In this document: positions 1 to 64,000 of the stretch, one piece after another | How positions within the stretch are numbered: position 1 is the first letter of the stretch | How the letters are laid out: each line of letters begins with the position of its first letter | From: Corticibacter populi | GTDB taxonomy: Bacteria; Pseudomonadota; Gammaproteobacteria; Burkholderiales; Burkholderiaceae_C | DNA length: 64,000 nt | Direction: 5' to 3' | Assembly (NCBI RefSeq): GCF_004217315.1 | Contig: NZ_SGWR01000003.1 | Location: 496,001 to 560,000, forward strand | The notes under the pieces: generated by a model | What the model was told of the DNA's origin: nothing | What the model saw: only the letters and a program-made list of their open reading frames with translations | Database searches by the model: none | Made by a program: the position numbers and the translations under genes

Positions 1-1510
1 CATCGACCTGGGCAAGGGCCGCCGCCGCATGGGCGGCAGCCTGCTGGCGCAGGTGCTCGGCCAGCCTGGCGGCGAGACGCCCGACCTGGACGATCCGCAG
101 GATCTCATCCGCCTCGTCGATGCCGTCAATGCGCTGCGCGCGCAGGGCCGCATCCTCGCCTACCACGACCGCAGCGATGGTGGCCTGCTGGCCACGGTGG
201 CCGAAATGGCCTTTGCCGGTCACGTCGGCGTGGCGCTCAACCTCGACATCCTCATCACCGAAGGGGACGGCATCAGCGACAGCCGCGCCGAGTATGGCGA
301 CGCCAAGAACTGGGCACAGCAGATCGGCGCGCGCCGCGAGGAGCTGACGCTCGAAGCCTTGTTCAACGAGGAACTGGGCGTGGTGCTGCAGGTGCGCACG
401 GCCGAGCGCAATGAGGTCATGCAGACGCTGCGCGCGCATGGCCTCTCCAGGCACAGCCACTTCATCGGCAAGACCCGCCCGCCGCAGGCACCGCTCGACG
501 ACGGCAAGGGCCAGCTGCAGGTCTGGCGCGACACCAGGAACGTCTTCAGCGCCACCCTGTTCGACCTGTTCCAGGTCTGGGACAGCGTGAGCTGGAAGAT
601 CGCCCGCGAGCGCGACAACCCGGCCTGCGCCGACCAGGAGCATGCCGCCGCCGGCCGACCCGACGACCCGGGCCTGCATCTGGCCCTGCGCTTCGATCCG
701 GCGGAGGACATCGCCGCGCCCTACATCGGCAAGGCGCGGCCCAAGGTCGCCATCCTGCGCGAGCAGGGTGTCAACTCCCACGTCGAGATGGCCTATGCCT
801 TCAGCGAAGCCGGCTTCGACGCGGTGGACGTGCACATGAGCGACCTGCAGGCCGGCCGCGAGCGGCTGGAGGACTTCAAGGGCATCGTCGCCTGCGGCGG
901 CTTCAGCTATGGCGACACGCTGGGCGCCGGCGTCGGCTGGGCGCGCTCCATCACCTTCAACCCGCGCCTCTCGGACGCGTTCGGGCAGTTCTTCGCCCGC
1001 CCCGACACCTTCGGCCTGGGCGTGTGCAATGGCTGCCAGATGTTTGCCGAGCTGGCCGCCATCATCCCCGGTGCCGGGCACTGGCCGCGCTTCACCACCA
1101 ATCGCAGCGAGCGCTTCGAGGCGCGCCTGAGCCTGGTCGAGGTGCTCGACTCGCCGAGCCTCTTCCTGCAGGGCATGGCCGGCAGCCGCCTGCCGATCGC
1201 CGTGGCGCATGGCGAGGGCTTTGCCAATTTCAGCCGCCAGGGCGATGCCGCGCAGGTGCTGGCGGCCATGCGTTATGTCGACCATCACGGCCAGGCCACC
1301 GAGCAATACCCGCTCAACCCCAACGGCAGCCCCGGCGGCCTCACTGCGGTGACCACCGCCGACGGCCGCTTCACCGCCATGATGCCGCACCCCGAGCGCG
1401 TGTTCCGCAACGCGCAGATGAGCTGGACGGACCTGGCCGCCACCGGAGGCATCGCCGCCAAGAGCCCGTGGATGCGGATCTGGCGCAATGCGCGCAAGTG
1501 GGTTGGTTGA
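1..1510 (+). CDS. purL: Phosphoribosylformylglycinamidine synthase, C-terminal part (5' truncated by window edge)
   Basis: PurL converts FGAR to FGAM in de novo purine synthesis, using glutamine as nitrogen donor. The reading frame is already open at the window edge (codons from base 2 read IDLGKGRRRMGG, a typical PurL stretch), so the true start lies outside. About 500 residues remain of a protein usually near 1300. The visible part holds the end of the second synthetase (AIRS-like) half and the whole class I glutamine amidotransferase domain: KVAILREQGVNSHVEMAYAF, GGFSYGDTLGAG, the nucleophile context GVCNGCQMF, and HPERVFR near the end. This domain order is that of the large single-chain proteobacterial PurL. 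Identification is secure. Confidence 0.97.
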   Translation, partial: IDLGKGRRRMGGSLLAQVLGQPGGETPDLDDPQDLIRLVDAVNALRAQGRILAYHDRSDGGLLATVAEMAFAGHVGVALNLDILITEGDGISDSRAEYGDAKNWAQQIGARREELTLEALFNEELGVVLQVRTAERNEVMQTLRAHGLSRHSHFIGKTRPPQAPLDDGKGQLQVWRDTRNVFSATLFDLFQVWDSVSWKIARERDNPACADQEHAAAGRPDDPGLHLALRFDPAEDIAAPYIGKARPKVAILREQGVNSHVEMAYAFSEAGFDAVDVHMSDLQAGRERLEDFKGIVACGGFSYGDTLGAGVGWARSITFNPRLSDAFGQFFARPDTFGLGVCNGCQMFAELAAIIPGAGHWPRFTTNRSERFEARLSLVEVLDSPSLFLQGMAGSRLPIAVAHGEGFANFSRQGDAAQVLAAMRYVDHHGQATEQYPLNPNGSPGGLTAVTTADGRFTAMMPHPERVFRNAQMSWTDLAATGGIAAKSPWMRIWRNARKWVG

Positions 1511-1545
1511 ATACCGGTTCGACTTTTCAAGGACAGGCATGAAGC

Positions 1546-2292
1546 ATGGCGCTTGACGTGAAGAAGATTCTGGTGGCTGGTGCTGCCATGCTGGCTGGCT
1601 TGGTTTATGCATCAGAGGCCGACCGGCATCTTGCTGCGGCCTTGCAGGACATGCAGTCGATTGCCACGTTGATCCAAGAGAACGAAGTGGGCCGCCAGGC
1701 TGATCGTGCTAGCGCCATCGCCGAATTGCCGATGCTGATGAAGCGCTTGCGTGGGCAACTGGCACAAGCTGAGGCCTTGGGGCATCCCGTCGCCGTCTAT
1801 TGGACCTTTTATTGGGATGTGCCGATGGGCGTCCCTGGGTCCGGCCAATGCCAACGGCTCTCCGATGCCTCCGCGCAGGGGCTGCTGGCTGCCAGCGTTC
1901 TGTACCTGCGCAGATGCACAAGCTATTTCTCCGGTCCCGGCAGCGGTATGACTGATGAGGCGACTGCCGCGCTCTTGACGCGGATGGAGGTGCAACTGCA
2001 GGCCGTTGCAGACCCGTACGTGCAGTACTATCCACTGGCGTTTCGGGCTCCGGGCTGTGGGTATGCCGACACCTTGATGCAGGTGGCACGGATGTCCTAT
2101 CAAGATTTTCGTGGCGAGGGCTATTACTTGCTGGCGTTGGCAACCATGAAAAACGCGGGGGAATCTCTCGAATCGGCGCTGCGAGTCATGGAGCACATGA
2201 AGAGATCCCGTGCACTGGGTTGCGACAACCCCATGGTTGAACGTTGGCACTCCATGTCGCGCGACGAGTTGCAGGACGCCTTTCCTGAATGA
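1546..2292 (+). CDS. Secreted hypothetical protein (248 aa)
   Basis: I do not recognise the family. The N-terminus (MALDVKKILVAGAAMLAGLVYASE) looks like a signal peptide with cleavage near residue 22, which suggests a periplasmic protein. The mature part is mostly helical and contains scattered cysteines (GQCQRLSD, LRRCTSYFSG, APGCGYAD, ALGCDNPM) that could pair as disulfides in the periplasm. An AAGGA sequence about 11 bases upstream supports this start; an ATG seven bases earlier is out of frame and stops at once. It follows purL by 35 bp and could be co-transcribed, but nothing links it to purine synthesis. Base composition is slightly less GC-rich than its neighbours. Confidence 0.7.
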   Translation: MALDVKKILVAGAAMLAGLVYASEADRHLAAALQDMQSIATLIQENEVGRQADRASAIAELPMLMKRLRGQLAQAEALGHPVAVYWTFYWDVPMGVPGSGQCQRLSDASAQGLLAASVLYLRRCTSYFSGPGSGMTDEATAALLTRMEVQLQAVADPYVQYYPLAFRAPGCGYADTLMQVARMSYQDFRGEGYYLLALATMKNAGESLESALRVMEHMKRSRALGCDNPMVERWHSMSRDELQDAFPE

Positions 2293-2357
2293 GGCCAATG
2301 GGTGGTTTCTGCGCGGTGAAGGCGTGTTCTCGTTAACCCACTTCTGGTGGTGATCAG

Positions 2358-3380
2358 ATGAAAAAAATCGGCTTTCTCTCTTTCGGGCACTGGACACCTT
2401 CTTCCCAATCGCAGGTGCGTTCGGCTTCGGATGCGCTGAGGCAATCCATCGACTTGGCCGTGGCCGCCGAGCAGCTGGGCGCGGATGGCGCGTACTTTCG
2501 GGTGCACCACTATGCGTGCCAGCTGGCTTCGCCGTTTCCGCTGCTGGCGGCGGTGGGCGCGAAGACCAGCCGCATCGAGATCGGCACCGCCGTCATCGAC
2601 ATGCGCTACGAGAACCCACTCTACATGGCCGAGGATGCCGGCGCGGCCGACCTCATTGCCGGCGGGCGCCTGCAACTGGGCATCAGCCGCGGCTCGCCCG
2701 AGCAGGTGATCGATGGCTGGCGGCATTTCGGCTACCAGCCGGCCGAGGGCGAGACGGACGCCGACATGGGCCGGCGCCATGCGCAGGTGTTTCTGGACAT
2801 CCTGCGCGGCGAAGGCTTTGCCGAGCCGAACCCGACGCCGATGTTTCCCAACCCGCCGGGGCTGCTGCGCATCGAGCCGCATTCCGAGGGCCTGCGCGAG
2901 CGTATCTGGTGGGGGGCGGGATCCAATGCCACGGCGGTTTGGGCGGCCCAGCTCGGCATGAACCTGCAGAGCTCGACGCTCAAGGACGACGAGAACGGCC
3001 AGCCTTTCCATGTGCAGCAGGCCGAGCAGATCCGCGCCTACCGCCAGGCCTGGAAGGAGGCCGGCCATGCGCGCGAGCCGCGCGTCTCGGTCAGCCGCAG
3101 CATCTTCGCCATCGTCGACGAGCGCGACCGGCTGTATTTTGGCGGCGGCGGTGAGCAGAACGACCAGATCGGCTACATCGATGCCAGCACGCGCGCCATC
3201 TTCGGGCGCAGCTACGCGGCCGAGCCCGACGTGCTGATCAAGCAGCTGGCAGGCGACGAAGCGATCCGCGAGGCGGATACGCTGCTGCTGACCATTCCCA
3301 ACCAGCTGGGCGTGGACTACAACGCCCACCTCATCGAGGCCATCCTCACGCACGTGGCGCCCGGCCTGGGCTGGCGCTGA
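2358..3380 (+). CDS. LLM-class (luciferase-like) flavin-dependent oxidoreductase
   Basis: A 340-residue member of the bacterial luciferase-like superfamily, cytosolic F420/FMN-dependent enzymes with a TIM-barrel fold. Typical signatures are the opening MKKIGFLSFGHW, AAEQLGADGAYFRVHHY, the barrel strand SRIEIGTAVIDMRYENPLYMAEDAGAAD (split over about residues 70-100) and GRLQLGISRGSPEQVIDGW. These match the alkanal-monooxygenase-like subfamily rather than the NtaA/SsuD type found at 30.6-32.0 kb. The substrate cannot be read from sequence. The gene stands alone between a hypothetical and an efflux pump on the same strand. Confidence 0.88.
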   Translation: MKKIGFLSFGHWTPSSQSQVRSASDALRQSIDLAVAAEQLGADGAYFRVHHYACQLASPFPLLAAVGAKTSRIEIGTAVIDMRYENPLYMAEDAGAADLIAGGRLQLGISRGSPEQVIDGWRHFGYQPAEGETDADMGRRHAQVFLDILRGEGFAEPNPTPMFPNPPGLLRIEPHSEGLRERIWWGAGSNATAVWAAQLGMNLQSSTLKDDENGQPFHVQQAEQIRAYRQAWKEAGHAREPRVSVSRSIFAIVDERDRLYFGGGGEQNDQIGYIDASTRAIFGRSYAAEPDVLIKQLAGDEAIREADTLLLTIPNQLGVDYNAHLIEAILTHVAPGLGWR

Positions 3381-3468
3381 GCACGGCCGCCCCTGAGCCT
3401 GCTTTCTTGTCCTCCGGCAGCGCATCGTCGCTCATGGATTTTCCTCGTTTTTTCCGGATTCCTTGCCC

Positions 3469-4656
3469 ATGCCCATTCTTCGACGGCCAGTGCCCTTTGG
3501 CGTGCTGGTGACCGTGCTGGCCATTCTGACGGCCTTCGCCCCCTTCGCCACCGACATGTACCTGCCCGGCATGAGCCTGATGGAGGGCGCATTCCAGACC
3601 ACGCCGGGCCGCATGCAGGCCACGGTGTCGGTGTTCTTCCTGGGCCTGGCGATTGGCCAGGTCATCTACGGACCGCTGAGCGACCGATTCGGCCGCAAGC
3701 CGCCGTTGCTGGCAGGCACCGTCATCTACACGCTGGCTGCGCTCGCCTGTGCCTGGGCCAGCAGCGTGGAGATGTTCATCGCGCTGCGCCTGCTGCAGGC
3801 CCTCGGTGGCGCGGCAGGCATGCTGATCGTGCGCGCCATCATCAGCGACCTGTTCGACAGGACCGAGACGGCACGGGTGCTGTCCCTGATGATGATGGTG
3901 ATGATGCTCGCGCCCATCATCGCACCGCTGGCGGGCGGCTGGCTGATGGTGCACCTGGGCTGGCAGAGCATCTTCTGGTTCATGTTCGGCTATGGCCTGC
4001 TGTGCGTGGCGCTGGCGCTGTGGTGCGTGCCCGAGAGCCTGCCGCCCGCGCGTCGCCAGCCGCTGGGCTTTGCCAGCACCTTCGAGGCCTACCGCAGCCT
4101 GCTTGGCCAGGCGGCCTTCGTGGTGCCGGCGCTGGCGGCCGGGCTGGCCATGGCCAGCATGTTTGCCTACATCACCGGCTCCGAGTTCGTGTTCATCCAG
4201 CTCCATGGCCTGACGCCGCAGCAATACAGCGCGCTGTTCGCCTTCAATGCCTTTGGCATCATCCTGGCGAACCTGATCAACCGGCGCTGCCTGCTGCGTT
4301 GGCCGGTCGAGCGCATCATGGGCATGGCGCTGGCCGCGCATGGCGCGCTGGGACTGGTGCTGCTGGCGGTGGTCGGCACCGCGGCGCCGCTGATGGTTTT
4401 CGTGCCGGCGCTGTGGCTGTTCATCCTCACGCTGGGTTTCATCGGTGCCAATGGCGCGGCAGTGGCCATGGGGGCCACGGGCCGGCATGGCGGCAGCGGT
4501 TCGGGCCTGATCGGGCTGATGCAGTTCAGCCTGGCCTTCATCGTCAGCAGCACGGTGGCCGCAACGCAGAATGGCACGGCCTATCCGATGGTGCTGGCCA
4601 TCATGGTCTGTGCGCTGGTGGCTTGCGGGGTGTGGTTTGCCGCCCGCCGGCACTGA
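3469..4656 (+). CDS. Bcr/CflA-family multidrug efflux MFS transporter
   Basis: Inner-membrane drug:H+ antiporter of the major facilitator superfamily, about 395 residues with 12 predicted membrane spans. The N-terminal hallmark ATDMYLPGM after helix 1 and the loop 2-3 motif GPLSDRFGRKPPLL are diagnostic of the Bcr/CflA (DHA1) group; RAIISDLF in helix 4-5 also fits. I chose the ATG at 3469; a TTG two codons upstream is possible, and neither has a clear ribosome-binding site. A copy of the dispersed GAACCTGTTCACGATC repeat begins one base after the stop codon. Confidence 0.92.
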   Translation: MPILRRPVPFGVLVTVLAILTAFAPFATDMYLPGMSLMEGAFQTTPGRMQATVSVFFLGLAIGQVIYGPLSDRFGRKPPLLAGTVIYTLAALACAWASSVEMFIALRLLQALGGAAGMLIVRAIISDLFDRTETARVLSLMMMVMMLAPIIAPLAGGWLMVHLGWQSIFWFMFGYGLLCVALALWCVPESLPPARRQPLGFASTFEAYRSLLGQAAFVVPALAAGLAMASMFAYITGSEFVFIQLHGLTPQQYSALFAFNAFGIILANLINRRCLLRWPVERIMGMALAAHGALGLVLLAVVGTAAPLMVFVPALWLFILTLGFIGANGAAVAMGATGRHGGSGSGLIGLMQFSLAFIVSSTVAATQNGTAYPMVLAIMVCALVACGVWFAARRH

Positions 4657-4683
4657 GAACCTGTTCACGATCTTTGCGTGGGT
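4657..4683 (+). repeat. Dispersed intergenic repeat, copy 1
   Basis: The segment starting GAACCTGTTCACGATCTTT lies one base after the Bcr/CflA stop codon. It matches the reverse complement of 55371-55397 almost exactly (one difference over 27 bases) and is related to 11791-11813 and the arms of the hairpin at 42331-42376. No partner arm is seen here, so it is a half-element. Its place at a gene 3' end is shared by all four copies. Confidence 0.7.
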
Positions 4684-4713
4684 TGCGCCGCCGCTGGTGG
4701 CAGGGGGAATGTG

Positions 4714-5640
4714 ATGCGTGTGGCATTGACGGGTGGCAGTGGTTTTCTCGGGCAGGCGCTGAGCGCGCGGCTGCTCGCCGCCGGCGCCCGGGTGTGCTGG
4801 CTCTCGCATGCCCCCGAAGCCGCGTGCGGCAAGGTTCCAGCGGGCATCGCGGTGCGCGGCTACGACCAATTGCGCCCGGACGATGAATGGGATGCGCTCA
4901 TCAACCTGGCGGGAGCGCCGATTGCCGACCGCCGCTGGAGCGCCGCGCGCAAGCAAAGGCTGCTGCAAAGCCGGCTCGTGCCGACACAGGCGCTGCTCGA
5001 CTGGCTGGCCACTACACACCGCAAGCCACGCGTGCTGCTCAGCGGCTCGGCCACCGGCTGGTATGGCAACCAGGGCGATGTGCTGCTCGATGAACGCAGC
5101 GGCTTTCACGACGAGTTCGCACACCGCCTGTGCGCGCAATGGGAAGAGGCCGCCTTGTGCGCGCAGCAGCACGGCGTGCCGGTGGCGCTGCTGCGCACGG
5201 GCGTGGTGCTGCACCCTTCGGGCGGCATGCTGGCACGGCTGGCGCTGCCGTTTCGCATGGGCCTGGGAGGGCGCCTGGGCGACGGCCGGCAATACCTGAG
5301 CTGGATTGCGCTGCAGGACTGGGTGGCAGCCGTCCTCTGGCTGCTGCACGCGCACCTCGACGGTGCCGAGGGCGATGCCGCGCAGGCGCTGACCGGCCCG
5401 GTCAACCTGACCGCGCCGGTGCCTGTGACCAATGCGCAGTTCACCCGCGCCTATGCGGCGGCGTGCGCCCGGCCCGCGCTGCTGCCGGTGCCGGCGGCGC
5501 TGCTGCGCCTGGGCCTGGGTGAGCTGGCCACCCTGTTGCTGGATGGGCAGCGGGTGTTGCCGACACGCCTTGGCGAGGCCGGTTTCGCGTTCCGCTTCGC
5601 CACGCTGGAGGCGGCGTTGGCGGCGGAGGCCACGGCATAA
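4714..5640 (+). CDS. TIGR01777/YfcH-type NAD(P)-dependent epimerase
   Basis: An SDR-fold protein of 308 residues starting MRVALTGGSGFLGQAL, a Rossmann nucleotide-binding motif (GGSGFLG). Further family marks are DALINLAGAPIADRRW, SGSATGWYG, the active-site region and the C-terminal PVNLTAPVPVTNAQF, all typical of the YfcH/TIGR01777 'sugar nucleotide epimerase' group. The physiological substrate of this family is not settled. The ATG at 4714 is preceded by AGGGGGAA, a strong ribosome-binding site, and is preferred to the GTG 36 bp upstream. Confidence 0.9.
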   Translation: MRVALTGGSGFLGQALSARLLAAGARVCWLSHAPEAACGKVPAGIAVRGYDQLRPDDEWDALINLAGAPIADRRWSAARKQRLLQSRLVPTQALLDWLATTHRKPRVLLSGSATGWYGNQGDVLLDERSGFHDEFAHRLCAQWEEAALCAQQHGVPVALLRTGVVLHPSGGMLARLALPFRMGLGGRLGDGRQYLSWIALQDWVAAVLWLLHAHLDGAEGDAAQALTGPVNLTAPVPVTNAQFTRAYAAACARPALLPVPAALLRLGLGELATLLLDGQRVLPTRLGEAGFAFRFATLEAALAAEATA

Positions 5641-5715
5641 TGGGCCGTTGAACCGCGCCCATGCCCGACGGGGCAGTCGCGGCCAGTCCCAACCGAATTC
5701 TGCAAGGAGCCCGCC

Positions 5716-5973
5716 ATGAACGAAGCACAACCCCGCATGACCAACCTGTTCCTCCAGCTCGGCCTGGACGCCAGTCCGCAAGCCATTGCCGCCTTCATCA
5801 AGACGCACCAGTTGCCGGCAGATGTCACCATCGGCGATGCGCCTTATTGGGACGAGGCGCAGCGCCAGTTCATCACTGAACAGCTCAAGGCCGACGCCCC
5901 CTGGGCGCTCATCGTCGACGAACTCAACGAATCCCTGCACGAGGACGCCACGAAGGCCGAAACGGGGCTGTGA
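5716..5973 (+). CDS. DUF2789 family small protein
   Basis: An 85-residue protein resembling DUF2789: NLFLQLGLD, IAAFIKTHQLPADVTIGDAPYW, EAQRQFITEQLKADAPWALIVDELN. The function is unknown. AAGGAG lies eight bases before the start codon. The gene is followed by a tandem 8-bp repeat and a strong hairpin terminator, so it probably ends its transcription unit. Confidence 0.85.
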   Translation: MNEAQPRMTNLFLQLGLDASPQAIAAFIKTHQLPADVTIGDAPYWDEAQRQFITEQLKADAPWALIVDELNESLHEDATKAETGL

Positions 5974-6025
5974 TGCCTTGCCGCCATCGCTCCAGATGCA
6001 TCGCATCTGGATGCGGTGACGTGAA

Positions 6026-6081
6026 CAACGAGCCAACGAGCCAACGAGCCAACGAGCCAACGAGCCAACGAGCCAACGAGC
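6026..6081. repeat. Tandem 8-bp repeat, seven perfect copies (CAACGAGC)
   Basis: Seven head-to-tail copies of CAACGAGC without a mismatch. They lie between the DUF2789 stop codon and the terminator hairpin. The unit is not a multiple of three and no gene is annotated across it, so copy number could vary by slippage without disrupting a protein. It could serve as a strain-typing VNTR. Confidence 0.95.
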
Positions 6082-6108
6082 AAAGGGCCGCTTTCTGAGC
6101 GGCCCTTT
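6082..6108. terminator. Bidirectional hairpin terminator
   Basis: AAAGGGCCGCT and AGCGGCCCTTT form a perfect 11-bp stem with a five-base loop (TTCTG). The A/T ends of the stem supply a U-tract in both directions. It lies between the convergent DUF2789 gene (+) and queC (-), as expected for a shared terminator. Confidence 0.88.
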
Positions 6109-6135
6109 GTCTTGCTGAATGATGGTTACTGATGG

Positions 6136-6891
6136 TCAGGCCTGCGGCATGCCCTGGTGGGCTGCTTGCGCTGCCAGCCAGCGCGCATGGCCCTGGGCCC
6201 GCAGTTCGCAGGCCGGGCAACTGCCGCAGCCATGGCCCCAGGCGTGCAGGTGGCCCGGCCCGCGCAGGCCGAGGTAGCAGGTGTGGCTGTCGGTGCGCAC
6301 CAGTTCCACCAGCGCCGTGCCGCCCAGCTGCCAGGCCAGTTCCCAGGTCCGGGCCTTGTCCAGCCACATCAGCGGCGTCTCCAGTGTCAGCGGGCGTTCC
6401 ACGCCCAGGCTCAGCGCCACCTGCAGGGCCTTGAGGGTGTTGTCGCGGCAGTCCGGGTAGCCGGAATAATCGGTTTGCGACATGCCGCCGACCAGCACCT
6501 CCAGATCGCGCCGGTAGGCCAGTGCCGCCGCCAGCGTGAAGAACAGCAGGTTGCGGCCGGGCACGAAGGTGTTGGGCAGGCCGTCGGCCTGCATGGCAAT
6601 CGCCACGTTCTCCGTCATGGCGGTGCCACCGAGCTGGCCGAGCACATCCACCGTGAGCAGGTGATCCTCGCCCAGGCGCTCGGTCCAGCTGGGCTGCAGC
6701 GCTGCCATGCCCTCGCGCAGCCGGGTGCGGCAGTCGAGCTCGACACGGTGGCGCTGACCATAGTCGAAACCGATGGTCTCGACATGCGCGTAGCGCGCCA
6801 GCGCCCAGGCCAGGCAGGTTGCTGAATCCTGCCCGCCCGAGAGCAGCACCAGCGCACGCCGCGGCTGCAGCGCGTCCATGCGCATCGTCAT
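6136..6891 (-). CDS. queC: 7-cyano-7-deazaguanine synthase (QueC)
   Basis: QueC converts CDG to preQ0 with ATP and ammonia in queuosine biosynthesis. Seen: the PP-loop [19 protein letters not shown] at the N-terminus, [38 protein letters not shown], and the C-terminal zinc-binding cysteines in DSHTCYL and HGCGSCPAC. The ATG at 6891 overlaps the yhhQ stop codon (ATGA), implying translational coupling; two further in-frame ATGs follow within four codons. It pairs functionally with the upstream queuosine-precursor transporter. About 251 residues, normal for the family. Confidence 0.95.
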
Positions 6892-7556
6892 GCCACCGGC
6901 GCTGCCAGCGTGCGCTGGCGGGCCGCGCGCAGGATCGCCGCCAGCACCACGCCGTAGGCGGGCACGAAGAACAGCAGGCTGACGGCCAGCTTGATGACGT
7001 AGTCGACGATGGCGATCTCGACCCAGTGGGCCGCCATGAACGGATCGCTGCTGTGCCAGAAGGCGATCGAGAAAAACGCCGCGGTATCCAGCGCCTGGCC
7101 GAACACCGAGGAAGCAGCCGGCGCCACCCACCAGGGCACGGCGCTGCGGCGGATGCGGTCGAACACCTGGATGTCCAGCAGCTGCCCCAGCACATAGGCG
7201 GCAAAGCTGGCGAAGGCGATGCGGAACACGAACAGGTTGAACTCGGCCAGCGAGGCGAAGCCGTTGAAGCGGCCCTCCTGGAACAGCACCGAGACGATGT
7301 AGGACGCAAGCAGCGCCGGCAGCATGGTGCGGGCGATCACGCGGCGCGCCTCGGTCTTGCCGATCAGCCGCACCGTCAGATCGGTGGCCAGGAAGATGAA
7401 CGGAAAACTGAAGGCGCCCCAGGTGCTGTGGAAACCGAACAGATTGATCGGCAGCTGCACCAGATAGTTGCTGGCGATGATGACGGCGATGTGGAACGCC
7501 ACCAGCAGGGCAAGGTAGAACGGCACCCGTTGCGGCGGGGCTTGAAGGGCAGTCAT
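6888..7556 (-). CDS. yhhQ: Queuosine precursor (preQ0/preQ1) transporter, YhhQ family
   Basis: A 222-residue inner-membrane protein of the YhhQ/COG1738 (ECF-like) family that imports deazapurine queuosine precursors. Motifs include [78 protein letters not shown] and [20 protein letters not shown], giving six or so membrane spans. AGGA five bases before the ATG gives a good ribosome-binding site, and that AGGA may be part of a preQ1 riboswitch. It overlaps queC by four bases, so import and synthesis of preQ0 are co-expressed. Confidence 0.93.
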
Positions 7557-7560
7557 GTGA

Positions 7561-7592
7561 ATCCTTTTTGAAGACTGGGTGAGGGAACCAGC
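7561..7592 (-). promoter_or_regulatory. Candidate preQ1-I riboswitch in the yhhQ leader
   Basis: Read on the minus strand the leader contains CTGGTTC, then ACCCAG, then an A-rich run CAAAAAGGA that ends in the ribosome-binding site. CTGG/CCAG can form stem P1. The loop TCC can pair with GGA of the ribosome-binding site to form the H-type pseudoknot typical of preQ1-I, which would hide the start region when preQ1 binds. The order GGTTC...CCC...AAAAA matches what I recall of the class consensus, and preQ1-I elements are known before this transporter family. The element is short and the final CUA of many members is absent, so this is a moderate call. Confidence 0.5.
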
Positions 7593-7635
7593 GATGGAAA
7601 AGCGGGCTATTTTACGCGGCCTTGACGAGCCGCAT

Positions 7636-8871
7636 TCAAATACGCCGCGCCACCATGCCCGCTGCCGTCAGCAGGGCGCCCAGCAGGGCCAGCAGCGCCA
7701 GCCAGCCGCCGTGCTGCCACAGGTAGCCGGCGGCATAGCCGACGGCGCTCGAACCGAGGTAATAGAAGCACAGGTAGAGCGCCGAGGCCTGTGCCTTGGC
7801 GCCTTCGGCGCGCGCGCCCACCAGGCTGCTGACCATCGAGTGGGCGGCGAAGAAGGCCATGGTGAACAGCGTCACGCCCAGCACCAGCAACGGCAGCCAG
7901 TCGATGGCGCACAGCAGCACGCCCAGCAGCATCGCCGCGATTGCGCCGCACAGCGCCCGCCGGCTGCCCAGCCTCCGGCTGAGGCGGCCGGCCCAGCCGG
8001 CACTGAGGATGCCGCCCGCGTAGGTGAGAAACAGCAGGCCGGAGGCGCTGGCGGGCAGCGAGAAGGGCGGTGCCTCCAGGTGAAAGCCCACGTAGTTGAA
8101 CATGGCCACGAAGCAGCCCATCAGCAGGAAGCCCTGCATGAAAAGCCGCCGCAGGGCCCGGTTGCGCAGGTGCCGGCCGAAGTTGCCCAGCAGCGTATCC
8201 CCCAGTGGCGGGGCCTGTGGAGCACGCGCCTGCCGCGCCTGTGCCTGCCGCGCATTGGAGAGGCGCGAAGGTGGCAGCAGCCAGGCGAACAGCAGCAGTG
8301 CCAGCACCGCCAGCAGGCCGATGCCGCCCAGCGCCGCGGGCCAGCCGCCCAGGTCGGCGAGCAGGGCCGAGAGCGTGCGCCCGAGCAGGCCGCCGAGCAC
8401 CGTGCCGCCGATGTAGAGGCCCATGGCCGAGGCCACCGAGCCTTTCTCGAACTCCTCGCTGACATAGGCCATGGCCAGCGCCGGCAGGCCTGCCAGCACC
8501 AGCCCCAACAGCACGCGCAGCGCCAGCAGCAAGGGCCAGGAATCGACCATGGCGCACAGCAGCGCGGCGCCGCAGGCCAGCGCCAGCGCGGCGCTCATCA
8601 TGTGTTTGCGGTTGACGGTCTCGGCCAGCGCGCCGGCCGGCAGCAGCGCCAGGGCCAGGCTCAGCGTGCTCAGCGACAGCGCCAGGCTGCTGGCGGCCGC
8701 CGAGATGCCGAAGTGCCGCGCCAGCAGTGGCAGCAGGGGCTGCACGCAATACAGCATCGAGAAAGTCGCGAAACCGGCGCAGAACAGCGCCAGCACCGCC
8801 TTGGTGAAATCCGGCGTGTGCGGCGCTATGGTGGCGACGGTGGAAGAGGGCGGGGGAGCAGTGGCTGGCAT
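7636..8871 (-). CDS. MFS transporter, YnfM-like
   Basis: A 411-residue, 12-span major facilitator. Visible: FTKAVLALFCAGFATFSMLYCVQPLLPLLARHFG (helix 1 and following), the loop motif GALAETVNRKHMM, and RVLLGLVLAGLPALAMAYVSEEF in helix 4-5. This resembles the YnfM/arabinose-efflux-like DHA1 group often annotated as putative drug or sugar efflux. The substrate is unknown. It lies 79 bp upstream of yhhQ on the same strand and diverges from the acyltransferase gene. Confidence 0.88.
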   Translation of the reverse strand: MPATAPPPSSTVATIAPHTPDFTKAVLALFCAGFATFSMLYCVQPLLPLLARHFGISAAASSLALSLSTLSLALALLPAGALAETVNRKHMMSAALALACGAALLCAMVDSWPLLLALRVLLGLVLAGLPALAMAYVSEEFEKGSVASAMGLYIGGTVLGGLLGRTLSALLADLGGWPAALGGIGLLAVLALLLFAWLLPPSRLSNARQAQARQARAPQAPPLGDTLLGNFGRHLRNRALRRLFMQGFLLMGCFVAMFNYVGFHLEAPPFSLPASASGLLFLTYAGGILSAGWAGRLSRRLGSRRALCGAIAAMLLGVLLCAIDWLPLLVLGVTLFTMAFFAAHSMVSSLVGARAEGAKAQASALYLCFYYLGSSAVGYAAGYLWQHGGWLALLALLGALLTAAGMVARRI

Positions 8872-9052
8872 GGCGAGGCGCGGCCGCCAGTGTAGCGCTG
8901 TGCCGTCGGGGCTGCTGCAGAGCGGCTGACGGCATCGCGGTCAGCGCCGGAGCTTGTTGCACAGGTGTCTGTCACCCGTGGTGCCAGTGCCGCGCACCGG
9001 CGGGCGGCATGCCAAAATGCCGGTTTCATGGCCTTCGAGCAGTCCCGACGAT

Positions 9053-9736
9053 ATGAGTCTTTCCGCCCAGCTTTGCGCCAGTGCCATTACCGGGCTGGCG
9101 CGGGCGCTGACCGGTGCGCGCAGCCTGTGGCTAGGCTGCGCGCCGGTGCCCGCGCAGCGCATCTACTTTGCCAACCATTCCAGCCACAGTGATTTCGTGC
9201 TGCTGTGGGCTTCGCTGCCGGCGCAGCTGCGCCGGCGCACCCGGCCGGTGGCCGGTGCCGACTACTGGAGCCAGGGGTGGCTGCGCCGCTACATCATCGA
9301 CCAGGTGTTCCATGGCGTGCTGGTCGAGCGGGGCGGTGCCAAGGCCACGCCGCTTGCCACCGATTCCAATGCCGGTGCCGCCGCCGATGGGCAGGCGCCG
9401 CGGCATGATGCGCTGGAGCCGCTCAAGGAAGCGCTGGCCGCGGGCGACTCGCTGATCATTTTCCCGGAAGGCACGCGCAACATGGACGAAGGGCTGCTGC
9501 CGTTCAAGAGCGGCATCTACCACCTGGCGCAGGCGTTCCCGGGCGTCGAGCTGGTGCCGGTGTGGTTGGGCAACCTCAACCGCGTCATGCCCAAGGGCCG
9601 GCTGGTGCCGCTGCCGCTGTTGTGCACGGTGAGTTTTGGCGAACCGCTGCAGGTGCAGCCGCAGGAGGGCAAGGACGCCTTTCTGGCGCGTGCGCGTCAG
9701 GCGCTGCTGGATCTGGCCGGCAAGGAGGCGCACTGA
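9053..9736 (+). CDS. Lysophospholipid acyltransferase (PlsC-like)
   Basis: A 227-residue acyltransferase with the two catalytic blocks of the 1-acylglycerol-3-phosphate family: NHSSHSD (the HX4D motif) and IIFPEGTRN. It is expected to acylate lysophosphatidic acid at the inner membrane. The ATG at 9053 begins MSLSAQLCASAITGLARAL; longer starts upstream are possible but lack conserved sequence. Its stop overlaps the next start (TGATG), coupling it to a CdsA-like gene, the next step of phospholipid synthesis. Confidence 0.9.
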   Translation: MSLSAQLCASAITGLARALTGARSLWLGCAPVPAQRIYFANHSSHSDFVLLWASLPAQLRRRTRPVAGADYWSQGWLRRYIIDQVFHGVLVERGGAKATPLATDSNAGAAADGQAPRHDALEPLKEALAAGDSLIIFPEGTRNMDEGLLPFKSGIYHLAQAFPGVELVPVWLGNLNRVMPKGRLVPLPLLCTVSFGEPLQVQPQEGKDAFLARARQALLDLAGKEAH

Positions 9737-10677
9737 TGGCCCACGATACGCTGATTCTGTCGTCCATCATCCTGGGCCTGCTGGTGCTGGCCTCGGTGGT
9801 GGGCTTTGTGCTGAAGATGCGCGCGGACTTCGCGCCACACGCGGTGATCGACAACCTCAACGCGCGCATCAAGGCCTGGTGGGTCATGATCGCGGTACTG
9901 GGGCTGGCCTTTGCGCTGGGACGCACGGCGGTGATCCTGCTGTTCCTGGGCATCTCCTTCTATGCGCTGCGCGAATTCATCACGCTGGCCCCCACGCGCC
10001 GGGGCGACTATTTCGCGCTGCTGATCGCCTTCTACGTGGCGCTGCCGCTGCAGTACTGGCTGATCGCGATCGACTGGTACGGCCTGCTGTCCATCCTGAT
10101 TCCGGTCTATGGCTTTCTGCTGCTGCCGATCTTCGCGGCGCTGGGCGGCGACACCACGCGCTTTCTGGAGCGCACCTCCACCGTGCAGTGGGGCGTGATG
10201 ATCGCCGTCTATTGCATCTCGGCCGTGCCTTCGCTGATGCTGCTGAACATTCCCGGCTACGAGGGCCGCAACCTGCTACTGATCGCCTGGCTGGTGCTGG
10301 TGGTGCAAAGCTCGGATGTGTTGCAGTACGTGTGCGGCAAGTTGCTGGGGCGGCACAAGATCGCCCCGGCGCTCTCGCCCTCGAAGACCGTCGAAGGCTT
10401 CGTCGGCGGGGTCGCGCTGGCCGCGCTGCTGGGTGCGGCGCTGTACTGGATCACGCCGTTCTCGCCCTGGCATGCGTTGCTGCTGGCGCTGCTGGTGACC
10501 TTCCTGGGCTTTGCCGGCGGGCTGGTCATGTCGGCCATCAAGCGCGACCGTGGCGTCAAGGACTGGGGTTCGATGATCGAGGGCCATGGCGGCATGCTCG
10601 ACCGGCTCGACTCCATCTGCTTTGCCGCACCCATCTTCTTCCATGTGGTGCGCTACTACTGGGGCGCGCCGGCATGA
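9736..10677 (+). CDS. Phosphatidate cytidylyltransferase-like integral membrane protein
   Basis: A 313-residue polytopic membrane protein of the CdsA family, which makes CDP-diacylglycerol from phosphatidate and CTP. Seen: LFLGISFYALREFITL, YGFLLLPIFAAL, VVQSSDVLQYVCGKLLGRHK, and the signature region SPSKTVEGFVGG followed by KRDRGVKDWGSMIEGHGGMLDRLDSI (split over about residues 270-300). This is close to the classic S-x(3)-D-x-K-x(2) type signature of Cds proteins. It starts one base inside the acyltransferase stop codon. A housekeeping cdsA probably exists elsewhere, so this may be a second, operon-specific copy. Confidence 0.9.
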   Translation: MAHDTLILSSIILGLLVLASVVGFVLKMRADFAPHAVIDNLNARIKAWWVMIAVLGLAFALGRTAVILLFLGISFYALREFITLAPTRRGDYFALLIAFYVALPLQYWLIAIDWYGLLSILIPVYGFLLLPIFAALGGDTTRFLERTSTVQWGVMIAVYCISAVPSLMLLNIPGYEGRNLLLIAWLVLVVQSSDVLQYVCGKLLGRHKIAPALSPSKTVEGFVGGVALAALLGAALYWITPFSPWHALLLALLVTFLGFAGGLVMSAIKRDRGVKDWGSMIEGHGGMLDRLDSICFAAPIFFHVVRYYWGAPA

Positions 10678-10910
10678 CGGCGAGCGGGGCCGGCCAGTGC
10701 CCGCTGTGCGGCCAGCCCAACCAGTGCGCCGTGGCCGCCGGTCTGGCGCCCGCGCAGTGCTGGTGCATGCAGGCGCACATTGCGCCTGTGGCGCTCGCGC
10801 GTGCGAGGCAACTGCGTGCACCCGGCGCACCGGCGCGGCAGTGCATCTGCCCGGCCTGCGGCGCTTGTACGGAGGCGCCTGATCCGCATCGCCAGAGCTG
10901 TGATCAGTGA
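10674..10910 (+). CDS. Cysteine-rich CWC family small protein
   Basis: A 78-residue protein with cysteines spaced as in the CWC family: CPLCGQPNQC, then CWC, then CICPACGAC near the C-terminus. The pattern suggests binding of one or two metal ions, probably zinc. The function is unknown. The start overlaps the CdsA-like stop codon (ATGA), so it is translated with the phospholipid genes. Confidence 0.8.
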   Translation: MTASGAGQCPLCGQPNQCAVAAGLAPAQCWCMQAHIAPVALARARQLRAPGAPARQCICPACGACTEAPDPHRQSCDQ

Positions 10911-10954
10911 TCAGCGATGGCGCCGGCTCCGCTTGAAGGAAAAAGGAACTCGAC

Positions 10955-11281
10955 ATGTCCGACCATGACTACCAGCCAGAGACCATGCGCCGCGCCGAGG
11001 CAGAACAGCTGCCCGGTGCCGTGGTGCTCGATTTCGGCGCCAACTGGTGCAGCATCTGCAATGCCGCACGGCCCGTCGTGGATGCCGCGCTGCGCGGCAC
11101 CCCCGGGGTCCGGCACATTCGCATCGAGGATGGCAAGGGGCGGCGGCTGGGCCGGGAATTTGGCGTCAAGCTCTGGCCTTCCCTGTTCTTCCTGCGGGAC
11201 GGACAGGTGGTGGCCGAACTGGTGCGCCCGCAGCAGCAGGCCGATGTCGAGGCGGCGCTGCGCCAGCTCAAGCGCGGCTGA
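10955..11281 (+). CDS. Thioredoxin family protein
   Basis: A 108-residue single thioredoxin domain with VVLDFGANWCSICNAARPVV: redox cysteines at 32 and 35 in a WCSIC rather than the usual WCGPC active site. The cis-proline loop is VKLWPSLFFLRDGQVV. No signal peptide is seen, so it is cytosolic. AAGGAAAAAGGA precedes the start. It lies between a cysteine-rich protein and a YchJ-like protein, both metal/thiol-type proteins. Confidence 0.9.
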   Translation: MSDHDYQPETMRRAEAEQLPGAVVLDFGANWCSICNAARPVVDAALRGTPGVRHIRIEDGKGRRLGREFGVKLWPSLFFLRDGQVVAELVRPQQQADVEAALRQLKRG

Positions 11282-11282
11282 A

Positions 11283-11300
11283 CATGGGTGAGCACCCATG
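11283..11300 (+). promoter_or_regulatory. Hairpin enclosing the start codon of the YchJ-like gene
   Basis: CATGGGTG-AG-CACCCATG is a perfect 8-bp inverted repeat with a two-base centre. It begins two bases after the thioredoxin stop codon and its 3' arm contains the ATG of the next gene. In RNA the tight centre would open a pair to give a four-base loop. It could limit initiation when the upstream gene is not being translated. Confidence 0.4.
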
Positions 11301-11759
11301 AATGAGGCACCCGGAGCCCGCCTCGCCGCCATGCCTGCGCCGGAAGCCCCTTGTCCCTGTGGCCAGCAGAGCAGTGGCAGGAAGCCGCATGCGTTGGCGT
11401 TCGGCGCTTGCTGTGGCCGGTTTCTGCTGCCGGCGGCACAAGCTATACGGGCTGTACCGGTGGCGCCCGATGCCCAGAAGCTGATGCGCTCGCGTTACAC
11501 CGCCTATGTGCTGGAGCTGGGTGATTACCTGCTGCGCACCTGGCACCCGGATACGCGTCCGGCGAACCTTGATTTGGGCGAGCCGGTGCGCTGGCTGGGC
11601 CTGGAAGTGCGCCGCCACCAGGTCATCGATGCGACGCATGCCGAGGTCGAATTCGTGGCCCGCTACCGCCAGCAGGGCCGCGCCGTGCGCATGCATGAGC
11701 GCAGCCGTTTCGTCCTCGAAGCGGGGCAGTGGCTCTACGTGGACGGCGATTTCCTGTAG
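11298..11759 (+). CDS. YchJ family (UPF0225) SEC-C motif protein
   Basis: A 153-residue protein with the N-terminal metal-binding SEC-C motif (CPCGQQSSGRK, then GACCGRF) and the YchJ core: LMRSRYTAYVLELGDYLLRTWHPDTRP, then VEFVARYRQQGRAVRMHERSRF and a C-terminal WLYVDGDFL. The family binds zinc; its role is unknown. Its start codon lies in a short hairpin 17 bp after the thioredoxin gene. Confidence 0.88.
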   Translation: MNEAPGARLAAMPAPEAPCPCGQQSSGRKPHALAFGACCGRFLLPAAQAIRAVPVAPDAQKLMRSRYTAYVLELGDYLLRTWHPDTRPANLDLGEPVRWLGLEVRRHQVIDATHAEVEFVARYRQQGRAVRMHERSRFVLEAGQWLYVDGDFL

Positions 11760-11790
11760 CGGTCGCAGGCGGCCCGAGGCGGGGCTCTCA

Positions 11791-11813
11791 GAACCTGTTC
11801 ACGATCTGTTCGA
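11791..11813 (+). repeat. Dispersed intergenic repeat, copy 2
   Basis: GAACCTGTTCACGATCTGTT is identical to copy 1 (4657-4683) over the first 17 bases, after which the two diverge. It sits 31 bp after the YchJ-like stop codon. Confidence 0.6.
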
Positions 11814-12088
11814 GGGCCACGTTGCCCCGGCGAGGGTTTGTGTGTCACACCGCAGCGCACCCGGACACCCCGAAGGGCAGGAGGTCGATAACGCACCGGG
11901 TGGCGGTGCCCGCCTTGCCCGGACCGGCACTCTGGGCTGCGACGAGTGTCTTGCGCACTGCATTTTTTGGGGCCTCCTGCACGCCTCCTGAGCCTCCGGT
12001 GCAGACCGCCGCAATGGCGGCTGCCGCGGCCGACGGCATAGACCGGCAGCCTGCCGCCAGGGCCGCCGGAACCGGCTCCGAGACTGGG

Positions 12089-12094
12089 CATAAT
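12089..12094 (+). promoter_or_regulatory. Possible -10 hexamer of a leaderless jetA transcript
   Basis: CATAAT ends seven bases before the ATG of the first SMC-operon gene, so a transcript would begin at or next to the start codon. No ribosome-binding site precedes that ATG, which agrees with leaderless translation. No good -35 element is visible. Confidence 0.3.
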
Positions 12095-12101
12095 CGGCGC
12101 G

Positions 12102-13505
12102 ATGGAATCAACACGCGATCACGAAGACGATGATGCCGGGGACCAGGAGGCCCGCAACGAGGAGGGAGGCAGCTTCGAGTCCCATTTCCGCAGCCCGGAA
12201 CTGGCGGCCGAGTCGCACCTGGCCTGGGTGCTGGGCCAGCGGCTGGAACTGCTCGATGCATTGCGCGGTCTGTTCTCCGGGCCACGCCATTGGGCGCAGT
12301 TGCGGCTGTGGTGCTTTCTGGCACTGGCCGGCCTGCCCAAGGGCCGCATTGGCCGCGACGACCTGAACCAGCTTTTCCACGCCCTGCAGCCGCAGGCGCT
12401 CGAGCATGTGCTCAAGCGCCTGCGCGATGCCGGGCTGCTGGTCTGGGACGTGACCCTGCAGGACTACACGCTCTCAGCCGTGGCCCGGCAGGTGCATGGG
12501 CTGCTGGTGCCGCTGAGCCATGTCTCCGGCGAGGACGACGAACTCGGCGCGATCCTGGCGCAGGTGGCCGGCGCGCAGGCGCTGGGCCTGGCCGACGCCA
12601 GCCAGTTGCAGCATCTGCATGCCCAGCTGGCACGCCTGCACGATGAGTTCGCCGAGGCCATTGCCAGCGGCTCGGAGGCACGGCTGCGCGAGGTGCAGCC
12701 GCGCTTCGAGCGCGCGTTGGCGCTGGTCGACCGCGCCGGGCAGGCACTGACGGCGCTGATCCGCGCCGATGGCGACGATGCCCGCCTGGAACGCGAGGCG
12801 CGTGCGCTGGGCCATGCGCAGGCGCGGCTGCTGGCCATGGCCAGCCAGTTCACGCGCGCCATGCAGCAGCTCGATCGTCAGCGCGTCACGCTGGGCAGCA
12901 CCGGCGTGACCAGCTCCGATGTGCGTGCCTGGTTGGGGACGCAGACGGCGCTGCACCGCCTGCTCAATGGCGCGCTGGCGGGCAGCGTCCGGCCTGTCTT
13001 CATCAGCCCGCACGACATGCTGGATGTGGCGGAGGCCGAATTCGAGCGCGACCGCCCCGATCCGGCGCGCAGCGCCGGCCTGCCGCCGCCGGCAACCGCC
13101 GCGGATGGCGCACTGGATGTGCCCAGCCTGCCGCAGGAGTTGCACGAGCTGATCGGCCTGCTGCAGCAGTGGCAGGCCGTGCCCGGCCGCGATGCGCAAG
13201 ACCCGTCCGCCGCACACCAGCCATCGGACCAGCCGCCGGATCACCCGCTGGCCGAGGCGGTGCTGGGTGGCCGCTTCGCCCAGGCGGCCTACCGCATGCA
13301 GTTGCTGCCGCTGCTGGGCGACCGGCAGGCCCAGACCCTCAAGGGCCGTACCGGCGAGTTGGCCCGCTCGGGCTGGCAGGCCGAGCTCCGTGCCGAGATC
13401 GTGCCGGTGGACCACTTCGCGGTGGCTGCCATGAGCGAGGGCCGCCTGCGCCACCCCGGCGCGGCCGGCCTCACCCCAGAATCGAATCCGGAACACACAC
13501 CATGA
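12102..13505 (+). CDS. jetA: Wadjet JetA / MksF-like kleisin subunit
   Basis: First gene of a four-gene operon with JetABCD/MksBEFG layout. The 467-residue product has an acidic start, then a winged-helix-like region (about residues 55-125: LWCFLALAGLPKGRIGRDDL...LKRLRDAGLLVWD), a long helical middle and a proline-rich linker near 330-390, followed by a C-terminal domain. This fits the kleisin-like subunit that bridges the SMC heads, but direct similarity to DUF3375 is not obvious to me, so the name rests on position, size and the partner genes. Its stop overlaps jetB (ATGA). No ribosome-binding site precedes the ATG. Confidence 0.7.
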   Translation: MESTRDHEDDDAGDQEARNEEGGSFESHFRSPELAAESHLAWVLGQRLELLDALRGLFSGPRHWAQLRLWCFLALAGLPKGRIGRDDLNQLFHALQPQALEHVLKRLRDAGLLVWDVTLQDYTLSAVARQVHGLLVPLSHVSGEDDELGAILAQVAGAQALGLADASQLQHLHAQLARLHDEFAEAIASGSEARLREVQPRFERALALVDRAGQALTALIRADGDDARLEREARALGHAQARLLAMASQFTRAMQQLDRQRVTLGSTGVTSSDVRAWLGTQTALHRLLNGALAGSVRPVFISPHDMLDVAEAEFERDRPDPARSAGLPPPATAADGALDVPSLPQELHELIGLLQQWQAVPGRDAQDPSAAHQPSDQPPDHPLAEAVLGGRFAQAAYRMQLLPLLGDRQAQTLKGRTGELARSGWQAELRAEIVPVDHFAVAAMSEGRLRHPGAAGLTPESNPEHTP

Positions 13506-14263
13506 ATGCACCCGATGAAGCCGCCCTGCTGGTGGCCGAGCTGCTGGCGCGGCGCTGGCTGCCGCGCCAGCACCCGCGCGTCAAGCGCGCCCTGGTCGAT
13601 GCCGAGCTGTGGCAGGGCGTGGAGGCGCGCCTGGCCCAGATTGGCCTGCGGCTGGTCGACAACATCCATGCCGACCATGTCACCACCGCATTGCTGCGAG
13701 GCACCGAGCACGCCGTGTTCGGCGAAACCGGCCTTGGCAGCCACAGCAACTTCGATCTGCCGCGCGATGGCGTCTCGCTGCTGGTGGTGCTCTGGGCACT
13801 GATCGTGCTGCCCAAGCGCGAGCGCCAGGCGGCGCGCGAGGACGAGGAGGCGCAGGGCGAGATGTTCGGCGAGGCGCGGCCCATGCCGCGTGCGGCCAGC
13901 GTCAGCCCGACCATTTCGTACAAGGCCTTGCTGGCCGATTTCGGCAACCAGCTCGGCAAGAAGACCCGGCTGGACGGCAACCTCAAGCGGCTGGAAAACC
14001 ATGGCTTCATCGTGCGCCGCGGCGACGACATTGCCGAAGGCCCGCTGCTGGACCTGCTGCTCGACTACGACATCCTGGCGCCGCGCATCCTCGACGGCAC
14101 GCTGGCGGCGGTGCTCGAGCGCGCGCGGGCCGAGACGGCCCAGGCGGAAACCGAGGCCGTGCCGGCGCCCGCGCCTGCGTCCGAAGGGCAGCCGCCGCAG
14201 ACATCCACCGCGGCGTCCGAAGCCGAACCCGGCGCTGCTGCGCCTCAATCCCAGGAGCGCTGA
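13502..14263 (+). CDS. jetB: Wadjet JetB / MksE-like (DUF4194-type) subunit
   Basis: A 253-residue protein starting inside the jetA stop codon. The body resembles the MksE/JetB (KITE) subunit: a paired winged-helix protein with GLRLVDNIHADHVTTALLR, DGVSLLVVLWALIVLPKRER, ISYKALLADFGNQLGKKTRLDGNLKRLENHGFIVRR and a DLLLDYDILAPRIL ending (given in parts). The last 45 residues are an Ala/Pro/Glu-rich tail, probably disordered. In MukBEF and Mks complexes this subunit dimerises and binds the kleisin. It is followed three bases later by the SMC gene. Confidence 0.8.
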   Translation: MNAPDEAALLVAELLARRWLPRQHPRVKRALVDAELWQGVEARLAQIGLRLVDNIHADHVTTALLRGTEHAVFGETGLGSHSNFDLPRDGVSLLVVLWALIVLPKRERQAAREDEEAQGEMFGEARPMPRAASVSPTISYKALLADFGNQLGKKTRLDGNLKRLENHGFIVRRGDDIAEGPLLDLLLDYDILAPRILDGTLAAVLERARAETAQAETEAVPAPAPASEGQPPQTSTAASEAEPGAAAPQSQER

Positions 14264-14266
14264 ACC

Positions 14267-17077
14267 ATGTTCCACCTGCAAACCCTGGAACTGCTGCACT
14301 GGGACTACTGCCAGCGCCTGACGGTGCCGCTCGACGGCGCCATCATCACCGTGGCCGGCCCCAACGGCTCGGGCAAGACCACGCTGCTCGATGCCATGCG
14401 CACGCTGCTCGGGCTCGAATGCTCGGGCGGGCGCAGCTACAAGACCTATGCGCGCCACGCCAATGCCGACGCCTCCTGGCTGCGCGCGGTGGTGGACAAC
14501 CGGCCGCAGACGCGCCAGACCTCCAGCCGTCCGTTTGCGCGCTGCCTGCTGTATGCCGACCAGGTCACGCTGGCCTGCCGCATCCAGCGCAACGGTGGCG
14601 ACTGGCAGCGGCGCTACTGCATGGTCGAGGGCGACGTGCCGGTCGAGACCCTGCTGGACGTGCCCGAAAAAGACTGGCTGGGCATCGAGCACTGGCGCAA
14701 GCGGCTCGAGTACGCCGGCCTCTCCCGCGCCATCGCCCGCGTGCTGGCGCTGGAGCAGGGCCAGACCGACCGCCTCTGCGAATACTCGCCCAAGGAGCTG
14801 CTGCGGCTGGTGTTCGACGTGTTCGGCGACCAGGAAGTGCTTGACCGCTATGAGGAGGCGCGGCGCCACCAGCGCGACGTGGCCGACGAGGTCGAGACCG
14901 CCCGGCAGGAACTGACCCGCAGCGAAGCCCAGCTGGCGAATGTCGAGGCGCGGCTGAACCTGTACCGCCAGTACCAGGCCAAGCTGCGCGAGCGTGAGAA
15001 GCTGGGCACCGAGGTCGTGCCCGTGCTCGAATGGCGCGATGCGCGCGATGAGTTGACCGGCAAGGTGCGCGAACTGCACCGCCAGCGGCTCGATGACCGC
15101 CAGAGCATGCTGCGCCAGCGCGAGGACCGCCGCTTGCTGCACGGGCTGGCGCAGCAGCGCGAGGCGCTGGGCGGGCAACTGCAGGTGCTGGAGCAGCAGC
15201 GCCTGCAGGCGCAGGAAGCGCTCTCCGAGGCCCGTGGCGCGGAAACGCCGGTCGAGGCCAAGGTCAAGGAAGCAGACGAACTGCGCGAACTCGCCAGCGT
15301 CGAGGCCGATGCCCAGCAGTTGAGCGAGCGCCTGCAGACCCTGGAGGAAGGCAAGCAGGCACTCGACAGCCAATGGCATGGCAAGCGGCAGGAACGCGCC
15401 GCCGCGCAGGCGGCGCTGGCCAGCCTGCAGAGCGAGCGCGTGGCACCCCGCCCGGACTACGTCAACCGCTTCAGCCAGGCGCTGCGGCGCCAGCAGATCG
15501 CGCACCATTTCGTGGCCGATGTCATCGAGATCACCGATGCGCGCTGGCGCGACGCCGCCGAGGGCGTGCTGGCCGCCTCGCGCTGGGTGGTGGTGCTGGG
15601 CGATCCCTCCGACGAGCGCCGCGCCGCGCAGCTGGCCGAGCAGGAGCGCTACCGCCACTATCTCGTGGCTGAAGCGGTTGCCGCGCCGGCCCAGGCGCCC
15701 GCGCACAGCCTGCTGGCAGTGCTGAAGGTGACCGATCGCCTGCCGGCCTGGCTGCTCCGGACGCTCTCGGCCATCCGCCGGGTGGACGACACCGACGCCG
15801 GCTACGCCGCCGGAGGCGAATGGATCACCCCCAAGGCCTATTGGCGCGACGGGCGGGGCGGGCGCAGCGTCTGGGTCAGCCCCGAGCAGCACCAGTTCGG
15901 CGCTGCCGCGCTGGCCGCACGGCGCGAATCCATCGAGGCGCGCCTGGCCGCGCTGGATGGGCAACTGCAGCGCATCGCCCAGCAGCAGAGCGAGGTCGAA
16001 CGCCAGCTGCGCGCCGCCAGGGAGGCCGCCAAGGGTCACCGCGCCGCCGAGGAACTGGCGCGCCGCGCCGAGGAATTCGCGCAGGCGCGCCAGCAGCTCG
16101 ACCAGTTGCGCCAGGCCCGCATCGACGCCGGCCGGCGCTGGAGCGAACTCGATGGCCGCCACCGGCAACTCGGCGAACAGCAGCGCGAGCTGGAGGCGCA
16201 GTACCGCGATACGCAGAAACGTCTGCAGGATGCCGAGGCCGCGGCCAGCCGCTTCGGCAGGGAGTGGGCCGCGCGCAAGGCCGATCTGGCCGCCCGCAGC
16301 GCGCAATCGCGCCGCCAGCGCAGGCAGTTCCCGGTCCGCTGGATCGCGCCGGCTGCCATTGCCGCGCTGCGCCAGCACTACACCAACGCCACGCAGGCCC
16401 GCCTGCGCGCCGAGGCCATCGAAACCGAGTTGCAGCAAGGCGAATGGGAGCAGGATGCCACCATCGAGGAGCGCCACACGCTGATGCTCGCGCAGGTCGG
16501 CGGCCAGAAGCAGCAACTGCAACAGCGCGAGGCCAGCAACGAGATGGCGCGCGTGGCGGTGGACAACGCACGCGAGCGCTATATCGACGTGATGCGCTCG
16601 ACCGTGCGCCGCTATCGCAAGAACATCACCGAACTGGGCGAGCTCGCCGGCGTCGAGGTGCAGGCCGAACTGCCGCACCTGGACAACGACGACACCGCGC
16701 TGCGCCAGGCTGAGCTGAAGGTGCGCTTCAACTTCGACGGCAAGGGCCAGATCGGCCTCAACGACGGCGAGGCCTCCGGCGGCCAGCAGGTCATCAAGTC
16801 GCTGATTTTGCTGGTCGGCCTGCTCAAGGACGACGAGTTGCCCGGCGGCTTCGTGTTCATCGACGAGCCCTTCGCCCACCTGGACGTGCGCAACATCCAG
16901 CTGGTCGGCCACTTCCTCAAGTCCACCCGCGCGCAGTACGTGCTGACCACGCCGATCACGCACAACGTCGAGGTCTTCGAGCCGGCCGACATCACGCTGG
17001 TGACCGCCAAGAAGCCGCCCGGCGCACGTTGGGCCCCGCCGATCGGCGTACTGCAGCGGCGCCAGGCCGTGGCATAG
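14267..17077 (+). CDS. jetC: Wadjet JetC / MksB-like SMC ATPase
   Basis: A 936-residue SMC-type ATPase. Walker A is GPNGSGKT at 31-38; the ABC signature SGGQQ is at 837-841 and Walker B FVFIDEP at 862-868, followed by AHLD. Between them run two long Glu/Arg/Gln-rich coiled coils around a central globular, hinge-like domain (about residues 410-550: VADVIEITDARWRDAAEGVL, WVVVLGDPSDERR, WITPKAYWRDGRGG). This is the MukB/MksB/JetC arrangement, not SbcC, whose hinge carries a CXXC zinc hook. It should use ATP to extrude DNA loops with JetA and JetB, sensing small circular DNA for JetD to cut. Confidence 0.88.
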   Translation: MFHLQTLELLHWDYCQRLTVPLDGAIITVAGPNGSGKTTLLDAMRTLLGLECSGGRSYKTYARHANADASWLRAVVDNRPQTRQTSSRPFARCLLYADQVTLACRIQRNGGDWQRRYCMVEGDVPVETLLDVPEKDWLGIEHWRKRLEYAGLSRAIARVLALEQGQTDRLCEYSPKELLRLVFDVFGDQEVLDRYEEARRHQRDVADEVETARQELTRSEAQLANVEARLNLYRQYQAKLREREKLGTEVVPVLEWRDARDELTGKVRELHRQRLDDRQSMLRQREDRRLLHGLAQQREALGGQLQVLEQQRLQAQEALSEARGAETPVEAKVKEADELRELASVEADAQQLSERLQTLEEGKQALDSQWHGKRQERAAAQAALASLQSERVAPRPDYVNRFSQALRRQQIAHHFVADVIEITDARWRDAAEGVLAASRWVVVLGDPSDERRAAQLAEQERYRHYLVAEAVAAPAQAPAHSLLAVLKVTDRLPAWLLRTLSAIRRVDDTDAGYAAGGEWITPKAYWRDGRGGRSVWVSPEQHQFGAAALAARRESIEARLAALDGQLQRIAQQQSEVERQLRAAREAAKGHRAAEELARRAEEFAQARQQLDQLRQARIDAGRRWSELDGRHRQLGEQQRELEAQYRDTQKRLQDAEAAASRFGREWAARKADLAARSAQSRRQRRQFPVRWIAPAAIAALRQHYTNATQARLRAEAIETELQQGEWEQDATIEERHTLMLAQVGGQKQQLQQREASNEMARVAVDNARERYIDVMRSTVRRYRKNITELGELAGVEVQAELPHLDNDDTALRQAELKVRFNFDGKGQIGLNDGEASGGQQVIKSLILLVGLLKDDELPGGFVFIDEPFAHLDVRNIQLVGHFLKSTRAQYVLTTPITHNVEVFEPADITLVTAKKPPGARWAPPIGVLQRRQAVA

Positions 17078-17087
17078 GGCCGGCCAC

Positions 17088-18308
17088 ATGCACACCGATC
17101 GGCCGCTGGAATGGATGGATGAAGCGGGGCCGCGACGCGGCACGCGGGTGCGTCGGCGTGCCGGCGAAGTGCCGCAGGCGCTGGGACTGCTGGGGCGCGA
17201 AGACCGGGATCTGCTCAAGGCATGGCTGCGCCGCGACAACCAGACGTCGAAGCGGCAGACCTTGCTGGAGGCGGCCGGCGCGACTGGGCTCGAGCAGGCG
17301 GAGGCCTTGTGTGACCGGCTCCTGCGTGAAGGCTGGATTGCGCGTCGCGAGCGGCTGGTGGGCGGCAGCTGGCAATGGGAGGCCATCATCTGGCTTGATC
17401 TTGGCGGCCTCAAGCAATTGCTGGGTGTGGGCAGTCGCAGTCAACGCGAGCAGTACCGTGGGCAGGCGCTGTGCCAAGCCAGGGCATGGTTGCCGCAGGT
17501 GGGCGACGCGGCGCTGGGTGCTGCCATGGCCCAGGCCATCGATGCGCTGGAGCAGGAGGCGGCCATCCAGGTGGCCACGTTGCAACGGCGCCTCGGTTTG
17601 CTGCAGGCGCTGCGCGGCTGGTGCGAACGCGGTGAACAGGGCACGCGACGAGACTTTGCCCTGCAGGCGGCGGACCGCACCAAAGGCATCGGCGCCGCCG
17701 ATTGGCGCTGGCTGGAGCAGTTCTTTGCGCTGGAGGCGCTGGGCGTCAGTGCTTTTCTTCCCCTGCTGAGCCTGTCGGGCACCGGACGGCTGCAGAGCAC
17801 GGCGGGCAGCATTGATTTGCCGGCCGTTTCGCTGCTGGCGCTGCCGCTGGCGGACGTGCTGGCACTGACGGCATGTACCGCGCCCACGTGCTGGTGGCTG
17901 ATCGAGAACCGCGCCAGCTTCGAGCGCCAGTGTCTGCAGCGTGCGCAGCCCGGCGCCTGCATCGTCTGGCTGCCCGGGCGCCCGTCACCCGGTTGGCAGC
18001 GAGCCATGGCCCACTTGCTGAGGTTGGCGCCCGCACCTTTGCGCATCAGTGCCGATATCGATCCGGCCGGGGTGGATATGGCACTGACCATGGGACGGCT
18101 GTGGCAGCGGCAGGGCCTGGAGTGGCGCTGCAGTCACATGGACGAGGCCGATCTGGAGGCGGCGCGCCAGCTCTGGCCGCTCAATGCCTACGACCATGCC
18201 TTGCTGGAGCGCCTGTTGGCCGACGCCGGGCTGCCGCCAGAGCTGCGCAGGCTGTGCGAGGCGATGCGGCGTCTGGGCCGCAAAGCCGAGCAGGAAGGCT
18301 GGCTGTAG
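17088..18308 (+). CDS. jetD: Wadjet JetD nuclease subunit (DUF3322/DUF2220, Toprim-like)
   Basis: Last gene of the operon, ten bases after jetC, 406 residues. The C-terminal half has the Toprim acidic residues expected of JetD: the glutamate in LIENRASFE (E273) and the DxD-type DIDPAG at 323-328, with SHMDEADLEAARQLWPLNAYDHALLERLL after it. The N-terminal half is helical with a winged-helix-like segment (EDRDLLKAWLRRDNQ to LLREGWIARRERL). JetD is a topoisomerase VI-like DNA-binding nuclease that cleaves plasmids held by the SMC complex. The presence of both acidic motifs suggests the enzyme is active. Confidence 0.85.
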   Translation: MHTDRPLEWMDEAGPRRGTRVRRRAGEVPQALGLLGREDRDLLKAWLRRDNQTSKRQTLLEAAGATGLEQAEALCDRLLREGWIARRERLVGGSWQWEAIIWLDLGGLKQLLGVGSRSQREQYRGQALCQARAWLPQVGDAALGAAMAQAIDALEQEAAIQVATLQRRLGLLQALRGWCERGEQGTRRDFALQAADRTKGIGAADWRWLEQFFALEALGVSAFLPLLSLSGTGRLQSTAGSIDLPAVSLLALPLADVLALTACTAPTCWWLIENRASFERQCLQRAQPGACIVWLPGRPSPGWQRAMAHLLRLAPAPLRISADIDPAGVDMALTMGRLWQRQGLEWRCSHMDEADLEAARQLWPLNAYDHALLERLLADAGLPPELRRLCEAMRRLGRKAEQEGWL

Positions 18309-18414
18309 CTGCAGCGCCGCAAAGCCTGCATTGCCAGTGCGCAGATGGGCGTTTTTCACGCAGCTGCCGCACGATTTGTTTACACTGCGCGGATTTTCGG
18401 CCCGCCTTGAAAGC

Positions 18415-18507
18415 ATGTTCGACGCATCTTCCATGGCGGGCGCTGTTTCATCTGCCCCCGAACCTGCCCCTGCGATGGCCTTGCTGGCCTGGAGTGCCGC
18501 CCCATGA
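18415..18507 (+). CDS. Possible 30-codon leader peptide before the decarboxylase
   Basis: An ATG at 18415 opens a 30-residue frame (MFDASSMAGAVSSAP and on) whose TGA overlaps the decarboxylase start (ATGA). The overlap would allow translational coupling. There is no convincing ribosome-binding site and no run of regulatory codons for Lys, Arg or ornithine, so it may be chance. Confidence 0.2.
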   Translation: MFDASSMAGAVSSAPEPAPAMALLAWSAAP

Positions 18508-20789
18508 AATTCCGCTTTCCGATCATCATCATCGACGAGGATTACCGCTCGGAGAACACCTCGGGCCTGGGCATTCGCGCGCTGGCGCAGGCCATCGAGA
18601 CCGAGGGCTTCGAGGTGGTGGGCGTGACCAGCTACGGGGACCTGAGCCAGTTCGCCCAGCAGCAAAGCCGCGCCAGCGCCTTCATTCTGTCGATCGACGA
18701 CGAGGAGCTGACCGGCGGCGAGAATGGCGACGAGCCGGAGGTGATCCGCAACCTGCGCGATTTCATCGGCGAGGTGCGGCGCCGCAACGATGAGGTGCCG
18801 ATCTACATCCATGGCGAGACCAAGACGGCGCGCCACCTGCCCAACGACATCCTGCGCGAGCTGCACGGTTTCATCCACATGTTCGAGGACACGCCGGAGT
18901 TCGTTGCCAAGCACATCATCCGCGAGGCCAAGAACTACCTCGAGAGCATCCAGCCGCCGTTCTTCAAGGCACTGCTCGATTACGCCGAGGACGGCTCGTA
19001 CTCCTGGCACTGCCCGGGGCACTCCGGTGGCGTGGCCTTCCTGAAGTCGCCCATCGGCCAGATGTACCACCAGTTCTATGGCGAGAACATGCTGCGCGCC
19101 GACGTGTGCAACGCGGTCGAGGAACTGGGCCAGTTGCTCGACCACAACGGCGCCATCGGCGAATCCGAGCGCAACGCCGCGCGCATTTTCAATGCCGACC
19201 ATTGCTTCTTCGTCACCAATGGCACCAGCACCTCCAACAAGATCGTCTGGCACCACAACGTGGCGCCCGGCGATGTGGTGGTGGTGGACCGCAACTGCCA
19301 CAAGTCGATCCTGCATGCCATCATCATGACGGGGGCGATACCGGTGTTCCTCAAGCCCACGCGCAACCACTACGGCATCATCGGCCCGATCCACAAGAGC
19401 GAGTTCGAGCCGGCCAGCATCCAGAAGAAGATCAAGGCCAATCCGCTGCTGGCGGGCGTGGATGCCAAGAAGATCAAGCCGCGCATACTGACGCTGACGC
19501 AATCGACCTACGACGGCGTGCTCTACAACACCGAAACCATCAAGCAGATGCTCGACGGCTACGTGGACAACCTGCATTTCGATGAAGCCTGGCTGCCGCA
19601 CGCGGCCTTCAATCCGTTCTATGGCAGCTACCATGCCATGGGCAAGAAGCGCGCACGGCCCCGGCAGAGCGTGGTGTATGCCACGCAATCGATCCACAAG
19701 CTGCTGGCCGGCATCAGCCAGGCCAGTCACGTGCTGGTGCAGGATTCGCAGGAGACCAAGCTCGACCAGGCGCTCTTCAACGAGGCCTACCTGATGCACA
19801 CCTCGACCAGCCCGCAGTACAGCATCATTGCCAGCTGCGACGTGGCTGCCGCCATGATGGAGCTGCCCGGCGGCGAGGCGCTGGTGGAGGAAAGCCTGCT
19901 CGAGGCGCTGGATTTCCGCCGCGCCATGCGCAAGGTCGAGGCCGAGTTCGGTGCCGACGACTGGTGGTTCCAGGTCTGGGGCCCCGAGCACCTGGCCGAC
20001 GAGGGCGTGGGCCGCTCGGCCGACTGGATCATCCGCAGCAACGGCAGCAGGTCGCGCAAGGCCTCGAGCAGCTGGCACGGCTTCGGCAACCTGGCCGACG
20101 GCTTCAACATGCTCGACCCGATCAAGGCCACCATCGTCACGCCGGGGCTGGACCTGGACGGCAAGTTCCACAAGAGCGGCATTCCGGCTTCCATCGTCAC
20201 CAAGTTCCTCGCCGAGCATGGCGTGGTGGTGGAGAAGACCGGTCTCTACAGCTTCTTCGTGATGTTCACCATCGGCATCACCAAGGGCCGCTGGAACACG
20301 CTGCTGACCGCTCTGCAGCAGTTCAAGGACGACTATGACAAGAACCAGCCGCTGTGGCGCATCATGCCGGAGTTCTCGGCGCAGCACCGCCGCTACGAGA
20401 AAATGGGCCTGCGCGATCTGTGCCAGCACGTGCACCAGCTCTATGCCAAGCACGACATTGCGCGCCTGACGACCGAGATCTACCTGTCCGACCTGACCCC
20501 GGCGATGCGTCCGGCCGATGCCTATGCCCACATCGCCCGCCGCAAGACCGAGCGCGTCGAGATCGACCATCTGGAAGGGCGTATCACCGTGGGTCTGGTC
20601 ACGCCTTACCCGCCCGGCATTCCGCTGTTGATCCCCGGCGAGGTGTTCAACAAGAAAATCGTCGACTACCTCAAGTTCGCGCGCGAATTCGCCAAGCAGC
20701 TGCCGGGCTTCGAGACCGACATCCACGGTCTGGTGGTCGAGAAGGATGCCGACGGCAACAAGCGCTTTTTTGCCGACTGCGTGGTCTGA
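18504..20789 (+). CDS. Orn/Lys/Arg decarboxylase, PLP-dependent, biosynthetic/acid-response type
   Basis: A 761-residue fold-type I PLP decarboxylase of the AdiA/CadA/SpeC superfamily. The N-terminal receiver-like wing domain (IIIIDEDYRSENTSGLGIRAL), the PLP domain (WHCPGHSGGVAFLKSPIG, FVTNGTSTSNKIV, DRNCHKSILHAI, LHFDEAWLPHAAF) and the PLP lysine at about K399 in ATQSIHKLLAG are all present. Sequence alone does not settle arginine versus lysine or ornithine as substrate; Burkholderiales members are usually annotated as arginine/lysine/ornithine decarboxylase. It makes a polyamine precursor and consumes a proton. It stands alone after the Jet operon. Confidence 0.92.
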   Translation: MKFRFPIIIIDEDYRSENTSGLGIRALAQAIETEGFEVVGVTSYGDLSQFAQQQSRASAFILSIDDEELTGGENGDEPEVIRNLRDFIGEVRRRNDEVPIYIHGETKTARHLPNDILRELHGFIHMFEDTPEFVAKHIIREAKNYLESIQPPFFKALLDYAEDGSYSWHCPGHSGGVAFLKSPIGQMYHQFYGENMLRADVCNAVEELGQLLDHNGAIGESERNAARIFNADHCFFVTNGTSTSNKIVWHHNVAPGDVVVVDRNCHKSILHAIIMTGAIPVFLKPTRNHYGIIGPIHKSEFEPASIQKKIKANPLLAGVDAKKIKPRILTLTQSTYDGVLYNTETIKQMLDGYVDNLHFDEAWLPHAAFNPFYGSYHAMGKKRARPRQSVVYATQSIHKLLAGISQASHVLVQDSQETKLDQALFNEAYLMHTSTSPQYSIIASCDVAAAMMELPGGEALVEESLLEALDFRRAMRKVEAEFGADDWWFQVWGPEHLADEGVGRSADWIIRSNGSRSRKASSSWHGFGNLADGFNMLDPIKATIVTPGLDLDGKFHKSGIPASIVTKFLAEHGVVVEKTGLYSFFVMFTIGITKGRWNTLLTALQQFKDDYDKNQPLWRIMPEFSAQHRRYEKMGLRDLCQHVHQLYAKHDIARLTTEIYLSDLTPAMRPADAYAHIARRKTERVEIDHLEGRITVGLVTPYPPGIPLLIPGEVFNKKIVDYLKFAREFAKQLPGFETDIHGLVVEKDADGNKRFFADCVV

Positions 20790-20866
20790 TACCGCGTTCC
20801 TCGCGCCGCTGGACCTGCAGGCGGCGCCGCGCCGCGCCGCAGTTTCCGGCGGCTTTGCGCAGGTTC

Positions 20867-22198
20867 TTACTGCCTGCCCTTGGCCAGATACTGTGCCATC
20901 TCGTCCGGCGGCACCATGCCGCCGCCGGTGGCCCAGACCAGATGGGTAGCATGGCGCATCCGTGGCGGCGTCAGCCCGTGCAACTGCTGGTAGGCCGCGC
21001 TGGCGCAGATGCGCTGCGGCCCGGCCATGCCGGCCAGCGCCGAGGGCTCGAGCTGGATGTCCTCGGCCTGGCTGAGCCAGCCCAGCATGTCGTACATGGC
21101 CTGGTCGCTCAGCGTGTAGCAGCCGTCGATCAACCTCTGCATCGCGCGGCCGACAAAGCCCGAGGCACGGCCCACGGCCAGGCCATCTGCCGCCGTCTGG
21201 TTGTCGATGCCAAGCTCCTGCACCGAAATCGCATCGTGCAGCCCGGTGGCGATGCCCAGCAGCATGCAGGGGGAGTGCGTCGGCTCGGCGAAAAAGCAGT
21301 GCACGTGGTCGCCCAAGGCCATCTTCAGGCCGAAGGCCACGCCGCCGGGGCCGCCGCCAACGCCGCAGGGCAGGTAGACGAACAGCGGGTGCTCGCGGTC
21401 CACCGCAATGCCTTGCGCCTGCAGCTGGGCCTTCACGCGCTCGCCGGCCGCGGCGTAACCCAGGAACAGGGTGCGTGAATTCTCGTCATCGATGAAGAAG
21501 CAGCGCGGGTCGCCCTCGGCTGCCCGGCGCCCTTGCTCGACGGCCACGCCATAGTCATCTTCGTACTCGACCACGGTGACGCCGTGCGCGCGCAGCTTGG
21601 CTTTCTTCCACGCCCTGGCATCGGCCGACATGTGCACGGTCACATGAAAGCCCAGGCGCGCACTCATGATACCGATGGACAGCCCAAGATTGCCGGTGGA
21701 GCCCACCGCGATGCGGTACTGGCCGAAGAAGGCCTGGAATTCCGGGGAGAGCAGTTGGGCGTAATCGTCGCCTTCGTCGAGCAGCCCGGCCTCCCGGGCC
21801 AGCTTTTCGGCATGGGTCAGCACCTCATAGATGCCGCCGCGGGCCTTGATGGAGCCGGAGATCGGCAGATGGCTGTCCTTCTTGAGCCACAGCGCGCCAT
21901 CGATGGGCTGCCCGCCGCGCAGCTCCAGCACGCGCTGCATGGCCGGTATTGCCACCAGCGGGGACTCGATGATGCCGCCGCTGGCCGCCGTGTCGTCGAA
22001 GGCCTGCGCGAGATACGGCGCAAAGCGCAGCAGCCGGGCGTGCGCATCGGCAATGTCCTGCTGGCCGAGGCCGACGTGGGGCAGCCCTTCCTGCAGGGAA
22101 GTGAAGTCCGGGTTGAACCAGCTCGTTTCCTTCAGGGCGATCAGATCCGCGACCAGCGGATGCTGCGCGATCAGTGTGTCGATGTCGGTTGTCGTCAT
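20867..22198 (-). CDS. dsdA: D-serine ammonia-lyase
   Basis: DsdA is a PLP enzyme that deaminates D-serine to pyruvate and ammonia. The protein starts [20 protein letters not shown], collinear with E. coli DsdA (MENAKMNSLIAQYPLVKDL), which supports the ATG at 22198 over one 69 bp upstream. The PLP lysine is K118 in [13 protein letters not shown]; the glycine loop is [19 protein letters not shown]. Length (443 residues) is normal. It follows dsdX on the same strand, with dsdC divergent: the standard D-serine utilisation locus. Confidence 0.96.
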
Positions 22199-22256
22199 GG
22201 CAGGGTCTTTCTGAGGGGTCAAGTCGCAGAGGGATCCAATCGGAATATGGCGGATA

Positions 22257-23594
22257 TCAGATGACATGGGAAAGCAGGAAGGTCGCCCCCAACGCCGTCA
22301 GCGAGGCGATCAGGGTGGCCGTGGTGTAGTACTTGAAGGTTTCGTTCAGCGTGGCCCCGCAGTATTGCTTGACCAGCCAGAACAGCGAATCGGTCACGAT
22401 GGTGCAGCCAATCGCTCCTGAGCCGATGGCGATGGCGATGATCTCGGGGCTGACGCCCGGATACAGCGGCAGCATGGGCATGACGATGGCCGTTGCGCCC
22501 ATCATTGCCACCGTGGCCGAGCCCACGGCCGCGTGCAGCACCAGCGCCACCAGCCATGCGAGCAGGATGGGGTGCAGATGCAGGCCCGACAGGATCACGG
22601 CCAGGCCGTCGGCCAGCCCGCTGGCCTTGAGGATGCTGTTGAATGCGCCGCCCGCACCGATGATCAGCAGGATGTTGGCGATGGCAGAAAAGCCGCCCTC
22701 GGTATGGTGCAGCAAGCTGTTCATCGCCATGCCACGGCGCAGACCCAGCAGGTAATACGCCACGAACACCGCGATGAACATCGCCGTGATCGGGTTGCCG
22801 ATGAAGGCCATGAAGCGCACCAGGCTGTTTGTTTCGTCTATGGTCAGCTCGGCCACGGTCTTGGCCAGCATCAGCCCGATGGGCAGCAGGATGGTCAGCA
22901 GGGCCGCGCCCAGCGAGGGCAGGGTGTGCTCCTCGCGCACCTCCAGCGCCGAGAATTCGGGAGGCACCGGCTTGAACGGCAGGCACCGGCCCAGCAGCTT
23001 GAGAAACAGGGGGCCGCCGACCAGGGACGCGGCCAGCCCCACCAGCAGGCCATAGACGATGACCATGCCGACATCCGCGCCCAGCGCGTTGGTGACGAAC
23101 AGCGCGGCCGGGTGTGGTGGCACCACGCAATGCACCGCCATCAGCGCCGTGCACAGCGGGATGGCCAGCTTGAGCAGGGATGTGCCGGTCTTCCTGGCAA
23201 TCGAGAATGCCAGCGGAATCAGCAGCACCACCCCCACCTCGACAAACAAGGTGATGCCGCAGATCAGCCCGACCAGCACCATGATCACGTCCGGCGACAG
23301 CCAGCGACAGCGATGCAGTGTGAGGCCAATGCGCTCGGCGGCTCCCGTTATCTCCATCATCTTGCCCAGGATGGTCCCCAGGCCGATCACGGCCGCCAGA
23401 AAGCCCAGGGTGCCGCCAATGCCGGTCTCGATGGCGTCGACCATGTCGATCGGGTCCATGCCCATCATCGAGCCGACGAAGAAACTGGCCAGCAACAGGG
23501 CGAGGAACGGGTGAAGCCTGCACTTCACGATGGTCACGATCACGAGAACAATGCTTGCGATCAACGTCGTTGCGATCCAGGTGTGCGAGCCCAT
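22257..23594 (-). CDS. dsdX: D-serine transporter DsdX (GntP family permease)
   Basis: A 12-14-span GntP-family H+ symporter of about 445 residues, very like E. coli DsdX across its length: [72 protein letters not shown], and the C-terminal [20 protein letters not shown]. It imports D-serine for DsdA. GAAGGAG lies six bases before the ATG at 23594 and directly abuts the one at 23600, so 23594 ([10 protein letters not shown]) is the better start. The dsdA start follows 58 bp downstream. Confidence 0.94.
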
Positions 23595-23822
23595 GGCCAT
23601 CTCCTTCGGGTGGTGAATGGAACCGTATTAAAGGCAAGCACGGCGTGGCTGACAAACGATGAATCTTGCTTTTCACATGAGTGAAATTGAATCAATATGA
23701 GGGTTTTTACTGGTTCCAACAGAAATTCGATGTCATGAGATTCGATCAATTCATCTCAATTTGCGAGAATCCGGCATCACACCCGTTTCAATGCAAGCAT
23801 TTCAGCCCTGGAGATTGCAACG
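23595..23822. promoter_or_regulatory. dsdX/dsdC divergent control region
   Basis: A 228-bp AT-richer gap between the divergent dsdX and dsdC genes. It contains the dyad TTTCAC-ATGA-GTGAAA (23671-23686), a plausible LysR-type binding site for DsdC. GATTCGATCAATTCATCTCAAT (positions 23741-23762) is a second A/T-rich stretch with weaker symmetry. Activation of dsdXA by DsdC with D-serine is the known logic in enterobacteria; its use here is inferred from the layout. Confidence 0.5.
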
Positions 23823-24761
23823 ATGGCAGCAAGCCAGCCACTGACGGCCGCCCGGCATCGCTCGCTCAATGGATGGCAACTGTCCAAGCTCCATACCTTC
23901 GAAGTGGCGGCGCGGCACGAATCCTTCGCGAAAGCCGCGGATGAACTGTCCCTCACGCCCAGCGCCGTGAGCCATAGCATCAACCAGATCGAAGCACAGT
24001 TGGGCATCCAGCTCTTTGTGCGCTCCCATCGGAAGGTGGAGCTCACCGCCGAAGGCAAGCGGCTTTTCTGGGCACTGCAATCCTCCTTGCAGAGCCTGAG
24101 CCAGGAAATCCTGGACATCAAGAACCAGGCGCTGTCGGGCAACCTCACGGTTTATTCCCGCCCTTCCATCGCCCAGGCCTGGATCGTGCCCTCACTGGCG
24201 GATTTCTCACGCCGCTTTCCCGCCATCAACCTGAGCCTGCTGACGGGCAACGACTACGTCAACTTCCATCGCGCCAGCATCGATCTGGCCGTCTACTTCG
24301 ATGCCACTCCATCGCCTCAACTGCACCATCAGCATCTGATGGATGAAACGATCATCCCGGTATGCAGCCCGGGCTATGCCCGCCAGTTCGACCTGGAAGG
24401 CAAGCCGGGCAGGCTCGCGCGCTGCACCCTGCTGCACGATCAACAGGCCTGGAGCTACGACAGCGGCACCGACGAATGGCACGGTTGGGCGCAGCATTTC
24501 GGCGTGAGCCTGGATGTCTCCACCGGGCTGGGATTCGACCGCTCGGACCTCGCGGTGCTGGCCGCCACCAGCCACGCGGGAGTCGCCATGGGGCGCAGGC
24601 GCCTGGTGCGCAGGCTGCTGGACAGCAGGCAGTTGATCACGCCCTTTCCGGACATGGAACTGAAATGCGAGCAACACTATTACGTCTGCACCCTGTCTGA
24701 CCGCCAATGGCCGAAGATCGAAGCCTTCACCCGGTGGCTCCAGGCCCTGGCGAGCAGTTGA
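23823..24761 (+). CDS. dsdC: LysR-family D-serine regulator DsdC
   Basis: A 312-residue LysR-type regulator. The winged helix-turn-helix spans about residues 17-76 (LHTFEVAARHESFAKAADEL, LTPSAVSHSINQIEAQLGIQLFVR), followed by the co-inducer-binding domain (VYSRPSIAQAWIVPSLADFSRRFP, IDLAVYFD, DETIIPVCSPGYA). Divergent orientation to dsdX and the sequence pattern mark it as DsdC, the D-serine-responsive activator. The C-terminal end (LKCEQHYYVCTLSDRQWPK) recurs as a degenerate copy at 27394-27591. Confidence 0.92.
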   Translation: MAASQPLTAARHRSLNGWQLSKLHTFEVAARHESFAKAADELSLTPSAVSHSINQIEAQLGIQLFVRSHRKVELTAEGKRLFWALQSSLQSLSQEILDIKNQALSGNLTVYSRPSIAQAWIVPSLADFSRRFPAINLSLLTGNDYVNFHRASIDLAVYFDATPSPQLHHQHLMDETIIPVCSPGYARQFDLEGKPGRLARCTLLHDQQAWSYDSGTDEWHGWAQHFGVSLDVSTGLGFDRSDLAVLAATSHAGVAMGRRRLVRRLLDSRQLITPFPDMELKCEQHYYVCTLSDRQWPKIEAFTRWLQALASS

Positions 24762-24816
24762 GCCGGTCGTCATTGAGGTCGGCCACGCCTCGGCAGACGC
24801 GCTCCACCGGCAGCGT

Positions 24817-25983
24817 TCATCGCTTGGGCCCACGCACCAACACGATCGCCAGAACCAGCAGCACCAGCAACATCAAGACATTCACCGCGTGCCAGCCCAG
24901 GGTCTGGATCAGCACACCGCAACTGAACGACATGGCGGCCGCGCTGCCGTTGTTGGCCCACTCCATCAAGGCTTGCGCCTGGGAGGCCTCCGGCGGTGTG
25001 CAGGCCTTGGCAAGCAAGGTGGTGCCCGCCAGGATCAGCAGGTTCCAGCCCGCGCCCAGCAGCAGCGAGCTGAGGAGAAACGACCAGAACTGCAAGCCCG
25101 TCAAGGCCACGCCGGCACTGGCTGCCAGCAGTGCCGCGCCAAGCCATGCAATGGGGATGGCACCGAAGCGGTCCACCGCCTTGCCAGCCACCAGGGCAGG
25201 CATGAACATGCCCAGCACATGCCATTGGATGACGTGGGTGGAACTGGCCAGCGTATGTCCTGCCCCGTGCATGGCCAGCGGCGTGGCGTTCATCACCAGA
25301 ATCATCAGGCCGTGGCCGCAGGCGCTGAGCACGATGGCCTGCCGAATGGGCGGGCGTTGCCACAGCCTGCGGCGGGTGATGGCCACAGCATTCGCCGGCA
25401 CGGTCATCGGCGCGTGCAAGCTGGCAGGCAGGCCCTGCAACAGCAGGATGGCCAATGTGGCCAGCGCCGCCAGTGCCAGGTACGCGCCCACCATGGGGGT
25501 GTCAAACGCCGCCGAGGTGTGGATGGCCAGGCTGGGCGCCAGCAGCGCAGCGGCAATGCCGCCTGCCAGCACCCATGCGGCCGCGCGGCCCTTGTGCTGC
25601 GCATCCACACCATCCAGCGCGGCAAAACGGTAAAAGCCGGCCGATGCCTGGTAGCCGCCCAGCAGCAGCATGGCGATGCAGAATGGCCAGAACTGCGCGT
25701 GCGCCACCGACCAGGCCGCCAGCAAGCCAGCGGCAATGCCCATCGCGGCGCCATACTGCAAGCCGCGTGCGCGGCCCAGGCGCTGCATCCATCCCGCCAG
25801 GCGGCCAATGGCCAGCAGATTGCCCGCGACCAGCAAGGTCAGGGGCAAGGTGGCCAACACAGGCCACGGCGCGAGACGCTGGCCCGCCAAGCCCGTGAGC
25901 GCGATGCCGATGATGGCGCATGACCAGTACAGCGCTTGCGCGATGCTGAGGGTGAGCAATTGGGGATGGCGTTTGAGCAGCAT
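24817..25983 (-). CDS. MFS transporter (putative efflux)
   Basis: A 388-residue polytopic membrane protein beginning MLLKRHPQLLTLSIAQALYWSC. Features include GIALTGLAGQRLAP, WPFCIAMLLLGGYQASAGFYRFAALD, a TRRRLWQRPPIRQAIVLSACGHGLMI central loop and helix, and GWNLLILAGTTLLAKACTPPE. This order is seen in YebC/Staphylococcus-independent 'MFS_1' proteins of Burkholderiales; the substrate is unknown. An earlier in-frame ATG at 26106 would add a polar, non-conserved leader, so 25983 is preferred. It shares its strand with the GlxA-type regulator upstream. Confidence 0.82.
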   Translation of the reverse strand: MLLKRHPQLLTLSIAQALYWSCAIIGIALTGLAGQRLAPWPVLATLPLTLLVAGNLLAIGRLAGWMQRLGRARGLQYGAAMGIAAGLLAAWSVAHAQFWPFCIAMLLLGGYQASAGFYRFAALDGVDAQHKGRAAAWVLAGGIAAALLAPSLAIHTSAAFDTPMVGAYLALAALATLAILLLQGLPASLHAPMTVPANAVAITRRRLWQRPPIRQAIVLSACGHGLMILVMNATPLAMHGAGHTLASSTHVIQWHVLGMFMPALVAGKAVDRFGAIPIAWLGAALLAASAGVALTGLQFWSFLLSSLLLGAGWNLLILAGTTLLAKACTPPEASQAQALMEWANNGSAAAMSFSCGVLIQTLGWHAVNVLMLLVLLVLAIVLVRGPKR

Positions 25984-26166
25984 GGGATGAACGGAAGAAG
26001 TTGAGTGGCAGAGGTTGAGCGGCAGAGGGTGGTTGGGAAGAAAGGGTTTGGACTTCCGCTTGTTGGCGCCGTGGCGGGGGTGACAGACGATGCCCGGGTT
26101 CGGCATGGTCGTTTCCGGCCTGGCGCCGGAGCAGCCCGGGCAGGCGCTGCCTCATCCTTTGGCTGC

Positions 26167-27282
26167 CTACCCGGTGCCAAAGCGCTGCGCGAAAGCCTGC
26201 GGGCTCACGCCCAGGGCCTTGTGAAAGCTGCGGCGCAAGTTTTCCGGATGGCCGAAGCCGCACAGGCGCGCGACGGTGGCCACCGATGCCTGCTGCTGGC
26301 TCAGCAGGGCGGTGGCCGCTTCCAGCCGCACACGCTCCACGTACTTGGCGGGGGTGGTGTCCAGTTCTTTCTGAAAAACCCGTGCCAGGGTGCGCGGTGC
26401 CAGGCAGGCCTGTTCGGCCAGACGCTGCACGCCCAGGTCGCTGCCCAGATGACCGGGGATCCAGTCGAGCAATTGCGCCAGGCGTGGGGTGTGCCGGGTT
26501 TCTGCCGCCAGCATGGCGCTGAACTGCGCCTGGCCGCCGGGCCGGCGCACAAACATCACCAGGTGGCGCGCCACCGCCAGGGCCATGGCACGGCCGAGAT
26601 CAGCCTCGACCAGGCTGATGGCCAAATCAATGCCCGAGGTCACGCCCGCGGAGGTGAACACATGCGCCTGCCGCGGATCGCTGGCGTCATAGGTGTGCAG
26701 ACGGTCGCCGTCGATGCGGATGTCGCGCGCCAGGTCCGCCAATTCCTGCAGGCGGCACCAATGGGTGGTGGCTGGCAGCCCATCCAGCAAACCGGCACGC
26801 GCCAGGATCAATGCGCCGGAGCAGATGGAGCCCATGCGTTGCACGCGTGGCGCCATGCGCTGCACCCACGCGCGCAACGGCACATCGTGCTGCGCAGCGT
26901 CAACGCCATCCCCGCCGGGGATCAGCACGGTGCTGTGGCGATCCAGGCGGCTCGCGCGCAGTTGCGCCAGGCCAAGACTGGCCATGATGGACAAGCCGCA
27001 CGACAAGGTCACAGGCCCGGCCTGCAGGCCAGCGAACACCAGCCGGTAATGCGGCCGCATGCCTTGTTGCCGGCGCAAGTCATTGGCGGTGGCAAAAACT
27101 TGCATCGGGCCGGTGATGTCCAGACTCATCGCGCCGGGATAGGCGATGCAAATGATGCGGTGACCCCAAGGATGCGATGGGGGGCGCGATGGACCCGGCT
27201 TTGCCTTTGCCTGGAGGGGCGGCTGGGCGGCGTGGGTCCGCTGGACGGGGTTTGGTACTTTGCGCATGCCCGCAGTGTGCAT
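26167..27282 (-). CDS. GlxA family transcriptional regulator (DJ-1/PfpI + AraC HTH)
   Basis: A 371-residue regulator with an N-terminal DJ-1/PfpI-like domain (IICIAYPGAMSLDITGPMQVF, GSICSGALILARAGLLDG with the nucleophile-like Cys, THWCRLQELA, VFTSAGVTSGIDLAISLVE) and a C-terminal AraC helix-turn-helix pair (LAEQACLAPRTLARVFQKELDTTPAKYVERVRLE; VARLCGFGHPENLRRSFHKALGVSPQAF, given in parts). The start could be 27282 or 27267; neither has a clear ribosome-binding site. It probably controls the adjacent MFS gene. Confidence 0.9.
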   Translation of the reverse strand: MHTAGMRKVPNPVQRTHAAQPPLQAKAKPGPSRPPSHPWGHRIICIAYPGAMSLDITGPMQVFATANDLRRQQGMRPHYRLVFAGLQAGPVTLSCGLSIMASLGLAQLRASRLDRHSTVLIPGGDGVDAAQHDVPLRAWVQRMAPRVQRMGSICSGALILARAGLLDGLPATTHWCRLQELADLARDIRIDGDRLHTYDASDPRQAHVFTSAGVTSGIDLAISLVEADLGRAMALAVARHLVMFVRRPGGQAQFSAMLAAETRHTPRLAQLLDWIPGHLGSDLGVQRLAEQACLAPRTLARVFQKELDTTPAKYVERVRLEAATALLSQQQASVATVARLCGFGHPENLRRSFHKALGVSPQAFAQRFGTG

Positions 27283-27393
27283 GCCATGGTCATTGGCAGC
27301 AACGCCATTGATCGCACATTTTCTGCCAAACTGTCATCAGGACGTCGGATGGTTTGCGGATGCCAGTGCGGCTTCGCCGGGCGATGCCCCATG

Positions 27394-27591
27394 TCCCATG
27401 CCCGCGTGACGAGGGGCCACCAGCGGCTGGTGCAAAAAGCACCGGGACTTGGCGTGAGGGGATCGCGCCAGTCCCGGACAGGGGGGGGGCTCAAATGCGA
27501 GCAGCATGACTGCGTCTGCCCCCTGTCCGACTGGCATTGGCCGAAGATCCCGACCTTCAGCCGGTGGCTGAAATCCCTGGTGCGCCGATGA
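27394..27591 (+). pseudogene. Degenerate 3' fragment of a second dsdC-like LysR gene
   Basis: The frame SHARVTRGHQRLVQK, then after a divergent stretch LKCEQHDCVCPLSDWHWPK and PTFSRWLKSL, aligns end-to-end with the DsdC C-terminus (SHAGVAMGRRRLVRR; LKCEQHYYVCTLSDRQWPK; AFTRWLQAL). About 65 codons remain, including the natural stop, but no start, no helix-turn-helix and a garbled middle. It lies 2.6 kb from dsdC in the same orientation, with the MFS and GlxA genes between. It is a relic of a duplicated or recombined dsdC-type gene. Confidence 0.8.
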
Positions 27592-27606
27592 CGCGCTGAC
27601 GAGCCG

Positions 27607-28137
27607 TCATGGGCCAGGCTGGCGCGGCAGCAGAATGCCCGCCGCAAACAGCACCCAGGCGATGATCAGCGGCTGGAACAGCGGCCGCAGCCAGAAGTAC
27701 CAGATGCCGAACGGCAGTCCTTGCACGGAACTGCCCTGAACCGCCACGTGGATGTTGGCGATGACCAGGAAGCACAGCAGCACGCCAAGGCATGCGCCCG
27801 CTGTTTGGCGCATGGCCGGCCAGCCCAGGGCGCGGTTCCAGCGCAAGGGCAGCAGCAGGCCGATCGCCCCGGCCATTTCGGCCGCACCAGTGAGCCAGAC
27901 CAGCGGCAGCGCCGCCGCACTGAAGAACTCCGGAATCATTGGCAGATACCTTGTCTGGTCATGGAGAAAATGGTCGGTGCCGGTCAGCAGGAAGGCCAGT
28001 CCGGCGCCCCAGCGCATGGCGTCGCGCAGGTCGAGCCGCCTGCCGCGCGGCCCGCTGCCCCGGGTGAGCGCTGCGTAAAGCCTGTCGGCACACCAGGCCA
28101 GTGCCGCCAGCAAGGCCATCAAAAAAAGAAACGACAT
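27607..28137 (-). CDS. DoxX-like small integral membrane protein
   Basis: A 176-residue membrane protein with four or five hydrophobic spans. GAGLAFLLTGTDHFLHDQTRYLPMIPEFF and PLVWLTGAAEMAGAIGLLLP are typical of DoxX/DoxD-type proteins. GAGGAGGAG lies just before the ATG, overlapping the end of the upstream DUF2306 gene region. The pair, divergent from a TetR regulator, looks like a small regulated operon. The function is unknown. Confidence 0.82.
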   Translation of the reverse strand: MSFLFLMALLAALAWCADRLYAALTRGSGPRGRRLDLRDAMRWGAGLAFLLTGTDHFLHDQTRYLPMIPEFFSAAALPLVWLTGAAEMAGAIGLLLPLRWNRALGWPAMRQTAGACLGVLLCFLVIANIHVAVQGSSVQGLPFGIWYFWLRPLFQPLIIAWVLFAAGILLPRQPGP

Positions 28138-28150
28138 GGAAATCTCCTCC

Positions 28151-28516
28151 TCAACCGATCAACCAGCCATGCAGCAGCCGGCCTGGCATGGCAAGGGCGG
28201 CCATGCCTGCGATGAACAGCCCCGTGAAGGCGCCGATGGCAAAATTCCTGTGCAAGGCCATGCGGCCCCGGCGCGCGGCGGTGATCGAAATGGCAAGGCA
28301 CGCCAAAGTCCAGGCGGACAGCACATGCAGGGGCCCGAGCCCGAAGATCAGGCGGGGCGTGCCCGGTATGCCGAACGAGGACAGGCAGGCCACGGTCATG
28401 GCGAGCGTCCAGACGTGACCGGTGCGGCGGTGCCGCGCCGTGCCTTTGGGGCGCAGCAATTGGGCCAGGCCCGTCAGGATCGCGAAGGTGGCCGCAATCA
28501 GGTGAACGAAGACCAT
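28151..28516 (-). CDS. DUF2306-type membrane protein
   Basis: A 121-residue protein with four predicted membrane helices: MVFVHLIAATFAILTGLAQ, then KGTARHRRTGHVWTLAM, GLGPLHVLSAWTLACLAIS, and GRMALHRNFAIGAFTGLFIAG. Conserved histidines in HRRTGHVW and LHRNF are typical of DUF2306. AAAGGA eight bases before the ATG at 28516 favours it over the ATG six codons upstream. It ends 13 bp before the DoxX-like gene and shares a divergent promoter region with the TetR regulator. Confidence 0.78.
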   Translation of the reverse strand: MVFVHLIAATFAILTGLAQLLRPKGTARHRRTGHVWTLAMTVACLSSFGIPGTPRLIFGLGPLHVLSAWTLACLAISITAARRGRMALHRNFAIGAFTGLFIAGMAALAMPGRLLHGWLIG

Positions 28517-28552
28517 CGAAGCTGTCCTTTGCATCCATGGATTCGGTCATGC

Positions 28553-28566
28553 TAACACTGTTAACA
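28553..28566. promoter_or_regulatory. Candidate TetR operator
   Basis: TAACACTGTTA (28553-28563) is a perfect odd palindrome and overlaps the even palindrome TGTTAACA (28559-28566). It lies in the gap between the divergent DUF2306 gene and the TetR-family regulator. TetR-family repressors commonly bind such dyads in the divergent promoter region. Confidence 0.5.
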
Positions 28567-28681
28567 TTGGTGTGCAATCCAGTGCATGCGGGATGTGTGC
28601 CGGTATGCAGCCCTGCATCCGGGCGGGGGGAACATCCGGTCGGTTCGGCCGGGCGGACGGGGACGGAGGCGAGGTTCAGAA

Positions 28682-29338
28682 ATGACGGGCAAACAGACTT
28701 TTCACCACGGTGACTTGCGTGCGGCGCTGGTCGCCGAGGCCATCGGCATCCTGCGGCGCGAAGGTGTGGAGGCGCTGAGTCTGCGTGGCATCGCCCGTGC
28801 GGCGGGGGTTTCGCAGGCGGCTCCTTATCGCCACTTTGCCGACAAGGCGGCATTGCTGGCCGAGGTTTCCGAACAGGGCTTTCTGTTGCTGCAGCAACGG
28901 TTTGCGCAGTGCGCGCAATGTGTGGCAACGCCGCCGGCGCGGTTGCGGGTGTTGGGCGAGGCCTATGTGACGTTCGCGCTGGAGGAGCCGGCGCTGTTTC
29001 GTCTGATGTTTGGCGCCGGCATGCGCGCTCCGGCATCCCATCCGGCGGTGCCATCGGGGTCGTCGGAACCACCGGCGCCTGCAGCGCCGGCGGCGCCGAA
29101 TGCCGCGGCGTCAGCCTATGCGCAGCTGCGCGATGCGGTGGCCATGGTCGTCGGCGGCACGTCCGGGCCGCGGCAGTGCGAAGCGGCCTGCGTCGCCGCC
29201 TGGTCGCTGGTGCATGGCCTGTCCGTGCTGCTGATCGACGAGGCGGGCATCGCCCCGGCCCAGCCCCGTGCCGACCTGGTCAGATCGACGATCGACCTGT
29301 TCGTCCGAGGACTGGAGCTGAGCGCGACCGCCTCATGA
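28682..29338 (+). CDS. TetR/AcrR family transcriptional regulator
   Basis: A 218-residue regulator. The helix-turn-helix is in residues 10-58 (HHGDLRAALVAEAIGILRREG, LSLRGIARAAGVSQAAPYRHF, KAALLAEVSEQGF). The C-terminal ligand domain resembles TetR_C_33/WHG-type domains (AYVTFALEEPALFRLMFG). It is divergent from the DUF2306-DoxX pair, which it probably represses, with a palindrome between them. The stop codon overlaps by six bases the end of the convergent SfnB-like gene. Confidence 0.9.
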   Translation: MTGKQTFHHGDLRAALVAEAIGILRREGVEALSLRGIARAAGVSQAAPYRHFADKAALLAEVSEQGFLLLQQRFAQCAQCVATPPARLRVLGEAYVTFALEEPALFRLMFGAGMRAPASHPAVPSGSSEPPAPAAPAAPNAAASAYAQLRDAVAMVVGGTSGPRQCEAACVAAWSLVHGLSVLLIDEAGIAPAQPRADLVRSTIDLFVRGLELSATAS

Positions 29339-30601
29339 GCCGCTGCGGCCCACGCGGTAGATCGTCGGTGGTGGGGCGCCGTTGACGGCGAAGTTGCCCA
29401 CCTGGCGCTCGCGGTAGATGCGCGGGTTGTGCGATGCAATCGTGCGGGCATTGCGCCAGTAGCGGTCCAGGCCTTCGGTGCGCAGCGTGGCCGAAGCGCC
29501 CAGTGCATCGAACAGCTCGGTGCTGGCGTCCAGGATCAGCCGTGTGATGACGGAGACGGACTGATCCACCTCGACGTGGGCTTCGGTATCGGCCAGCAGG
29601 CGCCGGGCCTGATCCGATTGGGGATCGGTGTGCGCCTCGAAGCTGCGCTGCAGGGCGGCGGCGGCCTGCAGCGTCAGCGTGCCGGCGGCGTAGGCGGCGC
29701 CGTGCACACGGCCGACGACCTGCAGGATCTGCGGGTCCTCGGCCACGCGCGCGGCGTTGCCGTGGCTGTAGACGCGGTCGCGCTGCTGCACGCGGCTGGC
29801 CAGGTCGGTGGCCAGTGCGCGGCCGATGCCCGCCAGCGATGCCAGGTGCACGAGCTGGTAGAAGGCGACCGCGTAGGGAAACCGTGCCGAGGAAGGCTTG
29901 ACCCACAGGGGCTCGATGGCCACGTCGTGAAAACGCGCGGTGCCGCTGGCCGTCAGCGCCTGGCCAAAGCCGTCCCAGTCATCGACGACCTCGACCCCCG
30001 GCGCATGGCGCGGCACTTGCAGGTAGGCCGTGTCGTCGCCGTCCTGCGCGGCCACGGCAATCCAGTCGGCGAACAGCGAGCCGGTGGTGTAGAACTTCTG
30101 CCCGTTCAGGCGCAGGCCCTGGTCGCTGCGCGTGAGGGTGGTGGCAAAGGTGCCGACCTTGGCGCTGCCGGCTTCCGAGAGGCCCGCGCCAACCAATGCG
30201 CCGGCGGCGAGCTGCGCGCGCCAGTGGCTGCCCCATGGGCCGGCCTCGGTGGTGAGGATCTCTTCGGTGAATCCCAGGTGGGCGCGCAAGGCATTGACGA
30301 CGTTGGTGTCGGCCGCGCCCAGTTCGATCAGCAGCCCGAAAAGCTCGGGCAGGCTCGCGCCTGCGCCGCCTTGGTCCTGCGGCAGGCGTACGCGCGGCAG
30401 CGCGGCCTCGCGCAGCCAGGCGATTTCCTCATGGGGCAGGTGGCGCTGCACGTCGCGCTCGACGGCCGTGGCCCGGATGCGCGCAAAAATGGGGCGCAGC
30501 GGTTGCGCCAGTGCCTCGTAGCGGCCGCTGGGCGGCGCGCCCCAGGCGGTGTGGGTGTGCGCTGCGGGCGTTGACGGGATGGTGCGTGCGAAGTGGTTCA
30601 T
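29333..30601 (-). CDS. SfnB/DszC-like acyl-CoA dehydrogenase-fold flavoprotein (sulfur acquisition)
   Basis: A 422-residue flavin-dependent enzyme of the acyl-CoA dehydrogenase fold, in the SfnB/DszC group. Marks: RVRLPQDQGGAGASLPELFGLLIELG, GLSEAGSAKVGTFATTLTR, LNGQKFYTTGSLFADWIAVAA, and the C-terminal LDRYWRNARTIASHNPRIYRERQVGNF. This group oxidises organosulfur compounds with reduced flavin from a partner. The neighbours, an NtaA-type monooxygenase and a MetQIN-type importer on the same strand, fit a sulfur-limitation operon. GGAG precedes the start. The exact substrate is not known. Confidence 0.88.
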   Translation of the reverse strand: MNHFARTIPSTPAAHTHTAWGAPPSGRYEALAQPLRPIFARIRATAVERDVQRHLPHEEIAWLREAALPRVRLPQDQGGAGASLPELFGLLIELGAADTNVVNALRAHLGFTEEILTTEAGPWGSHWRAQLAAGALVGAGLSEAGSAKVGTFATTLTRSDQGLRLNGQKFYTTGSLFADWIAVAAQDGDDTAYLQVPRHAPGVEVVDDWDGFGQALTASGTARFHDVAIEPLWVKPSSARFPYAVAFYQLVHLASLAGIGRALATDLASRVQQRDRVYSHGNAARVAEDPQILQVVGRVHGAAYAAGTLTLQAAAALQRSFEAHTDPQSDQARRLLADTEAHVEVDQSVSVITRLILDASTELFDALGASATLRTEGLDRYWRNARTIASHNPRIYRERQVGNFAVNGAPPPTIYRVGRSGS

Positions 30602-30657
30602 GGTGTCTCCGGCGGGTTGAATGGGGGCTGTGAAGGCTGCCGTTCCTGCCGCAGTGT

Positions 30658-31995
30658 TCAGGGCACGCGGGTGGCGGCGCGCCCAGGCCGTGCCAGCCCC
30701 AGGTGCTCGCGCAGCGTGCTGCCTTCATAGTCGGTGCGGAACAGTCCGCGTTTTTGCAGGATCGGCACGACCTGCTCGACGAAGTCCTGCAGGCCGCTGG
30801 GCAGCAGTCCGGGCATGAGGTTGAAGCCATCGGCGGCACCGGCCTTGAACCAGTGCTCGATGTCATCGGCAACCTGTTCGGGGGTGCCGACGATCTCGCG
30901 GTGGCCGCCGCCGGCGGCGAATTCGCCCAGGAACTGGCGCAGCGTCAGGCCGTGCTGGCGCGAGCGCGCCAGGATGCCCTTGAAGAAGGTGTGGCCGCCG
31001 TTGCCGTGGTTGGGCAGCGGCAGGTCCTGCGGCAAGGGCTTGTCGAGGTCGAGCCGCTCCGGTGCCACGCCCAGCCGGCCGGCGAGGCGGCGCAGGCTGT
31101 GCTCGATGGGCACCAGCGCGATCAGCTCCTGGTGGCGGTGCCTGGCCTCGGCCTCGGTGCCGCCGATGAAGGTGCCCAGGCCGGGGAAGACCAGGAGGCT
31201 GCCTTGCTGGCGACCCAGGGCCTGCGCGCCTTGCTTGAGGCCTTGCGCATAGGCCACGGCTTCGGGTAGGGACTGCGAGAGCGAGAATACCGCCTCGGCG
31301 TGGCGCGCGGCCAGCGCCTGCCCATCGGCCGAGCCGCCGGCCTGCACCAGCACCGGGTGGCCCTGCCTGGAGCGCGGCTGGTTGAGGATGCCGTGGGCGG
31401 CAAAGAATTCGCCCTGGTGCGCCACCGGATGGAGCTTGCCAGGGTCTGCGAAGCGGCCGCTGTGCGGATCGCCGATCAGCGCGTCGTCCTCCCAGCTGTT
31501 CCACAGGGCCTTGACCACATCGGTGAATTCCGCCGCGCGGCGGTAGCGCTCGGCATGGCCGAGCACGTTGGCGTGCCCGTAGTTGCGCGCCGATGAGAGG
31601 TCGGCGGTGGTGACGATGTTCCAGCCGGCCCGCCCGCCGCTGATGAGGTCCAGCGACGCGAAGCGCCGGGCGATGTTGTAGGGCTCGTTGTAGCTCGTGG
31701 AGGCCGTGCCGATCAGGCCCAGGTGCGTGGTGGCGCCGGCAATGGCGGTGAGCACCAGCGTGGGCTCCAGCGCGGTGACCGGCCCGGTGGCCAGGCCGTC
31801 GGTGGAGACGCTGTCGGCAAGGAAGATGGCGTCGAACTTGCCGGCCTCGGCGATCTGGGCGACACGCACGTAGTGCCGCACGTCGACGAAACCCAGCGGG
31901 TCGTTTTCCGGCACGCGCCAGGCCGAGGGCACGAAGCCCTGCAGCCAGGCGTTGACGTTCAGGTGCAGGCGGCGGGGAGGGGCGGCGGCGGTCAT
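30658..31995 (-). CDS. NtaA/SnaA/DmoA-family FMN-dependent monooxygenase
   Basis: A 445-residue LLM-class flavin monooxygenase of the NtaA/DszA/DmoA type. Hallmarks: LHLNVNAWLQGFVPSAWR, FDAIFLADS, GLIGTASTSYNEPYNIARRFASLDLISGGRAGWNIVTT (about residues 93-130), HPVLVQAGGSADGQALAARHAEAVFSLSQ. Such enzymes use FMNH2 from a separate reductase to cleave C-S or C-N bonds. Together with the SfnB-like gene downstream and the importer upstream it suggests uptake and desulfurisation of a thioether- or sulfone-type compound. Confidence 0.92.
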   Translation of the reverse strand: MTAAAPPRRLHLNVNAWLQGFVPSAWRVPENDPLGFVDVRHYVRVAQIAEAGKFDAIFLADSVSTDGLATGPVTALEPTLVLTAIAGATTHLGLIGTASTSYNEPYNIARRFASLDLISGGRAGWNIVTTADLSSARNYGHANVLGHAERYRRAAEFTDVVKALWNSWEDDALIGDPHSGRFADPGKLHPVAHQGEFFAAHGILNQPRSRQGHPVLVQAGGSADGQALAARHAEAVFSLSQSLPEAVAYAQGLKQGAQALGRQQGSLLVFPGLGTFIGGTEAEARHRHQELIALVPIEHSLRRLAGRLGVAPERLDLDKPLPQDLPLPNHGNGGHTFFKGILARSRQHGLTLRQFLGEFAAGGGHREIVGTPEQVADDIEHWFKAGAADGFNLMPGLLPSGLQDFVEQVVPILQKRGLFRTDYEGSTLREHLGLARPGRAATRVP

Positions 31996-32026
31996 GGTGT
32001 CGGCGGGTCCGTCAGGCGGGGGCCGG

Positions 32027-32914
32027 TCAGGGAATCAGGCGTTGCTGCACCGGCGCGACGAAGCCCCGGTAGTTGTCGTCGATGAAGCCGGCCACCTTTT
32101 CGCCGGTGAGGTAGTCCACCAGCAACCGGATGCGCGGGTCGCCCACCAGCTCGCTGCGGGTGGTCAGCACATTGGCGTACGGGTTGTTGGCCTTGTCCTC
32201 GAGCGCGAGCGCGCTCTCGGGGCTGATGTCGTGCGTCAACGCGATGTCGCCGTTGATGAAGGAGGCCTCGACGTCCGGCAGCGACTTGGCGCGCAGGCGC
32301 GTCTCGGTGGGGATGAACTTGAAGTGCTTCGGATTGGCCACAATGCTTTTCTCGTCGATGGCAACGGCCGACGCGGAGCCGTCCGACTGCGGATGGCTCA
32401 GCCGCAGCAGCCCCTCGTTCTGCAGGATGAAGAGCGCGCGCGGCAGATTGGTTTGCTCGTTGGGCACCAGGAAAGAGGCGCCCTCGGGGATGTCCTCGAG
32501 CGACCGGTACTTGGACGAATACAGCCCGAATACGTTGACGAGCAGCGTGGCGGCGTTCACCAGCTTGTCCTTGCCCTCGGGGTGGGCGGCGATCCAGGAA
32601 TTGAAATAGGGGCGGTGCTGGAACAGGTTGGCATCGACATCGCCCTTGAGCAGCAGCTGGTTGGCATCCAGCCCCTGGCTGCTCTCGATGACCTTGAGCT
32701 TGAGGCCGCTGCCATCGGCATCGGCCAGCTGTTGCACGTAGCGCAGGATGTCTCCTTGCGGCGTGGGGGTGACGTAGACCCTCAGCGGCTCACCGGGGAC
32801 CCGGGTGTCGGCCTGTGCAGGGCCCGCCAGCACGCTGGCAGCGAGCATGCCGGTGGCGATGGCGAAGGCCGCGACGAGGGTTTTGCGCCGGGCTGCGCGG
32901 GGTGTCTGGGGCAT
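32027..32914 (-). CDS. MetQ/NlpA-family ABC transporter substrate-binding protein
   Basis: A 295-residue periplasmic binding protein. A twin-basic-like start (RRKTLVAAFAIATGMLAAS) leads to a type I cleavage site near PAQA-D; there is no lipobox, unlike E. coli MetQ. Family marks: LKLKVIESSQGLDANQLLLKGDVDANLFQHRPYF (residues about 70-105), FGLYSSKYRSLEDIPEGASFLVPNEQTN, NPYANVLTTR. AAGGA at eight bases supports the ATG encoding MPQTP over an ATG 27 bp upstream. With the permease and ATPase that precede it, it forms a methionine-type importer. Confidence 0.92.
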   Translation of the reverse strand: MPQTPRAARRKTLVAAFAIATGMLAASVLAGPAQADTRVPGEPLRVYVTPTPQGDILRYVQQLADADGSGLKLKVIESSQGLDANQLLLKGDVDANLFQHRPYFNSWIAAHPEGKDKLVNAATLLVNVFGLYSSKYRSLEDIPEGASFLVPNEQTNLPRALFILQNEGLLRLSHPQSDGSASAVAIDEKSIVANPKHFKFIPTETRLRAKSLPDVEASFINGDIALTHDISPESALALEDKANNPYANVLTTRSELVGDPRIRLLVDYLTGEKVAGFIDDNYRGFVAPVQQRLIP

Positions 32915-33004
32915 GGAGATTTCCTTGGTCATCTTGGTCATGAATGGGAGGGGAAGGTGGTTCGGTGGCGTATGTCCGGGTCTCAGCAGGTCCTGGCCAC
33001 CGGC

Positions 33005-33673
33005 CTAGCGCTTGTGCTTTCTCAGCCGGATCCAGACGTCGCCGCTGATCTGGATGACCTGCACCAGGATCACCATGGCCACGACGGCGATCACGATGAG
33101 TTCGGTGAACCAGCGCTGGTAGCCAAAGGTCAGCGCGAAGTCGCCCACGCCACCGGCGCCAATCGCGCCGGCCACGGCGGTACCCTCGACCAGGCCGACC
33201 AGGATGATGGTGGCCGAGCCGATGATTCCGGAGAGGGATTCGGGCAGCAGGATCCGGAACACGAACTGCGGCGTGGTCACGCCGATGACCTTGGCCGCCT
33301 CGATCCGGCCCTGGTCGAGTTCGCGCAGATTGGCCTCGATCAGCCGCGAGAAGAACGGCGTGAAGCCCACCGTCAGCGGCACCAGCGCGGCGGCCGGCCC
33401 CAGCGGCGTGCCCACGATCACACGGGTGACCGGGATGAGGATGACGATCATGATGATGAACGGGATGGAGCGCCCGATGTTCACGACCGTGTTGACCGTG
33501 TGGTAGATGACGGGATTGGGGCGCCATGAGTGCGGCGCGGTGAGGTAGAGAACCAGGCCGATGGCGATGCCCAGCGTAATGACCAGCAGGCCGGAGAGCG
33601 CCGTCATGTAGAGCGTCTGCCCCAGCGCCTCCCAGAAGTCGGGGAGGTATTGCGTCCAGTCGCGCGGTTTCAT
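33005..33673 (-). CDS. MetI-type ABC transporter permease
   Basis: A 222-residue inner-membrane permease with five or six helices and the EAA-loop ATPase contact EAAKVIGVTTPQFVFRILLPES. SIPFIIMIVILIPVTRVIVGT and FGYQRWFTELIVIAVVAMVI are characteristic of MetI. Its ATG overlaps the metN-like stop codon (TGATG), so the two are coupled. In this operon the binding protein follows 90 bp downstream. Confidence 0.94.
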   Translation of the reverse strand: MKPRDWTQYLPDFWEALGQTLYMTALSGLLVITLGIAIGLVLYLTAPHSWRPNPVIYHTVNTVVNIGRSIPFIIMIVILIPVTRVIVGTPLGPAAALVPLTVGFTPFFSRLIEANLRELDQGRIEAAKVIGVTTPQFVFRILLPESLSGIIGSATIILVGLVEGTAVAGAIGAGGVGDFALTFGYQRWFTELIVIAVVAMVILVQVIQISGDVWIRLRKHKR

Positions 33674-34680
33674 CAGGCCGCCTTGCCGAGCACGATGCTC
33701 TTTTCCCGCAGGATGGATGACAAGGCCTCCAGCACCGCTGGCGCCTTGCCGCGCAGATCGAAATCGACCTTCAAGCGCGCCGCCTCGATGCCACCCAGGC
33801 GCTCGACGCCGCCAGAGACCAGCGCGGTGGTCACGTCCAGCCGTTGCGCCGCTTCCGAGAAGAAGGTGCTTTGCGCGCGCACGTCGGCCAGCAGCAGGTC
33901 GTAGCGGATCCAGCCGAGCTCGGGTCCACGCCCCAGGTCCGGTGCGGGCAGCAGCTGGCGGCCCAGGTAGGAATCGGCATCGTGCAGCAGATCGCGCACA
34001 TCCCCGGTCTCGATGATCCTGCCGCCCTGCATCAGGGTGACGGAATCGGCCGCATAGCGCACCACGTCCCAGGAGTGCGTGATGAGGATGATGGTGAGCT
34101 TGAGCTGCCTTCTGAGCCGCAGCAGCAGGTCGAGGATGACCGTGGTGGTCTCCGAGTCGAGGGCGCTGGTGGCTTCGTCGCACAGCAGCACCTCGGCGTC
34201 CGAGACCAGCGCACGGGCGATTCCCACGCGCTGCTTCTGGCCGCCCGAGAGCTGGGAGGGGTAGGCATTCTCCTTGCCTTGCAGGCCGACCAGCTCGATG
34301 AGCTCCTGCGCCTTCTTCCTGCGCGCGGGCCTGGCCACGCCGCGCACGGCCAGCGGGAATGCGATGTTCTCCAGCACGGTTTGGCCATGGAACAGGTTGA
34401 AGTGCTGAAAAATGGTGGCGACCCGGCTGAGGTAGTTGCGCAGCGGCGTGCCCTTCAGGTCGTGGATGGGCTGGTCCCGAAACCATACGGTGCCCGCGCT
34501 GGGTTTCTCGAGAAGATTCAGCAGGCGCAGCAGCGTGCTCTTGCCCGCGCCCGATGTGCCGACGATGCCGAAAAACGATCCGGCCGGAATGTCCAGCGAA
34601 ACCTCGCTGAGTGCCTGCACGCGCTCGCCGGCGCGCTCGAATGTCTTGGAAACATTATCCAGTCTGAACACATTTCTCAT
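33673..34680 (-). CDS. MetN-type ABC transporter ATP-binding protein with NIL domain
   Basis: A 335-residue ATPase: Walker A GTSGAGKST, Q-loop IFQHFNLFHGQTV, signature LSGGQKQR, Walker B VLLCDEATSALD, H-loop ITHSWDVV. The C-terminal about 90 residues (ELGWIRYDLLLADVRAQSTF onward) form the NIL ligand-sensing domain typical of MetN, which can inhibit transport when methionine is plentiful. It is the first gene of the metN-metI-metQ-type operon, reading away from the divergent methyltransferase gene. Context suggests another organosulfur substrate is possible. Confidence 0.93.
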   Translation of the reverse strand: MRNVFRLDNVSKTFERAGERVQALSEVSLDIPAGSFFGIVGTSGAGKSTLLRLLNLLEKPSAGTVWFRDQPIHDLKGTPLRNYLSRVATIFQHFNLFHGQTVLENIAFPLAVRGVARPARRKKAQELIELVGLQGKENAYPSQLSGGQKQRVGIARALVSDAEVLLCDEATSALDSETTTVILDLLLRLRRQLKLTIILITHSWDVVRYAADSVTLMQGGRIIETGDVRDLLHDADSYLGRQLLPAPDLGRGPELGWIRYDLLLADVRAQSTFFSEAAQRLDVTTALVSGGVERLGGIEAARLKVDFDLRGKAPAVLEALSSILREKSIVLGKAA

Positions 34681-34980
34681 TCGGTGAGGCCGGTGGTGGA
34701 AAGCGGGTGATGCGGTGAATGGCTGAAGGTTCTGGATTGTTCGGGATATTCCTTTTTATTTGAAATACTATTTTTCGATATGCATATTGGCTGGAAGCCG
34801 AATATTCATATTCCATTTCGTTATCGTTCTGATTATCGGCATGGGGCGCAGGGCGCATGGGTGGTTCGGCACGGCCGGCGCCGGCCGTGCCGCTGTTGCT
34901 GACAGGCCTGGCTGGCGCCGCCCATGAAAAGACCTTGTGCGGCGGCCGGACGCTGTGCGGGCTGCGCGACAATATTGGCC
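34681..34980. promoter_or_regulatory. AT-rich divergent control region of the metNIQ-type operon
   Basis: A 300-bp gap between the divergent MetN-type gene and the TPR methyltransferase. The part at 34740-34830 is far more AT-rich than its surroundings, as expected for promoters in such a genome. It contains TATGCATATT (34779-34788) and ATTCATATT (34804-34812); both words recur upstream of 40194, before the other sulfur-type transport block. They may be sites of a shared sulfur regulator. Confidence 0.4.
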
Positions 34981-36321
34981 ATGACATTGACGCGCAAGTC
35001 GCACGACCCCATCGCTCCGCTGATCGAAGCGGCCCAGCAGCAACTGGCTGATCGGCAACTGACCGGAGCGGCGCAGACCCTGGCGCAGGCGCATCGCCTC
35101 GCGCCACGCGACGCCCGCGTGCATCTGGCACAGGCGCTGCTGCATGAGGCGGCAGGGTACCTGCCGCAGGCGCATGCGGCCATGGAGCAGACCGTGGCCC
35201 TGTCGCCGAGCTGGTGGATGGCGCGGCTCGCCCAGGCCTCCCTGTTGTCGCGGCATGCCGACCATGCGGGCGCCATGCAACAGGCACGCATCGTGCTGCA
35301 GATGGCACCGAACGATGGCTATGCGCTGACGAGCCTGCTGGACATGGCCCATGCCGCGGCCGATTTGCCCTTCGCCATCGAACTGTTGGAGCGCCTGCTG
35401 GCGCGGCAGGGGATTCAGCCGCAACCGCAACCGCAACTGCAACTGCTGCTGGCGCTGGCATGGGACCAGACGCATCTGGGCCGCACCGCCGACGCGCTGC
35501 AGACCTGGGCCCGGTTGAGTCAACTGGCGCCACAGGCGCCGCAGCCGCGCTGGGCGCGTCTGCATCTGCTGCGTCAGGCTGGCGACCGGCAGGGCCTGCA
35601 GGCCGAACTGGCGGCCTTGCATTCGCTCGCTCCCGATGACCCGGTTGTGGCCCATTACACACAGTGGCTGGCAGGGCAGACGCCACCGACACTGCCGCAG
35701 GTTTGGCTGCAGTGGTTGGGAGACGCCGAGGCCGCGCATGACGACGTGCGCATGCAGTTGCGCCAGGGCTACGCGTTGCCGCGTAGCCTGGCTGCCCATC
35801 TGCAAACGCTGTTCCCGCAGCGGCGCTTCGACCTGCTGGATCTCGGTTGTGGCACCGGCTTGCTGGGCCAGCACCTGGGGCGCATCGAGGGCCGCTGCCA
35901 TGGCATCGACATCGCGCCGGCCATGCTGCAGCAGGCCAGCGGGCGACAGGTGTACGACAGCCTGGAGCAGGCCGAGGCGCTCGATGGTCTGCGGGCGATC
36001 GGTGCACGGCAGTTCGATTGCGTTGCCGCGCTGCAACTGTTTCCGTTCATCGGTGATCTGCAGCCGTGTCTGGCGCAGGCGGCGCGGGTCCTGCGACCCG
36101 GGGGCTTGCTGTTCTTTTCCATCGAGACAGGGGCTCAGGACATTGCCGGGCTGCAGCCCGGCGGCCGCTATGTCCACCAGCCCCAGCAGGTGCTGGGCCT
36201 GCTGCGCCAAGCGGGCTTTGCCCATGTGCGGCTGCGGCGGCAGACCCTGTTGCGGCATCGCCACGCGGGGCAGGGCGATGCCGTGCGCGGCGCGCTGGTG
36301 ACGGCGCAGATGCCGGTTTGA
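34981..36321 (+). CDS. TPR-repeat SAM-dependent methyltransferase
   Basis: A 446-residue protein. Residues 1 to about 250 are tetratricopeptide-like helical repeats (LAPRDARVHLAQALLHEAAG, LAPQAPQPRWARLHLLRQAGD); the C-terminal part is a class I methyltransferase with motif I LLDLGCGTGLLGQHLG, then CHGIDIAPAMLQQA, FDCVAALQLFPFIGDL and VLRPGGLLFFSIET. A (CAACCG)-rich stretch encodes QPQPQPQLQLLL between the halves. The ATG at 34981 is chosen because the longer frame upstream has no conserved sequence. The substrate is unknown; it is divergent from the sulfur transporter and may be unrelated to it. Confidence 0.85.
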   Translation: MTLTRKSHDPIAPLIEAAQQQLADRQLTGAAQTLAQAHRLAPRDARVHLAQALLHEAAGYLPQAHAAMEQTVALSPSWWMARLAQASLLSRHADHAGAMQQARIVLQMAPNDGYALTSLLDMAHAAADLPFAIELLERLLARQGIQPQPQPQLQLLLALAWDQTHLGRTADALQTWARLSQLAPQAPQPRWARLHLLRQAGDRQGLQAELAALHSLAPDDPVVAHYTQWLAGQTPPTLPQVWLQWLGDAEAAHDDVRMQLRQGYALPRSLAAHLQTLFPQRRFDLLDLGCGTGLLGQHLGRIEGRCHGIDIAPAMLQQASGRQVYDSLEQAEALDGLRAIGARQFDCVAALQLFPFIGDLQPCLAQAARVLRPGGLLFFSIETGAQDIAGLQPGGRYVHQPQQVLGLLRQAGFAHVRLRRQTLLRHRHAGQGDAVRGALVTAQMPV

Positions 36322-36379
36322 GCCGGTCTGAGGTCTGAGCCGGGCCGCATGTCTCTGACAAGCGCTCCAGGCTACGCTC

Positions 36380-36910
36380 TCAGTCGCCCTCCTGCGGGGC
36401 CTGGCCGGCCTCGCGCAGGGCGGTGGCCAATTGCTGGCGTTCGGGGCAGTCCCCGGCGCCGCAGAGGATCTTCAGGTAGCGATGGTTCTTCTGGGCGGCA
36501 TCGATGTCGCCGGTGGCAATGAACAACTCCCCTTGGTATTCGAGCGCGGCGCGATGCGTGGCGTCGAAGTACAGCGCGCGCTGGTAGGCGTGTGCCGCCT
36601 CGTCGTAGCGCTGGAGCTTCCGCAGGCTGAAGCCCAGCAGGTTGTAGACGTCGGGGTGCGCGTTGTCGCCGGCCTGTTCGATGAGCTGGCGCAGCGCCTG
36701 TGCGGCCTTGTCGTACTCGGCGGAGTAGACCTGCGCGCGAATCGGCGCGAGGTCCGGCAGATCGGCCAGCGGCGCGGTGTCGGCTGCCATGGCCGCAGCC
36801 TGCCAGGCCAGCAGCCAGGAGGCGAGCAGCCCGGCTGCGAGCGGCTGCGCCGGCCTTTGCCGCCCTTGTCTCTTGGCGCGAAGGGAATCCGCGTGGGCGC
36901 CTGCCCTCAT
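36380..36910 (-). CDS. Secreted TPR-repeat protein
   Basis: A 176-residue protein with a signal-type hydrophobic segment (AAGLLASWLLAWQAAAMAAD) cleaved near residue 43, then two to three TPR-like repeats (YDKAAQALRQLIEQAGDNAHPDVYNLLGFSLRKLQRYDEAAHAYQRAL, in parts) and CGAGDCPERQQLATAL near the end. It is probably periplasmic. Its ATG overlaps the stop of the upstream ATPase gene (ATGA), so it belongs to the importer operon, an unusual partner for an SsuABC-type transporter. Confidence 0.8.
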   Translation of the reverse strand: MRAGAHADSLRAKRQGRQRPAQPLAAGLLASWLLAWQAAAMAADTAPLADLPDLAPIRAQVYSAEYDKAAQALRQLIEQAGDNAHPDVYNLLGFSLRKLQRYDEAAHAYQRALYFDATHRAALEYQGELFIATGDIDAAQKNHRYLKILCGAGDCPERQQLATALREAGQAPQEGD

Positions 36911-37689
36911 GCGGCGACCTCCAGCTGGTTCTCGTATTCGCCCATGGCGGCCAGCACCTCGCGCTTGATGGCCGTGAAGGCCGCGCTGGCGCGGTCGCGC
37001 ACACGGGGCAGCGGCACCTTGACATCGCGCACGATCCGGCCCGGCTGGGAATTCATGACGAAGATGCGGTCGCTGAGATAGATGGCCTCGTCCACGTCAT
37101 GGGTCACGAGAATCATGGTGACACCTTCGGCGCGCCAGATGCGCAGCAACTCCTCCTGCAGACGGATGCGGGTGAGCGCGTCGAGCGCGCCCAGCGGCTC
37201 GTCCAGCAGCAGGATCTCGGGCTGGCTGACCAGGCCGCGCGCGATTGCCGCACGCTGCGCCATGCCGCCCGAGAGCTGGTGCGGAAAGGCGGTCTCGAAA
37301 CCGGCCAGGCCCACCAGCTCGATGTGCTCGCGGATCGCCTTGGCTTTCTGGTGCGCCGTCCAGCGGCTGTTGAGCAGCGCCAGTTCGATGTTCTGCTGCA
37401 ACGTCAGCCAGGGCAGCAGCCGGTGGTCCTGGAAAACGATGCCGCGCGAGAGGCTGGTGCCGGTGATCGGCACCGCGCCCTGCTGGATGCTGCCCTTGTA
37501 GTCCGGGTCCAGCCCGGCGATCAGCCGCAGGATGGTCGATTTGCCGCAGCCGCTGGGGCCGACGATGGAGACGAAGGAGCCGGGCTCGACGTCGAAGTTG
37601 ACGTCGGTCAGCACCTGCAGGGGATCGCGGCCCTCGACGTCGTAGCGCTTGGAGACGTTCCGGATGCTCAGTGTGCCAGGGGTTGCCAT
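36907..37689 (-). CDS. SsuB/TauB-type ABC transporter ATP-binding protein
   Basis: A 260-residue ATPase: Walker A GPSGCGKST, Q-loop VFQDHRLLPWLTL, signature LSGGMAQR, Walker B ILLLDEPLGALD, H-loop VTHDVDEA. The sequence is of the nitrate/sulfonate/taurine group. AGGAA lies before the ATG at 37689. It is the third gene of a binding protein-permease-ATPase operon and couples to the TPR gene by a four-base overlap. Confidence 0.94.
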   Translation of the reverse strand: MATPGTLSIRNVSKRYDVEGRDPLQVLTDVNFDVEPGSFVSIVGPSGCGKSTILRLIAGLDPDYKGSIQQGAVPITGTSLSRGIVFQDHRLLPWLTLQQNIELALLNSRWTAHQKAKAIREHIELVGLAGFETAFPHQLSGGMAQRAAIARGLVSQPEILLLDEPLGALDALTRIRLQEELLRIWRAEGVTMILVTHDVDEAIYLSDRIFVMNSQPGRIVRDVKVPLPRVRDRASAAFTAIKREVLAAMGEYENQLEVAA

Positions 37690-37793
37690 GGGGTGTTCCT
37701 TGGGGTGTATGCCGGTGCCGGCCGGTGGTCGGATGGCGCGGGTTTCGGGCTCGCGTATCTGCGTGTTTTCGCGTGTCTGTCGAGGCGCGCCGC

Positions 37794-38654
37794 TCAGCCG
37801 TCGTAGCCCTGCTTCCAGCGCAGCACGCGGCGCTGGAGCCAGAACATGCCGCGGTCGATGGCAAAGCCCACCAGTCCGATGATGGCCATGCAGACCATCA
37901 GCTGGTCGGTCAGCAGCAGGCCCTGGGCGCGGAAGATCAGAAAGCCCAGGCCCTCCAGGCCGCTCAAGCCCTCGGCCACCACCACCAGCGCCCAGGCGAG
38001 GCCAGCCGCATAGCGCAGCGACACCATGATGTTGGGCGCGGCTGCCGGCAGGATGATCTTGCGCACCAACTGCGCGCGGGTGAGCGTGAGCACGCGCGAG
38101 AGCTCGATGTAGTTCTTGTCGACGTTGCGGATGCCCTGCAGCGTGTTGAGGAACACCGGAAAGAACACCGACTTGGCGATCACCAGGATCTTGGCCGGCG
38201 CGCCGATGCCCAGCCACAGCACGATCAGTGGCAGCCAGGCGATGCCCGGAATGTGGCGGATGGTGTCGAAGGTCGGGCCGAAGAACTGCTCGACCTTCTG
38301 CGAGAGACCGGCGGCGACGCCCAGTACCAGGGCGGCGAGCGAGCCGTAGATGAAGGCCTGGCCGACGATGCTGACGCTGGAGAGGAAGTCCTGGGCCAGA
38401 TACTGCTTGGTGAGCATGGTCCAGAAGGCCGTCACCACCTTGGCGGGTTCGGGCAGGAACACCTTGTCGACCCAGCCGAAGCTGGCCGAGGCCTGCCACA
38501 GCGCCAGGATGATGGCCGGCAGGATCAGGCCGATGTAGTTCTGCCGGCCCGCCGCGGCGATGAACTGGCCCCAGAGGCCCGGCCTGGCCTGGCCGCCAGC
38601 GGGAGCGGGCAGGGCAGCGGGCGTCGGAATGGCATTGGCGGAACTGCTGCTCAT
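37794..38654 (-). CDS. SsuC/TauC-type ABC transporter permease
   Basis: A 286-residue inner-membrane permease. After an Ala/Pro-rich leader come about six helices, with TFDTIRHIPGIAWLPLIVLWLGIG and the EAA-like loop IELSRVLTLTRAQLVRKIILPAAAPNIMVSLRYA (about residues 185-215), both typical of sulfonate/nitrate/taurine permeases. It lies 104 bp upstream of the ATPase gene. Confidence 0.94.
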   Translation of the reverse strand: MSSSSANAIPTPAALPAPAGGQARPGLWGQFIAAAGRQNYIGLILPAIILALWQASASFGWVDKVFLPEPAKVVTAFWTMLTKQYLAQDFLSSVSIVGQAFIYGSLAALVLGVAAGLSQKVEQFFGPTFDTIRHIPGIAWLPLIVLWLGIGAPAKILVIAKSVFFPVFLNTLQGIRNVDKNYIELSRVLTLTRAQLVRKIILPAAAPNIMVSLRYAAGLAWALVVVAEGLSGLEGLGFLIFRAQGLLLTDQLMVCMAIIGLVGFAIDRGMFWLQRRVLRWKQGYDG

Positions 38655-38788
38655 GGCATGTCTCGTTTCGTGTTGGATGAAGGGGTGCGGCGGCGGAGCT
38701 GCCGCGGCCGCCAGCGCATGGTGCAGGCCGGATGCAGGCTGCGGGCCAAGGCCCGCTCATGCGCCGCCGGCCATGGCTCGCCGTGGGA

Positions 38789-39880
38789 TCAGTTGTAGAT
38801 CGAGTGGCTGCCGCCCACGAAGAAGCGGCCATCGACGAAGGCGTCGATCTGCTCGTTGGTCAGCTGGCGCTCGTTGAGGATGTCGTCGCCGTTGGCGATG
38901 TACCACTCCTGGAAGGTCTTGATGGCGTTGCGGGCGCGGTCGGCATTGGGCTCGCCGGCCATGAATTCCCACTCGGCCACGTGCGAGAGCTGGAACTTGG
39001 CGACCTCCAGCGGCACACGCGTTTGCTTGGCCACGATCTCGGCGGCATCGTCGAGGTTGTCCTTGGCCCATTCGCGCGTGCGTTCGCGCGCGGCCAGGAA
39101 GGCCTTGATGACATCCGGGTACTTCTCGGCGAAATCGCGGCGCGCGAAGTAGGTCACGCGGCCGGCGTTGTTGACGTAGATGCCATCGTCGGGCGAGCGG
39201 TCCACCACCTTGAGCTTGCCCGACAGCCAGGCGCCGGTGAAGGCGCCGGCCGCCAGGTGGGCGGTGGTGGCGTCGCTGGCGCCCGAGAGCACCGCCGAGA
39301 TGGCCACGGCCGAGTTGTCGATCGACTCGTAGCGGATGCGGCCCTTCTTCTCGCGCGAGTCGAAGGGCAGGCCTGCCTTGACGGCGATCTCGAACGGCGA
39401 GGACCAGTAGCAGCTGATGCGGCTGCTGCCGAACTTCTTGCCGTCCAGGTCCTGGATGCTGTTGATCTCGTCGTTGTCGGCCCGCGCGAGGATGGGCGCG
39501 CGGTAGCGGTTGGAGGGCTCCGAGGCCCAGATGATCACGCCGTCCAGCCCGTTGGCGCGGTGCACCGTGGCCGGGTAGATCATGCGCTGGGCAATGGCGA
39601 TGGCGCCACCGCCCACGGCCGCCGCCTCGGCGCCCAGCAGGTCGGCCGAGCCCGCCGCGATCAGGTTCACCTTGGTGGTGCCGATTTTGTCGAACTCCTC
39701 CTTGAAGAAGCCCTTCTCGCGTGCCACCACCGTCCACGGCGAGAGCTGCAGGTTGATGCTGGGCAGCACCTCGGCAGCAAACGAGGACACGCTGCCGAGC
39801 AGACCGGCCAGCGCCAGGCTCAGGGTGCGCAGGGAACGCAGGCCGTGCCTGCTGCTGTGGGGAGAGGAAAGGGTCGGCAT
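38789..39880 (-). CDS. SsuA-like ABC transporter substrate-binding protein
   Basis: A 363-residue periplasmic binding protein with a signal peptide (LSLALAGLLGSVSSFAAE, cleavage near 36). The NMT1/SsuA-type body shows [55 protein letters not shown] and VDRSPDDGIYVNNAGRVTYFARRDF. AAGGAG precedes the ATG. First gene of the importer operon; the ligand is likely a sulfonate or related compound judging from the neighbours, but nitrate or a pyrimidine precursor cannot be excluded. Confidence 0.9.
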   Translation of the reverse strand: MPTLSSPHSSRHGLRSLRTLSLALAGLLGSVSSFAAEVLPSINLQLSPWTVVAREKGFFKEEFDKIGTTKVNLIAAGSADLLGAEAAAVGGGAIAIAQRMIYPATVHRANGLDGVIIWASEPSNRYRAPILARADNDEINSIQDLDGKKFGSSRISCYWSSPFEIAVKAGLPFDSREKKGRIRYESIDNSAVAISAVLSGASDATTAHLAAGAFTGAWLSGKLKVVDRSPDDGIYVNNAGRVTYFARRDFAEKYPDVIKAFLAARERTREWAKDNLDDAAEIVAKQTRVPLEVAKFQLSHVAEWEFMAGEPNADRARNAIKTFQEWYIANGDDILNERQLTNEQIDAFVDGRFFVGGSHSIYN

Positions 39881-40193
39881 GCGAAAAGCTCCTTGTCGGG
39901 GGCGGATGAATGAATCACGGATCCTGCAAAAGGGGAATGAGGCAGCACCATGGCTGTTCCACCGAATATCGGCATGCGCGATTCATCCGGTGGAATATGG
40001 CATGGTGGTTGCAGGGTGGAGTGATTCTATGGATGGACGGGCGTGTGATGAACGAATGCTTTGTCATTAATAAATGCGAAAAATTTATACCAATGAAAAT
40101 GCGCTTCGTGTTAGCTTAGTTGGTGTTTCAGGTTTTGGTGTTTCTTTCGAATGCCGGATGAACGGGCTTCAAATAAGAAATTCATATTTGTTT
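39881..40193. promoter_or_regulatory. Divergent control region between the two sulfur-type blocks
   Basis: A 313-bp gap, AT-rich from about 40040. It holds an inverted repeat TTCCACCG / CGGTGGAA (39957-39964 and 39988-39995) with each arm flanked by AATAT, and the words ATTCATATT (40180-40188) and TATGCATATT (40193-40202) that also occur at 34779-34812. These are candidate operator sites; no gene is seen here. Confidence 0.4.
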
Positions 40194-41129
40194 ATGCATA
40201 TTCGACTGAATATCCCGCTGGACCGATTGCGGTGGCAGTGGTCCAAGGCGGCGGCGCGGTGGGCATGCGCGACTGTGCTGGTGGCCACGCATGCGATTGG
40301 TGGCGGCGTGGCGCCCCTGGCGGCTGGCACCAGAGACAGCCCCGTGCCCCAGACTCCGCAGACCCCGCGGAGCTTGCAGACCCTGAAAATTGGCCTACCG
40401 GCCCAGGCCATGCCCCTGCAAAGCAGCCAGCGCGATTACACCGAAGAAGGGCTGGAGGCTGCGCTGGCATTGGCACTGGCCGAGCGCCTGGGCATGCGGG
40501 CCGAACTGCTGCCGCTGCCGGCCGGCGGTGAACAGGCCGCGTTGCAGCAGGGACAGGTCGATGTTGCACTGCTGCAGGCATCCGCGGCAAGGCCGCCAGC
40601 GTTCGATGGCGAGGCCGTTACCGCCTTGCTGCCCACCGGGTTCGAAACGCCGCTGAGCGTGGCGATGCGCTCGGACACCGATGTGCGCGACTGGCGGGAC
40701 CTGGAGGGCCGCACGGTGTGCCTGACGCATGCCAGCGCCCGGGCGCATGCGTGGCTGGAAGGGCTGGGCGCGCGCCTGCACTGGCTGGATGCGCCGGCAC
40801 AGGTGCTGGCGCAGGTGCGCACCGGCCAGTGCGACGCGGCGCTGGGCAACCAGGCGCAGTTGCAGGCCTTGTTCGAGCGGCAGGAGTGGCGCAAGTTTTC
40901 CGCCACGCTGCCCCCCCAGCAGCCACAGGCACTGTGGCTGGCGGTGGGCCGAGCAGAGGATGGCGCGGATGACGATGCCGGTGACGGCGCCGAGGCCTGG
41001 GCGGCACGCCTGCAGCCCGTGCTGGCCGAACTGGGCAGTCCCGCGCAATGGGACGCCCGGGTGCGTCAATGGGCGGCGGACGTGGCCTTCGAGGTCTACT
41101 TCGACCAGATCGGGCCGGATTGCCATTGA
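40194..41129 (+). CDS. Periplasmic solute-binding (SBP family 3-like) protein
   Basis: A 311-residue protein. Residues 10-45 form a signal peptide (WACATVLVATHAIGGGVAPLAAG). The body has the bacterial solute-binding family 3 pattern: LKIGLPAQAMPLQ, EEGLEAALALALAERLGMRAELLPLP, LQQGQVDVALLQASAARP, DWRDLEGRTVCLTHASARAHAWL and TGQCDAALGNQAQLQALF. No permease or ATPase adjoins it. Instead its stop overlaps the start of a di-haem peroxidase (TGATG), so it probably senses or delivers a ligand for that enzyme. The ATG at 40194 best places the signal peptide. Confidence 0.8.
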   Translation: MHIRLNIPLDRLRWQWSKAAARWACATVLVATHAIGGGVAPLAAGTRDSPVPQTPQTPRSLQTLKIGLPAQAMPLQSSQRDYTEEGLEAALALALAERLGMRAELLPLPAGGEQAALQQGQVDVALLQASAARPPAFDGEAVTALLPTGFETPLSVAMRSDTDVRDWRDLEGRTVCLTHASARAHAWLEGLGARLHWLDAPAQVLAQVRTGQCDAALGNQAQLQALFERQEWRKFSATLPPQQPQALWLAVGRAEDGADDDAGDGAEAWAARLQPVLAELGSPAQWDARVRQWAADVAFEVYFDQIGPDCH

Positions 41130-42328
41130 TGTTCGCGCAGTCGGCGGGGCAGGAGCGGCGTGTGTGCTGGCTGGCACTGACCCTGCCATGGCTGGTCTGT
41201 CTGCTGATGGGGTTGGGCTCGGCGTTGCGGCAGGCCGGAGCCGAATCCCGGGCGGCCTGGGCCTTGCATGAGGCGGCGCTGCTGCGCCAGTGGTACCAGC
41301 AGGATGCCAGCCAGTGGCCGCCAGCCTGGATCGATGACGGCGTGGCCTACCAGGAGCTCGGGGCATGGCAGCCGCCACCCGTTGCCGATGCCACCGGCAC
41401 GACTGGCGCTGCCATGGTGGCCAGGGTGGCGCTCGGGCGCGCCCTGTTCTTCGATGCGCGCCTGTCGGTGGCGGGAGAGGTCTCCTGTGCCAGCTGCCAT
41501 CAGCCGGCGCGGGGCTGGAGCAGCGGCACCGCGGTGGGCATTGGCCATGCAGGTCAGTTGGGGCGGCGCAACCCGCCCGCGCTGCATGCGGTGGCCGGCC
41601 ACCGGGTGTTCGGCTGGGACGGCCGCAGCACCTCCCTTGGGGCGCAGTCGCTGCTGGCGCTGACGCGTCCTGACGAGATGGCCAATCCTTCGCTCGAACC
41701 GGTGCTGGCGTGGCTGGCCGCCGATGCCGACTATGCAACCCGCTTTGCCGCGGCCTATGGGCCTGGCGCTGGCAGCGCGGGCGGCGACGGCCCGGCGCGG
41801 CCGGATGCCGCGCAGCTGGGCGATGCGCTGGCGGCCTTTCTGGGCAGCCTCGACAAGCCGTCGGCTTTCGATCGCTTCATGCAGGGCCAGCACACGGCGC
41901 TGAGCGACCAGCAAATCCGGGGGCTGCACCTTTTCCGCACCCGTGCGCGCTGCGCCAACTGCCACTTCGGGCCGCTGCTCAGCGACGGCCGGTTCCACAA
42001 CCTGAAGATCGCCTCGTTCGGCGAACCGGCCGAGGACCTGGGGCGTTATGGCGTGACCGGCCAGCCGCAGGACGCGGGGGCATTTCGCACCCCCAGCCTG
42101 CGCCACGTGGCAGAGACCGCGCCCTACATGCACAGCGGCCTGTTCGACAGCCTCGATGGCGTGATCCGCCTCTACGAGCGCGGTGGTGGCGAGGTGTGGG
42201 CGCGCAATGCGCAGGAGGCGGCGGCGCCGCTCTACCGCTTCGCGGTGCGCGCCTCCGGGCAACTGCGGCCGCTGACGCTGAGCGAAGCCGATCGCGCCGC
42301 GCTGCGGGCCTTCCTGCAGGCCTTGTAA
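41129..42328 (+). CDS. MauG/CcpA-type di-haem cytochrome c peroxidase
   Basis: A 399-residue periplasmic c-type cytochrome with an N-terminal signal anchor (CWLALTLPWLVCLLMGLGSA). Two haem-binding motifs are seen, CASCH (after GRALFFDARLSVAGEVS) and CANCH (after HLFRTRAR), in the positions of the bacterial CCP/MauG family. FRTPSLRHVAETAPYMHSG is the usual C-terminal signature. It is translationally coupled to the solute-binding protein upstream. It may reduce peroxide or oxidise a specific substrate; the downstream end is closed by a large hairpin. Confidence 0.93.
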   Translation: MFAQSAGQERRVCWLALTLPWLVCLLMGLGSALRQAGAESRAAWALHEAALLRQWYQQDASQWPPAWIDDGVAYQELGAWQPPPVADATGTTGAAMVARVALGRALFFDARLSVAGEVSCASCHQPARGWSSGTAVGIGHAGQLGRRNPPALHAVAGHRVFGWDGRSTSLGAQSLLALTRPDEMANPSLEPVLAWLAADADYATRFAAAYGPGAGSAGGDGPARPDAAQLGDALAAFLGSLDKPSAFDRFMQGQHTALSDQQIRGLHLFRTRARCANCHFGPLLSDGRFHNLKIASFGEPAEDLGRYGVTGQPQDAGAFRTPSLRHVAETAPYMHSGLFDSLDGVIRLYERGGGEVWARNAQEAAAPLYRFAVRASGQLRPLTLSEADRAALRAFLQAL

Positions 42329-42330
42329 GA

Positions 42331-42380
42331 GCCTGTTCACCATCTTTTCGCGATCCACGAAAAGATGGTGAACAGGTTTT
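42331..42380 (+). terminator. 19-bp hairpin terminator built from the dispersed repeat (copy 3)
   Basis: CCTGTTCACCATCTTTTCG (42332-42350) pairs perfectly with 42358-42376 across a seven-base loop and is followed by TTTT. It lies between the convergent peroxidase (+) and AcoR-type regulator (-) genes. Its arms are relatives of the single repeats at 4657, 11791 and 55371, here duplicated head to head. Confidence 0.88.
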
Positions 42381-42394
42381 AAGAGCGCCGGAGT

Positions 42395-44362
<1,968 letters not shown>

Positions 44363-44790
44363 GCATGTCTCCTTTTTTCTCGGGCCTGCCGGCGCTGCCA
44401 TGGGCTCGGTGCGTCAGTCGCGGGAACCATGGCGGGTCAGGCAGTCGATGCGCGCATGTGCATGCGGTCCGGCCCATTATAGGAGTCGATCCTTTGCTGC
44501 CTCACCCGCAGCGGTCCCACCCGTGAGCCATTGACGCACTGTTGAAAAACGAGACAGGTGACATGTTCCGGATTGCCACGGTGTCGGTATGAATCTCCTG
44601 ATCCTGATTTTTTTATGTTTTGAATCAATGGCTTGAAAATGACGTTGGTTGGCATGAAGTTTGAATGACGGGAACTGCACAGAAACCTGTTCTGTCGCGC
44701 CCGACTGCGCCACCGTGCACCCCAGGTTTGAAAAGCCCCAATGGCCGAAGGGGCAGGTGGCCTGACTGCAACCCCAAAGGAGACAACACC
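44363..44790. promoter_or_regulatory. 428-bp region between the activator and the aldehyde dehydrogenase gene
   Basis: No gene is seen. The stretch holds the -24/-12 promoter at 44650-44665 and, about 100 bp upstream of it, a TGT-N11-ACA dyad (44540-44556) that could be an upstream activator site for the divergent AcoR-type protein. The distance fits enhancer-type activation with DNA looping. Confidence 0.45.
44650..44665 (+). promoter_or_regulatory. Sigma-54 (-24/-12) promoter of the aldehyde dehydrogenase gene
   Basis: TGGCATG-AAGT-TTGAA matches the sigma-54 consensus TGGCAYG-N4-TTGCW except for A in place of the C in TTGC. The GG and TTG elements have the correct spacing. It lies 125 bp before the start codon, downstream of a divergent sigma-54 activator gene. 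Confidence 0.65.
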
Positions 44791-46320
44791 ATGGCAGATC
44801 CCTTCGAGCTCAAGCGCTTCAACCTCGACCTGGTCTATCCGTTCAAGACCCAGTACGAGAACTACATCGGCGGCCAATGGGTGCCTCCCTCTGCTGGCCG
44901 CTACTTCGAGAACCTTTCGCCGATCACCGGCAAGCCCTTCACCAAGATCGCGCAGTCCGACGCCGAAGACGTCGAGCGCGCGCTGGATGCGGCCCATGCC
45001 GCCCAGGCCAGGTGGGGCAAGACCTCAGTGGCCGAGCGCTCCAACCTGCTGCTGAAGATCGCCGACCGCATCGAGCAGAACCTGCAGACGCTGGCGGTGG
45101 CCGAGACCATCGACAACGGCAAGCCGCTGCGCGAGACGCTGGCGGCCGATCTGCCGCTGGCGGTAGACCACTTCCGCTACTTCGCCGGCTGCATCCGCGG
45201 CGAGGAGGGCGCGCTCTCGGAGATCGACGAGAACACCGTGGCCTACCATTTCCAGGAGCCCATCGGCGTGGTCGGCCAGATCATCCCGTGGAACTTCCCG
45301 CTGCTGATGGCGGCCTGGAAACTGGCCCCGGCGCTCGCGGCAGGCTGCTCGGTGGTGATGAAGCCGGCCGAGCAGACGCCGGCTTCCATTCTGGTGCTGA
45401 TGGAGATCATCGGCGACCTGCTGCCGCCGGGCGTGGTCAACATCGTCAACGGTTTCGGCAAGGAAGCCGGCGAGGCATTGGCGACCAGCAAGCGCATCGC
45501 CAAGATCGCCTTCACCGGCTCGACGCCGGTGGGCCAGCGCATCCTGCACGCCGCTGCCGACAACCTGATCCCCTCGACGGTGGAGCTGGGCGGCAAGAGC
45601 CCCAACATCTTCTTCGCCGACGTGATGGACAAGGACGACGAGTTCCTCGACAAGGCGCTCGAAGGCCTGGCGATGTTCGCGCTCAACCAGGGCGAAATCT
45701 GCACCTGCCCGTCGCGCATCCTGGTGCAGGAGTCGATCGCCGAGCAGTTCATCGAGCGCGCCAAGGCCCGCGTGGCCAAGATCAAGACCGGCCATCCCCT
45801 GGACACCAGCACCATGGTGGGCGCGCAGGTCTCCAAGCTGCAGCTCGACAAGATCCTGAACTACATCGACATCGGCCGCCAGGAGGGCGCCACGGCACTG
45901 ATCGGCGGTGAGCGCAGCAATCTGGGCCAGGAGCTCGATGGCGGCTACTACGTCAAGCCGACCATCCTGCAGGGCAACAACAAGATGCGCATCTTCCAGG
46001 AAGAGATCTTTGGCCCCGTGGCGGCGCTGACGACCTTCAAGGACCTGGACGAGGCCATGGAAATCGCCAACGACACGGTATTCGGCCTGGGTGCCGGCGT
46101 GTGGACCCGCAACGGCACGCAGGCCTACCGGGCCGGCCGTGCCATCCAGGCGGGCCGCGTCTGGACCAACTGCTACCACGCCTACCCGGCCCACGCCGCC
46201 TTCGGTGGCTACAAGCAATCGGGCATCGGCCGTGAAACCCACAAGGTGGCGCTGCACAACTACCAGCAGACCAAGTGCCTGCTGGTGAGCTACAGCGCCA
46301 ACAAGCTGGGCTTTTTCTGA
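44791..46320 (+). CDS. Aldehyde dehydrogenase, ExaC/AcoD type
   Basis: A 509-residue NAD+-dependent aldehyde dehydrogenase, closest in pattern to ExaC/AcoD acetaldehyde dehydrogenases. Seen: [21 protein letters not shown], the coenzyme loop [24 protein letters not shown] with the general-base glutamate, the nucleophile in [13 protein letters not shown], and [21 protein letters not shown] lies eight bases before the ATG. Together with AdhP downstream it oxidises ethanol-type alcohols through the aldehyde to the acid. Confidence 0.95.
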
Positions 46321-46532
46321 GCTGCCGCTCCGTGCGGCCAATCCAGCTGCACGGAGCACACCTGGCGCTTGGGCGGCGCGGGGCCGGGCCGGCGGGTGTG
46401 TCCCGATGGCCAGCGCCGCTTTTCCGGCACCCATCGCCGGCAGGGGCCGCGATGGCACCCGCGCCGGCGGGTGGGGCCTGGCAGGATGCCGGAGCCCGTG
46501 CGTTTCTTTTTCATGCAACCAGGAGACCGTCA
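46321..46532. other. 212-bp gap with two stem-loops between the aldehyde and alcohol dehydrogenase genes
   Basis: No gene is seen. CTCCGTGC (46328-46335) pairs with GCACGGAG (46349-46356), and CACCCGC-GCCG-GCGGGTG forms a second stem (46456-46473). Neither has a T-tract, so they look more like mRNA-processing or stability elements than full terminators. Confidence 0.4.
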
Positions 46533-47573
46533 ATGAGCAAGACCATGAAAGCCGCCGTGGTGCGGGAGTTCGGCAAACCGCTGCAGATCGAGGAAGTGCC
46601 GGTGCCAACGCCTTCGGATGATCAGGTGCTGGTCAAGATCGCCGCCTCCGGCGTGTGCCACACCGACTTGCACGCCGCCGATGGCGACTGGCCCGTCAAG
46701 CCCAATCCACCCTTCATTCCCGGCCACGAGGGCGTGGGCCATGTGGCGGCGGTGGGCAAGAACGTCAAGCATGTGAAGGAGGGCGATCGCGTCGGCGTGC
46801 CCTGGCTGCACACCGCCTGCGGTTATTGCGTGCACTGCCTGGGTGGCTGGGAAACGCTGTGCGAAAAGCAGGAGAACACCGGCTACTCGGTCAACGGCGG
46901 CTTTGCCGACTATGCGCTGGCCGACCCCAGTTACGTGGGGCACATTCCCAAGGGGCTGGATTTCATCGAGGTCGCGCCCATTCTTTGTGCGGGCGTGACG
47001 GTCTACAAGGGCCTGAAGGTGCTGGGCTGCAAGCCGGGCGACTGGGTGGCCATTTCGGGCATTGGCGGTCTGGGTCACCTGGCGGTGCAGTACGCCAAGG
47101 CCATGGGCTTCAACGTGGCGGCGATCGACGTGGACGACAAGAAGCTGGACCTGGCGCGCGCGCTGGGTGCCAGCATCGTGGTCAATGCGCGGCACACCGA
47201 TCCGGCCGAGCATCTGCAGAAAGAGGTCGATGGCGTGCACGGCATCCTGGTGACGGCCGTCTCGCCCAAGGCCTTCGAGCAGGCGCTGGGCACGGTGCGG
47301 CGCGGCGGCACGGTCTCGCTCAATGGCCTGCCGCCGGGCGACTTCCCGCTGCCGATCTTCTCGATGGTGCTCAAGGGCATCACGGTGCGCGGCTCCATCG
47401 TCGGCACGCGGCTGGACCTGCAGGAGTCGCTGGAATTCGCGGCCCAGGGCAAGGTCAAGGCCACCGTCAAGGCCGAGAGGATCGAGGACATCAACGACAT
47501 CTTCGCGCGCATGCACAAGGGCCAGATCGAAGGGCGCATCGTGCTGGACATCGCCGCGGGTGCGATGGCCTGA
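46533..47573 (+). CDS. adhP: Zinc-dependent alcohol dehydrogenase AdhP
   Basis: A 346-residue medium-chain Zn/NAD(P) alcohol dehydrogenase. The catalytic zinc ligand region [28 protein letters not shown], and the structural zinc cysteines in [15 protein letters not shown] are all present; the Rossmann motif is [17 protein letters not shown]. This pattern is AdhP/AdhA of proteobacteria. CAGGAGA precedes the ATG. It follows the aldehyde dehydrogenase and probably shares its sigma-54 control. Confidence 0.94.
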
Positions 47574-47595
47574 CGCTGCCTTGCTTCGCTTCCCG

Positions 47596-47611
47596 GGCCG
47601 CCATGGCGGCC
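47596..47611. terminator. GC-rich palindrome between convergent genes
   Basis: GGCCGCCATGGCGGCC is a perfect 16-base palindrome between the convergent adhP (+) and sensor kinase (-) genes. It can form a hairpin on either strand, but there is no T-tract, so a terminator role is uncertain. Confidence 0.3.
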
Positions 47612-47631
47612 TGTGGATGTGTCGACTCGGC

Positions 47632-49701
47632 CTAGGTCCACCCTGACTGGGCGGGGGGCTGCGATGGGACGGCGCCCGCAGGCGATTCCAGCAGGATGCT
47701 GACATGGACATGGCAGCCCTCGCCGGGGGCGGTATCGATGCAAAAGGCGCCGCCCAGTTCCCGCACGCGCTGGCGCATGCCGGCCAGGCCCATGCCACGA
47801 GCCCTTCCATCAGTGGTCATTTCTTCCGAGGTCATCCTGCCCAAGGCCATGCCCGCACCATTGTCGCGCACATGCAGGTGCAACTGGCCGGCCCGCTGAA
47901 TCAACTGGATCTGCACGATGGTGGCGGCGCTGTGCTTGATCACGTTGGTCAGGGCTTCCTGCAGCAGCCGCAGGATCGGCAGGGCCTTTTCCGGCTTCAG
48001 GCACAGCGCCTCGAGGCCCTCGGTGCGCCATTGTGAACGGATCTGCGCATTCTCCAGCGCGCGCTGCAGCCGCAGCCGGGTGTTGGCAAAGAGCGCCATG
48101 AAGTCATGCGGATCGGTGATGGTGCCGGTCTCCAGAATCAGCCGCAGTTCGTTGTGGATCTGCTGGAACACGTCCACCACCTCGTCGGCGCGCACGGCGG
48201 CGCTCGGCCAGGTGCTCCAGCGCGCGATCGAGCCGGTGAGGGTACTGCCCAGGCCGTCATGCAGGTCGCGGACCATGCGCCCGCGCTCTTCCAGGCGGGC
48301 CTTCTGGATCTCCAGCTCGCGGTTTTGCAGCATGGCCTGGCGCAGGCGCTCCTCGGCCTCCTCGATCTGGGTCTGCAACTCTTGCTTGTAATGGTGCTCG
48401 CGCTCGAGCGAGCGGGCCAGGCGCTGCGCCAGCACGAAACCGATGCCCATCAGCATCATGGTCGAGAGCAGCAGCGTGAAGTAGCGCGGCGAGTGCAGCC
48501 AGCCCTGCATGGCTGCCACCTCGTGGATGACGGTCAGCCCGACGAGCGAGACGGCGCTGGAGAGGATCACGCTCTCGGCCGTGCGGGTGTGCCAGGCGAA
48601 GGCCAGCCATTGCAGCATCGAGAGCACGCCCATGAGCATGCATACCAGCAACGCGGCAAGCTGGATGTCGTCCTGCCAGCGCGTGTCGCTGGGCACGCCC
48701 AGCAGCAGTGCCATCAGCGTGCCCAGGCCCGCCCACAGCGCCATGCTCTTGCGCAGGCTGCTGCGGCGCAGCAGTGTCCAGCTGAACATCCACAGCGCGC
48801 CGATGAAGACCAGCAGCGTGGCAATCAGAAAGCCGTGGAAGGCACGGGTGCTGCCGAACCAGCCAGGGGCTGCGGCAATGTAGTTGTAGCCATAGCCGAC
48901 CCAGCCCAGCAGCATCAGGCTGTACCAGCCGTAGTAGGCATGCAGCGGCCAGTTGAACCAGATGACCGTGAAGATCACGCACAGTGCCAGCAGCATGCCC
49001 AGGCTGAATTGCTGCAACTGCTGGCGCTTCCATTCGGTGAGCTGGTAGAGGCGCAGCACGTCCAGCGCATCGCCCACGTATACCGTACCGAGGCCGCCGC
49101 CGTGACGAGCATAGCCGGTCACGCCGATGAGCAGGTGGTGCTGCTGGCCGGCGGAAGTCTTGAGGCGCCAGTAGGACGGGTGGTTCCATGAACGCGAGAG
49201 CGGCTCCTCCAGCGAGAGGTCGCGCCCGATCAGCTGCGAATCCCAGAAGACCTCGTGCGCCATGGAGGCCGAGGAGACCATCAGCGCCAGGTCGTCGCCG
49301 CTCCAGTTCTGTGGAATCTGGATGCTGATGCCATACCAGGCGTGGCCCTCATGGCCGGGCCAGTCCCGCCGCCAGGCATGGGGCAGCTCGACGTTCTGCC
49401 AGTCCAGGGCCTGCCAGCTTGGCCCGACCTGTCCGGAAGGGGCGCCAAAGCCCTGGCTGTCCGGCAAGGCCAGCACACGTGTGACGGGCACCAGTTTCGA
49501 GTTCGCGATCAGGTGGCGCTCGTACCAGGTGCTGCCGAGCACGATGGCCGCGACCGTCAGCAGCAGCAAAATGGCCAGCGCCGTGACCTTGCCCGGGCGG
49601 GCCCGGCCACCGCGGCCGTTCGGGTAGGCATGGCCCAGCATCCAGAAGCTGTGCGGAAACCGCGATGGTGCGCTGAGCGGCTGATTCGGCATGGGCGGCA
49701 T
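47632..49701 (-). CDS. Membrane sensor histidine kinase (7TM-type input, HisKA_3)
   Basis: A 689-residue NarX/DegS-class kinase. Residues 38-58 form a membrane span; 60-220 an extracytoplasmic, jelly-roll-like domain (VELPHAWRRDWPGHEGHAWYG...HLLIGVTGYARHG); 230-425 seven or so membrane helices, the 7TMR-DISM arrangement; then a coiled coil and the HisKA_3 dimerisation helix with the phospho-acceptor H481 in VRDLHDGLGSTL. The ATPase domain has LQEALTNVIKHS, DNGAGM and GMGLAGMRQRV. It lies 15 bp after the response regulator gene and surely partners with it. The signal is unknown, possibly an envelope or carbohydrate cue. Confidence 0.93.
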   Translation of the reverse strand: MPPMPNQPLSAPSRFPHSFWMLGHAYPNGRGGRARPGKVTALAILLLLTVAAIVLGSTWYERHLIANSKLVPVTRVLALPDSQGFGAPSGQVGPSWQALDWQNVELPHAWRRDWPGHEGHAWYGISIQIPQNWSGDDLALMVSSASMAHEVFWDSQLIGRDLSLEEPLSRSWNHPSYWRLKTSAGQQHHLLIGVTGYARHGGGLGTVYVGDALDVLRLYQLTEWKRQQLQQFSLGMLLALCVIFTVIWFNWPLHAYYGWYSLMLLGWVGYGYNYIAAAPGWFGSTRAFHGFLIATLLVFIGALWMFSWTLLRRSSLRKSMALWAGLGTLMALLLGVPSDTRWQDDIQLAALLVCMLMGVLSMLQWLAFAWHTRTAESVILSSAVSLVGLTVIHEVAAMQGWLHSPRYFTLLLSTMMLMGIGFVLAQRLARSLEREHHYKQELQTQIEEAEERLRQAMLQNRELEIQKARLEERGRMVRDLHDGLGSTLTGSIARWSTWPSAAVRADEVVDVFQQIHNELRLILETGTITDPHDFMALFANTRLRLQRALENAQIRSQWRTEGLEALCLKPEKALPILRLLQEALTNVIKHSAATIVQIQLIQRAGQLHLHVRDNGAGMALGRMTSEEMTTDGRARGMGLAGMRQRVRELGGAFCIDTAPGEGCHVHVSILLESPAGAVPSQPPAQSGWT

Positions 49702-49716
49702 GGCGTGCCGGCTCTG

Positions 49717-50610
49717 TCAGACCAGGCCGTGGAGCATGGCGTGGCGAATCGCCTTGGTCTTGCTGTTGACCTGCAGCTTGCGGTAGATGTTCTTGATGTG
49801 GGTGTTGACCGTCAGCGTCGAGATGGCCAAGGCCTGGGCGATTTCCGCGTACGAGAGGCCTTCGGCAATGCGGCGCAGGATTTCCTGCTCGCGGCCGGAG
49901 AGCGTCTGTTCCGCGGCCTGCGGTTGCGGTGCGTGGGCCGGTTGCCTGATGGCCTGTCCCGCCGGCCACATGGGTGGCATGGAAGGAATGGGGGACATGG
50001 GCGACACCGGCCGTTCGGTCGCGCTGGCGACTGGCGCAGTGGCTTGCGCCGAGGCTGCCTGGGCCCCCATGTGCTTGATGATGCGCCGTGCCAGATTGGG
50101 CGAGATGGCCGCGCCACCATGCGCGACCTGCAGCACGGCCTCGGTGAAGTTGCCGATCCAGCCGTTCTTGACCAGATAGCCGGTGGCGCCAAGCTCGAAT
50201 GCATGGAAGGCGTGTTCCAGATCCTCCATGACGGAGATGATCACGACCTCGCTGATGGGACGCACCGACTTGCTCAGCGCCAGCAGCTCGAAGCCGGAGC
50301 CATCGCCAAGATTGAGATCGACCAGCAGGATGTCGTAGCTGGTCCTGCGGATCAGCGCTGCGCCCCGCGCGTGGCTGTCGGCCTCGCCCACCACCATGAC
50401 GTCAGGGTGCCGCTCGAACTCGGCGAGGATGGCCTGACGCACCCAGGCATCGTCATCGACGACGAGAATCCGTGTCGCGCGGGCTTGCGGGGATGCCTGC
50501 GATGCCGCGGGCGGATCGAATATCGATGAACGCGCGAATTGTGATGGAGTGAAACAGCTGTTGCCCTGATGCTTGTTACATAAGAGAGCCTCTTCGCGCC
50601 TGATCGTCAT
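49717..50610 (-). CDS. NarL/LuxR-family response regulator
   Basis: A 297-residue two-domain regulator. The receiver domain has the acidic pocket VVDDD (52-54), the phospho-acceptor aspartate D98 in ILLVDLNLGDGSG and K148; a Met/Pro-rich linker (about 190-225) leads to a LuxR-type helix-turn-helix (LSGREQEILRRIAEGLSYAE, IAQALAISTLTVNTHIKNIY). An extra 45 residues precede the receiver. GAGGAGAATTCC before the ATG at 50610 supports this start over an ATG 57 bp upstream. It is divergent from the repeat-protein/CsgG-like genes, as CsgD is from csgBAC in enterobacteria. Confidence 0.92.
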   Translation of the reverse strand: MTIRREEALLCNKHQGNSCFTPSQFARSSIFDPPAASQASPQARATRILVVDDDAWVRQAILAEFERHPDVMVVGEADSHARGAALIRRTSYDILLVDLNLGDGSGFELLALSKSVRPISEVVIISVMEDLEHAFHAFELGATGYLVKNGWIGNFTEAVLQVAHGGAAISPNLARRIIKHMGAQAASAQATAPVASATERPVSPMSPIPSMPPMWPAGQAIRQPAHAPQPQAAEQTLSGREQEILRRIAEGLSYAEIAQALAISTLTVNTHIKNIYRKLQVNSKTKAIRHAMLHGLV

Positions 50611-50885
50611 GGAATTCTCCTCTGTCACCTTGGCCTGTGTGTTTTTATGCAGATGGGGAAAAGCCATTCCCGAAAGATTTTTTCTTCAGGAGAATCAGCA
50701 CAAACCCTTGGCATGTCTGGCAGCGCATGCCTGATTAACTTATTATTGACACTCTTCCCTGCGAACGGCGATGGGCTGTGGCGCATGGCATTGCAGTGGA
50801 GGACGGCCATTTTGCGGAATGTTAAGGAGTTACAGGCGGGTAGTTCTTTAAATTTCAAAGAGTTACATTGATCACGAATGGCAAC

Positions 50886-50901
50886 TACCTGAATATAGGT
50901 A
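50886..50901. promoter_or_regulatory. NarL-type 7-2-7 palindrome, site 1
   Basis: TACCTGAATATAGGTA has the TACC-N8-GGTA layout. Its right half matches the NarL heptamer AKRRGTA exactly, and the left half matches TACYY. It is a good candidate target of the adjacent NarL-type regulator. Confidence 0.5.
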
Positions 50902-50985
50902 ATGGCTTTCTGTCATGGCACAGCGCGCAAGTGATTCATTCCATTGGATGAATGCATTCAAGGTATCTTTCCAGGCCAATTTGAA

Positions 50986-51001
50986 TACCCTTTTCAAGGT
51001 A
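50986..51001. promoter_or_regulatory. NarL-type 7-2-7 palindrome, site 2
   Basis: TACCCTTTTCAAGGTA, embedded in GAATACC-N8-GGTATTC, has the same TACC-N8-GGTA layout as site 1 and lies exactly 100 bp downstream of it. Its centre is about 22 bp upstream of the putative -35 element at 51015, a normal activator position. The half-site AAGGTAT also occurs alone at 50960-50966. Confidence 0.55.
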
Positions 51002-51014
51002 TTCCGAATGGGGA

Positions 51015-51043
51015 TTCACGCGATGGGGGTTCGTTCCGATACT
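51015..51043 (+). promoter_or_regulatory. Putative sigma-70 promoter of the repeat-protein gene
   Basis: TTCACG (51015-51020), a 17-bp spacer and GATACT (51038-51043) resemble a sigma-70 promoter with a weak -35 element, as expected for an activated gene. Transcription would start near 51050, giving a leader of about 100 bases. Confidence 0.4.
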
Positions 51044-51149
51044 GCCCAACAGACAAGGGCTGATCAGGCTTGCGGCCCTGTCCACCGGGCGGACGTGTCG
51101 CAACGACGCCATGCCGGTCCAACCCATCGAGAGCCATTTGGAGATCATC

Positions 51150-51614
51150 ATGAAAAAGGTATTGCTTGCTACTGCTGTCTTCGCAACGGGCCTGGCATTC
51201 GCCGGCGGGCCTTCGTCGTCCGGCAGTGAAATCGTGATCAACGGCCTGTCCATCCAGGCGACCTCGGCCATCTGGGCCACGGTGTCCAACAAGGCCGAGG
51301 ACGAAGGCTATGCGCTGCAGAACATCGCCTCCAATGCCGGCGAGGTGACGATCAATGGCGCCTCCGTGCAGATCGGCGCGTTGCGTGACACCACCGTGTC
51401 CAACTACGCGGATGACGAGGCCTATGCCGTGCAGAGCCTGGCCAGCAATCTGGGCGAGGTGACGGTCAATGGCGCTTCGCTGCAGATCGTTGCGGCCACC
51501 AACTCGGGCTTCTACAACAAGGCCACCGACAACAGCAAGGCCGTGCAGAACGTCTCCAGCAACAACGCCTGCGTGCAGTGCGTGCCCAGCGGCAAGGGCG
51601 GCGGCAAGTACTGA
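51150..51614 (+). CDS. Secreted three-repeat Asn/Gln-rich protein, candidate amyloid fibre subunit
   Basis: A 154-residue exported protein. The signal peptide MKKVLLATAVFATGLAFAGG cleaves near residue 18. The mature protein is three imperfect repeats of 38-39 residues (25-63, 64-101, 102-139), each with the pattern G-E-V-T-I/V-N-G-A-S-V/L-Q-I, later A-V/L-Q-N/S-L/I-A-S-N. Regular Asn, Gln, Ser and alternating small/hydrophobic residues resemble the beta-strand repeats of curli (CsgA) and HfaA-type subunits, though the sequence is not CsgA. A CVQC motif (141-144) and a Gly/Lys tail follow. GGAG precedes the ATG. A CsgG-like lipoprotein is encoded downstream. The role is inferred. Confidence 0.75.
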   Translation: MKKVLLATAVFATGLAFAGGPSSSGSEIVINGLSIQATSAIWATVSNKAEDEGYALQNIASNAGEVTINGASVQIGALRDTTVSNYADDEAYAVQSLASNLGEVTVNGASLQIVAATNSGFYNKATDNSKAVQNVSSNNACVQCVPSGKGGGKY

Positions 51615-51725
51615 CGCGGCTGCCTGAGAGCTTGCCGTCGATCGCCAGCGCGAGGCCTTTTGCCCGCGCTGGCGATCGGTTCATTCCATTCGGTCGGCCG
51701 GGCTGAACCGGCAACGGAGGCGCAT

Positions 51726-52154
51726 ATGTCGCATATGCCATATCTGTTCTTTCTGCGCATGGGCGGCGTGGGTGCCCTCTCCGCATGGCTGGCATCGCTT
51801 GCCTGGGCGCAGCCGATACCGGGCGAGGATCCACTGGTCATCCAGTCGCCACTGCAATATCAGCAGTTTCCGGGTTACGGCGGCGCCGCATCCGGCGGGC
51901 TCGACCCGTCCAGCGACCTGCCTGCGTGGATGCGCGCGCGCGTCTCGCGCTTCGAGGCGCAGGCGTATGGCATTCACTCCAGCGTCTATACCGACAACGA
52001 CGTGGTGACGACGGCAGCCACCCAGGGCTTGCGCAAGGTGTGCGTCCAGGAGGTCGCATCGAACACCACCGCGTCGGGCAGCATGGTCACGCCCGCCAAT
52101 GGCCGCGATCAGATCGTGGTGCTGCGTGGTGATCTGGTGAATGTCTGTCGATAG
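51726..52154 (+). CDS. Small secreted two-cysteine protein of the putative fibre operon
   Basis: A 142-residue protein I do not recognise. A signal peptide (LRMGGVGALSAWLASLAWA) ends near residue 28. The mature chain is Gln/Pro/Tyr-rich at first (SPLQYQQFPGYGG), and its C-terminal part has two cysteines (KVCVQEVASNTTASGS and IVVLRGDLVNVCR) likely to form one disulfide. GGAGG lies five bases before the ATG. By position it may be an accessory factor such as a chaperone or nucleator, comparable in role to CsgE, CsgF or HfaD, but no sequence similarity is claimed. Confidence 0.7.
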   Translation: MSHMPYLFFLRMGGVGALSAWLASLAWAQPIPGEDPLVIQSPLQYQQFPGYGGAASGGLDPSSDLPAWMRARVSRFEAQAYGIHSSVYTDNDVVTTAATQGLRKVCVQEVASNTTASGSMVTPANGRDQIVVLRGDLVNVCR

Positions 52155-52288
52155 CGGGATGACATGGCGGATGCCGGCCGGCGCGCATGCCGGCCTGTTC
52201 TGACGCGCTGGAGCAGGGCGCGCAGAGTGTCCGATCCATGCCAGGTCAATGGCAAGCGATGCCGGCAATGGCTCAAGAGGGGGGCAAG

Positions 52289-53992
52289 ATGCAGCACACC
52301 AACAGGCAATCCGCGCGGGCATCCATGCTGGGCGTGGTCATCACAGTGGCGAGCTGGCTGGGCGGCTGCGCCACGCCGCTGGACGCCCGCAAGGACCGGG
52401 AGTTCCAGTCCAACGCGCATGTGCACAACCGGCCCACGCACCGGCCAGTGCGCTCCTTCACCAGCTTCTCGGATTCGCTCACCTGCATGGACCACATGCT
52501 GCGCGCGGCCGACATGCCCACCACGCTGATCACCAGCAAGTACATCCCCGATTACTCGGGGCGCGTCTCGGTGGCCACCAAGGACATGATCATCACCGCG
52601 CTCTCGCAGATGTCGCGCGTGAGCAATGCCTTCCGCTACGTCGACTTCGAGGTGGAGCTGACGCGCCAGGACACGGTGCAGAACCTCACCACCATCCTGC
52701 TCAACAACAACCAGCTGCGCCTGCAGCGCCCGGCGCTGTATCTCTCGGGCGCGATCGCCTTCGTGGACCAGAACGTCATCAACAACCGCTGGGACATGGG
52801 CACTTCCGCCTCGCGGCTGGAGACGGGCTACAGCGCCAACCGCAACGCTACGCTGCTGGGCCTGGAGATGCACCTGGGCGATTTCCGCACCCGCACCTTC
52901 ATCCCCGGTCTCGATTCCTCCAACGAGATCATCATCGCCAATGGAGGCCAGGGCCTCGATCTGGCCGGCCGCATCAGCGACTATGGCGTGCATTTCAACG
53001 TCGGGCGCGATTACACGCAGGGCGTCGGCATTGCCACCCGCACGCTGGTGGAGCTGGCCATGATCGAGCTGCTGGGCAAATGGGCCCGGCTGCCCTACTG
53101 GCAGTGTCTGACGCTGGACCAGGCGCACCCGGACTTCCAGCGCCAGTTGCGCGACTGGTACAACGCCGGCAATGCCAGCCAGCACCGCAGCCTGGTGCAG
53201 CGTTCGCTGGCCAGCCAGGGCTATCTGCCCGCCGATGTGCCGCTGCGCGAGAGCGACAGCCAGGAACTGCGCCTGGCCGTGGCGCGCTTCCAAGCCGACC
53301 ATGGCATGGTGGTCACCGGCCGGGTCGACTTCACCACCTACGAGCGCGCCCTGCGCCAGTTCGTCGAGATCGACGAGGAAGGGCGCTTTACCCGCATCGG
53401 CTGGGAGACGGGCGGCAGGGCCACGGGCTGGCCGCCGCAGACGCAGCACCTGGCCATCGACCTGCAGGTGGAGAACCCCGTCATCGACCGCACCCGCTTC
53501 GAGAGCGGCACGCCGATCTACCTCTCGTCCTCGCTCAGCCGCAGCGCCCACCTCTACTGCTTCATGTCCAATGGCCACGGTCAGGTGATTCGCCTGCTGC
53601 CCAATGCCGCCATGCCGCATGCGCTGCTCTCGGCCAACCAGACCGTGCGCATTCCCGACTGGATGTCGCCCAACCCCGGCTTCCTGCTCGATGCCGGCCA
53701 GCCCGGCACCGAAACCGTGGGTTGTTTTGCCAGCACGCGCGACATGGCCGGGCTGCTGCCGGGGCTGACCGAGCCGCCCGCGCTGTCCTTGCTGGGCGGT
53801 GTGCAGGGCATCGATGGTGTGCAGCAGGCCTTTACGCAGGCACTGGGCGAGGGTGAGTTCGCCAGCCAGCGGGTGCAGTGGCAGGTGCTGCCAGCAGGCC
53901 CTGCCATGCAGGCTGCGCCGGCACCTGCTGCACCCTCCGTGGCACCACCCGCGGCGCCATCGTCACCGCCCGCAAGTGGCGGCGCGCGCTGA
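52289..53992 (+). CDS. CsgG/HfaB-like outer-membrane lipoprotein with peptidoglycan-binding and DUF4384-like domains
   Basis: A 567-residue lipoprotein. The lipobox LGGC places the acylated cysteine at residue 27. Residues about 55-275 resemble CsgG/HfaB: VATKDMIITALSQMSRVSNAFRYVDFE, ALYLSGAIAFVDQNVINNRW, LGLEMHLGDFRTRTFIPGLD, and TRTLVELAMIELLGKW. Residues 297-360 form a peptidoglycan-binding-type helix bundle (LVQRSLASQGYLPADVPL, AVARFQADHGMVVTGRVDFTTYERAL). Residues about 405-495 look like DUF4384 (GTPIYLSSSLSRSAHLYCFMSNGHGQVIRLLPN, in parts). A Pro/Ala tail ends the chain. GAGGGGGG before the ATG supports the start. A secretion pore for the repeat protein is the likely role. Confidence 0.75.
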   Translation: MQHTNRQSARASMLGVVITVASWLGGCATPLDARKDREFQSNAHVHNRPTHRPVRSFTSFSDSLTCMDHMLRAADMPTTLITSKYIPDYSGRVSVATKDMIITALSQMSRVSNAFRYVDFEVELTRQDTVQNLTTILLNNNQLRLQRPALYLSGAIAFVDQNVINNRWDMGTSASRLETGYSANRNATLLGLEMHLGDFRTRTFIPGLDSSNEIIIANGGQGLDLAGRISDYGVHFNVGRDYTQGVGIATRTLVELAMIELLGKWARLPYWQCLTLDQAHPDFQRQLRDWYNAGNASQHRSLVQRSLASQGYLPADVPLRESDSQELRLAVARFQADHGMVVTGRVDFTTYERALRQFVEIDEEGRFTRIGWETGGRATGWPPQTQHLAIDLQVENPVIDRTRFESGTPIYLSSSLSRSAHLYCFMSNGHGQVIRLLPNAAMPHALLSANQTVRIPDWMSPNPGFLLDAGQPGTETVGCFASTRDMAGLLPGLTEPPALSLLGGVQGIDGVQQAFTQALGEGEFASQRVQWQVLPAGPAMQAAPAPAAPSVAPPAAPSSPPASGGAR

Positions 53993-54075
53993 CAGGCGTC
54001 CGACCTGCCGCTTGTAAAGGCTGGAGCGCCGGCCGGGGCCGGCCCAACGATCACGGGAACGGGAAGGAGTCTGCT

Positions 54076-55350
54076 GTGCTGCAAATGACTGTGCGAGTAT
54101 CGGGCGGCGGCCTGGAGCGGGGACGCGTGGTGTCGCTCGTCCTGCTGGTGGCGCTGTTGGCGGGGCTGCTGGGTGCCAGCACTCCGGCCCGGGCCCAGCC
54201 CCGCGCGGTCTGGCATGACGAGGACATTGCCGCCCCGATGAACGACGAGAACCTGCTGATTCCGGCGCCGCAGCCGCTGTCACCTGCGCTGCCCGGGGCC
54301 GGCTTTTCCGGCGACGGCGCGGGCAGTCTGTTCGATGCCGACGAAGGCCCGCAGGCTCTTCCCAACCCCCAGGCCGAGCAGGAGTTGCGGCACCGCCTGC
54401 GCATCTTGCAGGCGCAGGCACGGCAGCTCGAAGCGGCTTCCAAGGCGCAGGGCCGGGCCACCGTCCAGCAGGCCGCGCAGGCGGCGCTGGAGCTGGGGCT
54501 GATCCACTTGCATGGCAGCGGCGTGCCGGTTGATGCCGGGGTGGCGCAGCAATGGTTCGAGCAGGCGCTGGCCTTGCAGCCGCAGGGGCGCGCCGTGGGG
54601 GCTATGGCCTGGTGCTATCTGCAGGGCTGCCAATTGCCGCCCGATGCGGATGCCGCCAGGGAGATGATCACCCGTCTGCGTGGCATTCAGCCCGGCCGTG
54701 CCGCCTTTCTTGAATGGGCGTTGGCGTTGCAGCAGTCCCCGCTGATCATGATGCCGGCGCCGCGCCACTCGGGTGGCGGGCAGCGTCTGCAAGTGCCCCA
54801 GCCGGCGCTGCTGCGGGAGGCCGCCCGGGCGGGCGACGTGCATGCGCATGTCGAGCTGGGCATCGACGCCTTCAACCAGGGGCAGGAAACGCAGGCGCGG
54901 GCCCATTTTCGTGCCGCAGCGCACGGATCGCCGGCTGCCCGGGCCAACCTGACCATGCTCGATGCCGTGCGGCAACGCCAGCAGCAAGGGGGGGCTGCCG
55001 CACAGGCGGGCGGGCGCGAGCTCGAAGCCGCCCACCGCGCACACCGCGGCACGCAGGGCCCGGCCAATTACTCCGAGGCGCTGCGCCTGTACCGCCTGGC
55101 GGCGCAGCAGGGCAATGCGGCGGCGCGCAACATGCTGCAGCTGATCCTCTCGCGCCCGGCCGCCGATGGCGGCATCAACGTCGTCTGGATGCGGGAGCTG
55201 GCCTTGATGGACTTCAGTGGCGAGCTGCCGCAGCTGGCGGCGCCGGTCTCGCAGCCGCAATTGCAGCGCGACCCGACGCCGCTGTTCGACTGGCTGCCCG
55301 CCTACTGGCAGGAGCGCGCCACGCTGCGCGGCCTGTTGCCGGGCGATTGA
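54076..55350 (+). CDS. Secreted Sel1/TPR-repeat protein
   Basis: A 424-residue protein with a signal peptide (VVSLVLLVALLAGLLGASTPARAQ, given in parts). It has Sel1-like repeats (ALELGLIHLHGSGVPVDAGVAQQWFEQAL; AHVELGIDAFNQGQETQARAHFRAA; NYSEALRLYRLAAQQGNAAARNMLQL, in parts) and a coiled segment near 120-150. Sel1 proteins are adaptors in envelope complexes. GGAG lies seven bases before the GTG at 54076, which is preferred; an ATG three codons on is the alternative. It is the last gene of the putative fibre operon, 83 bp after the CsgG-like gene. Confidence 0.8.
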   Translation: MLQMTVRVSGGGLERGRVVSLVLLVALLAGLLGASTPARAQPRAVWHDEDIAAPMNDENLLIPAPQPLSPALPGAGFSGDGAGSLFDADEGPQALPNPQAEQELRHRLRILQAQARQLEAASKAQGRATVQQAAQAALELGLIHLHGSGVPVDAGVAQQWFEQALALQPQGRAVGAMAWCYLQGCQLPPDADAAREMITRLRGIQPGRAAFLEWALALQQSPLIMMPAPRHSGGGQRLQVPQPALLREAARAGDVHAHVELGIDAFNQGQETQARAHFRAAAHGSPAARANLTMLDAVRQRQQQGGAAAQAGGRELEAAHRAHRGTQGPANYSEALRLYRLAAQQGNAAARNMLQLILSRPAADGGINVVWMRELALMDFSGELPQLAAPVSQPQLQRDPTPLFDWLPAYWQERATLRGLLPGD

Positions 55351-55370
55351 GTGGATGGCATGGTTGCGTG

Positions 55371-55397
55371 ACCCACGAAAAGATCGTGAACAGGTTC
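55371..55397 (-). repeat. Dispersed intergenic repeat, copy 4
   Basis: On the minus strand this reads GAACCTGTTCACGATCTTT followed by TCGTGGGT, nearly identical to copy 1 at 4657-4683. It lies between the convergent Sel1-repeat and enoyl-CoA hydratase genes and ends right at the latter's stop codon. Confidence 0.7.
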
Positions 55398-56177
55398 TTA
55401 CCGGTTGGCAAAGGCCGCCGGACGCTTGTTGATGAAAGCATCCATGCCTTCCTTCTGGTCCTGCGTGGCAAACAGCGCGTGGAACAGGCGGCGCTCGAAC
55501 ATCACGCCATCGGAGAGGCCGCTCTCGAATGCCCGGTTGACCGATTCCTTGGCGGCCATCGTGGCGATCAGCGAGTGGCTGCTGATCAGCAGGGCCGCGC
55601 CGATGGCTTCCTCCATCAGCTTGTCGAGCGGGACGACACGGCTGACCAGGCTGGCGCGCTCGGCTTCCTGGGCGTCCATCATGCGGCCCGTCAGTGCCAT
55701 GTCCATGGCCTTGGCCTTGCCGACTGCGCGTGGCAGGCGCTGCGTGCCACCGGCGCCGGGGATGACGCCGAGCTTGATCTCGGGCTGGCCGAACTTGGCA
55801 TTGTCGGCGGCGATGATGAAATCGCACATCATCGCCAACTCGCAGCCGCCGCCGAGCGCGTAGCCGCTGACGGCGGCTATGACCGGCTTGCGCACGCTGC
55901 GGATGGTCTCCCAGTTGCGCGTGATGTAGTCGCCCTTGTAGGCATCGACGAAGCTGTACTTCGCCATGGCCGGGATGTCCGCGCCGGCCGCAAAGGCCTT
56001 TTCGCTGCCGGTGACGATGATGCAGCCGATGCGCTCATCGGCATCGAAGGCCTTGAGGGCCTCGCCCAGCTCGTTCATCAGCTGTTCGTTGAGGGCGTTG
56101 AGCTGCTTTGGGCGGTTGAGCGTGACGATGCCGACCTTGTCGGCCTCGGTGCGCACATCGATGGTTTCGTATGCCAT
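55398..56177 (-). CDS. Enoyl-CoA hydratase
   Basis: A 259-residue crotonase-family enzyme that hydrates 2-enoyl-CoA in fatty acid oxidation. The oxyanion-hole segments are [13 protein letters not shown] and [20 protein letters not shown]; the catalytic glutamates lie in GGGCELAMM and [21 protein letters not shown]. Both are typical of FadB1x/PaaF-like hydratases. CAAGGAG precedes the ATG. It stands alone on the minus strand. Confidence 0.95.
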
Positions 56178-56339
56178 GGGAATCTCCTTGCCTGTTGTCT
56201 CGTCTGTTCGCCATTGCCCGCAGTGGCCGCAGCCGCTGGTGGCGGCATTGGCGGGGCGGCGCTGCCACTATAAGGCAAAGCGGTGGCCAGACAGCCTGGC
56301 CAAGTGCCTCGCTGCCTCGGGCATGCGCTGCCCGGCCCT

Positions 56340-58235
56340 TCAGCGCGCAGCAGCGGGTTTGCCGAGCCAGTCCTGGAGCCGGCCGGCATCGGCGATGCCC
56401 AGTTCCACCTCACCCTGCGCCGCAGCCGCACTGCCGGGAATGTCGGGGGCGTCAAGGCCATCGAGGGCCACGGTCCGCCACAGCAGGCGGCCATCGCGCG
56501 CCAGCAGTGCATCGAAGCGCTGAGTCCCGGCCGGCAGCAGCGTCTCCAGATCGTCCAGCGCAGTCAGGCGCCATGCCTGGCTGCCGTTATCGGCGGCATC
56601 CTGGCTGCCGCCCGGCAGGCGCACGCCCAGCCACTCGTCATGGACGGCCAAGCCCGCCTGCTCGGCCAGGCTACCGGACTGGATGCGCCGCAGCACCGGG
56701 CTGGCGCCGCTGCGTTCCTGCACCTGGATGCCCAGCCGCAGCGCCCAGCCGGGCGTCTTGTGGCCCAGCGTAATGCCTTGCCGGGCCAGCAATGGGCCCA
56801 GCGGCAGCTCGTCGGTGCCATGCACCCAGGCCGCCAACGGCGCACGCCAGTCCTGGCCGCTGAGGGCCTGCAGCGCCTGCAGCACGTCGTCCTCGCTGAT
56901 CGGTCCGCCCTGGCTGCGCTGCCACAGCGCGCGCATCACGGCATCGAGGTCGGTGCGGCCCTGCTGGCGCAGGCTCAGGTCCAGGCACAGCGCCACCAGT
57001 GCGCCCTTGGTGTAGTAGCTGACCGTGAGGTTGGCGGTGTTCTCGTCCTGCCGGTAGTACTTGACCCAGGCATCGAAGCTGGCCTGGGCCACGCTTTGCA
57101 CCTGGCGGCCGGGTGTTTGCGCCACCTGATGCAGCGTTTTGCCCAGCAGCTTGAGGTAGCCGGCGTCGTCGAGCAGGCCGGCGCGGCGCAGCAGCAGGTC
57201 GTCGTAGTAGCTGGTAAAGCCCTCGAAGAACCATAGCAGTTCGGTGTAATTCTCCTGGTCGTAGTCGTAGCGGGCGAACTGTGTCGGCCGCATGCGCTTG
57301 ACGTTCCAGGTGTGGAAGTATTCGTGGCTGATGAGGCCCAGCAACGTGCCATAGCCATCGGGTTGCGGCGCGTCGCCCTGGCGCGGCAGGTCGGCGCGGC
57401 TGCAGATGAGGGCGGTGCTGTGACGGTGTTCCAGACCGCCATAGCCGCTGCCCACGGCGTTGAGCAGAAAGACGTAGCGGTCGTGCGGTGGCTGGCCGCC
57501 CTGATCGATGTCCGGATGCCAGAAGCGGATGGCGGTCTCGCAGATGCGGCGGGCGTCGGCCAGCAGCCGCTCGCCATCGAAACGCGGGCCCGCGCCGGCC
57601 ACCACGAAGCGGTGCGGCACGCCGCAGGCCTCGAAGCTGCCGCTCCAGAACGCGCCCATTTCGACGGGCGAATCGGCCAGTTCGTCATAGCCACCGGCAC
57701 GGTACTCGCCAAAGCCACGGTCATCGATGGAGACCGGCTGCAGTGCCGTGGCGAGCTGCCAGGCGGTGCCGCCTTCCGCTGCTGCGACATGTTGCGATGG
57801 CGGCGGCACCAGCAACACGTGCTGCGCATCTTCCTGGCCCAGCACGCGCAGGCACAGGCTGGTGGCGTTGAAGAAGCCGCGTGCATCATCGAGCCAGGCG
57901 GTGCGCACCGAGTTGTCGAACGCATACACGCGGTATTCCAGCACCAGCGGGGCATCGGCCGTGCAGTCGGTCTGCCAGCGGTTCTTGGCCAGGGCCGTGA
58001 CGGTGACGGGCCGGCCATCCTGCGTGGCCTGCAGGCTGTGCAGGTTGCGGGAGAACTCACGCACCAAGTAGCTGCCCGGGATCCAGACCGGCAGCGCCAG
58101 TTGCTGGCCAGCGGCAGGGTGCGCCACCGTCAGCTGCACGTGGTAGATGTGCGCGTACGGTTCGGTGGCGCTGATGCGGTAGTGAATGGCTGGCGGTGCG
58201 CTGTGCCGGGCGTTGGCGGTGTGGCGGTCGGGCAT
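56340..58235 (-). CDS. M61 family (glycyl aminopeptidase-like) metallopeptidase with PDZ domain
   Basis: A 631-residue zinc peptidase. The N-terminal beta domain (IHYRISATEPYAHIYHVQLTV, LPVWIPGSYLVREFSRNL) is typical of M61. The gluzincin motif HEYFHTWN lies near residue 300, with the third zinc ligand region WFFEGFTSYYDDLLLRRAGL after it. A PDZ-like segment near the C-terminus (LRRIQSGSLAEQAGLAVHDEWLG) follows. No signal peptide is seen, so it may act in the cytosol. Start chosen at 58235; an ATG 51 bp upstream is possible. Confidence 0.92.
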   Translation of the reverse strand: MPDRHTANARHSAPPAIHYRISATEPYAHIYHVQLTVAHPAAGQQLALPVWIPGSYLVREFSRNLHSLQATQDGRPVTVTALAKNRWQTDCTADAPLVLEYRVYAFDNSVRTAWLDDARGFFNATSLCLRVLGQEDAQHVLLVPPPSQHVAAAEGGTAWQLATALQPVSIDDRGFGEYRAGGYDELADSPVEMGAFWSGSFEACGVPHRFVVAGAGPRFDGERLLADARRICETAIRFWHPDIDQGGQPPHDRYVFLLNAVGSGYGGLEHRHSTALICSRADLPRQGDAPQPDGYGTLLGLISHEYFHTWNVKRMRPTQFARYDYDQENYTELLWFFEGFTSYYDDLLLRRAGLLDDAGYLKLLGKTLHQVAQTPGRQVQSVAQASFDAWVKYYRQDENTANLTVSYYTKGALVALCLDLSLRQQGRTDLDAVMRALWQRSQGGPISEDDVLQALQALSGQDWRAPLAAWVHGTDELPLGPLLARQGITLGHKTPGWALRLGIQVQERSGASPVLRRIQSGSLAEQAGLAVHDEWLGVRLPGGSQDAADNGSQAWRLTALDDLETLLPAGTQRFDALLARDGRLLWRTVALDGLDAPDIPGSAAAAQGEVELGIADAGRLQDWLGKPAAAR

Positions 58236-58364
58236 GGGTCTGGAACGGTGTGGCGGACAGGATGAGGACGGCTGGCTCGCTGGCATTTCTCAAGGCACAA
58301 AGCCAGTGCGCGGCGGAGCAGGCACTGGCTTTGTGGCGTGGTGGGGGGCGGCGCAACCGGGCGG

Positions 58365-59168
58365 TCAGGACGCCTTGTCCAGATTCTGGAGCTTTTGCTC
58401 GATCTGCTGCGCCGGCACGGCGCCCGGCACGCGGGTGCCATCCTCGAAGATGATGGTGGGTGTGCCGGTGATCTTGTACTGGCGCCCGAATGCCAGGTTG
58501 CGCTGCAGGGCGTCCTGGTTCTCGCAGCTGCCCTTTTCCGCGCTGGGTTTGGTGTCGCCCAGCATCCATTGGCTCCAGGCCGCGGCGGTGTCCTTGGCGC
58601 ACCAGATGTCGCGCGACTTCTCGAATGAATCCGGGCTGAGGATCGGGTAGAGGAACACGTGGACGGTGATGTTGTCGAGGTTGAGCATGTCGCGCTCGAA
58701 GCGCTTGCAGTAGCCGCAATTCGGGTCCTCGAACACGGCGATCTGGCGGCTGCCATCACCGCGCACCACGGTGAAGGCGTCCTCGAAAGGCAGCTTCTGG
58801 TAGTCGATGGCCGTGAGCGCGCGGATGCGGTCTTCGGTGATGTTGCGCTTGGCCTGGGTGTCGAACAGTTCGCCCTGGATCAGGAAGTCACCCGTGGCAT
58901 CGGTGTAGAACACATCGGTACCCACGCGCACTTCGTAGAGGCCGGACATCGGCGTCGGGCTGACCTGATCGATGCCCTGCAGCTGCGGAATGCGCTGGCC
59001 CAGCGTGGCGCGCAGCGCCTCGGTGGATGGCTGGGCGTCATCCGCAGCCTGGGCGGCCAGCGGCACCAGCGTGACCATCAGCGCCGCCAGCAGGGCGGTT
59101 GCCGGCGCCGGACGCTTGTGGAGCGGAGAATGGGAGAGGGCGCTGGAGGCGGATACGGGTGCGGACAT
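58365..59168 (-). CDS. dsbC: Thiol:disulfide interchange protein DsbC
   Basis: A 267-residue periplasmic disulfide isomerase. A signal peptide (ALLAALMVTLVPLAAQAAD) ends near residue 42. The N-terminal dimerisation domain (LRATLGQRIPQLQGIDQVSPTPMSGLYEV, in parts) precedes a thioredoxin fold with the active site CGYC at 151-154 in FEDPNCGYCKRFERDM and the cis-Pro loop ITGTPTIIF. AGGAA precedes the ATG at 59168. It lies 99 bp downstream of a UbiH-family gene, an arrangement I recall from related bacteria. Confidence 0.95.
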   Translation of the reverse strand: MSAPVSASSALSHSPLHKRPAPATALLAALMVTLVPLAAQAADDAQPSTEALRATLGQRIPQLQGIDQVSPTPMSGLYEVRVGTDVFYTDATGDFLIQGELFDTQAKRNITEDRIRALTAIDYQKLPFEDAFTVVRGDGSRQIAVFEDPNCGYCKRFERDMLNLDNITVHVFLYPILSPDSFEKSRDIWCAKDTAAAWSQWMLGDTKPSAEKGSCENQDALQRNLAFGRQYKITGTPTIIFEDGTRVPGAVPAQQIEQKLQNLDKAS

Positions 59169-59267
59169 GGGATTCCTGGAAAAGAATGATCGAACAAAAA
59201 TCGTGGGCTGCATGGCTGCTCGGGCGCACCGCTCGAGGCAGGCTCCGGCCAGTGCATCTGCGCTGCC

Positions 59268-60476
59268 TCAGCCTGTGCGCATGGCCTGGCGTGCCAGCCA
59301 CTGTTTGATGGGACCGCTGTTGGCAAAGCCATTCATGCCCCAGTTGCGCAGCGACTGCAGCCAGGGCTGCTCTTGCCAGAACAGCCATTGCAGGCCATCG
59401 GTGGCCGCCACATACGGCCATAGGGCAGACTTGCGCTCGCGCTCATAGTTCCGCAGCAGGTGGCGGTCATTGACCGGGCGCCAGGCCGGGCGGTTCAGCA
59501 ATTCACGGCTGAGCGCCGCTACATCGCCCAGGCCCAGGTTCAGGCCCGAGCCGGCCAGCGGGTGCACGGTGTGCGCCGCATCCCCAACCAGCACCCAACT
59601 GCCAGCCTGCGGCTGGGATGCATCCAGCGGGCCGCTCCAGCGGCTGGCTTGCGACAGCTTGAGCGGCCAGCGCGCCGGTTGGGCCGTGAGGCTCAGGCGT
59701 GTCCGGGGCGTGACGGCGGCATCAGTCGCCGCCGCCGTGGCGTTGCCGCTGGCTGCGGCGCTGGCGATGGTCGCTTCGAGTCGCCCGGCAAAGGCCTCTG
59801 CATCCAGGGTCAGCAGTTCGCGGGCCAGTTCAGGTTCGGTCGACCACACCAGTGCGTATTCGTCGCCATCGGGGCCTCCCAGTGGCAGCAGGGCAACGAT
59901 GTTCGGACCGGTGAACCACTGGCTTGCGGTGCCGCGGTGTGGCTCGCTGGCGCGCACGCGGGCCGCGACAGCGTGCTGCGGGTAGGGCAGGGCCTGGGTG
60001 TCGATGCGCAGGGCGGCGCGGCTGCTGCTGAAGCGGCCTTCGCAGATGGCCGTCAGTGGCGCTGCCACCGCCTCGTCCACCAGTTCCACCGAAGGCTGAA
60101 AGCGCAGCGCCGCAGCGAGCATGTCCTCCAGTGCCGGCACATCGACGATCCAGGCCAGGGATTCGTCATCGCCAGCCTCTGGCGGTGCGTCGAAATCGAT
60201 ATGGCCGCCGGCATCGCCGCTGACGCGCATGTGGCGCACAGGGGTGATGGCCGTGCCCTCGGGCCAGCAGCGCAGTGCCTGCAGCAGCTGGCGCGAGCTC
60301 TGGTTGAGCGCATAGGCGCGTACGTCGCGTACTTCGCGCACGCCGCGTCCGCCGGGAGGCGCCGGTGGGGCATCGACCAGGGCGATGCGCAGCTTGGCGC
60401 GGGCCAGTTGCAGGGCCAGTGCGCGGCCGACAATGCCGGCGCCGCGGATGCACACATCAAAATCAGAGGACGACAT
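59268..60476 (-). CDS. UbiH/UbiF/COQ6-family FAD-dependent hydroxylase
   Basis: A 402-residue flavin monooxygenase acting on the ubiquinone ring. The ADP-binding motif [18 protein letters not shown] is at residues 13-30; the second FAD motif is [25 protein letters not shown], where the family usually has AGQGLN, so a Gln is Ser here. [18 protein letters not shown] fits the substrate side. Which ring position is hydroxylated cannot be told. It diverges from ychF. Confidence 0.92.
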
Positions 60477-60653
60477 GGCGGCCGATTGTAAAGTAAGGCA
60501 TGCCAAGGCCCGGTGCCGGTGGCGGCCGGACAGGGCCGAACACTGCCAGCGCACGCCGGCAGACCAACAGCGCCTAAAATTGGCGGTTTGCGTCGGCGGG
60601 GTGCATTGCCCCGGCATGCACTCCAGCATGGGCGCGCGGGCCATGCGGCCCCT

Positions 60654-60665
60654 CACACACACACA
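60654..60665 (+). repeat. (CA)6 dinucleotide run in the ychF leader
   Basis: Six CA units lie directly upstream of the AGGAA ribosome-binding site of ychF, ending 14 bases before the ATG. Slippage here would change leader length but not the protein or the distance from the ribosome-binding site to the start. Confidence 0.8.
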
Positions 60666-60678
60666 GGAACCCTACACC

Positions 60679-61770
60679 ATGAGTCTGCAATGCGGCATCG
60701 TTGGCCTGCCCAACGTCGGCAAGTCCACCCTGTTCAACGCCCTGACAAAGGCCGGCATCGCCGCCGAGAACTATCCGTTCTGCACCATCGAGCCGAACGT
60801 CGGCGTGGTGGAAGTGCCAGACCCGCGCCTGGCCCAACTGGCGGCCATCATCAACCCCGAGCGCATCGTGCCGGCCATCGTCGAGTTCGTCGACATCGCC
60901 GGCCTGGTCGCCGGTGCCAGCACCGGTGAAGGCCTGGGCAACAAGTTCCTGGCCCACATCCGCGAGACCGACGCCATCGTCAACGTGGTGCGCTGCTTCG
61001 AGGACCCCAACGTCATCCACGTTGCCGGCAAGGTCGACCCGATCTCCGACATCGAGGTCATCCAGACAGAACTTTGCCTGGCCGACCTCGGCACCGTGGA
61101 GAAAGCGCTGCACCGACACACCAAGGTGGCGCGCTCCGGCGACAAGGACGCGCAGAAGCTGGTCGGCCTGCTCGAACGCTGTCAGGCCGCTCTCAACGAG
61201 AACATCCCGGTGCGCGCGCTGGAGTTCAGCAAGGAAGAGCGGCCGCTGGTCAAGAGCTTCTCGCTCATCACCGCCAAGCCGGCGATGTTCGTCGGCAACG
61301 TCAGCGAAGACGGCTTCGACAACAACCCCTACCTGGACCGCCTGCGCGAGTATGCGGCCAAACAGAATGCTCCGGTGGTGGCCATCTGCGCCAAGATCGA
61401 AGCCGAACTGGCCGACATGGATGACGAGGACAAGAAGATGTTCCTCGCCGAAATCGGCCAGGAAGAGCCTGGCCTGGACCGCCTGATCCGCGCCGCCTTC
61501 AAGCTGCTGGGTCTGCAGACCTACTTCACCGCCGGCGTCAAGGAAGTGCGCGCCTGGACCATCCGCATCGGCGACACCGGCCCGCAGGCCGCCGGCGTCA
61601 TCCACGGCGACTTCGAGCGCGGCTACATCCGCGCCCAGACCATCGCGTTCGACGACTTCATCGCCTACAAGGGCGAGCAGGGTGCCAAGGACGCCGGCAA
61701 GATGCGCTCCGAAGGCAAGGAATACGTGGTGCAGGATGGGGATGTGATGAATTTCTTGTTCAACGTCTGA
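60679..61770 (+). CDS. ychF: Redox-regulated ATPase/GTPase YchF (OLA1-type)
   Basis: A 363-residue OBG-family P-loop protein that binds ATP and associates with ribosomes. The G1 motif GLPNVGKST begins at residue 8; [27 protein letters not shown] (in parts) is G3 with the switch, and the C-terminal TGS-like domain is seen in [29 protein letters not shown]. Length and order are normal. The last 11 bases of the gene (TCAACGTCTGA) are duplicated immediately after the stop codon. Confidence 0.97.
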
Positions 61771-61809
61771 TCAACGTCTGACCGAGACTGATCGACGTCC
61801 GGCGTTCCA

Positions 61810-62361
61810 ATGACCGATTGGCGCTGCAAGTGCCAACCTGCTCTTGTGATGGCAAGCGATTCAATTTCCGAACCCGGTGCCGGTGATCAGGCTGATTCGG
61901 CCCATGAAGAGACCATGCGCGCGCTGTTCGCGCGCTTGGCGCAGTCGGACTTCCGCAGGCGTTTCAGGCTGGGCCCGAAGGAGTGGGACTATCTCTGCGA
62001 GAAGGGGTCGGAGCTGATTCGCCGCCATGCGGCCGATTTCATCGCGGCGCGGCTGGCACCGGCAGAGCCGCCCCATGACGGCAAGCAGACGCCGATGCGC
62101 GGGCACCCGGTCTTCATTGCCCAGCACGCCACCGCGACCTGCTGTCGAGGCTGCCTGGCCAAGTGGCATGGCCTGCCGCGGGGCCGTCCGCTTGATGCGG
62201 CCGAGCAGGCGCGGGTGGTCGAGGTGCTGATGCACTGGCTGGAACAACAGGCCGCGCCATTGGCGCGCCGGCGTTCTGCGGCATCACCGGCCCGCAAGTT
62301 GGCAAAACCGAAGCCTTTGACATCAGGCTCAGATCCGGTGCAGCGGGATCTGTTCGATTGA
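61810..62361 (+). CDS. DUF4186 family protein
   Basis: A 183-residue protein whose core (LFARLAQSDFRRRFRLGPKEWDYL, HAADFIAARLAPAEPPHDGKQTP, MRGHPVFIAQHATATCCRGCLAKWH) fits DUF4186, a small family of unknown function with a CCxxC-like cluster. The true start may be the ATG at 61849, since the first 13 codons are not conserved and no ribosome-binding site is clear. A Lys/Ala tail ends in DLFD. Confidence 0.82.
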   Translation: MTDWRCKCQPALVMASDSISEPGAGDQADSAHEETMRALFARLAQSDFRRRFRLGPKEWDYLCEKGSELIRRHAADFIAARLAPAEPPHDGKQTPMRGHPVFIAQHATATCCRGCLAKWHGLPRGRPLDAAEQARVVEVLMHWLEQQAAPLARRRSAASPARKLAKPKPLTSGSDPVQRDLFD

Positions 62362-62393
62362 GTCCGGGGCGCTGATGGGCGGCGCCCAGGCCG

Positions 62394-63506
62394 TCATGCC
62401 GTCGTGGTCGGGTATTGCTGTCCGTTGTCGAGCACCAGCGTGCGTTCTGGCCAGCGCATGGCGGCCAGATGCATCTGGCTTTGCGCCGGGTTGGTGATGC
62501 CGCGCAGGCGTTCGCTCCAGCGGGCACCTACCGAGAAATCCACACAGAACACGTTGTGGCGCTTGCCGTGCCAGCGGGTGCCGGGCAGGCCAGCGAACAG
62601 CGCTGCCTCGGTGTTGCCGGTCATGCTCATGCCGGTGCCGGGCACCGGTTGCGACGCCGGCAAGACAAAGCGCCGCCAGTAGTGACCGATCACCACGGGC
62701 GTGGCCTCGTCATAGGCGTTCCACCACGCCACCCGCTCGGTGAAGCGCCATTTGCCGCCAGCATAGAACGGTGCGGCGGCAGCCTGCTCGACGCCGGTGG
62801 TGAGTACCTTGAGCGGGTTGCGCATTTGCTTGAGCAGTTCGCGCTCGCCGTGCGCGGGCAGTAGTGGCGGGTGCTCGGCGCCGTCTTCCAGGTCGAAAGG
62901 CCAGCGCTGCTTTTCGGCCTGCATGCGGGCAAGCAGGTCGCCATCGCGCGCCAGCCGGGCCGCATCGGTCTCGAAGGCGTCGTAGTTCTGCAGGGCGCTG
63001 CCGAGCGGAAGTTGGCGGGCGCGGCTGATTTCCGGTTCATGCCAGGCGGCATGCACCACGCGCAGGTCGGGGCGCTCCAGCGCCATGGGCAACTGTTGGC
63101 AGACCTCCACATAGCGCTGCCGTTGCGCGGGCGTGGCCACGGCGAAAGGGGCGTACTTGACTTGGTCGCGCTCGAAGCGCTCGCTGAAGTACCAGCCGGC
63201 GCCGTCCTTGGCATCCTCGCGGATCAGGTTGACCTCGTGGTTGCCCAGCACGGCCAGGCAATGGCCGGCCGCAAGGGCATCGCAGAACCAGTCCATGACG
63301 GCAGGTGTATCGGGGCCGCGGTCGCACAGGTCGCCGACGAACACGAGCCGCCGGCCCTGCGGGTGGTGGCCTTGTCGGTCGTAGCCCAGGTGTGCCAGCA
63401 GCGCCTGCAGGGCGCCCCATTCCCCATGGACGTCGCCGACGATGTCGAGCGGGCCTTCGGGCAGTGGCTGGATCAGGGAAGAGGCGGGGGCGGTGGTCGA
63501 TGGCAT
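62394..63506 (-). CDS. Calcineurin-type metallophosphoesterase
   Basis: A 370-residue Ser/Thr phosphatase-like metallophosphoesterase. Motifs in order: GDVHG, GDLCDRGPDT, GNHE, and later IGHYWRR, which supply the di-metal ligands. The family includes diadenosine-tetraphosphatase-like and PrpA/B-like enzymes; the longer length suggests a specialised substrate that cannot be named. It stands alone on the minus strand. Confidence 0.9.
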   Translation of the reverse strand: MPSTTAPASSLIQPLPEGPLDIVGDVHGEWGALQALLAHLGYDRQGHHPQGRRLVFVGDLCDRGPDTPAVMDWFCDALAAGHCLAVLGNHEVNLIREDAKDGAGWYFSERFERDQVKYAPFAVATPAQRQRYVEVCQQLPMALERPDLRVVHAAWHEPEISRARQLPLGSALQNYDAFETDAARLARDGDLLARMQAEKQRWPFDLEDGAEHPPLLPAHGERELLKQMRNPLKVLTTGVEQAAAAPFYAGGKWRFTERVAWWNAYDEATPVVIGHYWRRFVLPASQPVPGTGMSMTGNTEAALFAGLPGTRWHGKRHNVFCVDFSVGARWSERLRGITNPAQSQMHLAAMRWPERTLVLDNGQQYPTTTA

Positions 63507-63619
63507 GGCAGAGATTATTCAGTGCCCCCGTGTGCAGTGCAACATGAAAGGTGACAGATGGACGGTGGCGAGCGGCACCGGCCGCTGCGGCAGGCTGGTG
63601 TTCGGACCCCGGTGGGTTG

Positions 63620-64000
63620 TCAGGCCAGCTCTCGGGTCAGCACCTCGCCGCGCAGCGTGTAGGTCATGGCCTCGGTGATGCGCACGTCCACCAGCTGGCC
63701 GATCAGCCGGCGGTCGCCGGCGAAGTTGACCACGCGGTTGCACTCGGTGCGGCCCATCAGCTCGGCCTCGTCGCGCTTGGATGTGCCCTCGACCAGAATG
63801 CGCTGTACGGTACCCACGCGCTCTTCGCTGATGCGCTTGAGGTTGGCATTGATGGCGGCCTGCACGGTCTGCAGGCGCCCCAGCTTGACCTCGTGCGGCG
63901 TGTCGTCGTGCAGGTTGGCGGCAGGTGTGCCGGGGCGCGGGCTGTAGATGAAGCTGAAGCTGTTGTCGAAGCCGATGTCGTCGATCAGCTTCATCAGCTT
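63620..64000 (-). CDS. miaB: tRNA-2-methylthio-N6-dimethylallyladenosine synthase MiaB, C-terminal part (5' truncated by window edge)
   Basis: MiaB adds the methylthio group to i6A37 of tRNAs with radical SAM chemistry. Only the last about 127 residues are inside the window: [41 protein letters not shown] and the TRAM domain ([51 protein letters not shown]). The frame is open to the window edge, and the radical-SAM CxxxCxxC part lies outside. Confidence 0.93.

Follow-up and report, generated by a model that had tools for sequence, protein, structure and literature searches.

Six open reading frames lie between positions 47632 and 55350 of the window, the 64,000-nucleotide stretch of Corticibacter populi DNA analysed here, at the places and in the orientations described by the first-pass annotation. 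On the reverse strand are a sensor histidine kinase (HK, 47632..49701) and a NarL/LuxR-type response regulator (RR, 49717..50667). A divergent control region (50668..51149) separates them from four genes that share the forward strand: a candidate exported subunit (REP, 51150..51614), a secreted partner (SMALL, 51726..52154), a lipoprotein proposed to be an outer-membrane export channel (LIPO, 52289..53992) and a Sel1-repeat protein with a signal-peptide-like start (SEL1, 54085..55350; Pfam Sel1 match, 8.1e-11). The likely start of SEL1 is GTG at 54076 or ATG at 54085, behind the ribosome-binding site GGAAGGAG, rather than 53878.

LIPO is 567 amino acids long and carries the lipobox LGGC; C27 does not vary among 11 sequences. 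Its CsgG/HfaB-like domain (residues 45–293, 52421..53167) is followed towards the C terminus by PG_binding_1 (residues 301–352, 53189..53344; Pfam values of 2.2e-7 and 2.4e-7) and DUF4384 (residues 404–484, 53498..53740; 3.5e-14 and 3.8e-14), all on the forward strand. In profile–profile comparison with hhalign, the N-terminal domain family (14 rows) aligned with HfaB (8 rows) at a probability of 98.3 (E 1.3e-14, 201 columns) and with the CsgG family (16 rows) at 94.4 (E 8.9e-8, 186 columns). Controls reached at most 3.7 in 200 column shuffles, 0.2 with reversed profiles and 2.0 with seven decoys. The window clade alone (six rows) gave 93.3 with HfaB and only 1.3 with CsgG. Judged by sequence profiles, the N-terminal domain is a remote homologue of CsgG and HfaB and is nearer to HfaB, which, with the Pfam matches, supports the earlier description of the exporter as a relative of these proteins with two extra domains.

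No curated model for curli or for Hfa recognises the locus at its cut-off. LIPO scores 19.5 bits against the HfaB equivalog NF037935, which has a 300-bit cut-off; 10 of 11 LIPO members match that model at E <= 1 (best, 2.6e-6). A single member of the 11 matches PF03783 (CsgG), at E 0.043 and below the cut-off, and in the genome of the window PF03783 is found only on another contig (C4), outside the window. When PDB sequences were searched with profiles of LIPO, the LIPO domain, REP and SMALL, no CsgG chain came up and nothing meaningful beyond peptidoglycan-binding domains. AlphaFold gave no usable model of LIPO from six sequences (pLDDT 38).

In a tree of 69 domains (45 LIPO, 8 HfaB and 16 CsgG-family), LIPO stands apart from both CsgG and HfaB with branch support of 100/99. 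The annotation had raised the prospect of a separate fibre-secretion type, and for the exporter that separateness is borne out. A full-length LIPO profile matched 46 of 369 genomes but, by reading of the match positions, only 7 of these (including the genome of the window) over the N-terminal domain; because it drew mostly proteins with PG_binding and DUF4384 domains, the analysis went on with only the N-terminal domain.

Two regions of LIPO align with what we take to be the barrel hairpins of CsgG. The segment that holds the constriction residues of CsgG is a gap in LIPO in the profile alignment (15 residues, versus 26–27 in CsgG), and the LIPO channel may therefore differ from that of CsgG. 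A loop-length pattern matched 17 of 45 LIPO rows (13 residues in 12 of them, 19–22 in the other 5) and 7 of 16 CsgG rows, so the short loop is not a trait of every branch.

REP begins with a signal peptide (assigned by eye), continues with three Asn/Ser/Ala-rich repeats of 38 residues (residues 27–64, 65–102 and 103–139; 51228..51566, forward strand) and ends with a C-terminal CxxC. Self-similarity at a lag of 38 scores 159, compared with a maximum of 38 in 1,000 residue shuffles (0/1,000). The best AlphaFold model is beta-rich (pLDDT 72; the other four of five models average 39–54), and among its 116 Foldseek matches the best two are to functional amyloids, FapC (E 6.6e-4) and CsgA (E 0.018). 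With TM-scores of 0.12–0.15 and rmsd values of 14–17 for these matches (FapC: 0.14 and 14), a FapC or CsgA fold of REP is not established. Profile–profile comparison detected no homology of REP to CsgA, CsgF, HfaA or HfaD, with probabilities of 3.1 for HfaA and 0.4 for HfaD in tests that spanned 11–37 columns; the latter value does not bear out a resemblance to the HfaD repeats seen by eye. A REP–CsgF match of 19.6 covered only 21 columns, in the signal-peptide region, and was rejected. What stands of the proposed amyloid-type subunit is the significant repeat and the beta-rich model, but not kinship by sequence with CsgA, HfaA or HfaD. Repeat proteins at three more distant loci (L015–L017) match the window REP at 20.7 only over 20 columns at the REP start; they are alike in kind, and homology is not established.

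SMALL matches no Pfam family at E <= 1. In 13 aligned sequences C106 and C141 are invariant, and the C terminus carries a QIVVLRGDLVNVCR motif. Against CsgF, CsgE, CsgA, HfaA and HfaD, profile–profile comparison detected no homology: the matches are short, several fall in the signal-peptide region, and HfaA and HfaD reach 1.2 and 15.2 in tests of the same 11–37-column span. The SMALL proteins of distant loci are related to that of the window (probability 91.9).

The claim that the six genes are conserved together largely holds for window-type loci, less completely for RR and HK. REP and SEL1 occur in all 14 of these loci, and REP, SMALL, LIPO and SEL1 together in all 8 that trained no model. 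RR is divergent from REP in 13 of the 14 (7 of the untrained 8), and a match to the HK model adjoins RR in 12 (6 of the 8), which leaves two loci without a recognised kinase. SMALL is present in 35 of 299 sampled family genomes, each of which also has LIPO, and none of the 299 has SMALL without LIPO. All 36 SMALL matches lie on the same strand as a LIPO-domain match, 114–478 bases upstream, and SMALL accompanies LIPO at every one of its 34 top-scoring places, which lie in 34 genomes. At 27 loci outside the training set, the SMALL model found relatives near LIPO in 10, one of which (L011) is nearly identical to a training locus. Over 46 loci, 17 have no SMALL by the model and 18 have no flagged repeat protein. 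Members of the exporter family are found in other parts of the same class and in Alphaproteobacteria as well, where the regulators differ. OmpA-type proteins lie near several distant modules.

Pfam assigns HATPase_c (4.2e-14) and HisKA_3 (8.1e-6) to HK, and a receiver (3.8e-16) and GerE (2.8e-19) to RR, which has an LVDLN motif at residue 115. Hydropathy indicates seven hydrophobic segments in HK, one N-terminal and six clustered at residues 231–425; no 7TM Pfam model matches at E <= 1. The tie to a kinase of this kind is loose, the kinases at L009, L010 and L012 having two hydrophobic segments. Near some of the more distant loci lies a sigma-70-type gene, annotated as such in L191 and recognised by our own reading in L015, L017, L094 and L103. 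A shared regulator site in the control region could not be found convincingly: dyads across 11 intergenic regions do not exceed the shuffle level, and promoter-like sites are near the shuffle mean. The word CACTGCA occurs in 7 of 11 loci, a slight excess over the maximum of 6 in mononucleotide shuffles, and is not claimed as a site.

We favour, with some reservation, a CsgG-type (type VIII-like) export system of a separate branch that serves a beta-solenoid surface polymer, with export and fibre inferred. What the computation itself establishes is the gene set, the homology of the exporter, the repeat, the co-conservation and the lack of matches to CsgE, CsgF and curlin models. LIPO would be lipidated and probably form a CsgG-like oligomer, in which the two regions aligned with the barrel hairpins would build an outer-membrane channel and the PG-binding domain would hold peptidoglycan. 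REP would reach the periplasm through Sec, pass the channel unfolded and stack outside as a beta-solenoid of about 19 residues per layer, giving a surface fibre or coat. SMALL may serve the channel as a dedicated partner, with an N-terminal part that docks on LIPO and a disulfide-closed C terminus that caps or seeds REP, a job comparable with those of CsgF and CsgB, to which it has no detectable homology. The PGB–DUF4384 extension could replace the absent CsgE on the periplasmic side, SEL1 might act as an accessory scaffold, and the two-component pair would decide when the operon is on.

The locus resembles E. coli-type curli (CsgABEFG, CsgD) in its CsgG-like exporter domain, repeat subunit and divergent operon with a LuxR-type regulator, as would be expected of ordinary curli diverged past recognition. 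We nevertheless reject that reading as highly improbable: models of CsgE (PF10627), CsgF (PF10614) and curlin repeats (PF07012) match none of 22 module-bearing genomes, with positive E. coli controls, so that the earlier failure to recognise csgE, csgF and csgB holds genome-wide; LIPO falls outside CsgG in the tree and has extra C-terminal domains; the locus has its own partner, SMALL; and its regulator contains a receiver and adjoins a histidine kinase. The curli of Alphaproteobacteria that have CsgH likewise lack CsgE and often CsgF, but their CsgA/B have curlin repeats, for which PF07012 finds no match here. Dueholm et al. 2012 (PMC3521004) describe CsgG-dependent systems without CsgE/CsgF and, from non-curli matches, place CsgG in a larger protein family.

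The nearest alternative, which we consider rather unlikely, is that the locus acts like the Caulobacter holdfast anchor HfaABD: LIPO would export REP and SMALL as surface proteins that anchor an exopolysaccharide adhesin on the envelope, with no free fibre. HfaB is reported to be required for HfaA and HfaD to reach the outer membrane (PMC6707917). The closeness of LIPO to HfaB, to which its exporter domain is homologous over the 201 aligned columns, fits such an anchor, as does a built-in peptidoglycan-binding domain; SMALL lies directly upstream of LIPO, the place that HfaA-like ORFs occupy before hfaB in L165 and L166. However, no homology of REP or SMALL to HfaA or HfaD was detected, and the HfaB model finds nothing at E <= 0.001 in a six-frame search of the genome of the window, though a library scan gave LIPO a weak HfaB match (5.4e-4). 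The HfaB ORFs used here have 284–404 amino acids; LIPO extends into PG_binding_1 and DUF4384, and it forms a separate clade. PG_binding_1 and DUF4384, the Sel1-repeat neighbour, the OmpA-type proteins of distant modules and the gap at the constriction loop would also suit a periplasmic or membrane scaffold, with REP and SMALL linked to peptidoglycan and LIPO a structural lipoprotein that forms no channel. This is improbable, as the alignment with CsgG spans nearly the whole domain and REP looks like an exported beta-repeat protein.

Beyond the preferred export system, we tentatively raise a broader possibility, on which we would not yet rely: a third, separate CsgG-type export class in Proteobacteria that makes non-curlin beta-solenoid polymers of its own, has an obligatory adaptor family (SMALL) and fastens its channel to peptidoglycan. 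The window branch, which has no CsgG eyelet loop, may then admit substrates that are thicker or partly folded, and CsgE and CsgF would be unneeded because the PGB–DUF4384 extension does the periplasmic gating.

Many CsgG-family relatives have, to our knowledge, no assigned job, and this locus gives one branch of the family a gene set: a substrate candidate, the partner SMALL and an exporter that carries a domain for wall binding. Many environmental bacteria share the set, which probably exports a repetitive protein for a surface fibre or anchor with the help of a partner that has no name. LIPO occurs in 61 of 299 sampled genomes of the family, partial matches included; if the interpretation is true, about a fifth of these genomes, and bacteria as distant as Azospirillum, have a surface polymer or anchor as yet undescribed and hidden by current annotation. 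The window LIPO, without the constriction loop, offers a natural variant for probing the role of that loop in CsgG. CsgG relatives are also catalogued as sensing nanopores (PMC13397529). LIPO relatives on two Azospirillum plasmids are 31–32% identical over 85–92% of LIPO. Relatives in named records, Azospirillum included, are annotated as DUF4384 domain-containing protein, a label that gives no function, and in Azospirillum the genes just before the relative are labelled DUF4399 or hypothetical.

We identified six open reading frames at 47632–55350, the layout that the first-pass annotation had proposed for this locus. A histidine kinase (HK, 47632–49701; Pfam HATPase_c and HisKA_3) and a NarL/LuxR-type response regulator (RR, 49717–50667; Pfam receiver and GerE domains) lie on the minus strand. 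Divergent from this pair, on the plus strand, are genes for a three-repeat protein (REP, 51150–51614; no Pfam match above the cut-off), a small secreted protein with two conserved Cys (SMALL, 51726–52154; no Pfam match at E ≤ 1), a lipoprotein (LIPO, 52289–53992) and a Sel1-repeat protein (SEL1, starting at 54076 or 54085 and ending at 55350; Pfam Sel1). Pfam assigns PG_binding_1 and DUF4384 to LIPO, giving substance to the claim of two extra exporter domains, and an NCBIfam scan yields a weak HfaB match (5.4e-4). Five named LIPO relatives (three from Delftia, one from Comamonas and one from a record labelled Pantoea sp. 18069) share 54–61% identity; the bacterial family is probably Comamonadaceae. 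The Pantoea-titled record (L009), in which LIPO is 61% identical to that of the window, may represent a misidentified or mixed genome. Elsewhere in the 4.2-Mb Corticibacter genome, outside the window, there is a separate PF03783 (CsgG) match (L001, G000:C4:1440-1940; 8.5e-7).

The lipobox Cys is invariant and a block of about 250 residues is conserved in LIPO and ten relatives. We ran hhalign with an alignment of 14 LIPO N-terminal domains against sets of 8 HfaB-family and 16 CsgG-family proteins. The probability was 98.3 for HfaB (E 1.3e-14, 201 columns) and 94.4 for CsgG (E 8.9e-8, 186 columns); CsgG against HfaB, as a reference, gave 99.7. Two unrelated secreted families scored 0.2 and 0.1, reversed profiles 0.2, seven decoys at most 2.0, and 100 column shuffles per target reached maxima of 1.5 (CsgG) and 3.7 (HfaB). 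The proposal of a CsgG/HfaB-like exporter is thus upheld in these comparisons, in which no control exceeded 3.7. Four results count against homology. The window clade alone scored 93.3 to HfaB but 1.3 to CsgG, and the curated CsgG model matched 1 of 11 LIPO members, at 0.043, below its cut-off. The curated HfaB model matched 10 of the 11 (best, 2.6e-6), and the window LIPO scored 19.5 bits where the cut-off is 300. LIPO profiles found no CsgG chain in a profile-to-sequence search of the PDB. In an unrooted 69-row tree, for which the tree report warns of long branches meeting, 45 LIPO domains split from the 8 HfaB and 16 CsgG-family rows at 100/99, and CsgG itself is weakly supported (88/22).

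We presume that the eyelet residues of CsgG fall in the segment after D-x-T-G. This segment is mostly gap in LIPO when aligned to the CsgG family by hhalign (DYSGRVSVATKDM in LIPO versus, for example, DQTGQYKPQANVSSFSTAVTQGATSM), and is longer, at 19–22 residues, in 5 of 17 pattern-matched LIPO rows. The eyelet residues of CsgG are Tyr51, Asn55 and Phe56 (PMC6957492) or, in a second numbering, Tyr66, Asn70 and Phe71 (PMC7304575).

Fourteen of the 37 scanned loci are of the window type (the window, L009–L013, L086, L088, L089, L092, L098, L099, L104 and L105) and form one branch of the 69-row tree; three Delftia loci among them are nearly identical to one another. REP, SMALL, LIPO and SEL1 each occur in all 14, the divergent RR in 13 and HK in 12. 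Six of these loci trained at least one model; in the eight that did not, each of the four plus-strand genes is present in 8, RR in 7 and HK in 6, in keeping with the first-pass view of the six genes as a set. The sister locus, L102, carries REP, SMALL, LIPO and SEL1 without the divergent pair. Models for CsgE, CsgF and curlin repeats matched none of 22 hand-picked module-bearing genomes, with a positive E. coli control, as expected from the earlier failure to recognise csgE, csgF or csgB.

SMALL is strongly conserved at both mature ends (PG.DP and QIVVLRGDLVN.C), and its two Cys are invariant in all 13 aligned sequences. Searched separately across the same family draw of 299 genomes, SMALL was found in 35 (spanning 23 genera) and LIPO in 61, including all 35 with SMALL (hypergeometric 2e-29, a figure that ignores the relatedness of the genomes). 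Each of the 36 SMALL matches has a LIPO-domain match 114–478 bases downstream of it in the same orientation, and SMALL is present at each of the 34 best-scoring LIPO places (34 genomes). The other 26 LIPO genomes, in which nothing matched SMALL at E ≤ 0.001, carry more distant LIPO types or fragments. Profile–profile comparison relates window-type SMALL to that of distant loci (probability 91.9) and detected no homology to CsgF, CsgE or HfaA. A combined model matched 29 of 46 loci, 19 of them training loci; the 10 matches among the 27 others include L011, a near-duplicate of a training locus. The matches in L014 and L194 are on the opposite strand and about 570 bases away, respectively. By eye, seven loci that the model missed seem to have a small secreted reading frame ahead of LIPO (L018, L053, L054, L087, L091, L095 and L096).

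REP consists of three 38-residue repeats (score 159; shuffle maximum 38, 0 of 1,000 shuffles) of the form EV.(I/V)NG.S.Q......V.N.A......A.Q...SN.G in the window, and ends in CxxC. Its AlphaFold model from six sequences (pLDDT 72, pTM 0.59; the remaining four models average pLDDT 39–54) shows, once per 38 residues, three strand stretches (about 8, 6 and 15 residues long). Foldseek returned 116 matches for this model (E ≤ 10), of which the best two were FapC (6.6e-4) and CsgA (0.018), followed by ice-binding and other proteins; with TM 0.12–0.15 and rmsd 14–17, superposition on FapC or CsgA is not established. No curlin model matched REP. In 28 of 46 loci, a shuffle test flagged repeat proteins no more than 4.5 kb from LIPO; the frames in three of these (L051, L191 and L197) look unrelated or antisense, and the test missed five loci in which the REP model finds REP (L010, L011, L013, L086 and L105).

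The simplest reading is that REP would be exported through LIPO, with SMALL acting as an adaptor or seed; beyond exporter homology, we infer every step. In curli, CsgG is a nonameric lipoprotein barrel capped on its periplasmic side by CsgE, and CsgF lines its outer lumen, bridging to CsgB (PMC7304575). The main competing reading is a polysaccharide anchor of the Hfa type; in Caulobacter, HfaB is required for HfaA and HfaD to reach the outer membrane (PMC6707917). Here, the exporter has a built-in wall-binding extension, the partner gene directly precedes it, and a beta-repeat protein gene precedes the partner. We found no description of this gene set in passages of open-licence literature on CsgG, HfaB, DUF4384, curli-like systems, Hfa homologues and Delftia curli (PMC3521004, PMC6707917, PMC8250860, PMC13397529, PMC4737851, PMC6957492 and PMC7304575), and none of DUF4384 together with curli in the open-licence literature. 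Because CsgG systems without csgE or csgF are already known (PMC3521004), the set is not a new kind of system.

Several loci outside the family also combine the exporter with a repeat protein and SMALL; in these, the other neighbours are different and include OmpA-type proteins, DUF2807 proteins and sigma-70-type genes. The 14-domain alignment matched 23 of 299 genomes in a phylum-wide draw, four of them HfaB genomes (G824, G911, G1063 and G1071). LIPO is also present on two Azospirillum plasmids, annotated as a DUF4384 domain-containing protein; the SMALL model had no match in these plasmids. Within the bacterial family, a second subtype (L087, L091, L095 and L096) has a shorter exporter (392–445 amino acids), with a repeat protein of 986–1379 amino acids (period 28–29) and a small secreted reading frame upstream of LIPO; by score, six genomes have both subtypes (G602, G534, G532, G586, G659 and G665). 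Distant relatives have sigma-70-type genes near the module, where the window has its two-component pair (L015:278-991, L017:12195-12782, L094, L103 and L191:3142-3675), annotated as such in the Azospirillum locus L191, beside a zf-HC2 gene, and assigned elsewhere by reading. Frames that we take, by eye, to be caspase-like lie near the module in three distant loci, at L014:543-2060, L051:6071-7801 and L017:13383-14351. DUF2807 proteins (head GIN, putative adhesin) are encoded near the exporter at L017:10113-10811 (Pfam, 2.1e-38) and, by a custom model, at L018:7563-8285, L053:9562-10344 and L054:10366-11139.
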